Shown here one piece after another: positions 1 through 29,204 of a stretch of 29,204 nt of DNA. Position 1 is the stretch's first letter. Each line of letters opens with the position of its first letter. Origin of the DNA: a virus. The DNA lies in the IMG/VR virus record IMGVR_UViG_3300042122_000056, positions 1 to 29,204 of that record. One strand, given 5' to 3'. A program made the position numbers and the translations under genes. The notes under the pieces were generated by a model. That model did not search any database. It saw nothing but the letters and a program-made list of their open reading frames with translations, and had not been told where the DNA came from.

Positions 1-881
1 TCACCCGGAAGGAAGACGGTTCGCTTGGTATTGGCTGGACCTACGACGGACACTATGGTATCGCTACACGCGGTTCTTTCGCATCCGAGCAGGCCGTCCA
101 CGCTACCACCACCAAGCTTGATGACACGGTTCGTCAAGCAATCGATCTGAACACTTCCAAGGGCCGGACCATCATCTACGAGATCGTCTACCCCGGCAAC
201 CGAATTGTCCTAGACTATGGTGACCGTGATGAACTTATTCCTTTGGGAGAAGTTGACAACGAGTCCGGCCTCATTGTTGGACGCTTCATGCGTGGTGTTG
301 CTCGTCTTCGGGCTACGCTTGCGGAAGTCCTTGCTCTACAGATTCCCGCAGACGAGGAAGGTTACGTGCTGGATATCTTGGAGGATGGTGTGACAGGTCA
401 CATCAAGCTCAAGGGTGAAGAGTACAGGATTCTCCATGGCCTGCTGACGAACACGAACGCTCGCCGGATTTGGGTCCAGTTGGCCGCACGTGACTGCCAT
501 AAATTCATCGAGCGCCCGGAGGACTGGGCTTATAAGCTTGGTCACGACCCTGCTGACTTCGAACGAGTTGACGTAACAAAGGAAATTTCCGAAACACTAT
601 TGTCAAATGTGCCTGATGAGTTCTATGATTGGGTTACGAAACAAATTGATTCCATCACTGATGAGGTTTGTGATCTAATCATCCAGTCAACCACATTGGC
701 TGCACAGATAAGCCTCATCGGAGACAAGAGGACTCGATATGAAGCTGTAAGGAGTCATCCAATGTGTAAGGAAATCCTCAATTTTGCAGAAGGGAAGGAT
801 GAAGCTACACTGGTTACGAAAGCATGGAAGCTGGCTAAACCTACCGGTGACGAGACGCCGTTCAAGACGAAAGAGGACTGA
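1..881 (+). CDS. rnlA: T4 Rnl1-type RNA ligase, 5'-truncated by the window edge
   Basis: ATP-dependent RNA ligase that seals 5'-phosphate to 3'-hydroxyl RNA ends, as in tRNA repair. The reading frame is open from base 3 with no start in the window, so the N-terminus lies upstream. Motif I (KEDGS) is at bases 9-23, with the lysine that becomes adenylylated encoded at 9-11. The segment TRGSFASEQA is the motif III region and IYEIVYPGNRIVLDYG resembles motif IIIa of T4 Rnl1. Motif IV (EEGYVL) is at 354-371 and motif V (KLK) at 405-413. The C-terminal part is helical-looking and lacks clear motifs. It is followed after 6 bases by a polynucleotide kinase/phosphatase gene, its expected partner. Motif order and wording favour Rnl1 over Rnl2 or DRB0094-type ligases. 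Confidence 0.88.
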   Translation, partial: TRKEDGSLGIGWTYDGHYGIATRGSFASEQAVHATTTKLDDTVRQAIDLNTSKGRTIIYEIVYPGNRIVLDYGDRDELIPLGEVDNESGLIVGRFMRGVARLRATLAEVLALQIPADEEGYVLDILEDGVTGHIKLKGEEYRILHGLLTNTNARRIWVQLAARDCHKFIERPEDWAYKLGHDPADFERVDVTKEISETLLSNVPDEFYDWVTKQIDSITDEVCDLIIQSTTLAAQISLIGDKRTRYEAVRSHPMCKEILNFAEGKDEATLVTKAWKLAKPTGDETPFKTKED

Positions 882-887
882 AAGAAG

Positions 888-1814
888 ATGACGAAAGAAA
901 TCAAACTTATGCGAGGCCTTCCGGCTTCGGGTAAGTCAACCATTGCCCATGCATGGGTAGCGGAAGATCCAGATTGGAGGGTCCGCATCAACCGGGACGA
1001 TCTACGTTTCTCCTTTTACGGAAAATTCTGGGGACTGTCCGTCATGCAGGAGCAGCACATCACTCTGCAAGAGGAGGCCATGGCGTCTGCGGCAATTAAT
1101 GCTGGACTCTCAGTTGTAGTGGATGCCACGCACCTGAAGGCCGCTTACGTGAAGCGTTGGTATGATGTTGGGAACAAACTTGGCGTTCCGGTTCATGTCC
1201 ATGATGTTGACACTGACGTTGAAGAGTGTGTCCGGCGTGACGCCCTCAGGGAGAAATCTGTCGGAGAAGAGGTCATCCGTGACTTCTACACGCGTTTCTA
1301 TGTCAAGGGCAAGCTTCCCAAACTTCCTCCGAACACACCTTCGGTTCTGGCTGGAAGGGCATATGTTCGGAATCCTGACTTGCCTAAAGCAGTTTGGGTG
1401 GACATCGATGGGACTTTGGCTAATCGCGTCCATGATCTGGCACCACAACCCGTCCGTGGACCATTCGATGAGGCCCGAGTGGGTGAAGATGCCGTTATTG
1501 GGCACATTGCCGATCTAGTACGGCTGCTTCACAAGGCAGGGTACAAGATTGTCATAATGTCCGGTAGAACGGATGCATGTCAGTTCGAGACGGAGCAATG
1601 GCTGATCAACAACAACATCCCTTACGATGACATCTTCATGCGTCCCTTCGGTGACAACCGCAAGGACAGCATCATCAAGGAAGAGTTGTTCTGGAAGTAC
1701 GTTGCTCCAAAGTACGACATCGAGTTCGCTCTGGACGACCGCCAACAGGTCGTGGATCACACCAGAGAAGTCCTAAAGATTCCGGTTCTGCAAGTCCAGC
1801 CCGGAAATTTTTAG
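888..1814 (+). CDS. pnkp: Polynucleotide 5'-kinase/3'-phosphatase (T4 Pnkp-like)
   Basis: Bifunctional end-healing enzyme of 308 residues that phosphorylates 5'-OH ends and removes 3'-phosphates or 2',3'-cyclic phosphates, preparing RNA for the ligase. The N-terminal kinase half has the P-loop GLPASGKST at residues 10-18. The C-terminal HAD-type phosphatase half has DIDGT at 172-176, with the nucleophile expected at Asp172, then SGRTD near 225-229 and LDDRQ at 282-286. Order and length match T4 Pnkp (301 residues). The ATG at 888 has the purine-rich site AAAGAAG just upstream. It is probably cotranscribed with the RNA ligase and ends before a terminator-like hairpin. Confidence 0.93.
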   Translation: MTKEIKLMRGLPASGKSTIAHAWVAEDPDWRVRINRDDLRFSFYGKFWGLSVMQEQHITLQEEAMASAAINAGLSVVVDATHLKAAYVKRWYDVGNKLGVPVHVHDVDTDVEECVRRDALREKSVGEEVIRDFYTRFYVKGKLPKLPPNTPSVLAGRAYVRNPDLPKAVWVDIDGTLANRVHDLAPQPVRGPFDEARVGEDAVIGHIADLVRLLHKAGYKIVIMSGRTDACQFETEQWLINNNIPYDDIFMRPFGDNRKDSIIKEELFWKYVAPKYDIEFALDDRQQVVDHTREVLKIPVLQVQPGNF

Positions 1815-1831
1815 TAAAGTTTAGAACAAGA

Positions 1832-1890
1832 TTGACGCAAGAGCAGGTTGTGGTGTAAATTAATGTCACAACCTGCTTTTGCAGTATAAT
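1832..1890 (+). terminator. Terminator-like hairpin after the kinase gene, with a -10-like box behind it
   Basis: A perfect 10-bp stem (GCAGGTTGTG at 1843-1852 with CACAACCTGC at 1867-1876) with a 14-nt loop is followed by TTTT. This could end transcription from the RNA ligase/kinase genes. A TTGACG at 1832-1837 lies just before it, and TATAAT at 1885-1890 follows and may be the -10 of a promoter for the next gene, although no good -35 stands 16-18 bases before it. Confidence 0.55.
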
Positions 1891-1917
1891 TATAAGATCT
1901 AGAGAAGGGGATTTAGA

Positions 1918-2175
1918 ATGCGTGATTTATCAACTCTTGCCAAGTCGGAACTGCCTGAAGGAGATCACAAGAACTCCGTCCTTGACGCCCGATACCGCTG
2001 CGACAAATGCGGCGCACAGGCCTATGTCAGGACGACGCTTAACTCTGGAAATGATCTCTACTGGTGCGGACACCACGCCGACGCCTACGAACTAGCTCTT
2101 CTCCCCTACGTCAAGGACTGGTACAGCGAGCGGAACCGCCTCATCGAAGACCGCAAGAAAGGCTCAGAAAATTAA
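1918..2175 (+). CDS. Small zinc-binding protein, DUF7455-like
   Basis: An 85-residue protein with the pattern RCDKCGAQAYVR...LYWCGHHADAYE: a CxxC pair near residues 27-30 and a CGHH group near 51-54, which suggests one bound zinc. The wording matches a small family common in actinobacteria and their phages, known to me as DUF7455, whose function is unknown. The ATG at 1918 follows AGAAGGGG at 1903-1910, a strong ribosome site. The stop codon overlaps the proposed ATT start of the next gene (ATTAA at 2171-2175), so the two are probably translationally coupled. Confidence 0.8.
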   Translation: MRDLSTLAKSELPEGDHKNSVLDARYRCDKCGAQAYVRTTLNSGNDLYWCGHHADAYELALLPYVKDWYSERNRLIEDRKKGSEN

Positions 2176-2920
2176 AGTAATCGAGTGGGAAGTCGAGAAT
2201 GTCGAGGCTTATCTGGTAGGTGGCGCAGTCCGTGAGATCATTCGAGGATATCCTGAGAAAGTTAAGGACTGGGATTTCGCAGTCGTAGCCAAATCTTATG
2301 AAGAAATGCGTTTCTGGCTGAAGATCAATGGATTCGAAATCTTCCTTGAAACTCCGCAGTACTTCACGATCCGAGCACGTGCCCCCAAAGACAAATTTGT
2401 CTTCGCCAACATCGACATGACCGGCAAGACATTTGACTTCACCCTCTGCCGAACAGAAGGTGACTACTCTGATGGCCGTCGTCCCGATGAGGTCAAGCCC
2501 GGAACACTTCAGGATGATTTGTCCAGACGAGACTTCACCATGAACGCAATGGCGCTGGATTCCGCTGGAGAGCTTATCGATCCCTTCGGTGGAGAGAATG
2601 ACATCAGATGGAAGGAAATCAGTTGTGTAGGCAGCACAGAGCGTCTGAGGGAGGATGCTCTTCGAATGCTCCGTGCCATCCGGTTTGCACTCCAGCTTGA
2701 CTTTGAATTTGACGATGATGTGTGGGCTTTCCTGTACTGGGATTCCAACGCAGATCTGTTGAAGAACGTGGACGAGAACCGAATCCGGGATGAACTCACC
2801 AAGTGTTTCAAGATTGACACGATGAGGACTTTGAGTATTCTGTACGATCTTCGATCCATCCGGAAATACATCTTCGAGAACACGGACATCTGGCTCCTGC
2901 CCACAGTCAAGGGCAAGTAG
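2171..2920 (+). CDS. cca: CCA-adding-type tRNA nucleotidyltransferase with probable ATT start
   Basis: Class II tRNA nucleotidyltransferase/poly(A) polymerase-type enzyme, expected to build or repair the 3' CCA end of tRNAs. The signature YLVGGAVREIIRG is encoded at 2210-2248 and the metal-binding DWD at 2267-2275, both upstream of the first ATG (2306). RRDFTMNAMA, REDALRMLRAIRFA and ENRIRDELTKCF follow in the normal order. No ATG, GTG or TTG exists in this frame between a TAG at 2093-2095 and these motifs. ATT at 2171, 8 bases after GAAAGG, is the best start and gives 249 residues. This is shorter than bacterial Cca (about 400 residues), so the C-terminal body and tail are reduced. Start choice is inference; family is well supported. 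Confidence 0.86.
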   Translation: MKVIEWEVENVEAYLVGGAVREIIRGYPEKVKDWDFAVVAKSYEEMRFWLKINGFEIFLETPQYFTIRARAPKDKFVFANIDMTGKTFDFTLCRTEGDYSDGRRPDEVKPGTLQDDLSRRDFTMNAMALDSAGELIDPFGGENDIRWKEISCVGSTERLREDALRMLRAIRFALQLDFEFDDDVWAFLYWDSNADLLKNVDENRIRDELTKCFKIDTMRTLSILYDLRSIRKYIFENTDIWLLPTVKGK

Positions 2921-2950
2921 TTGTCAACGTTTGGTAAAGAATGGTAGAAT
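2921..2950 (+). promoter_or_regulatory. Promoter for the PIN-PhoH gene
   Basis: TTGTCA at 2921-2926, an 18-bp spacer and TAGAAT at 2945-2950 form a sigma-70-like promoter directly after the cca stop. The TGG before the -10 gives an extended -10. The predicted start of transcription is near 2957. Confidence 0.6.
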
Positions 2951-2954
2951 AGAG

Positions 2955-2983
2955 TGGTAAGTCCTCATTAGAGGTAACTACCA
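2955..2983 (+). promoter_or_regulatory. Hairpin at the predicted 5' end of the PIN-PhoH mRNA
   Basis: TGGTA (2955-2959) pairs with TACCA (2979-2983); inside it GT-CCTC (2961-2966) pairs with GAGG (2971-2974) and AC (2977-2978), around the loop ATTA. That is about 11 pairs with small bulges. Its position at the predicted transcription start suits a 5' stabilising stem or an operator. There is no T-tract, so it is not a terminator. Confidence 0.5.
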
Positions 2984-2998
2984 TAGAAGTGAATAAAC

Positions 2999-4285
2999 AT
3001 GACACATACTGTAGTCTTGGACACCAGCGTTCTCATCTCATCCGGAAAGAATGCGCTGCATTCCTTCAATTCCAGCGATGTAATTATTCCGCTGGTGGTA
3101 GTAAGGGAACTTGAATCCAAGAGGAGTGATCCGGAATTGGGTCTCGCTGTCCGATCTGTCCTGAGAACCCTTGATGATCTGGGGACCGATGGAGACCTCA
3201 AGAAAGGTGTCCCTTTGGGGGAGGGCTACGGTATGTTGCGTGTCGAAGTTAATCACGTCAACGGAGTCCCGGAAGAGCTTTCCGGGCAGATTACCAACGA
3301 TGTCAGAATCATTACGGTAGCATACAATCTTGCCAAGGAACTTGATTCGGTAACTCTGGTATCCAATGACTTCTCTTTGAAGATCCTTGCCTCCGTCGTG
3401 GGACTGAACACCAGCAGCATTTCGTCATCTACGGATGAAATCGACGAATACATTCATAGTGTAAAGACTATTGAGGTTTCTCCTTCGATCATCGATGAAA
3501 TCTACGAAAAGGGTCATGTCAAGCTCCTTGACAAGCTTCCGCTGAACACCGGAGTCATGCTCACAGCGCACACCGGATCTGCGCTTGCTGTTGCCAAGCC
3601 GGATTACTCTTTTGAACTGATCAAGGGTGACCTACAGGTTGGCTCCTATAAGGGCCGCAGCAGGGAACAGAAGATCGCTGTCCATCACCTGATGGACTCC
3701 AACATCGGTGTGGTGTCCCTGTCCGGTACTGCCGGATCGGGTAAGTCTTTCTGGATGCTCAACGCAGCCTTGAACCTTGTACGGGATTCCCGTACACCGT
3801 ATGAGAAGATTGTCATCTTCCGCCCGGTCAACCCTGTGGGAGGGCAGCATCAGGACCTCGGATTCCTTCCCGGAACTCTCGATGAAAAGCTGGCTCCGCA
3901 CATTCAGGCAGTTTATGATACCTTGGGAACCATCGTAGGCTCCGCTGAGGTAGAGCGCATCAAGAGAAGCGGTCTGATTGAATTCTCCTCCATCTCACAT
4001 GTCCGTGGACGTACACTGGCTAACTGCATTGTAATCTGCGACGAGCTTCAGAATGTCGAAGCAACAACCATCCTGACACTGATCTCCCGTCTCGGAGTAA
4101 ACGCCCGAGTATTCATCGGCTGGGACACCGCCCAGAGGGACGCCCAGTACATCGGTAAGTATGACGGAATCTACAAGGTAGTGAAGAAGCTCTACGGCCA
4201 CAAGCTGTTCGCCCACGTCAATTTCAGGAAGTCCGAGAGAAGCGCCATCTCCGAAATGGTGTCTGGCCTCCTAGACGAGGTATAG
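2999..4285 (+). CDS. phoH: PIN-PhoH protein (PhoH2-like RNase/RNA helicase)
   Basis: A 428-residue fusion of an N-terminal PIN nuclease domain and a C-terminal PhoH ATPase. The PIN part begins VVLDTSVLI, with the first acidic residue at Asp8; ELESK near 38-42 and LVSNDF near 118-123 supply further acidic positions. The PhoH part has Walker A GTAGSGKS at 243-250 and Walker B IVICDELQ at 344-351. In bacteria such proteins unwind and cleave RNA, and PhoH is frequent in phages, where its role is unsettled. The ATG at 2999 has only a weak ribosome site (GAAGTG). The gene has its own promoter and hairpin leader and ends at a terminator, so it forms a single-gene unit beside the RNA-repair block. 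Confidence 0.88.
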   Translation: MTHTVVLDTSVLISSGKNALHSFNSSDVIIPLVVVRELESKRSDPELGLAVRSVLRTLDDLGTDGDLKKGVPLGEGYGMLRVEVNHVNGVPEELSGQITNDVRIITVAYNLAKELDSVTLVSNDFSLKILASVVGLNTSSISSSTDEIDEYIHSVKTIEVSPSIIDEIYEKGHVKLLDKLPLNTGVMLTAHTGSALAVAKPDYSFELIKGDLQVGSYKGRSREQKIAVHHLMDSNIGVVSLSGTAGSGKSFWMLNAALNLVRDSRTPYEKIVIFRPVNPVGGQHQDLGFLPGTLDEKLAPHIQAVYDTLGTIVGSAEVERIKRSGLIEFSSISHVRGRTLANCIVICDELQNVEATTILTLISRLGVNARVFIGWDTAQRDAQYIGKYDGIYKVVKKLYGHKLFAHVNFRKSERSAISEMVSGLLDEV

Positions 4286-4289
4286 AGTA

Positions 4290-4325
4290 CTGAGAAAGCT
4301 CCGGCCCATGCTGGAGCTTTCTTAG
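4290..4325 (+). terminator. Rho-independent terminator after PIN-PhoH
   Basis: AGAAAGCTCC (4293-4302) pairs perfectly with GGAGCTTTCT (4313-4322) around a 10-nt loop; flanking bases extend the stem to about 13 pairs. A short T-containing tract (TAGTTTAT) follows. Confidence 0.75.
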
Positions 4326-4328
4326 TTT

Positions 4329-4338
4329 ATGGTAGAAT
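4329..4338 (+). promoter_or_regulatory. Extended -10 element before the tail genes
   Basis: ATGGTAGAAT, with TAGAAT at 4333-4338, sits about 37 bases before the GTG start of the tail fibre-like gene. No convincing -35 is visible. The same ATGGTAGAAT string precedes the PIN-PhoH gene. Confidence 0.4.
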
Positions 4339-4375
4339 TGGATAGACTATCTTCTACCCAAAATGAGGGATTCCT

Positions 4376-5158
4376 GTGCCCAATCCGCCAAACCTAAATT
4401 ATTGCAAGATTACTGGCAACTTCAAGGCCTTCATTGCTGACAATGCGGATTCTGACGACCTTCCGGACTTCGTTCCAATGTCCGGAAGCGGACAGATCTG
4501 GCCCAATGTCACCATGGCAAAGAACACACAGGTCGGGTACAAGAGTACCTATTTCAACTCCCCGATCTCTGTCACCGTTGACCTTGACGGGGATTTGTCA
4601 CAGGGTGGGCGCAAATATGTTATGGTGCTTGCCGAGTCCGAAGTACTGAACCCGGAGTCATTCAACTACTCGATCCTGCTTAATCTTGCAGCGGACGGTG
4701 AATCAAATTTCCGCACTTACGGGCCATTTGCCTTTGACGTGATTCCGGGCGGAGAAGTTGACCTTACCGATGTCATTCCCGTCTCCATCAACGCCGGTAC
4801 CCCCATCACTCAAGGTCCTCGCGGAGAACCCGGAGACCTTGTAGGCGTAACCTCCGGATCGTGGACCGGTGCTGTGACGGTAACCGGCTACCCACAGACT
4901 TACCTTGCGACCCTAACAGGCAACGTAACGTCCCTGACGCTACCCACAAGCCCTATTGCGCTCCAGTCCGGTACAATCACCCTCGTCCTTACTCAGGACG
5001 CCACAGGGGGCCGTACAATCGCTTGGCCTGCCCCGATTCTCTGGCCTGATGGAATTGAACCTCAACCAGCAGCAGGACCAAACACTATCTCTGTTTTCCA
5101 CTTGATGTGGACGGGAACCGCGTGGCTGGGCATGCTGGGAGGAAAGTCATTTGCGTAG
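4376..5158 (+). CDS. Tail fibre-like structural protein with short collagen-like linker
   Basis: A 260-residue protein. The N-terminal part (residues 1 to about 140, beginning NYCKITGNFKAFIADNADS) resembles the N-terminal domain of actinobacteriophage minor tail proteins (from memory). A short QGPRGEPGD segment near 143-151 is collagen-like and may trimerise the protein. The C-terminal part is rich in Thr, Gly and beta-strand-like runs (LTGNVTSLTLPT, WTGTAWLGM), as in fibre tips. The GTG start at 4376 follows GAGGGA at 4365-4370 with 5-base spacing. It overlaps the giant tail gene by 8 bases, implying coupled expression and perhaps joint assembly at the adsorption apparatus. Confidence 0.72.
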   Translation: MPNPPNLNYCKITGNFKAFIADNADSDDLPDFVPMSGSGQIWPNVTMAKNTQVGYKSTYFNSPISVTVDLDGDLSQGGRKYVMVLAESEVLNPESFNYSILLNLAADGESNFRTYGPFAFDVIPGGEVDLTDVIPVSINAGTPITQGPRGEPGDLVGVTSGSWTGAVTVTGYPQTYLATLTGNVTSLTLPTSPIALQSGTITLVLTQDATGGRTIAWPAPILWPDGIEPQPAAGPNTISVFHLMWTGTAWLGMLGGKSFA

Positions 5159-8100
5159 ATCACAATTTGATTCCGGCTCACAGCCGGTTAGAAACCTGTG
5201 CCAGAATCCTCGTTATGAGGTTACCGGAGTAGCGCAAGTGGTGCGTACGAATCTATATACAAACCCTGCCTTTGCTGACACCAGTGGAACAACCAACGTA
5301 CGAACCAATCTGCTGACAAACCCTAACCTTGAAACTGTCGGCACCACAAACATTACCATGCGTACGAACCTTGCCACAAACCCTGCAATGGTTGCAACGT
5401 CCGGCCTCATCGCTGCAAGGACAAATCTCAACATTAACCCTCGCGGCGTCAATTCCTTTACAGAGTATAGCTCGGTAGTTAATCAGACCATCACCCCCAA
5501 CGTAACCATTTCAGATCATCCTGAAGGGTTTACAACGGCAAACAGGGTGACGTACACTACAGGATCTAACTGCGGAGTTATGCTCCTGACCCCAACTGAA
5601 TCCGGAGTCACTTATCACGTTCAGGCGTGGGTTTATCATGAAACTCTGCCCACTGGAGGCACCCAAAATTTTGCCCAAGCAGGAGTCCAAGCTTCCCCTG
5701 CCTTCTCCTTTGTGCAGGGGGTCTGGAAGAAGTTTACTTGGACATACACTACATCCGGAACCGCTGGCATCGGATTCAGAGTAAGTGGACAGTCAGCAGG
5801 AGGATCATTCCTCATTACTGGAGTCTCCGTGGTGAAGTCTCTAACGGCGGTCCCGTACTTTGACGCGCTCACAACCACGACGAACCGCGCCCTTAACCCA
5901 TCCATGGAAGCGGCTGGAAGTACTACAACGGTTCGCACTAACTACTGCCCAAACCCTCGACCAACCAGCACTACGGGATTTGCAAGTGCTGCACCCTCGC
6001 ACACCACTTTCTCCAATGGAATACCGGCGCACCAGTCTTCCGCCAACGGAGCAACAACCCCGTATATCTTTTCTCCGAGATGTACTATAGCTGTCACTTC
6101 GGGGGAAGTTTTTACTCTATCAGCCCTTGTGGAGTTTTCTTCGGACATCAAGGCTGTAGATATCCGTGCCCATAGACGCTCCAATAATGAATACTTCTCT
6201 TCGGGGCAGACGATTTCTCATGACCCGACCGGGCTTGGCGTACACAGGGTTTCTGTTGTCTTCACTGCCCCGTCCAACATCGCCATTGATGACTTGGACT
6301 TCTCCATCGTCTACTATGCAGCAGGGCGTACCGTCCCCGCAAGTGGGCAGTGGGCAAGGATGGGTGAAATCCTCATCGAAAAGGTAGGCGTCCTGATGCC
6401 TTACTTTGACGGCTCCACAGTACGAACCAACCTTGCCCAAAACCCGTCAGTGGAAGTGAACTCCAACGGCTGGAATAACAATGACGGAACCAGATACACT
6501 AACGCAAGGAGCACTACCCTTCCGCTGACTGGAACAGCATCGTACATGGTTACGAGAAACGCTGCAAGCCTTGACTCGGGATCATCGTCTCTCTGGGTGA
6601 ACGGAACTTCCAGCACCCTGACTGCATTGAAAGTTGCACCGGGGGACACTCTCTCCTTTTCCGTTGACGTGAAGGTGGAAAACACTAACCGTAAAATAAC
6701 AACCTATGCAGCGTTTAGAAACGCAGCGGGTACAGTACTTTTGAACACTCCGAGCATCGTAACAAACCTTACCAACGGTGTAGTTACACGAGTCTCGGAC
6801 ATCGTAACCGCTCCCGCAAACACAGACAGTGTTATCTGGGTTCTGATGACTCAGACTCAGGATGGGTCGAACGCTGTGACGGGAGAACGTACATGGTATG
6901 ATAGTCTTCTCATTGAGAAGTCCGCCGTCCTTTTGCCGTTCATTGAGACAACTTCATCGACCATTGGTGACTTCACATACTCTTGGACGGGAACTGCTGA
7001 CTCCTCTGCGAGCATTCAGCAAGCTGCTACTGTTGATTCTTGGACTAATAGATGGTACGGCTCAACAGGCGGTGCCGGTGTAGCTTGGAGGTCATCCGGC
7101 ACCGGAATGAACGGGGGTATGTCCTTCCGTAAGCTTTGGACCAAAGCCAACACAGGTACCGCCCAAGACACCGGAATTAACGTTATTGGAAACGTAGTTG
7201 AGGGGGCTACGTATACAGCATCAATTTATCAGAAATCGTCTGTAGACCAGTATATAACTCCGTACATCCAATGGCTGGACAGCGGAGGAGCTACACTTAG
7301 TGAGACAGCAAAAACAGCGAGCACATTTACTCCTGCCAATGTTTGGACTAGAGGCAGTGTAACGGCTACTGCCCCTGCTGGTGCTGTCTCTGCGAGGTTC
7401 GTATTCGGTCCTTGGGCCAATGCCACGGCAATGCCTGCCGGTGCAACTGTAGATTATGACTGGGCCATGGTTGAGGAAGCATCCGTCCTGAGGCAGTATC
7501 AGGACGGTACTGCTGCCGCGCCCGGAGACCATACCTATGCTTGGACAGGAACCGCTCACGCGAGCACAAGCCAACAAAGGATGCCTGCACTGGTTATCAA
7601 AGCTCCGCTGAACGCGGCTGTCGGGCAATCGACTGAATGGGCTGCTTCCGGTACCCAGTCCATGAGGGTGGTTGCCACCGGAAACAGTAAAGACTCCGCT
7701 GCCGCGATCCCCTTGACTATGGTCACTGGAAAGACGTACACTATCACTGCTACTTGTCGCCTAGAGGCTGCTCAGGCAGGTACTCCGGATGTCCGTGCCC
7801 GTAGGATTCAAATCTACCACTCCAACACATCAGCAAACAGTGCCTCCGCACCGAATGCTGCCGGAACAACCACGCTGTCTGTGACCTTTACCGTTACTGA
7901 CGACACCCAATACCAAGATGTCAGGCTCTACAATGGTGCCAGTGCCGGTGAAGGTGATGTGTGGTGGGATAACATACTCATTGAAGAGACTGACGTAAGC
8001 AAGCCCTACTTCGATGGAAGTTCGACTCCTGCACAGGACATGACCCATGCGTGGTCGGGAACGGCAAATGCCTCTACGTCCCTCATGCGTGTAAATCTTC

Positions 8101-10679
8101 CGGCAGGTATGTCCAACTCCGGTAACCGCTTCGGAATCCACTCTACCGAGTGGGCTGCACGTGGAACTAAGTCCATTAAGGTCACCCATTCTTTTGCATC
8201 TTCGGCAACCAATAACGATCAGTTCGTTGAGCTTCAGAATATGATCAGTGGCGGACTACAGGCCAACAAGACTTACACCATTTCTGGAACCTGTAGAACA
8301 GCAGCCACCCTGACTGGAACGCTGAGTTCCAGCGCCATGAAGTTCCTGCTTACGGTTAACAGCGTCAACATCCCTATCACCTACAGTAAAACAAAGGCTA
8401 ACACTCCGGGTGCTTCTCGTGTTGTCGGAACGTTTACTACAGGTGCGGACACCAATATTAGCTTCTTCAGGGTGATGGGTGGAGCATCTTACGGGAACGG
8501 CGATGTGTGGTGGGATGAACTGGTCCTCGAAGAAGGCATCACAGACGGAAGCTTCTTCGACGGATCAGGTTCGGCAAATACCAACCTGCTGTCCAATCCC
8601 GGATTCGAGACGGATACGACCGGATGGGGAGGGGCTGGAGCGCCTGTTGGAACCATTTCTAGGGTAACGACCGAAAAGTACGTTGGAACAGCGTCCCTCA
8701 GGGTTGATTGCTCCGGTGCCGCAGCCAATCAGGGAACTTTCATCAACGCCAGCAGGCCCGCACTTGTAAGTGGAATGACCTATACTGCGTCGGTATGGAT
8801 CAAGGGTGAAGCCGGAAAGAGGATACATCTAGAGATCCGAGAACTTACGTCAGCGTTTGGACTTATCGCGTCCACTTCCTCCTCAATCATTACAGCCACC
8901 GGCTCATGGGAGAGAATTTCTGTCTCCCGACAGACGACAACCGGCGTCTGGGGTGATATGGTTGTCCGAAATACTGATGCAGTAGCCCATACCTTCTATG
9001 TCGATGCTGCCATGTTCGAGCAGTCCACTTCCGCATCTATTGACTGGTATGCAGGGACAGGAGATTTCACCTACGGATGGACGGGAACAGCAGATGCCAG
9101 CACTAGCTTCCAGAGAGGCGTTGTCCCTGTCTCCGTTACAGCAGGTAACATTTACCGTTATGTGTCAACGGTGTGGTCCGTGTCCGGGAACTCTCTTCGA
9201 ATTACGCCCATGGATGTTGGAGGCAGTAACTCAACGTCTGCCAACATTAACGTTACGCTGACAGCGGGGAAGACGTACACAGCAGTCGCAACCAGAAGGC
9301 TGGCAGCGCCTCTGACCGGAACACTAAATTCTTCATATGCCGGGAAGATGGCCCTTATCCAACCAAACCTAGCGACCCTTTCCTCCAGCCAGCTTCCGAA
9401 TGTGGCTGGTGCCGCAACGCTGACATGGACCTTTACTGTAGATCCTGCTTCCGTTGGACACACCTTCCGTCTCGGGCATGGAGGCGGACCCGGAAGTGGT
9501 GACGTGTGGTGGGATAACGTTCTCATTGTCGAAGGAGAGTATGCAGGAAACTACTTTGATGGGTCAACCCCTGCCTCGGGAGATTTCACATACTCATGGA
9601 CCGGCACTGCCAACGCATCGACTTCACGAGAGAGCGCTGCTGGGCCGTCGATGGTGAACACCAGCGGGTCAGCGGCTAGGGCGCATTTCCTTTCCACTGA
9701 TCGACCAGCAGGGCACTCAAAGTTCGTTAGGCTCGCCAACTACTCATCGAACCTAGCCATTGGATTCAATCCCACCGACTGTGTAATAGCCAGCAACATC
9801 CAGAGGACTGACCTACTGTGGGTTCGTTCGTCTCGTTCAATCAGCCTAAAGCTCCGCTACCGTACTCCTGATGGTGCTGGATCAGTTGACTGGGGTAGCG
9901 TCGCGCTCACTGCCAACGAATGGAAGCAGGTTCGCGCCTTCGGCAAGCCTAATATTGGAGCAAACGCTGCCTTGGGTCCGATCATTGAGGCAACTACCGG
10001 ATTTCAGCCGGGAGATACCCTCGACATCGGCCCTCACATGACTGTTGAAGGTACCTATCTCGGTGAACACATCGACGGGACCAAACCGCTCAGCAAGTGG
10101 GACGGAACATCGGATCAGTCCACTTCGGTAGGGTACGCTCCACAGCTTTACGACTTTGCTGGCAAGCCTCTTGTTGACCTATCAACCTCGAACATAACAG
10201 TTGCTCTGGACAACAGCTTCACCAATGTCGAACCAAGGACGTTCTACACTGTGTACTCGGTCCTTGGTTATCCGGGGGCCACAACGTATGCTATTGTAAA
10301 CTATGGAACAACTGGACTATCTGACACAATCCCAAACAGTACGATGATCTTGAGGACGCAGGGTTCGACTTCTTCCGTGTCCGTTATCAACCGTAGGACT
10401 GGGGGCGCTGGACCATTCTCTCCCAACCCTACCCTTGCCCACAACGTTGCCTGTTGGGGTATTCGAGGGGACGGAACTCAGTTCATCCAAAACAATGGGG
10501 GAACACTAGTGACGAGTACTCAGGTTATGGATATTATGCATCAATCGATCAACATCCTTGCAGATAGCGTTGCTCATAAGCACGTCAGGACAATCATGTT
10601 CCGTGGCTACCACGACGATGCTACGAGAGCGGCAATTTCTCGTTATCTTGGAAACAAGTACGGTGCGTCAGTAGCCTAA
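5151..10679 (+). CDS. Giant modular minor tail protein, 1842 residues
   Basis: Predicted virion tail protein probably contacting the host cell wall. The N-terminus has tandem copies of a short RTNLxTNP motif (bases about 5235-5430). The body is a chain of jelly-roll or carbohydrate-binding-like modules. Module ends are marked by DVWWDNxLIEE followed by YFDGS and a TYSWTGTANAST-type phrase, near bases 5855, 6402, 6936, 7495, 8008, 8555, 9047, 9554 and 10070, so about 165-185 residues per module. The last roughly 180 residues lack that signature and resemble a lectin/LamG-like domain (tentative). The TTG start at 5151 follows GGGAGGAAAG and overlaps the upstream gene, which ends at 5158. No catalytic motif was seen. 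Similar modular proteins are annotated as minor tail proteins in Arthrobacter and Microbacterium phages (general knowledge). Confidence 0.82.
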   Translation: MRRSQFDSGSQPVRNLCQNPRYEVTGVAQVVRTNLYTNPAFADTSGTTNVRTNLLTNPNLETVGTTNITMRTNLATNPAMVATSGLIAARTNLNINPRGVNSFTEYSSVVNQTITPNVTISDHPEGFTTANRVTYTTGSNCGVMLLTPTESGVTYHVQAWVYHETLPTGGTQNFAQAGVQASPAFSFVQGVWKKFTWTYTTSGTAGIGFRVSGQSAGGSFLITGVSVVKSLTAVPYFDALTTTTNRALNPSMEAAGSTTTVRTNYCPNPRPTSTTGFASAAPSHTTFSNGIPAHQSSANGATTPYIFSPRCTIAVTSGEVFTLSALVEFSSDIKAVDIRAHRRSNNEYFSSGQTISHDPTGLGVHRVSVVFTAPSNIAIDDLDFSIVYYAAGRTVPASGQWARMGEILIEKVGVLMPYFDGSTVRTNLAQNPSVEVNSNGWNNNDGTRYTNARSTTLPLTGTASYMVTRNAASLDSGSSSLWVNGTSSTLTALKVAPGDTLSFSVDVKVENTNRKITTYAAFRNAAGTVLLNTPSIVTNLTNGVVTRVSDIVTAPANTDSVIWVLMTQTQDGSNAVTGERTWYDSLLIEKSAVLLPFIETTSSTIGDFTYSWTGTADSSASIQQAATVDSWTNRWYGSTGGAGVAWRSSGTGMNGGMSFRKLWTKANTGTAQDTGINVIGNVVEGATYTASIYQKSSVDQYITPYIQWLDSGGATLSETAKTASTFTPANVWTRGSVTATAPAGAVSARFVFGPWANATAMPAGATVDYDWAMVEEASVLRQYQDGTAAAPGDHTYAWTGTAHASTSQQRMPALVIKAPLNAAVGQSTEWAASGTQSMRVVATGNSKDSAAAIPLTMVTGKTYTITATCRLEAAQAGTPDVRARRIQIYHSNTSANSASAPNAAGTTTLSVTFTVTDDTQYQDVRLYNGASAGEGDVWWDNILIEETDVSKPYFDGSSTPAQDMTHAWSGTANASTSLMRVNLPAGMSNSGNRFGIHSTEWAARGTKSIKVTHSFASSATNNDQFVELQNMISGGLQANKTYTISGTCRTAATLTGTLSSSAMKFLLTVNSVNIPITYSKTKANTPGASRVVGTFTTGADTNISFFRVMGGASYGNGDVWWDELVLEEGITDGSFFDGSGSANTNLLSNPGFETDTTGWGGAGAPVGTISRVTTEKYVGTASLRVDCSGAAANQGTFINASRPALVSGMTYTASVWIKGEAGKRIHLEIRELTSAFGLIASTSSSIITATGSWERISVSRQTTTGVWGDMVVRNTDAVAHTFYVDAAMFEQSTSASIDWYAGTGDFTYGWTGTADASTSFQRGVVPVSVTAGNIYRYVSTVWSVSGNSLRITPMDVGGSNSTSANINVTLTAGKTYTAVATRRLAAPLTGTLNSSYAGKMALIQPNLATLSSSQLPNVAGAATLTWTFTVDPASVGHTFRLGHGGGPGSGDVWWDNVLIVEGEYAGNYFDGSTPASGDFTYSWTGTANASTSRESAAGPSMVNTSGSAARAHFLSTDRPAGHSKFVRLANYSSNLAIGFNPTDCVIASNIQRTDLLWVRSSRSISLKLRYRTPDGAGSVDWGSVALTANEWKQVRAFGKPNIGANAALGPIIEATTGFQPGDTLDIGPHMTVEGTYLGEHIDGTKPLSKWDGTSDQSTSVGYAPQLYDFAGKPLVDLSTSNITVALDNSFTNVEPRTFYTVYSVLGYPGATTYAIVNYGTTGLSDTIPNSTMILRTQGSTSSVSVINRRTGGAGPFSPNPTLAHNVACWGIRGDGTQFIQNNGGTLVTSTQVMDIMHQSINILADSVAHKHVRTIMFRGYHDDATRAAISRYLGNKYGASVA
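5850..10100 (+). repeat. Tandem protein-coding modules within the giant tail gene
   Basis: The YFDGS/SWTGTA boundary phrase recurs about nine times at spacings of roughly 490-560 bases. The copies are clearly related as protein but have diverged at the DNA level, which suggests old duplications followed by selection or module exchange. Confidence 0.75.
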
Positions 10680-10680
10680 G

Positions 10681-10710
10681 TTGACAGTGTGTCTTTCCGT
10701 AGTGTAGGTT
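10681..10710 (+). promoter_or_regulatory. Promoter for the first sortase-substrate gene
   Basis: TTGACA at 10681-10686, an 18-bp spacer and TAGGTT at 10705-10710. It begins 2 bases after the tail gene stop. The promoter of the next gene has the same -35, the same spacer length and the same TAGTGTAG string at the spacer/-10 junction. Confidence 0.65.
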
Positions 10711-10755
10711 TTGTTCAACACCAAAACGAAACATCAAACACTACGGAAAGGCACA
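10688..10755 (+). promoter_or_regulatory. 17-bp inverted repeat whose right arm contains the ribosome binding site
   Basis: CTTTCCGTAGTG (10693-10704) is the exact reverse complement of CACTACGGAAAG (10739-10750). Pairing extends outward to 10688 and 10755 with one G-T wobble, giving 17 pairs. A smaller stem, GTTTTG/CAAAAC (10708-10713 and 10722-10727), sits in the loop. The right arm holds GGAAAGG, the ribosome site of the TTG at 10758. The left arm lies inside the promoter spacer, so only transcripts from upstream would contain both arms. Confidence 0.75.
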
Positions 10756-10757
10756 AC

Positions 10758-11453
10758 TTGAAGAAGTTTTTCTCTGCCCTGCTGGTCCTCGCTGGTATCC
10801 TTGGAGTCTCACTGATCTCCACAACACCGGCCCACGCAAGCAGCACCGACAAGCAGGTAATCTGTAAGGCAACGGAGAGCGACACCAACCCTTACGTGAA
10901 GAACATCGTCGCCAACGAGTCCATCGTCAAGGGCGGACACGGAAGCTCAGGAATCAACGAAGGTGACATCATTCCGCCGTTCACCTACAATTTCGGTGGC
11001 AACGATTACGGCAACTACCCCGGACAGAACTGGACCGAAAAGAATCAGAAGTTCTGGGCCAACAACTGCGAACCGACTAACACGGTCCTTGTCCCGATCC
11101 TTTCCGAGCAGCCTGTCGGTACCTGCATGAACCCCACACCGCAACTGGCCTTCCCGACGCAGAGCGAACACATTGACGGAAGCTGGACACTTGAAGGCAA
11201 CACATATACTGTGACCTTTACAAAGACGGCGGACGACGCGTACAACACCTACACCTTCGCTGAAGGCTTTACCAATCCCGTCACCATCGAAATCGTTCCT
11301 GCCGGTCCCGGAGACCCCTACTGGGACGACACCAAGGGAGCCTGCAACCTTCCCGACACTGGTGCTGGAGTCAAGTCTGAACACCTTGTCATTGGCGGTG
11401 GACTGATCTTTGCAGGACTCGTTCTCACCGCTCTTGTACGTCGAAAGAATTAG
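10758..11453 (+). CDS. Secreted protein with C-terminal LPXTG sortase signal
   Basis: A 231-residue protein. The TTG start at 10758 follows GGAAAGG with 6-base spacing and gives a proper signal peptide (KKFFSALLVLAGILGVSLI, cleavage likely after AHA). An ATG at 10689 would put 23 extra residues before it and lies within the promoter region. The C-terminus has LPDTG at 198-202, a hydrophobic stretch (about 210-226) and RRKN, the classic cell-wall sorting signal cut by host sortase. The central region has no recognised domain; it contains several cysteines and aromatic, Asn-rich segments. It could be displayed on the infected cell surface, perhaps altering adsorption or superinfection (inference). 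Confidence 0.8.
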   Translation: MKKFFSALLVLAGILGVSLISTTPAHASSTDKQVICKATESDTNPYVKNIVANESIVKGGHGSSGINEGDIIPPFTYNFGGNDYGNYPGQNWTEKNQKFWANNCEPTNTVLVPILSEQPVGTCMNPTPQLAFPTQSEHIDGSWTLEGNTYTVTFTKTADDAYNTYTFAEGFTNPVTIEIVPAGPGDPYWDDTKGACNLPDTGAGVKSEHLVIGGGLIFAGLVLTALVRRKN

Positions 11454-11486
11454 TTGACACAACTCTTTGGTCTAGTGTAGAGTTGT
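11454..11486 (+). promoter_or_regulatory. Promoter with internal dyad before the Excalibur gene
   Basis: TTGACA at 11454-11459, an 18-bp spacer and TAGAGT at 11478-11483. ACAACTCT (11459-11466) and AGAGTTGT (11479-11486) form a perfect 8-bp dyad covering the spacer and -10, followed by TTTTC. It could be an operator, a weak terminator for the preceding gene, or both. Confidence 0.6.
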
Positions 11487-11522
11487 TTTCATAAAGTAAA
11501 AGACTACGGAAAGGTATATACA

Positions 11523-11975
11523 ATGAAAAAGCTCACGACCATCCTTATCGGAACAATGCTCTTCGTTTCGTCCCTCTTCATCGGATCATCGGCCTTCGCA
11601 TCACCGAGTTGTGCGGACATCCTTCGGGAAGGAACAGCAAACATTAACCCGAGTCTATTGTTCAGCTACGACAACGACGGAGACGGCAAGGTCTGCGAGA
11701 CTTCGGCGGTACAGGACGGAATCAAGAATCCTGATCCAGTTGCCACTGAGCCACCTGTCCTCGGACCAGCACTACCAAAGGCTCCGGGGGCTTCGGGAAC
11801 CAAGGGGCAGGGCGGTGACAATTCGGTCAAGGCCAACCCAAACGCACAAAACTCACACAAGCTCGCTGATACCGGAGCAGATGCCAGTCTCGTTGTATGG
11901 CTCTCCGTGGGATTGTTGTCTCTCATCGTAGGTGCAGCACTTCTGATCCGACTTCGGAGACAGACCAAAGCTTGA
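11523..11975 (+). CDS. Secreted Excalibur-like protein with LAXTG sortase signal
   Basis: A 150-residue protein. Residues 1 to about 26 form a signal peptide (MKKLTTILIGTMLFVSSLFI, cleavage likely after AFA). Next comes an Excalibur-like calcium-binding segment with SCADI and DNDGDGKVCE, whose two cysteines probably pair. A Pro, Gly and Asn-rich linker follows. The C-terminus has LADTG at 114-118, a hydrophobic helix and RLRRQTKA. LAXTG is the motif preferred by class E sortases of high-GC actinobacteria (family knowledge). The ATG at 11523 follows GGAAAGG at 11508-11514. Its leader shares ACTACGGAAAGG with the preceding gene, suggesting common regulation or duplication of the control region. 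Confidence 0.83.
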   Translation: MKKLTTILIGTMLFVSSLFIGSSAFASPSCADILREGTANINPSLLFSYDNDGDGKVCETSAVQDGIKNPDPVATEPPVLGPALPKAPGASGTKGQGGDNSVKANPNAQNSHKLADTGADASLVVWLSVGLLSLIVGAALLIRLRRQTKA

Positions 11976-11980
11976 CGGGA

Positions 11981-12007
11981 AGCCCCTCTTCGGAGGGGTT
12001 TCTTTTT
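11981..12007 (+). terminator. Strong rho-independent terminator
   Basis: CCCCTC (11983-11988) pairs with GAGGGG (11993-11998) around a TTCG tetraloop, followed by TTTCTTTTTT. It ends the two secreted-protein genes. Confidence 0.9.
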
Positions 12008-12022
12008 TGCCTGAAAGTGTGT

Positions 12023-12035
12023 TAGAATCTCTTCA
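12023..12035 (+). promoter_or_regulatory. -10 element predicting a leaderless RlaP mRNA
   Basis: TAGAAT at 12023-12028, preceded by TGT as an extended -10, ends 7 bases before the ATG at 12036. Transcription would therefore start at or next to the A of the start codon. No ribosome site precedes the ATG. The -35 region overlaps the T-tract of the previous terminator and is weak. Confidence 0.5.
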
Positions 12036-12689
12036 ATGAACAACATCTGCCTTCAGGCCGTAACGGGTAGCCGTGCATATGGCCTCAATCACGCACTTTC
12101 AGACACCGACAAGATGAGCATCTTTATTGCTCCCACCATTGAGGTTGCCGGTCTCCATTGGAACTCCAGCAAGGAGTCATGGTCCGATGCAGGACCAATT
12201 GGGGATGACAACACAGCACATGAGATTGGAAAGTACCTTCGACTTGTGCTAAAGTCGAATCCAACGCTCATTGAACTGCTGTTCATGGACGACTATGAGA
12301 TCCTTGACGAAACAGGCAAGGGAATCATAGAACTGCGGGATAAGATTCTTTACACTGACGGGGTTCGGAACGCCTACTACGGCTACGCCAAGGCTCAGGT
12401 GGAGCGGGTCAAGCGGGAATACCCCAACCACAAGCCAAAGATGGCTCGTCACGCCGTACGAATCACCATGCAGGGTCTGGAGCTACTGACTACCGGAACA
12501 ACAAATGTTAAGGTCAAAAACCCTGAGTGGTATTTCGATCTGGAAAATCTCCCATTCGAGTACCTGTCATCCTTGATGGACCTGTACGTTGATACACTGA
12601 ATAATGCCCAGTCGATTCTTCCGGGTAAGCCGGATGTAAGGGCCGTGGAAGATTTCCTCCGAGAGGTCAGACGAAATAACATAGACTAG
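12036..12689 (+). CDS. RlaP-like nucleotidyltransferase
   Basis: A 217-residue member of the polymerase beta-type nucleotidyltransferase superfamily. Residues 10-28 (GSRAYGL...SDTDKMSIFIAP) match the GS...D.D catalytic pattern of RlaP/YcgL-type proteins (Pfam RlaP, from memory). Helical segments follow, with an IELLFMDDYEIL stretch also seen in that family. RlaP stands for RNA ligase-associated protein; its reaction is not established. The RNA ligase and kinase genes lie about 10 kb upstream in this window. The start has no ribosome site and lies 7 bases after a -10 box, so a leaderless mRNA is predicted. The AAA ATPase gene follows 12 bases downstream. Confidence 0.78.
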   Translation: MNNICLQAVTGSRAYGLNHALSDTDKMSIFIAPTIEVAGLHWNSSKESWSDAGPIGDDNTAHEIGKYLRLVLKSNPTLIELLFMDDYEILDETGKGIIELRDKILYTDGVRNAYYGYAKAQVERVKREYPNHKPKMARHAVRITMQGLELLTTGTTNVKVKNPEWYFDLENLPFEYLSSLMDLYVDTLNNAQSILPGKPDVRAVEDFLREVRRNNID

Positions 12690-12701
12690 AGAAAGAAGGA
12701 C

Positions 12702-14123
12702 ATGGAAAAGAACAAGCTGGAACGAATGAGGAATCTTCTTTCTGAGGACCGTAACTCTAATATGGAGGCCCAACTCCTGACTCGCGACCTTCTAAGTCTG
12801 CTCGTTAGTCTGGTAAATAGTGCTCAGTCTTCGCGGCTGTCAAAGTCCGTGGCAGTGGCATCCGCAGCCTTTACTGTCTCGCACGCAGCGCACGGATTCT
12901 GGAAGATCTACAAGAAGAGTACCAATCCGGATACCTTCACCATCAAGATCACCGAAGATGACCCTATCTTCGAAATCGTGGAGGATTGGTTCATGAAATC
13001 CCTCCCGGAAGAGAGCCAACTCAGTGTGTACGCTCATTCCAAGGTCATCAAGAAAAACGATGATGATAACCGTGTCGGGCGTCCGGACTTGAGCAATGAG
13101 AATGCAAAGGTCAATATTGGTTATTCATTTGATGGTGCAATTGCACAGAATCTTATGATTGCAGGGCATGTTGTCCAAGTCTGTACGGCCATTCCCGAGA
13201 CATACAGGTCACGAAAAAAAGACATGGGAGGAAAACCCAATCCATGGGACTCCCGATCCATCAACATTATCTGTCAGACCATCGAGGCTCGAAACGCTGT
13301 CCTGAAGGAAATCGAAGAGCAATCCCAACACCTTGTAAAGTCCCAGCCCCGGATGTATGTGTCATCCCGTTATGGTGACTGGAATAAGCGTCAGGAGATT
13401 CAGTCTCGATCTCGGGATTCGGTCATTCTGAAGGAAGGACAGATGGACCGCATTCTCGGATACCTGAAGAATTTCCTCAGTCAAAAGGACGCATACCTGA
13501 AGGCTGACATCCCGTTCCGAACTGGTGTTCTGCTTTACGGGGAGCCGGGAAGTGGAAAATCGTCTACCGCTCTGGCGATTGCCAACGAACTGAAGATGAA
13601 CGTATTCATCATCTCACTTACCTCCCTGATGAATGATGAATCCCTTAATGACTGTTTCTCTGCCATTCCTTCTAACTCCATCGTTATCCTTGAGGATATT
13701 GATATTGTCTCTGCTGTCAAGGACCGCGACAAGGAAGACGATCAGGGCGTTACCATGACGGGTATGTTGAACGTTCTGGATGGGTTCCAGTCTCCTCCGG
13801 GAGTAATCACCATCATGACCACCAACCGGCTTGATGTGCTGGACAAGGCAATCATCCGTCCGGGTCGTGTCGATATTCACGAAGAGCTTGGATGTCTTGA
13901 CGACTATCAGCTTCGAGGCCTGTGTGAATACTTCATGGACCACATTCCCGATAACCTTCCATACATTACACCGGAGGACAGGATCACGTCCGCTGAAGTA
14001 ATGGGAGTGATTCGACGCCACCTTCCGAACTTTGAAGAAGCTGGGGACGATGTTGTAAAATTCGTTGAGCAGAGACTCTTGACAAAGATCGAAGAACGCA
14101 GTATTCTGTCAAACTTTACATAA
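12702..14123 (+). CDS. BCS1-like AAA+ ATPase
   Basis: A 473-residue protein with a single AAA+ module in its C-terminal half. Walker A GEPGSGKS is at 280-287 (Lys286) and Walker B ILEDID at about 329-334. The second region of homology is MTTNRLDVLDKAIIRPGRVD, with arginine-finger candidates. This pattern is closest to BCS1-like AAA proteins. The N-terminal 70 residues include weakly hydrophobic helices (DLLSLLVSLVNS, VAVASAAFTV), so peripheral membrane association is possible. The middle region (about 90-260) is unrecognised and may bind substrate. Role in the phage is unknown; remodelling of a protein complex is typical of the family. The start follows GAAGGA and the gene is cotranscribed with RlaP. 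Confidence 0.84.
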   Translation: MEKNKLERMRNLLSEDRNSNMEAQLLTRDLLSLLVSLVNSAQSSRLSKSVAVASAAFTVSHAAHGFWKIYKKSTNPDTFTIKITEDDPIFEIVEDWFMKSLPEESQLSVYAHSKVIKKNDDDNRVGRPDLSNENAKVNIGYSFDGAIAQNLMIAGHVVQVCTAIPETYRSRKKDMGGKPNPWDSRSINIICQTIEARNAVLKEIEEQSQHLVKSQPRMYVSSRYGDWNKRQEIQSRSRDSVILKEGQMDRILGYLKNFLSQKDAYLKADIPFRTGVLLYGEPGSGKSSTALAIANELKMNVFIISLTSLMNDESLNDCFSAIPSNSIVILEDIDIVSAVKDRDKEDDQGVTMTGMLNVLDGFQSPPGVITIMTTNRLDVLDKAIIRPGRVDIHEELGCLDDYQLRGLCEYFMDHIPDNLPYITPEDRITSAEVMGVIRRHLPNFEEAGDDVVKFVEQRLLTKIEERSILSNFT

Positions 14124-14143
14124 CTAGTCTCTTGGTGTAAAAT
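14079..14143 (+). promoter_or_regulatory. Tandem promoters at the end of the AAA ATPase gene
   Basis: P1: TTGACA (14079-14084), 17-bp spacer, TATTCT (14102-14107), inside the coding region. P2: TTTACA (14115-14120), 17-bp spacer, TAAAAT (14138-14143). Both would drive the 93-residue gene and the WhiB gene. Confidence 0.6.
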
Positions 14144-14165
14144 GATAGTAGTAAATTACTATCAT
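14142..14165 (+). promoter_or_regulatory. 9-bp dyad at the P2 transcription start
   Basis: ATGATAGTA (14142-14150) is the exact reverse complement of TACTATCAT (14157-14165), with the loop GTAAAT. The left arm overlaps the -10 and the predicted start site, so it could be a repressor operator or a 5' mRNA stem. Confidence 0.5.
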
Positions 14166-14184
14166 CATCATCATCATCATCATC
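14161..14184 (+). repeat. (ATC)8 trinucleotide repeat in a 5' leader
   Basis: Eight perfect ATC units lie between the promoter dyad and the ribosome site AAGGA (14185-14189) of the gene starting at 14195. The run is non-coding as annotated here. Repeats of this kind can change length by slippage. Confidence 0.95.
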
Positions 14185-14194
14185 AAGGACTTAC

Positions 14195-14476
14195 ATGACC
14201 ACCACCAATCACCCCACGCCAAACAACTTTTTGGTATACTACTCGTTTGCTTTTCCCAAGTCGGATCTTCGACCGGAGAATCAGCGCTGGGGTAACGGAT
14301 CTATTCCGATCCAGACAGATAAGGTTCCGAAAACGGATGAAGAGTTTAAGGAAATTGCACGGGAGATAGGTAAGCTCGGAGGTTACGAGATTGTCGTCAT
14401 TACCAAATTGATGCCAACAGATAGCTTTATTGACGATTCAGGAGAAATCCTAGAAGGACTCATCGTCAATGACTAA
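14195..14476 (+). CDS. Unknown 93-residue protein
   Basis: No family recognised. The protein is soluble-looking, with mixed beta segments (NFLVYYSFAF, YEIVVITKL) and one predicted amphipathic helix (TDEEFKEIAREIGKLG). The ATG at 14195 follows AAGGA with 5-base spacing. It overlaps the WhiB gene by 8 bases, so the two are likely coupled. Reality is supported by the tandem promoters, the ribosome site and the overlap. Confidence 0.7.
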   Translation: MTTTNHPTPNNFLVYYSFAFPKSDLRPENQRWGNGSIPIQTDKVPKTDEEFKEIAREIGKLGGYEIVVITKLMPTDSFIDDSGEILEGLIVND

Positions 14477-14894
14477 TGCTAGCTGGATACAAGATGCGCC
14501 TTGCGCCCTGCCACAGACGGACGTTTCTGGGGAGTCACGACTGATCGACTTCTACAGCAACAAGCCAGAAGAAAAAGACAGGGCCAAGGCCATCTGTGGT
14601 GAATGCCCCTTTAGGAAGCAGTGCCTCCAAATGGCTCTTGACAACAAGGAACGCTGGGGAATCCATGGCGGTGCTGATGAGACAGAACTTCGGCGCGTGC
14701 AGGCCATCAATTCCCTTGGTGAGGCCCATGTCTCCAAGCTCGGCCCGATCCGATGCCCGTTGTGCGGACCCTATTCGACCAAAAATCTTGATGTCGTCGA
14801 ACGCAAGCGAACAAGAACACACATCAAGTGCAACAACTGTGGTCTGAACTGGTGGGTCCGGAAATTCATTAACGCTAAGCGTAGTAATTGGTAA
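14469..14894 (+). CDS. whiB: WhiB-family transcription factor with extra C-terminal zinc ribbon
   Basis: A 141-residue protein. Residues 1-77 are WhiB-like: cysteines in APCA (Cys12), then CGECPFRKQC (Cys43, Cys46, Cys52), which would ligate a 4Fe-4S cluster, followed by RWGIHGGADETELRR, a variant of the GIWGG turn. WhiB proteins bind the primary sigma factor and redirect transcription; phage members can rewire host expression. The C-terminal part has CPLC (about 95-98) and CNNCG (about 122-126), a treble-clef or zinc-ribbon-like pair normally absent from WhiB proteins, plus a basic tail. The region between them is basic. The ATG at 14469 lies inside the preceding gene. Confidence 0.85.
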   Translation: MTNASWIQDAPCALPQTDVSGESRLIDFYSNKPEEKDRAKAICGECPFRKQCLQMALDNKERWGIHGGADETELRRVQAINSLGEAHVSKLGPIRCPLCGPYSTKNLDVVERKRTRTHIKCNNCGLNWWVRKFINAKRSNW

Positions 14895-14918
14895 AGTCAC
14901 CGGGACTGGTAAATCTTA

Positions 14919-14933
14919 TGCTATAATGCTATT
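14919..14933 (+). promoter_or_regulatory. Extended -10 promoter of the first homing endonuclease gene
   Basis: TGC-TATAAT (TATAAT at 14922-14927) ends 6 bases before the ATG at 14934, predicting a leaderless mRNA. No clear -35 is seen. Confidence 0.6.
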
Positions 14934-15800
14934 ATGGAAAATTTGTGCTATGTCGTCTATGGACTCAAACTTGTAAACGAATCAGGATACCGATACGTCG
15001 GAATAACTACAGGTAAACCGAAAAATAGACTGAGTGGTCATATGCATATGGCCTTCTCAAGAGAGTCTAAGCTGGCTGTCCACTGCTGGATTCGGAAATA
15101 CGGTCGTGAGTCAATCATAATGAAAATTTTGGAGGAGTGTCCCCGTGGAGATTGGGAATATCTTACGTATGCTGAGAGATATTGGATAAAATCTCTCAAG
15201 AAGTTCGGCCACAAGCTCTTGAATCACACAGAGGGCGGTGAGGGTGTACTAGGGTTGCCTGCATGGAACAAGGGAGTCCCTATGACAAAAGAGCAAAAGG
15301 AGCATATGAGGATACTTAATACCGGAAAGGTGTTGCCCGAAGATCAAAAAGAACTAATTCGTCTTGGTGTCCGTAGGCATTTCGAGACTAATGGACATAA
15401 ACCTGTCTATGATTTCTGGATTGAGAAATACGGAAAAGAAGAAGCTGATCGACTGAGAGAGGAAAAGCGCAAGAAAGCCTCAGCTAAAATGTCCGGAGAA
15501 GGTAACCCTATGTTCGGGAGATCTGGACAGGACGCTCCTTGTTATGGTAGGGTAGGGGACAAGCACCCGATGTTTGGCAAGAACCATTCCGCCGAAGCCA
15601 AGAATAAGATATCTCAAACACAAAAGGGAAAGAAAGACTCTGAAGCTACCAAACTTCGTAAAAGTTTTGCCCAACACATCAGAGCGCACGAAACCAAGAT
15701 AAAGGAAACATGTAGGTGGTGCCTTGGGGCCGACTTACAGAATGAAATAAAGAAAGTAGAGCTAAATTTAGATGGCGCAAAGCTGGAAACAAGCGGTTGA
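14934..15800 (+). CDS. GIY-YIG homing endonuclease with NUMOD3-type repeats (first copy)
   Basis: A 288-residue free-standing homing endonuclease. The N-terminal GIY-YIG nuclease domain reads VVYGL...YRYVGIT (about residues 7-25), with a candidate catalytic arginine at Arg32 and glutamate at Glu81 (YAERYWI). The C-terminal half carries NUMOD3-type DNA-binding repeats: GEGNPMFGRSG, APCYGRVGD and KHPMFGKNHS, then a basic tail with CRWC. It would cleave a site in an allele lacking the gene and copy itself in. The gene is more AT-rich and lysine-rich than its neighbours. It lies between the WhiB and DinG-like genes, and its 3' end overlaps the DinG-like start by 29 bases. No ribosome site precedes the ATG. 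Confidence 0.9.
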   Translation: MENLCYVVYGLKLVNESGYRYVGITTGKPKNRLSGHMHMAFSRESKLAVHCWIRKYGRESIIMKILEECPRGDWEYLTYAERYWIKSLKKFGHKLLNHTEGGEGVLGLPAWNKGVPMTKEQKEHMRILNTGKVLPEDQKELIRLGVRRHFETNGHKPVYDFWIEKYGKEEADRLREEKRKKASAKMSGEGNPMFGRSGQDAPCYGRVGDKHPMFGKNHSAEAKNKISQTQKGKKDSEATKLRKSFAQHIRAHETKIKETCRWCLGADLQNEIKKVELNLDGAKLETSG

Positions 15801-17913
15801 TGCAGCAAATACCAAAATAGATGACTGGAATATTGCTTTTGCACCAGTATTGAATCAAGGAAGGGAGCCTCGACCTAGCCAAGAAATGCTAGGTCAGGCT
15901 ATTATTGACGCCATAAATACAAAAACTAGTTTGATCGCGTCTGCGGCGACGGGAACCGGGAAAAGCTTCGCATCTCTAGTACCAATTATCGTAGCGATTC
16001 AGAAGGCCAAGAAGCAGAAGAAGGTATTTCGTGGAATCGTTTCCACGGAAACCCTGACTCTTCAGGACCAGCTTGTAGATAAGGATCTCCCATTTCTCTC
16101 TACACTATACAAAGATTTCACGTATAGGAAGTTGATGGGAAGAACCAATTATCTCTGCCTTGAGGTAGCCAAGGGTGCGGCTGTCGGTGATCTAATTATG
16201 AACTCCATGGTTGAAAAGCTCAAGATGCGTCAGGACAACCTAGGCGACGGAGAGCGTAAGGATGTTGAACGTGTACTCGGCAGGGAATTGACCAACGACC
16301 AATGGTCCAAGATTGCCTCAACCTCCCAGTTCTGCCCTGACAATCAGTGCTCCGGGGATGACTGCTACTCTACCCGCGCTCGCGGTTTGGCGCAGGGGGC
16401 GGACCTTGTAGTCGTCAACCACGCCATCCTCGCAACCGACCTTGAGATGAAGGGCGGGGACCCGCTGGCTGACGGGATGCTGGGGCAGTTCAACGTTCTA
16501 GTAGTGGATGAAGGCCACCAGCTTGAACCGGTTCTTGTCTCCCAGTGGACCAAGGAACTTTCCGAGCGTGACCTTGAGAAGATGGCCGGAAGTGTCGCTG
16601 AGGGTGTGGAGCTTGCAAAGTCCGTGGTCTCCAACCACCAGATCGGGAAAACGATCAACGATGCCATGGACGAGCTTCGTGATCTCTTGGCGAACGTGAA
16701 GCGGTATTTCATGCTACTCAATGAGAAGTCCGGGGAGGATTGGCAGGGTTCATCAACGGCTCTGTCGCTAAAGTACCCAATTGGAATGCCGTCAGGCGCT
16801 TTGGCGGATGCCATGGAAGAGTTTGAAACGGAAAATCCGGGAAGGCTTTTGCGTGCTGAGGAAGCCCTTACCAAGACCTCCGAGTATTTGACTCCAGTGA
16901 TTGCCAAAGCGGCAGACGAGAAGATCAAGGGTATTCGTAAAATCCGTAAGGGTCTGACAGCTACCAAGGACCTTCTGGATATCGTCAGGATCATCTCTAA
17001 GGCCCTTGAAACCAAGGATGGTATCATTCAGGACTACGGCACCTATGGAGCGCTTGTAGACGGCTGGGAGACCTTCAAGGACAAGACTCCGATGATGACG
17101 ATCCGTCTGGTACCCTTGGATGTTTCTACCAAGGCCAAGGCGTTGTGGGGGAAGGAAGGCGGACAGACCAACATTCTGCTTTCGGCTACGCTGACTGACC
17201 TCACGGACGGCTCCTTCAAGTACGCCCGAGAGTGTGTTGGGTTCCCGCACAGTCCTGAATTGAACGTGGACACCCCGTTCTCTCTCGCTACCCAGCAGCT
17301 AATCTACGTAACTCCTGCCAACCGTGAACAGGTAGAGGGTGCACGCTATTCCTTCAGTGAACTGCTGGATCTGATCAACGTGTCCCGTGGCCGTGCGCTC
17401 GTATTGTTCACGTCCCGGAGGGAACTTGACTGGGCCGCTGAGCAGATCACCAAGCTCAAGCACTTGGGACACTTCCCGTACCCGCTCTATGTGCAGGAGA
17501 AAGATTCAAACAAGGCTAAACTGATGGAACTATTTAAGAACGACGTTGATTCAGTTCTCCTTGGACTGAAATCTTTCTTCGTGGGGATCGACGTTCCGGG
17601 GGAGTCTTTGTCCTTGGTGGTTCTGGCTAAGTTCCCGCTTCCTCGATACAGTGCCGAATGCCGACAGCAGATCCAGCACTGGGGCACCCGTGGCTTCCCG
17701 CGCTGGTATGAGCGTGAGGCGTTGACCATCTTCCAGCAGGCCTCTGGCCGACTCATCCGGTCCTCCGGCTGCAAGGGCGTCGTGGCGCTCTTGGATGCGA
17801 GAGTAATGGATACCACAAATAGTGTGTATAAGACAGCTAAACTTGGAGTTAACGCCCTTGGTTCTCCTGTCACTCAGGATATACATGTTGTGAAGGAGTT
17901 TCTAAGTGCCTAA
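15772..17913 (+). CDS. dinG: DinG/XPD-type superfamily 2 DNA helicase with probable Fe-S cluster
   Basis: A 713-residue 5'-to-3' helicase of the DinG/Rad3 type, expected to unwind forks, R-loops or recombination intermediates. Walker A TGTGKS is at 60-65 and the DEAH-box variant DEGH at 246-249. Motif VI QASGRLIRS is near the C-terminus. Four cysteines, Cys129, Cys188, Cys193 and Cys198, sit between motifs Ia and II, where XPD-type enzymes hold a 4Fe-4S cluster. The ATG at 15772 lies inside the upstream homing endonuclease gene and has only a weak ribosome site, so initiation may depend on coupling. The 3' end overlaps the second homing endonuclease gene. The N-terminal 300 bases are AT-richer than the rest of the gene. 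Confidence 0.88.
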   Translation: MAQSWKQAVDAANTKIDDWNIAFAPVLNQGREPRPSQEMLGQAIIDAINTKTSLIASAATGTGKSFASLVPIIVAIQKAKKQKKVFRGIVSTETLTLQDQLVDKDLPFLSTLYKDFTYRKLMGRTNYLCLEVAKGAAVGDLIMNSMVEKLKMRQDNLGDGERKDVERVLGRELTNDQWSKIASTSQFCPDNQCSGDDCYSTRARGLAQGADLVVVNHAILATDLEMKGGDPLADGMLGQFNVLVVDEGHQLEPVLVSQWTKELSERDLEKMAGSVAEGVELAKSVVSNHQIGKTINDAMDELRDLLANVKRYFMLLNEKSGEDWQGSSTALSLKYPIGMPSGALADAMEEFETENPGRLLRAEEALTKTSEYLTPVIAKAADEKIKGIRKIRKGLTATKDLLDIVRIISKALETKDGIIQDYGTYGALVDGWETFKDKTPMMTIRLVPLDVSTKAKALWGKEGGQTNILLSATLTDLTDGSFKYARECVGFPHSPELNVDTPFSLATQQLIYVTPANREQVEGARYSFSELLDLINVSRGRALVLFTSRRELDWAAEQITKLKHLGHFPYPLYVQEKDSNKAKLMELFKNDVDSVLLGLKSFFVGIDVPGESLSLVVLAKFPLPRYSAECRQQIQHWGTRGFPRWYEREALTIFQQASGRLIRSSGCKGVVALLDARVMDTTNSVYKTAKLGVNALGSPVTQDIHVVKEFLSA

Positions 17914-18754
17914 TATTCAGTGTCGAGGTAAAGAAACCTCCTTATGGGCTGTATATGGGATGAGACTCTGGAACGAAGATGAGTACCGGTATGTTGGATA
18001 CACTACCGTAGGTATCCTATCAAGAAGTAAAGAGCACATGAAGGATGCCAAGAAGTACTCAACCGCTGTATATAACTGGTACTGGAAATATGCAGGATCA
18101 GTACAGATTGTTATGGAAGTCATCGAAGAATGTCCGAATGATGATATTCAATACGTTAAATTTAGGGAACAGTTCTGGATTGCCACGTATCGAGATCAGT
18201 ATCGTCTTGGCATAAGAAATAAACCTCTCTTGAATCACAGGGACGGGGGTGATGGGTTCAATGGAATCAAAGGTGAACTCCACCCTAACTATGGAAAACC
18301 AGCTTGGAATAGAGGAGTTCCGATGTCAGACGACCAAAAATCTCTGATAAGCTTGGCTAGAACAGGTAAACCTATTCACTCGGTGGATCAGAAGTTGAAA
18401 TGGTCTGAAGAAAGGTCTGGACCCGGAAACCCTATGTACGGTAAGCGAGGGGAAGATCATCCTGCATTTGGATATAAGATGTCGGATGAAGGAAAAACAT
18501 TTAGATCTGTGAGATTTTCTGGGGAAGGTAACCCAATGTATGGAAAGATTCCTTGGAATAAAGGACTTTCGGGGGACGAAACGATCTCTGGAGAGAGACA
18601 CGGCATGTCCAAACTTTCAGAGTTGGATGTAAGATCCATAAGGTCGAGATACGATTCTGGTGAGAGTCCTTCAAGGATATGCACGGAATATGGAGTGACT
18701 GTTTCTACTATCTGCAAGATTGGTAAGAGGCAGACATGGAAAAACATTGAGTAA
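17906..18754 (+). CDS. GIY-YIG homing endonuclease with NUMOD3-type repeats (second copy)
   Basis: A 282-residue relative of the first endonuclease. The GIY-YIG domain reads AVYGM...YRYVGYT in the first 36 residues, with a candidate glutamate in FREQFWI. NUMOD3-type repeats follow (GELHPNYGKPAW, GPGNPMYGKRG, DHPAFGYK, GEGNPMYGKIPW). A C-terminal helix-turn-helix (DVRSIRSRY...ICTEYGVTVSTICKI) probably contacts the target. The GTG at 17906 has a strong ribosome site, GAAGGAG at 17892-17898, inside the DinG-like gene. The gene is AT-rich and sits between the DinG-like and primase genes. It differs from the first copy in having the helix-turn-helix and lacking the C-terminal CRWC segment. Confidence 0.89.
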   Translation: MPNIQCRGKETSLWAVYGMRLWNEDEYRYVGYTTVGILSRSKEHMKDAKKYSTAVYNWYWKYAGSVQIVMEVIEECPNDDIQYVKFREQFWIATYRDQYRLGIRNKPLLNHRDGGDGFNGIKGELHPNYGKPAWNRGVPMSDDQKSLISLARTGKPIHSVDQKLKWSEERSGPGNPMYGKRGEDHPAFGYKMSDEGKTFRSVRFSGEGNPMYGKIPWNKGLSGDETISGERHGMSKLSELDVRSIRSRYDSGESPSRICTEYGVTVSTICKIGKRQTWKNIE

Positions 18755-18766
18755 AGGAAAAATACA

Positions 18767-19915
18767 TTGAAGCTATCAGATCTTACCGGACAGGTCAAGA
18801 TCTCTTCCCACCATGCACGCACCTTTGTGGTGACTTGGTTTGATCCTGAGGACATCATTGCCGTTGTTGCCCGAAGGGACAAGAAGATTGGAACTTACGA
18901 TACACTATCACAATCCATGACGGCAGCAGAGTTTGGGCAGATGGACGATGAAACGCTGGAGAACCTGATCTTTGACGACACGGGAGGGAAGTGGAACCTG
19001 TATGTGGGCGTTGCCCCCATCAAGGATCACGTGACTCTAAAGCAGCGCGGGAGTGAGGAAAATGTCTCCCACGTGACCGGAGTGTGGGCTGATCTTGATG
19101 TCAAGGATACCTCCTTCTCCAGTCGTGAGGACATTCTTCAGTTCCTCTTCGGGCTGGCACTACAGCCAACCATTGTCGTAGGGTCTGGTTCCGGAGGAAT
19201 CCACGCCTACTGGAAGCTGAACAAGGGGGAACGCGGAAACAAGGAGCTTGTTGAACGCTGGTGGTCCTACCTTGATGAGGCAGCAGGAGACCGGAAGATC
19301 GACAAGCTGGTGGACCTGACCCGAATTCTTCGTATCCCCGGAACGGTGTACTTCCCCAAGGAAGGATCAGCCGGAAAGATCGGGTCGGTGGAGATTCTGT
19401 ATTTGCTGGATCAGACCTACTCCATCGAAGAGATCAAGGTTCTGACTGAGGACGCTTTCAAACTCAAGCACGAGAAGCGCAAGAAGCTGATCAACGAGGA
19501 TGCCAACCGTCGCATGGACATGGATGAGTTTGCGCGTACCATGCTGGCGGGTATGGGAGGGAACCAGTGGAAGATGTGGCGTGCCATCTCGGAGCTTGAA
19601 AACTACGTCAACGACCATATTTCATGGGCTGAAATTCTGGAACCCCACGGCTGGACTTGGAAGAGAACCCTTCGGGACGGGTCCAATGAGTGGGCGCGTC
19701 CCGGACGGAACGAGCGTTCGGCTGTGGTAGACTATGAAGACTCGCCTGTAATGAGCTTGCTCTCATCGGCGGAAGAAACCGGCCTGTCGGACTTGAAGGA
19801 CGCACATATCGCGATCACCAAGTACCGAGCCATGCTTCGCCTTCAGTTTGATGATAACGAACAGGAGATGGTGAAGTACCTGATTCATCGGCTGGAACGC
19901 GACGGCATCCTTTAG
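18767..19915 (+). CDS. Archaeo-eukaryotic-type primase (RepB-like)
   Basis: A 382-residue primase or primase-polymerase. GVWADLDVKD carries the metal-binding DLD at 109-111. GSGGIHAYWKL has the conserved histidine at His146, and DLTRILRIPGTVYFP supplies the third motif. This order matches RepB-like AEP primases of plasmids and phages. The C-terminal 150 residues are helical and may contact the D5-like helicase encoded downstream. The TTG at 18767 follows AAAGGA with about 8-base spacing; no ATG gives a better fit. Primase and helicase are separate genes here, whereas many phages fuse them. Confidence 0.82.
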   Translation: MKLSDLTGQVKISSHHARTFVVTWFDPEDIIAVVARRDKKIGTYDTLSQSMTAAEFGQMDDETLENLIFDDTGGKWNLYVGVAPIKDHVTLKQRGSEENVSHVTGVWADLDVKDTSFSSREDILQFLFGLALQPTIVVGSGSGGIHAYWKLNKGERGNKELVERWWSYLDEAAGDRKIDKLVDLTRILRIPGTVYFPKEGSAGKIGSVEILYLLDQTYSIEEIKVLTEDAFKLKHEKRKKLINEDANRRMDMDEFARTMLAGMGGNQWKMWRAISELENYVNDHISWAEILEPHGWTWKRTLRDGSNEWARPGRNERSAVVDYEDSPVMSLLSSAEETGLSDLKDAHIAITKYRAMLRLQFDDNEQEMVKYLIHRLERDGIL

Positions 19916-19927
19916 AAAGGCACGATC

Positions 19928-20074
19928 ATTTCAAAACTCTATGATAAATTGCTTTACGCCTATTGCTACCTTGAGATCACCTTCTGGTCCAAGATCGATG
20001 ACTTCAACGATTTTCGCAAGAATGTGAACTGGATTCGACAGAACGGAGCCTACAAGGGTAAGGAGCGTGAATGA
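19928..20074 (+). CDS. Unknown 48-residue protein with probable ATT start
   Basis: The frame MSKLYDKLLYAYCYLEITFW onward runs 48 residues to TGA at 20072-20074. It has no ATG or GTG near its 5' end; ATT at 19928 lies 7 bases after AAAGG at 19916-19920. An in-frame TTG at 19949 has no ribosome site. The start context ATCATTTCAA is identical to that of another ATT gene at 23994. The frame is the same as the primase frame, separated by the primase TAG and four codons, so read-through of the stop is an alternative. The product is aromatic-rich, basic at the end and unrecognised. Confidence 0.6.
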   Translation: MSKLYDKLLYAYCYLEITFWSKIDDFNDFRKNVNWIRQNGAYKGKERE

Positions 20075-20082
20075 GCCGCAGC

Positions 20083-20111
20083 TAGTCACAAAAGGAAAAA
20101 TATGGTATCAT
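20083..20111 (+). promoter_or_regulatory. Promoter before the 102-residue gene
   Basis: TAGTCA at 20083-20088, a 17-bp spacer and TATCAT at 20106-20111, with TGG giving an extended -10 (ATGGTATCAT). Two direct repeats of ACTGTCAC follow at 20114-20121 and 20133-20140, with start-to-start spacing of 19 bases. Confidence 0.55.
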
Positions 20112-20158
20112 GGACTGTCACCAAAGACAAGAACTGTCACAATAAATTTTAGGATCTA

Positions 20159-20467
20159 ATGAACGACAAGAAAAAAGCCCAAGCAGACACCGCCCCAAAC
20201 GAAAAGAAGGTTTGGAGGCCCGAGTCAGCTTCACAGGTCTTCCCTCCCGAAAATCTCAACCTCCCCGAAGGAATCTATTTCATTGCGATTGAAGAGCTTC
20301 AGGGTGCTTGGATTGACGGAGAGTGGGAAGAAGCGGGATTTGATGACGACGGGAATGAAATTCCCCGATCCCGCAGATATGTACTAAAGCGCTTCACCAA
20401 CACCGGATTTGCTGAGAATGCTTTCTCTTCGGGGTTCAATGGACCCCGACAGTACAAAACCAACTAA
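20159..20467 (+). CDS. Unknown acidic 102-residue protein
   Basis: No family recognised. The first 25 residues are charged and disordered-looking. The middle (LPEGIYFIAIEELQGAWIDGEWEEAGFDDDG) is acidic with beta-strand character. The ATG at 20159 follows AGGA with 4-base spacing. It has a plausible promoter and lies between the primase and helicase genes, so a role in replication or its regulation is possible but unsupported. Confidence 0.68.
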   Translation: MNDKKKAQADTAPNEKKVWRPESASQVFPPENLNLPEGIYFIAIEELQGAWIDGEWEEAGFDDDGNEIPRSRRYVLKRFTNTGFAENAFSSGFNGPRQYKTN

Positions 20468-20517
20468 ACGACGTAATTTGACAAGGCTAATATGAATAAA
20501 ACTAAAAAAGGTACACT

Positions 20518-22182
20518 ATGGGTGAAACTGAAATTCTTGGCGATCTCTCCAAGGAGCTACGCCTAGATCTTTGGTGGCATGACCTTCTGGGTCAGAAGCC
20601 AAGCTTTGACAATTTTGATCTGGACAAAGCAATTGACACACTTCCGCGTACGGAAGTAAAGGCTGCTGAAGCCATACATGCGAAGTTTAAGAATGTGCTC
20701 ACCTACACGGAGTCACGGAACCAATGGTATCTGTGGGACGGTCGAATCCACACTCCCTGTGACGGCGACGGTGTTGCCATCAAGGTAGCCAAAGACTTCT
20801 ATAGAACCATGACAACGGCATTGGAATTCATCAGAGAATATCTTGAGAAGGAAGCTGTTAAGATTGAGGCGTCCAATGCAGCCAACGCGGCGGACGAAGC
20901 CAAGAAAATGCGCCAGTTCTATGACAAGGGAGAGATCGCGAAACACAAGAGGTTTCGTGACGATATCTCCAAATCGGCAGGACTGAACGCACTAATCCGC
21001 ACCCTAAAGACCGAGTGTGACGTTGCGTCCGACTACTACGACAACGACCAGCGCTGGCTTGTAATGCAGAACGGCGTTCTGGATCTGGACGAGGTTCGAA
21101 ACGGAGGATGGGGATTCTATCCGCACAGCCCTGACCGTAACGTTACCAAGTTCTTTGACGCACCCTACCGTGCGGAAGCCCAGCGTTCCAATTTCGGGCA
21201 CTGGGACACGTTCCTGAAGTACTCCATTCCCTCCGAAGCGGCCCGAGAATACCTCCAGAAAGTTGTCGGAGCAGCCTTCATGGGTGAATCCAAGCTGCGT
21301 ACCATCCTGAACCTTCACGGCCCTCCCGGATCGGGAAAGTCGGTCTTCATCGGTACCTTCTTCAAGCTGGGCAAAGGCGGTGCAGGCTACTCCTGCATGC
21401 CCGACTCCAAGGTTATCATCAAGGTATCGGGGCAGAACTTCGAACAGGATACCCTCAAGGGAAGGAGATTCTATGGGATCTCTGAGCCTCCCATGGGGGA
21501 TGCCGTTGACAACGAGTTCTTCAAGAAGCTGACCGGTGATGACTGGGTTGAAACCCGTACCCTGAATGTCAAGAGTGCTGGCTGGGTTCCGCAGGGTGTA
21601 CCGTTCGTTGCATCCAACAAGCCCCTGAAGATCAACACCCGTGATAAAGCCATTGTGGAGCGTGTACAGATGATCGAATTCCCTGTGGAGTTCGAGTCCG
21701 GTCCTCATGTTCCGATTGAGCGACGACGAGTAAAAAATCTCGAACAATTGATTATGAAAGACCGCGAACGTGTACTAGAGTGGGTCATACAAGGGATGCT
21801 GAAGTACATCGCAGATGGACGACAGCTTACCCCTCCGGAGGAAGTCACCCGACTTCAGAGTGAGGTTGTCACAGAAGCCTCCACAGCCCTTAGGTGGATG
21901 CAGGAATTCATCGAGGAAGGTTTGCTGGAAGTCAATCCCGATAGCCCGCCCGAGTACTTCCTTCCCATCAAGGACGCTTATCAGCGCTACCAGACGTGGG
22001 TAGTAATGGCCGGTGAGAAGCACCCGCTGACCATGAGATTCTTCCAACAGGATATTGAGAATCATTATAATGGTAGGGTAAAGGAAGGTGGACTTCAAAG
22101 GTTCAAGGGTATCTGTGTGACTCCCGAGTTCCGGAGAATCCACGGCGGTAATGGAATCGGTGCACTGAGCAGCGGTTTCTAG
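20518..22182 (+). CDS. D5-like superfamily 3 replicative helicase
   Basis: A 554-residue protein with a D5_N-like region followed by an SF3 helicase ATPase. The D5_N-like part contains DNDQRWLVMQNGVLDLD (about residues 176-192), a typical D5 phrase. Walker A GPPGSGKS is at 268-275. GRRFYGISEPP near 318-328 fits Walker B, and VPQGVPFVASNKPLKIN is motif C with the sensor asparagine. The C-terminal part (about 400-554) holds helical and winged-helix-like segments. Together with the separate primase this would form the phage replication helicase-primase. The ATG at 20518 follows AAAAAAGG with 7-base spacing. A TTGACA at 20478-20483 may be a weak promoter. Confidence 0.88.
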   Translation: MGETEILGDLSKELRLDLWWHDLLGQKPSFDNFDLDKAIDTLPRTEVKAAEAIHAKFKNVLTYTESRNQWYLWDGRIHTPCDGDGVAIKVAKDFYRTMTTALEFIREYLEKEAVKIEASNAANAADEAKKMRQFYDKGEIAKHKRFRDDISKSAGLNALIRTLKTECDVASDYYDNDQRWLVMQNGVLDLDEVRNGGWGFYPHSPDRNVTKFFDAPYRAEAQRSNFGHWDTFLKYSIPSEAAREYLQKVVGAAFMGESKLRTILNLHGPPGSGKSVFIGTFFKLGKGGAGYSCMPDSKVIIKVSGQNFEQDTLKGRRFYGISEPPMGDAVDNEFFKKLTGDDWVETRTLNVKSAGWVPQGVPFVASNKPLKINTRDKAIVERVQMIEFPVEFESGPHVPIERRRVKNLEQLIMKDRERVLEWVIQGMLKYIADGRQLTPPEEVTRLQSEVVTEASTALRWMQEFIEEGLLEVNPDSPPEYFLPIKDAYQRYQTWVVMAGEKHPLTMRFFQQDIENHYNGRVKEGGLQRFKGICVTPEFRRIHGGNGIGALSSGF

Positions 22183-22187
22183 TTTCT

Positions 22188-22232
22188 AGGGCGGTGCCCT
22201 GCTTGACAGGGCATCCCCCTAATTTCTATAGG
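22188..22232 (+). promoter_or_regulatory. Hairpin overlapping a promoter after the D5-like helicase
   Basis: TGCCCTG (22195-22201) pairs with CAGGGCA (22207-22213), and AGGG (22188-22191) can pair with CCCT (22217-22220). No T-tract follows, so termination would be weak. TTGACA at 22203-22208, an 18-bp spacer and TATAGG at 22227-22232 form a promoter, with the -35 in the loop and right arm of the stem. Confidence 0.55.
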
Positions 22233-22256
22233 CACTAAAGAAAGAGAGTACTGTAA

Positions 22257-22544
22257 ATGTCTGAACTGTCCGGTGAAAAGATCGAAGGACTTTTGTGGGA
22301 AGCTGGTTGCGAGGTATCGCATGATGGCGGAAAGGAAGAGATCAGCCCCATTAAGGTTACCGTTGGTCAAACGGAAGTGATCATTTCAGAAGCATGGTTC
22401 GAAGACGGCGAGTGGTTTGCCGATACAGACACTCTTGTATTGGAGAAGATTCTGGACGGGGAGAAGGTCGATGAGGACCTTGAAGTATTCGAGACGGAGG
22501 AAGAACTGGTGGAACACATTTTGAGGCTTGGTGGAGGCTTGTGA
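22257..22544 (+). CDS. Unknown acidic 95-residue protein
   Basis: Highly acidic protein, rich in Glu and Asp, with alternating strand and helix segments (IKVTVGQTEVIISEAWF, TEEELVEHILRLGG). No known family. The ATG at 22257 follows a GAGAG-type site. It shares a 4-base GTGA overlap with the next gene. The size and charge are like small phage inhibitors or DNA mimics, but there is no direct evidence. Confidence 0.72.
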   Translation: MSELSGEKIEGLLWEAGCEVSHDGGKEEISPIKVTVGQTEVIISEAWFEDGEWFADTDTLVLEKILDGEKVDEDLEVFETEEELVEHILRLGGGL

Positions 22545-22708
22545 TAGGAGTGCGCGTCAGACTCAACAAGGCCTTCCCTTTGAAGCCTGAGTCAAATAGG
22601 ATGGGTGTTGTAGTGGCAGAGAATGAGGACTGTCTAGGCGTCAGGATGGATGACTCGGATGTCCCGGTTCTGGTACGAAAAAGTTTTGTAAGTGTAGTAT
22701 TGACGTAA
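22541..22708 (+). CDS. Unknown 55-residue protein
   Basis: GTG at 22541 overlaps the previous stop codon (GTGA) with GGAGG at 22533-22537; a second GTG at 22550 is an alternative. The product (MIGVRVRLNKAFPLKPESNR... to RKSFVSVVLT) looks like a small all-beta domain, and GVVVAENEDCLGVRMDD fits a beta-hairpin. Support comes from the overlap and ribosome site. The stop lies within the -35 region of the following promoter. Confidence 0.58.
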   Translation: MIGVRVRLNKAFPLKPESNRMGVVVAENEDCLGVRMDDSDVPVLVRKSFVSVVLT

Positions 22709-22728
22709 GGCCCTAACCCCTGTAGTCT
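22700..22728 (+). promoter_or_regulatory. Promoter before the 138-residue gene
   Basis: TTGACG at 22700-22705, a 17-bp spacer and TAGTCT at 22723-22728. Predicted transcription start is near 22735. Confidence 0.6.
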
Positions 22729-22773
22729 TTAGTACATCAAGGAATACCAACCAATCTTGAAAGGACAAAGACA

Positions 22774-23190
22774 ATGACAACCACAAGCCCTCCTGAGCAA
22801 GGCGAAGACACACTTCTTCAAGTCAAGACTCCTGTTGGCTTCGTGAGCCTGAAGGAAGAGAAGGAAGCAGCGGAGCTTGAGAAGAAGCGCCCGACAGCGG
22901 CCATCTCTACTGCCACCTTCAAACGGGTTCAGCGAGTCCACGAACTCAAGGAGGCCATGGCCCCCCTGCTCGCTGAGATGGAGGACCACAAGATCCACGT
23001 GTTCAAGGAGATGGACAAGAAGGGCGTAGACGTTCTTACCCGACGTAACATGGAGGTCGTCTCCCGCGACGAGACCACATCCACCAGCACCGATGTCAAG
23101 GGTCTGGAGCACGACTTCCCGGAGATCGCTGGCCTCTACATCAAGAAGAAGAAGACCTACCGGGTCAACTGGAAGAACCCTGTCAAGTAG
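22774..23190 (+). CDS. Unknown 138-residue charged protein
   Basis: Residues 25-90 are predominantly helical and charged (KEEKEAAELEKKR, FKRVQRVHELKEAMAPLLAEMEDHKIHVFKEMDKKG), suggesting a coiled coil. The C-terminus (YIKKKKTYRVNWKNPVK) is basic. Family not recognised. The ATG at 22774 follows GAAAGGA. It has its own promoter and a clear terminator, so it forms a one-gene unit and is likely well expressed. Confidence 0.74.
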   Translation: MTTTSPPEQGEDTLLQVKTPVGFVSLKEEKEAAELEKKRPTAAISTATFKRVQRVHELKEAMAPLLAEMEDHKIHVFKEMDKKGVDVLTRRNMEVVSRDETTSTSTDVKGLEHDFPEIAGLYIKKKKTYRVNWKNPVK

Positions 23191-23192
23191 CC

Positions 23193-23225
23193 AAGGGGCG
23201 GTAGGAAACTATCGCCCCTTAGTTC
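23193..23225 (+). terminator. Terminator with GAAA tetraloop
   Basis: A 12-bp stem with one G-T pair (23193-23204 with 23209-23220) around GAAA, followed by TAGTTCT. The stop codon of the upstream gene lies 2 bases before it. Confidence 0.75.
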
Positions 23226-23244
23226 TGGAAGAAAGAGAGTCAAA

Positions 23245-23487
23245 ATGAAATCTGAGGAGACCGTCCTGCTCTTCGATGACCAACTGAGAAGTATCGCCTC
23301 AAGGCTCGATGCCCTGAATAAGGTATGGCACGACCAGCCTGCTGGGGTCTATCTGGAGTTCCCTGAAGAGTTCGCTGTGAGATCCGATGACGATGACTCC
23401 TGTCTTGGATTCTTCGTTGAGTCCGGTGACGGCTTCTGGGCGTTCAGGCCTGCCATTGTGGAGGAACAGGAGGACAACAAGCTATGA
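23245..23487 (+). CDS. Unknown acidic 80-residue protein
   Basis: Acidic protein (DDDD near residue 50) with an N-terminal helix (DQLRSIASRLDALNKVW) and a beta-rich C-terminal half. No family recognised. The ATG at 23245 follows GAAAGAGAG. It overlaps the next gene by the 4-base ATGA, showing translational coupling. Confidence 0.7.
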   Translation: MKSEETVLLFDDQLRSIASRLDALNKVWHDQPAGVYLEFPEEFAVRSDDDDSCLGFFVESGDGFWAFRPAIVEEQEDNKL

Positions 23488-23807
23488 GTGATGCACCTGT
23501 ACCTCCGGAGCCTCCCAAGCCTCCGCAGTACATGTCCTTCATCAGCATGCGCCGTCCGCAGTTCAAGACACACAAGCAGAACAACCACCTGAAGTCTGCA
23601 CTGGGAACCTACATCAACAGCCGTCCGGGAGCAGTTGCGCCCGAAATGTGGGCCTATGAACTCAAGGGCGATAAGTACGAAGTCCTGTGGCACATTGAGG
23701 CCGGAACCAAGATCGAAGATCTTCCTTGGGCCAAGCGCATCTACCATCCTCGTCCCGTTCAGCACATCAACTGTCCTTGCGAAAGCTGCAAGAACAAAAT
23801 GACTTGA
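23484..23807 (+). CDS. Unknown 107-residue protein with C-terminal cysteine cluster
   Basis: Proline-rich N-terminus (APVPPEPPKPPQ), then a mixed central region (ALGTYINSRPGAVAPEMWAYELKGDKYEVLWHIE) and a C-terminal CPCESC that may bind metal. Function unknown. The start overlaps the preceding stop (ATGA). The stop codon lies within the -35 box of the non-coding RNA promoter at 23804. Confidence 0.72.
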   Translation: MSDAPVPPEPPKPPQYMSFISMRRPQFKTHKQNNHLKSALGTYINSRPGAVAPEMWAYELKGDKYEVLWHIEAGTKIEDLPWAKRIYHPRPVQHINCPCESCKNKMT

Positions 23808-23832
23808 CATCAATAAATTGATGTTATATACT
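23804..23832 (+). promoter_or_regulatory. Strong promoter of the putative non-coding RNA
   Basis: Consensus TTGACA at 23804-23809, a 17-bp spacer and TATACT at 23827-23832. This is one of the best matches to a sigma-70-type promoter in the window. Predicted transcription start is near 23839. Confidence 0.78.
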
Positions 23833-23838
23833 GATAAC

Positions 23839-23954
23839 GTTGGTAGCCAGTGAGGATCTTCCTCCTAACCTCATTGGCATAGTGTCGGTTTGGTACCCGA
23901 CACGGAGAGGGATCGCCCGTTCTGAGCCGTTGCTCCGGGCGGTCCCTTCTTTCT
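23839..23954 (+). ncRNA. Putative structured small RNA of about 115 nt with an anti-Shine-Dalgarno-like loop
   Basis: Between a strong promoter and a terminator lies a region without a plausible gene but with three consecutive hairpins. H1: GCCAGTGAGG (23846-23855) with CCTCATTGGC (23869-23878), one G-T pair, 13-nt loop. H2: GTGTCGG (23882-23888) with CCGACAC (23897-23903), 8-nt loop. H3: an 11-bp stem (23909-23919 with 23936-23946, one wobble) followed by TTCTTTCT, which would act as the terminator. The H1 loop contains CTTCCTCCTAA, and the run GGATCTTCCTCCT resembles the 3' end of 16S rRNA (GGATCACCTCCT). It does not fold as a tRNA. It could be a free sRNA or the leader of the following gene. 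Confidence 0.65.
23909..23954 (+). terminator. Terminator hairpin ending the putative small RNA
   Basis: GC-rich 11-bp stem (23909-23919 with 23936-23946) and 16-nt loop, followed by the pyrimidine tract TTCTTTCT. Some read-through would supply transcripts for the downstream small genes, which lack an obvious promoter of their own. Confidence 0.65.
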
Positions 23955-23993
23955 AGAATTCAGCAACAAACCCATCAAAGAAAAGGAATCATC

Positions 23994-24233
23994 ATTTCAA
24001 CCTCTAACAACTCTTCCTCTGCCAACGCCACAGTCTACAACACATCTGTCGCTCTCGTGGCAAACTCTTCCAACTGGCGAAAAGTTGCAAAGGAACTCAT
24101 CGGAGATGAGCCTGTCACCTACGCCGAGAAGAGTAAGAAGGATACACTTCGTAAGTTCCCTGTCATTAACATCTTCTCGGAGGACAAAGAAGCTCTGAAT
24201 AGAGTATTGACTAAAGCTGCGGAGGTAGAGTAA
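23994..24233 (+). CDS. Unknown 79-residue protein with probable ATT start
   Basis: Ser/Asn-rich N-terminus (MSTSNNSSSANATVYNTSVAL), then a basic helical part (NWRKVAKELIGDEP, KEALNRVLTKAAEVE). No ATG, GTG or TTG occurs between the upstream hairpin and the first conserved-looking part of the frame. ATT at 23994 lies 7 bases after AAAAGG at 23981-23986; ATC at 23991 is the alternative. The start context ATCATTTCAA is the same as at 19925-19934. The stop overlaps the next ATG (TAATG), so translation of the pair is coupled. Function not recognised. Confidence 0.66.
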   Translation: MSTSNNSSSANATVYNTSVALVANSSNWRKVAKELIGDEPVTYAEKSKKDTLRKFPVINIFSEDKEALNRVLTKAAEVE

Positions 24234-24418
24234 TGTCGGGAAGCACAGGGCTATGGATGACAATTGCTGCTATAGCCTTCTTCGCAATGCTTTCGGTAGT
24301 CTCTATTACACAGATTGACAGGGACCGACAAAAGCAGCAGCATGAAATCGAGTGCGTAAAGTACGGAGGCAAGATGGAATTCGTCTTCGGCAGTGGAACC
24401 GTCTGTACCAACAAATAG
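24233..24418 (+). CDS. Small membrane protein, 61 residues
   Basis: One N-terminal transmembrane helix (about residues 7-26, LWMTIAAIAFFAMLSVVSI) followed by a charged segment and a two-cysteine tail (IECVKYGG...GTVC). Topology is probably N-out or a signal anchor. Family not recognised. The ATG overlaps the preceding TAA (TAATG), with a GGAGGTAGAG site upstream. It is the first of three consecutive envelope-directed genes. Confidence 0.72.
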   Translation: MSGSTGLWMTIAAIAFFAMLSVVSITQIDRDRQKQQHEIECVKYGGKMEFVFGSGTVCTNK

Positions 24419-24431
24419 AAAAGGATTAGAA

Positions 24432-24854
24432 TTGGGATATGTAAAGGAAACGGCCAAAGGTCTTGGAGTCGGATGGATTCTGTTGATCGCTCTTTTGGTG
24501 ATCGGCGGAGTTACGTCGGCAGTAATCTGGGGCATCGGAGTAGCGACATCCGGGGTCAAGGGTGCCGGTGATGCTGTGAAGATCAACAACAGCGCCGAGA
24601 ACCGGATCGAAAAGCAAGAAAAGTTTGAGAAGCTTTTCGCCGGAGTAGAAGCCAACAAGGAAAAGGTCGCTCTCCATAAAGGTATCGTGGAGGCAAACCC
24701 GGACGACAAAACAGCAAAGCAGACACTGGCGGGCGTCCAAAGCGCGTGCATTAGCTCCGTCAACCAGTACAACGCGGAAGCACGCAAGGTAACGTCCATG
24801 GACTGGAAGGCAGCAGATCTGCCCGAATCCATGACATCACACGGATGCAACTAA
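24432..24854 (+). CDS. Membrane-anchored protein, 140 residues
   Basis: The TTG at 24432, 7 bases after AAAAGG, starts MGYVKETAKGLGVGW, followed by a strong transmembrane helix (ILLIALLVIGGVTSAVIWGIGVA, about residues 16-38). The remainder is a charged, helical, probably extracellular domain with two cysteines (ACISS and the terminal HGCN). An ATG at 24393 is in frame but overlaps the upstream gene and adds 13 residues without a ribosome site. Actinobacterial phages often carry such small anchored proteins; function is unknown. Confidence 0.72.
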   Translation: MGYVKETAKGLGVGWILLIALLVIGGVTSAVIWGIGVATSGVKGAGDAVKINNSAENRIEKQEKFEKLFAGVEANKEKVALHKGIVEANPDDKTAKQTLAGVQSACISSVNQYNAEARKVTSMDWKAADLPESMTSHGCN

Positions 24855-24867
24855 GACAAAGGACAAA

Positions 24868-25365
24868 ATGAAAAACTTCAGCATGACCAAGAAACTCTCA
24901 ACGCTCGCTCTACTGGGTGCTCTGACTATTGGCGGAATTTCTGCCTGTAGCGGTCCTAGCGAGTATGAAAAACGCAAGCAGGAACAAAGCAAGTCACAGA
25001 TCACCAACTCGCTTGAAAAGCAGAACCTTGAGAAGAAGCGGTCCAAGGAAGAAGATCCTTCGGCCATCAGGTATCTTTATCTTATGAACTTCGGTCAGAT
25101 CGTTGGATACTATGTGACTCAGGGCAAGGTCTCATCCAACGGGTCACAGGTTGGTCCCGAGACTGAGGTTATCAAGGGCTGGAACGGGGATGGATATGTC
25201 CTCGATTCTTCCAAGGACGATGGAACCTTTGGGGAAGGCGATCCGGGAATCTTCTTCTTCACCACCGATGGCGTAATGGTCGAGACCAGTCTGGACTACA
25301 TCCAATCTGATTCACCCATCTCCATTGACGTTCCGCGTCTTGGCGGATCGGCCCCGAAGAAGTAA
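24868..25365 (+). CDS. Predicted lipoprotein, 165 residues
   Basis: N-terminal signal with basic start and hydrophobic core (KKLSTLALLGALTIGG) ending in a lipobox-like ISAC, lipidated Cys about 27. A Lys/Glu/Gln-rich coiled segment (residues 33-63) precedes a beta-rich domain (IRYLYLMNFGQIVGYYVTQGKVSSNG). It would be anchored on the outer face of the host membrane. Similar phage lipoproteins can block superinfection, but nothing here proves that. The ATG at 24868 follows AAAGGA. It is the last gene before a bidirectional terminator. Confidence 0.77.
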   Translation: MKNFSMTKKLSTLALLGALTIGGISACSGPSEYEKRKQEQSKSQITNSLEKQNLEKKRSKEEDPSAIRYLYLMNFGQIVGYYVTQGKVSSNGSQVGPETEVIKGWNGDGYVLDSSKDDGTFGEGDPGIFFFTTDGVMVETSLDYIQSDSPISIDVPRLGGSAPKK

Positions 25366-25368
25366 AAG

Positions 25369-25396
25369 AAAGCCCCCTCGTTTGAGGGGGCTTTTC
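25369..25396. terminator. Bidirectional terminator between lipoprotein and terminase genes
   Basis: AAAGCCCCCTC (25369-25379) pairs perfectly with GAGGGGGCTTT (25384-25394) around GTTT. T-tracts occur on both sides (TTTTC on plus; CTTTCTTTT on minus). It ends the convergent transcripts from 24868 and from the minus-strand terminase. Confidence 0.9.
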
Positions 25397-25402
25397 TGTT
25401 GA

Positions 25403-26824
25403 TTAGCGCCTGCTGGTTCTGATGCTTCCGTTGATTCGGCTTCTTCCTTGACCTAGGCCAGACGGCAACCTCCTGTGTACTGCTGAAGTGGAAGAATATG
25501 AACCTGCCCTCAAACCGGGAGGGGGCGAGATCATTCCCGCGATAACCGCCCAGTTAAACGCGTCATATCGGTCTGGGCTGTATTTTGACATCTCAGGATC
25601 AAAGAAAACACACTGATCAAAAAGTTCAGCCATTACCCCGTTGAATTTAACTCGCCCCTGCTGCATAACAACAACAACTGGTTCGGCACGAGTCCTCTTA
25701 CCTTTAGTGGCTACGACAGGGAAAGTCTTTATCGTAGGATCTAGAGCCGTGATTGCCATAGCGACCAAATTTCCGCCCTGATTTTTTTCGAACACGACGT
25801 ACTTGGTGTTCCATTCCTTGCATGCCTGCACTACGACTTTGGCCCAGATGTCAGGACTTGCCTTCAACGAGTAGTCTTCAAGAATGTGAGCAGTTCTTTG
25901 CGTTAGGTCCCTTTCTTGGGTAACTCCCATTGCGATGATTCCGCACTCGTCATTTGGATTTTCGGCTACAGAAGGGTCAACGGTGATAAAGCGAAGAGGA
26001 TACCTTGGAACCCTTCCCGAATTGTCCGTCGCATTATCGATCATCTCCTGAGTGAATACCAGACCTTCGGCATCTCCCAACATCTCACCGTAAAGCTCCT
26101 GCTTGGCAAGGTCACTGTTTCCGTACTGTCCCACAATGGATTGCAAATAGTTCTGGGACAGGGTAGCGTTGTCAAAGGTCGATCCTCGAATGATCTGGAT
26201 ACGCTTCTCGGGATCTTTGGAGTCCTCCACAAGCTGCTTCATCAGCGGAGTTCGCTTAGGTGTAGTGGTACCAAAGATTTGAGGGTTATCTCCCAGACGG
26301 GTTGCAGCCAGAAGGTTTGACCACGCTGTGGCACCGGAACTGTCCTGAATGGCCTTGAGCGCTGCAAGCTCGTCAGCCCATGCAAAATGCGCTTGCGGAC
26401 CACGAAGCTGGTCAGGCGACTCACTGGAGGTACAGAGGGCGTAGGAGCCGTTATGGAACTCCAGACGGCGCTTGGAGGGGATGTATTCGGGACGTGTCTC
26501 GGGAGGGTAGGCTTCAAGAATGGCCGAAACCATAACGTCTCGAACATCGGAAGATGTCCTTCCCAGTAGGAGGATCTTACATCCGGGATTCTCTTCTACC
26601 TTCTTTTTGACCCATTCGGCACCGGCTCGGGACTTACCCCAACCACGTCCCGCGAGTGCAAGGAAGATATGCCAGTCACCTTCAGGAGGGGACTGCTCGG
26701 GTCTTCCCCAGAATCCCCAATCATAATTCAGGTTCTCCATGTCCTGTTCGGAGTAACCTTCAAAGATCTCTGCCTGTTGCTCAAGCGGAAGTGCTGCTAC
26801 CTGCTCAGCGAGGGATTTTGCCAT
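25403..26824 (-). CDS. terL: Phage terminase large subunit
   Basis: A 473-residue DNA-packaging motor, ATPase plus nuclease. The ATPase domain has Walker A AGRGWGKS at 58-65 (Lys64) and Walker B with Asp151-Glu152 (AHFAWADEL). The C-terminal RNase H-like nuclease begins with FITVDPSVAENPNDECGIIA, first metal-binding residue Asp283. DRYDAFNWAV near 420-430 supplies the last acidic motif. Length is normal. The gene runs opposite to nearly everything else here. It overlaps the upstream small gene by 20 bases; its ATG follows GAGAGG on the minus strand with 7-base spacing. Confidence 0.95.
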   Translation of the reverse strand: MAKSLAEQVAALPLEQQAEIFEGYSEQDMENLNYDWGFWGRPEQSPPEGDWHIFLALAGRGWGKSRAGAEWVKKKVEENPGCKILLLGRTSSDVRDVMVSAILEAYPPETRPEYIPSKRRLEFHNGSYALCTSSESPDQLRGPQAHFAWADELAALKAIQDSSGATAWSNLLAATRLGDNPQIFGTTTPKRTPLMKQLVEDSKDPEKRIQIIRGSTFDNATLSQNYLQSIVGQYGNSDLAKQELYGEMLGDAEGLVFTQEMIDNATDNSGRVPRYPLRFITVDPSVAENPNDECGIIAMGVTQERDLTQRTAHILEDYSLKASPDIWAKVVVQACKEWNTKYVVFEKNQGGNLVAMAITALDPTIKTFPVVATKGKRTRAEPVVVVMQQGRVKFNGVMAELFDQCVFFDPEMSKYSPDRYDAFNWAVIAGMISPPPGLRAGSYSSTSAVHRRLPSGLGQGRSRINGSIRTSRR

Positions 26825-27089
26825 TCGTAGGCCTCTCGGGTAGGGTACTCTGGGTAGCCGCCCAAGGATAAACTGTCAAAATAACGGACGCCTCTCCGAG
26901 ATCACGCTGTTGTGCAGAGATTTGGTCGCGCAGATCAACAGGAAGATGCTCGGGGATTGACTCAGTTACCGAGTAATGGTACTCTGAATCAGGAAAATAT
27001 CCGGAGGAAACACGTTCAGCAATCTCAGCAGCGCGTGAAGAGTCAGTCAAAACAAGTACGGCACCGGCAAAGTCATTAGTATTGGTCAT
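26805..27089 (-). CDS. Unknown 94-residue protein upstream of terL; small-subunit candidate
   Basis: Starts MTNTNDFAGAVLVLTDSSRAAEIAERV. The ATG at 27089 is preferred over the TTG two codons earlier because a minus-strand TATAAT lies 5 bases upstream, giving a nearly leaderless mRNA. The protein is acidic with alternating strands and helices. It has no obvious helix-turn-helix, so calling it the terminase small subunit would rest only on position. It overlaps terL by 20 bases, so the two form an operon. Confidence 0.72.
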   Translation of the reverse strand: MTNTNDFAGAVLVLTDSSRAAEIAERVSSGYFPDSEYHYSVTESIPEHLPVDLRDQISAQQRDLGEASVILTVYPWAATQSTLPERPTNGKIPR

Positions 27090-27094
27090 ACTCA

Positions 27095-27104
27095 ATTATA
27101 CCAT
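27095..27104 (-). promoter_or_regulatory. Minus-strand extended -10 promoter of the terminase operon
   Basis: On the minus strand ATGGTATAAT reads as an extended -10 with consensus TATAAT (27100 to 27095). The -35 region is poor. The ATG follows 5 bases after the hexamer. Confidence 0.6.
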
Positions 27105-27207
27105 TGGCATCAAAGACTATGGGTAAACCACTAAAGGCGAACTTGACGTGGAAAACCACACAGATGTAAGCTCTAAACAAAAGGAAAAACTACATAGAAG
27201 GAGAACT

Positions 27208-27417
27208 TTGACCCTCATTACGCAGAGCGAAGCACTTAAGGCTCTGAACGAAGCAGCAACGGATGAACAGAAATTCTCCATCGTCGGGAATCCGGATGAT
27301 CTCGGGCCGGTTACCGTGTACTTCGTGCGCGTCTGGGAAGATGAAGACGTGGACTTTCGGGATGTCATGTTTCACAGGAAAAATGGAAAGGTAAAGGTTT
27401 ATGCAGGAAACAATTGA
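27208..27417 (+). CDS. Unknown 69-residue protein
   Basis: The TTG at 27208 has the strong site GAAGGAG at 27197-27203 with 4-base spacing, giving MTLITQSEALKALNEAATDE. An in-frame GTG at 27148 would add a Lys/Arg-rich N-terminus and lacks a ribosome site. The domain is mixed, with strands PVTVYFVRVW and GKVKVYAG. Family unknown. It overlaps the next gene by 17 bases. The divergent gap 27105-27207 has no clear plus-strand promoter other than a TTGACG near 27143. Confidence 0.65.
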   Translation: MTLITQSEALKALNEAATDEQKFSIVGNPDDLGPVTVYFVRVWEDEDVDFRDVMFHRKNGKVKVYAGNN

Positions 27418-27760
27418 GACAGGTCTGCCCAAGCTTCCGGAAGGGCATTTCTGGAAGATTGACTGGGAATACGGTACTCAACTAGCTCTGGGAATCTATA
27501 AGGAGTATGAAGTCGAGAGGACTGTACCTCACTGGGTCTTCTGGACAAAGAAGGTAACTAAGAAGAGAACTGTTTGTGTCGGCGCTGAGACAATCCGCCC
27601 TATCAACGAGTTTCAGCGCTACCTCAACGAGGAGGAACTGAAAGCAGATATACTCTACAAGGCACGCACACTGGCCTCTAAACTGAAGGAAAAACGTGCC
27701 AGCGATGAAGCAATGAACAGGTTCGTCGGGGACTATCCGCCTAAGGTTCTGCCCTCCTAA
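27401..27760 (+). CDS. Unknown 119-residue protein
   Basis: Starts MQETIETGLPKLPEGHFWKI; aromatic-rich N-terminal half (W, Y, F), then a helical C-terminal half (NEEELKADILYKARTLASKLKEKR). Not recognised. The ATG at 27401 lies in the preceding gene, with AAAGG upstream. Overlap with its neighbour suggests coupled expression. Confidence 0.7.
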   Translation: MQETIETGLPKLPEGHFWKIDWEYGTQLALGIYKEYEVERTVPHWVFWTKKVTKKRTVCVGAETIRPINEFQRYLNEEELKADILYKARTLASKLKEKRASDEAMNRFVGDYPPKVLPS

Positions 27761-27782
27761 CTTCTTTAGTCTATCATGCATC

Positions 27783-27792
27783 ATGGTATAAT
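27783..27792 (+). promoter_or_regulatory. Extended -10 promoter before a small membrane protein
   Basis: ATGGTATAAT with consensus TATAAT at 27787-27792. It gives a leader of about 25 bases before the ATG at 27824. The -35 is weak. Confidence 0.55.
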
Positions 27793-27823
27793 GGAATCTC
27801 CCTATGATTGGAGAATCAGAAGT

Positions 27824-27985
27824 ATGGACAATCTTTTCGGAGCTATCCTTGTCCTTGTTCTAGGTATCCTTCTTCTCACCGTCTGGCCGGTCCACATCCT
27901 CCTAGTTATCCTTGGTTGGGTTTTCACCATTGGGGCTGGTCTGTGGATTGTCTACTGGCTGTTCTCGAAGTATGCCTCCCGCTAG
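27824..27985 (+). CDS. Small membrane protein, 53 residues
   Basis: Two hydrophobic helices (MDNLFGAILVLVLGILLLTV and HILLVILGWVFTIGAGLWIVYWLF) with a short turn, and a basic C-terminus. The ATG at 27824 lies about 10 bases after GGAG and just after a predicted transcription start. An ATG at 27776 in frame would lie upstream of that start and overlap the promoter. Function unknown; the size is holin-like, but no endolysin gene is adjacent. Confidence 0.66.
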   Translation: MDNLFGAILVLVLGILLLTVWPVHILLVILGWVFTIGAGLWIVYWLFSKYASR

Positions 27986-27997
27986 ATAGATCCACTT

Positions 27998-28036
27998 GGA
28001 CCTCGCCTCGAATTTCTCGGGGCGGGGTCCTCTCTC
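27998..28036 (+). terminator. GC-rich terminator
   Basis: A 13-bp stem (27998-28010 with 28018-28030, two G-T pairs) around AATTTCT, followed by TCTCTCATCTT. Confidence 0.75.
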
Positions 28037-28039
28037 ATC

Positions 28040-28068
28040 TTGACGAGAAAACAACTATAGGCTAAAGT
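28040..28068 (+). promoter_or_regulatory. Promoter predicting a leaderless SprT-like mRNA
   Basis: TTGACG at 28040-28045, a 17-bp spacer and TAAAGT at 28063-28068. The ATG at 28076 begins 7 bases after the -10, at the expected transcription start. Confidence 0.7.
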
Positions 28069-28075
28069 AAAAGAC

Positions 28076-28651
28076 ATGAACAGAAAAGAAATCCTAGACC
28101 TTGCCCGATCCGAAATGGACAAGCACGGACTCGTCCGCTGGTCCGTAAAGTTCATTCAGTCCAAATCCGTGGCTGGCCTCTGCTGGACCGGCTACTGGAA
28201 CCAGAACCCACGACTCAGCTTTGGAAGGATCGAACTCTCCAGCGACTTTTTTGATATTTTCAGCGATTATGATATAATTGACACCATTCGTCACGAAATC
28301 GCCCATGCCTTGACAAAGGATGAGTATATTGTCATTCAGTCGGGAGCAAGGAAAGGTCACCGTCGTCGTGTCATTCACGGAAAATCATGGAAAGCCACGG
28401 CCAAAAGAATCGGTTGCTCAGGACGGCGATGCGTCCGTAAAGAGGCGGAACAGCCCAAGGGACGCTACAAAGGCATATGCCCCGGAGGGCATGAGATTTT
28501 CCGGCAACGCCTGACATGGACGGCCAAACACAATACCTCCTGCTCGGAATGCCACCCGAAGTTCAATAGGGATTTCATGTTCGACTGGTATGACGAGGGA
28601 AGTCTTGTACATTCTCAGACTCTCGTGAAAATTCTACAGGAAGTAAAATAA
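28076..28651 (+). CDS. SprT-like zinc metalloprotein
   Basis: A 191-residue SprT/Spartan-like protein. The active site HEIAH is encoded about 28291-28305 (residues about 72-76), and HGKSWK further on provides the likely third zinc ligand. The C-terminal part has CPGGH and CSECHPKF, a zinc-ribbon pair as in SprT proteins. Spartan relatives degrade proteins crosslinked to DNA; bacterial and phage members are little studied. The ATG has no ribosome site and lies at the predicted transcription start, so the mRNA is probably leaderless. It is coupled to a small membrane gene by TAATG at 28649-28653. Confidence 0.87.
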   Translation: MNRKEILDLARSEMDKHGLVRWSVKFIQSKSVAGLCWTGYWNQNPRLSFGRIELSSDFFDIFSDYDIIDTIRHEIAHALTKDEYIVIQSGARKGHRRRVIHGKSWKATAKRIGCSGRRCVRKEAEQPKGRYKGICPGGHEIFRQRLTWTAKHNTSCSECHPKFNRDFMFDWYDEGSLVHSQTLVKILQEVK

Positions 28652-28875
28652 TGTCCAACGAACTCATCGATAGCGAAGCCAGAGCAAAAGACAGGCAAGC
28701 TACCAGAGCGGCCCTTGTCTACCTCTTCATTGTCTCCATCGTGCTTATCTGCGGGGCAGTGATCATTTGGTCCACCAGTTTCCTCATGGGTGTTCTGATG
28801 TTCGGAGTAGCAGGTTTCAGCATCTTTTTGATCCTCATCGGACTCTTTGGCCGAACCTCCGACTCCAAAGACTGA
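28651..28875 (+). CDS. Small membrane protein, 74 residues
   Basis: Charged N-terminus (MSNELIDSEARAKDRQATRA) followed by two transmembrane helices (about residues 20-40 and 44-66) and an acidic tail (RTSDSKD). The ATG overlaps the preceding TAA (TAATG). Topology is probably both ends in the cytoplasm. Function not recognised. Confidence 0.73.
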   Translation: MSNELIDSEARAKDRQATRAALVYLFIVSIVLICGAVIIWSTSFLMGVLMFGVAGFSIFLILIGLFGRTSDSKD

Positions 28876-28937
28876 CCCGACCGAGAACTGAGTTACACAA
28901 AGATCAAGAACTGCTCAAGACTTCATCAATTTTTATC

Positions 28938-28966
28938 TTGACAATCAAGTATTGCCACTGTAAATT
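28938..28966 (+). promoter_or_regulatory. Promoter before the last, partial gene
   Basis: TTGACA at 28938-28943, a 17-bp spacer and TAAATT at 28961-28966. In the leader TGAGTAC (28970-28976) can pair with GTACTCA (28999-29005), next to the ribosome site GAAAGG (28994-28999). The gap 28876-28937 shows nothing else clear. Confidence 0.68.
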
Positions 28967-29009
28967 TTATGAGTACACAGTCAACAACTACTTGAAAGGT
29001 ACTCAGATC

Positions 29010-29204
29010 TTGGTCTCACTACTTGTTTCCTTCTTCAAGCGGATTTTCGGAAGGACCTCAGAACCCGCACCCACGCCTGCACCAGCGCAGCACACCGGCT
29101 TCAACATTGAACATGAGTGGCCGTTCCCCTCCCCCAAGCCGACCAACACTGACGCCCTGCTTCTTGAGCTTATCCGTGGGGTTGTGGTGGAAGGGGAGCA
29201 TGCC
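29010..29204 (+). CDS. Unknown protein, 3'-truncated by the window edge
   Basis: Open frame from TTG at 29010 to the end of the window (65 codons). It begins MVSLLVSFFKRIFGR, a hydrophobic-basic start that could be a short membrane anchor, then a Pro/Ala-rich linker (EPAPTPAPAQ) and LLLELIRGVVVEGEHA. GAAAGG lies 10 bases upstream of the TTG; an ATC at 29007 has the 7-base spacing seen at the ATT genes, so the exact start is open. Confidence 0.6.
   Translation, partial: MVSLLVSFFKRIFGRTSEPAPTPAPAQHTGFNIEHEWPFPSPKPTNTDALLLELIRGVVVEGEHA

Follow-up and report, generated by a model that had tools for sequence, protein, structure and literature searches.

A candidate RNA switch set by the position of transcription start at a surface-protein gene of large Arthrobacter phages, probably akin to T4 gene e

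In bacteriophage T4, the initiation region of the genes e, soc, 49, and I-TevI is hidden in an RNA helix (PMC3014915). In the case of gene e, encoding lysozyme, late promoters are located within the DNA of the 5′ strand of this helix; the long early transcripts, started upstream, fold over the initiation region and are repressed about 100-fold, while the locally started mRNA is devoid of the 5′ strand (PMC3014915). A late promoter also lies near the 5′ strand of the I-TevI helix, and in soc, 49, I-TevI, and mobE of the Aeromonas phage Aeh1 either the Shine–Dalgarno (SD) site or the AUG is sequestered (PMC3014915). A similar sequestration is predicted for the locus described here, but these four genes are unrelated to it in both gene and sequence. 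A comparable logic is found in the transposase genes of IS10 and IS50, where read-through mRNA coming from outside folds over the ribosome site and the mRNA of the element's own promoter lacks the outer arm. As proposed below for the phage stem, the read-through message is hidden and the local one is free; the difference is that these are mobile elements, in which the arm belongs to the terminal repeat.

The locus belongs to a virus record of 29,204 bases (IMGVR_UViG_3300042122_000056, positions 1 to 29,204), referred to as the window, and all its features lie on the + strand. The upstream gene of the ORF list (5151–10679) encodes a large tail-fibre-like protein of 1842 aa with a carbohydrate-binding domain (CBM_4_9, Pfam, E 3e-19), whose homologues are annotated as minor tail protein in phages Racecar and Mimi, and represents the candidate source of read-through mRNA. 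It is followed by the putatively regulated gene (10758–11453, with a TTG start at 10758), for which the ORF list, tblastn, and a domain search point to a secreted protein of 231 aa. This protein has a signal peptide, a C-terminal LPDTG motif, a membrane segment, and an RRKN tail, i.e., a signal of the sorting type, and it matched Gram_pos_anchor below the curated cut-off (E 0.0026); it also has relatives in Leucobacter and Frankiales genomes. The ORF list places a second sorting-signal protein, with an LADTGA motif, at 11523–11975, and an intrinsic terminator is recognizable by sequence and fold after the two genes (11977–12008). Both adjacent genes encode a signal peptide, a sorting-type signal, a membrane segment, and a basic tail, as if their products were meant for display on the host surface; a literature search found no study of the phage-encoded sorting-signal surface protein.

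Some features of the neighbouring region can be mentioned here. The strong terminator is followed, within 11977–12036, by an extended -10 (TGTTAGAAT) just a few nucleotides before the ATG of a nucleotidyl transferase gene, so that its mRNA would be almost leaderless. Further downstream, two related GIY-YIG homing endonuclease-like genes (14934–15800 and 17906–18754) interrupt the WhiB–helicase–primase cluster, and the first of them overlaps the start of the helicase gene, whose leader is displaced.

The stop codon of the tail gene (TAA, 10677–10679) ends just one nucleotide before the hexamer TTGACA (10681–10686), which would represent the -35 element of a local promoter and is identical, and adjoins the tail-gene stop, in five of five phages. 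An 18-nt spacer (10687–10704) separates it from the probable -10 hexamer TAGGTT (10705–10710), which was placed from the sequence and the relatives; it matches the consensus at only three of six positions (1, 2, and 6), and because of this weak match a plain promoter scan did not list the promoter. In the relatives, the corresponding hexamer is TAAAGT, TAGAGT, or TATTCT. The position of the -10 predicts a transcription start near 10717 (about ±2 nt).

The control region is spanned by two arms, 10688–10705 (TGTGTCTTTCCGTAGTGT) and 10738–10755 (ACACTACGGAAAGGCACA), which are 94% complementary as DNA and enclose a loop of 32 nt. The initial annotation had described a 17-bp inverted repeat; the repeat and its coordinates were confirmed, while its length had to be corrected, since the RNA stem consists of 18 continuous pairs, 17 of them Watson–Crick and one G-U, a mismatch in DNA. 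The same annotation had located the left arm in the promoter spacer and the ribosome site GGAAAGG in the right arm, and both placements hold: the left arm fills the spacer, and GGAAAGG (10745–10751) lies inside the right arm, 6 nt before the TTG start. The GAAAGG of this SD corresponds to the complement of the 16S rRNA 3′ end (AGAAAGGAGG).

The stem has a predicted folding energy of -33.8 kcal/mol (z = -8.1), and none of 200 shuffled sequences folded as well. It exceeds every other stem of the window in length, and among the SD-covering ones it is again the longest (18 pairs, against 12 for the next ORF). A census of contiguous, SD-covering stems of at least 14 bp with loops of 14–55 nt disclosed one in the window (0 expected from shuffles), one in Racecar (0.05 expected), and three in phage Atuin (0.15 expected). 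The Rfam covariance models gave no match to a curated regulatory RNA in the window.

The effect of the left arm was evaluated as the energy necessary to expose the stretch between -16 and the start codon in mRNAs with different 5′ ends. In the window, this predicted opening cost is 25 kcal/mol for an mRNA extending 200 nt upstream, and falls to 5–6 kcal/mol without the left arm. Similar changes between the read-through mRNA and the mRNA devoid of the arm were obtained for Racecar (20 to 5 kcal/mol), Atuin (19 to 6), and Mimi (22 to 4), for an overall decrease from about 19–25 to 4–7 kcal/mol. In Racecar, the change between long and short mRNA at the homologous gene 190 (15.2) is the largest of 246 genes (mean 0.9, sd 2.9).

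A tblastn search with the 231-aa protein retrieved the Arthrobacter phages Racecar, Talia1610, and Mimi, with 33–42% identity, and the more distant Qui and Paella; Atuin, the fourth relative sharing the layout, was found via the nucleotidyl transferase. In Racecar, Talia1610, and Mimi, the gene order is minor tail/hypothetical, surface protein, nucleotidyl transferase, small gene, WhiB, helicase, and primase. All four relatives exhibit the same control layout, consisting of stop codon, TTGACA, left arm, -10-like hexamer, loop, right arm with GAAAGG, and ATG; hence, in five phages, the conserved TTGACA and a -10-like hexamer bracket the left arm, the start site being predicted. The leader of Qui contains an unrelated hairpin, and the bacterial, host-encoded relatives of the surface protein have no comparable stem. 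In IMG/VR, an exact-pattern search for further copies gave mostly chance matches with other folds. A profile search based on the surface protein yielded only L138 and L139, distant relatives that lack the layout, and profiles of the nucleotidyl transferase and helicase retrieved two large contigs of the same group (G002, comprising L140 and L154, and G001, comprising L155), in which the surface-protein gene is absent at this place. The latter searches also recovered a contig of 6.8 kb, identical to the helicase of the window.

The alignment of the five leaders contains 17 shared pairs, and standard pairs occupy 85 of its 85 cells (100%); if the partner is slid by one to three columns, the pairing falls to 35–61%. 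Two pairs have undergone compensatory, two-sided changes (U-A/C-G and C-G/A-U/G-C), and a single one-sided change (U-G to C-G) was observed. The number of two-sided changes and of further pair types was reached by many shuffles, and, with only five LPXTG leaders known, those of Racecar and Talia being nearly identical, about three substitution events account for the covariation. The structure is conserved among five related phages. The loop diverges, and the distance from TTGACA to the start is 77, 74, 74, 74, and 72 nt. Since the length changes between Mimi and Racecar are not multiples of three, no reading frame is conserved through the stem, and a coding interpretation was discarded; the start annotated for Racecar gene 190 (130862) falls near the 3′ end of the left arm, while those of Talia, Mimi, and Atuin are placed at a later ATG.

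As in the T4 gene e class, then, the predicted fold and its conservation place a helix over the SD of an mRNA started upstream. The repeat probably represents an RNA switch set by the position of transcription start. In the read-through mRNA from the tail gene, both arms would be present and the 18-bp helix would bury the SD, leaving the surface-protein gene untranslated; the mRNA from the local TTGACA promoter would begin after the left arm, because this arm is the promoter spacer, so the SD would be free and the gene translated. The folding of the read-through mRNA over the SD, which the initial annotation had anticipated, agrees with the computed fold, with the conservation, and with the loss of opening cost without the left arm, and its explanation of the repeat is the best supported one. 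Promoter-dependent sequestration of the SD is, in our opinion, likely, on the basis of the computed helix, SD coverage, conservation with compensatory changes, promoter position, and difference in accessibility; to these, the model adds the exact start site, the existence of the read-through mRNA, the size of the effect in the cell, and the timing, which we infer.

Read-through is expected, as the tail stop and TTGACA leave no room for a terminator between them. As for the promoter, a scan of Racecar for TTGACA plus a TAnnnT -10 gave 121 hits of the TTGACA type, 65 of which lie outside the counted + strand genes, although these genes cover 78% of the sequence (22% is outside). In Racecar, these promoters are often located 58–74 nt before start codons, like that of the window, and their recurrence before genes makes the TTGACA promoter credible. 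The portal, capsid-region, head-tail adaptor, and tail-operon genes are preceded by an extended -10, such as TGGTAAAAT, without a good -35, which suggests two promoter classes, one with an extended -10 and the other with a full TTGACA -35. Judging from motifs and gene content, the tail-operon read-through is probably late and the TTGACA promoter of a different class. With the tail operon depending on the extended -10 and the surface-protein gene on a full TTGACA, the stem would probably silence the tail-operon read-through, leaving the surface-protein gene under its own promoter.

The analogy with T4 gene e, which had been proposed together with that with soc and finds confirmation in the published descriptions (PMC3014915), points to a probable further case of this mechanism, as the structural features coincide, that probably arose independently of the T4 one. 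The two systems also differ in several aspects. The promoters of gene e are phage late promoters (TATAAATA), whereas in the present case the left arm is enclosed by a TTGACA promoter of the sigma-70-like type; moreover, T4 silences early read-through, whereas the tail-operon read-through is probably late. Gene, host, and phage lineage are different, and gene e, unlike the sequence-based prediction presented here, has been tested at the bench. A search of the open literature found no description of the regulation of these Arthrobacter phages.

Other explanations of the stem can be considered. The SD might be hidden in the read-through mRNA and the helix opened by the ribosomes terminating on the tail gene, or by a protein or an RNA, i.e., by translational coupling or a riboswitch-like event. 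The tail stop codon lies only a few nucleotides before the left arm in all five phages, as this idea would require; however, the estimated footprint of a terminating ribosome would reach only about 1–4 nt into this arm in the window (5–7 nt in the relatives), so that the anti-SD strand would stay largely paired, and a promoter exactly bracketing the arm in five phages is left unexplained. This possibility is therefore considered unlikely. Somewhat more doubtful still is the idea that the helix mainly serves RNA processing or stability, as an RNase III site or as a protection of the 3′ end of the tail mRNA. It is true that 18–20 continuous pairs suffice for double-strand-specific cleavage and that the stem closely follows the tail gene's stop, but it would not be clear why the right arm always holds the SD before the start codon, nor why the same layout, with unrelated arms, is found at other genes. 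The stem is not an intrinsic terminator either, that is, a G+C-rich stem followed by a U tract: in the five phages, the right arm is followed by ACTTGAAG, TTTTCAATG, TCAATG, or TTTTCCATG, and no U tract is present.

The inverted symmetry, with one arm between -35 and -10, could also be that of a DNA operator, in which two inverted half-sites for a regulator overlap the promoter. This is very improbable, since the arms vary between genes and phages yet stay complementary, a T-G combination, mismatched in DNA but able to pair in RNA, persists in four of the five phages, and the right arm tracks the SD. Both the terminator and the operator interpretations of the repeat were thus rejected, the former for the lack of a U tract and the latter for the complementarity kept despite the divergence of the arms.

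The control region of the next gene (11454–11515, recognized by sequence and fold) is paralogous to the first one: it contains TTGACA (11454–11459), a -10 TAGAGT (11478–11483), and an SD block ACTACGGAAAGG (11504–11515) identical to part of the first right arm. In this region, no complementary left arm and no helix were found (fold z about 0), and the opening cost of the gene starting at 11523 is 7.5 in the read-through context. It represents a natural contrast, which shows that the promoter parts can exist without the stem. That the stem is a chance product or a relic, formed without regulatory effect where read-through is rare, is hardly believable in view of this stemless paralogue, the compensatory changes over five phages, and the near absence of such stems from shuffles.

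A scan for recurrence of the proposed switch, in which promoter spacers and SD sites were compared, covered two complete phages and two large contigs besides the window. Spacer/SD duplexes of -25 kcal/mol or lower were found in 5 of 130 promoter–gene pairs, where swapped pairs would give 0.13 and shuffles 0.01. Three of these five belong to the surface-protein gene. With respect to promoterless genes scanned with sliding windows, 5 of 130 versus 10 of 988 reached -24 kcal/mol (p = 0.02), while no enrichment at promoter genes was seen at -18 or -20 kcal/mol. The idea of a general spacer/SD complementarity in these phages hence failed at moderate energies and was retained for the strong cases only; the device looks real, and it is rare rather than general.

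In the other strong cases, the arm sequences are unrelated and the left arm lies shortly before a -10. The endolysin gene of Atuin (gp137) has an 18-bp helix, TAGCCGTTTCCGATGGTA/TATCATCGGAGACGGCTA, right before the ATG, and its left arm ends within an extended -10, TAAAAT (leader at L157 48363–48422, i.e., Atuin 98363–98422); the arm is absent from the endolysin leader of Racecar. For Atuin gp233, which starts at 154820, the helix comprises 14 bp and the promoter is TTGACA-17-TAGTCT; for Racecar gene 8, it comprises 13 bp in a TAGACA-17-TACAGT promoter, an arrangement common to Mimi and Talia. The helicase leader is a weaker, unproven case: it can pair in three lineages, and three of the pairs are changed on both sides, but the predicted sequestration is largely lost in a long read-through mRNA, where upstream sequence outcompetes the stem, so not every spacer/SD match need be functional. 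L149 (2525–2599) and L150 (9276–9350) share a 13-bp helix, TTTCTCCTTTCTT/AAGAAAGGAGAAA, over the SD before an ATG and beside TTGACA; it is possibly an independent case, left out of the count because the -10 could not be placed.

Hairpins of other types were also noticed. In the terminal repeat of Racecar (L006 6420–17042), many genes are preceded by long hairpins, whose left flank often carries TTACAAAACTTGA and whose right flank TATAGT or a similar motif. Like the stem described here, these overlap TTGAC-type promoters, but they have TTGAC(A) in the loop and the spacer as right arm, and mostly leave the SD uncovered. The leaders at 14195 of the window and at L002 7557 have short hairpins (GATAGTAGTAAATTACTATC and GGTAGTATTCAATCACTACC) after the -10, at the predicted 5′ end of the mRNA, which are possibly 5′-end stabilisers.

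If promoter-dependent sequestration operates as proposed, the logic of T4 gene e would extend to a distant group of actinobacterial phages, and the endolysin of Atuin would even repeat the T4 case with a lysis gene. The chances are about even that this group of large Arthrobacter phages has repeatedly and independently evolved the placement of an anti-SD strand in the promoter, at several genes unrelated to one another (surface protein, endolysin, gp233, gene 8, and possibly the DNA helicase), so that each of them responds to its own promoter alone in places lacking a terminator towards the neighbouring gene. A gene could thereby be uncoupled, by simple means and with no need of a terminator, from those around it. 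The corresponding rule, a promoter spacer complementary to the downstream SD, can be used to scan other phages.
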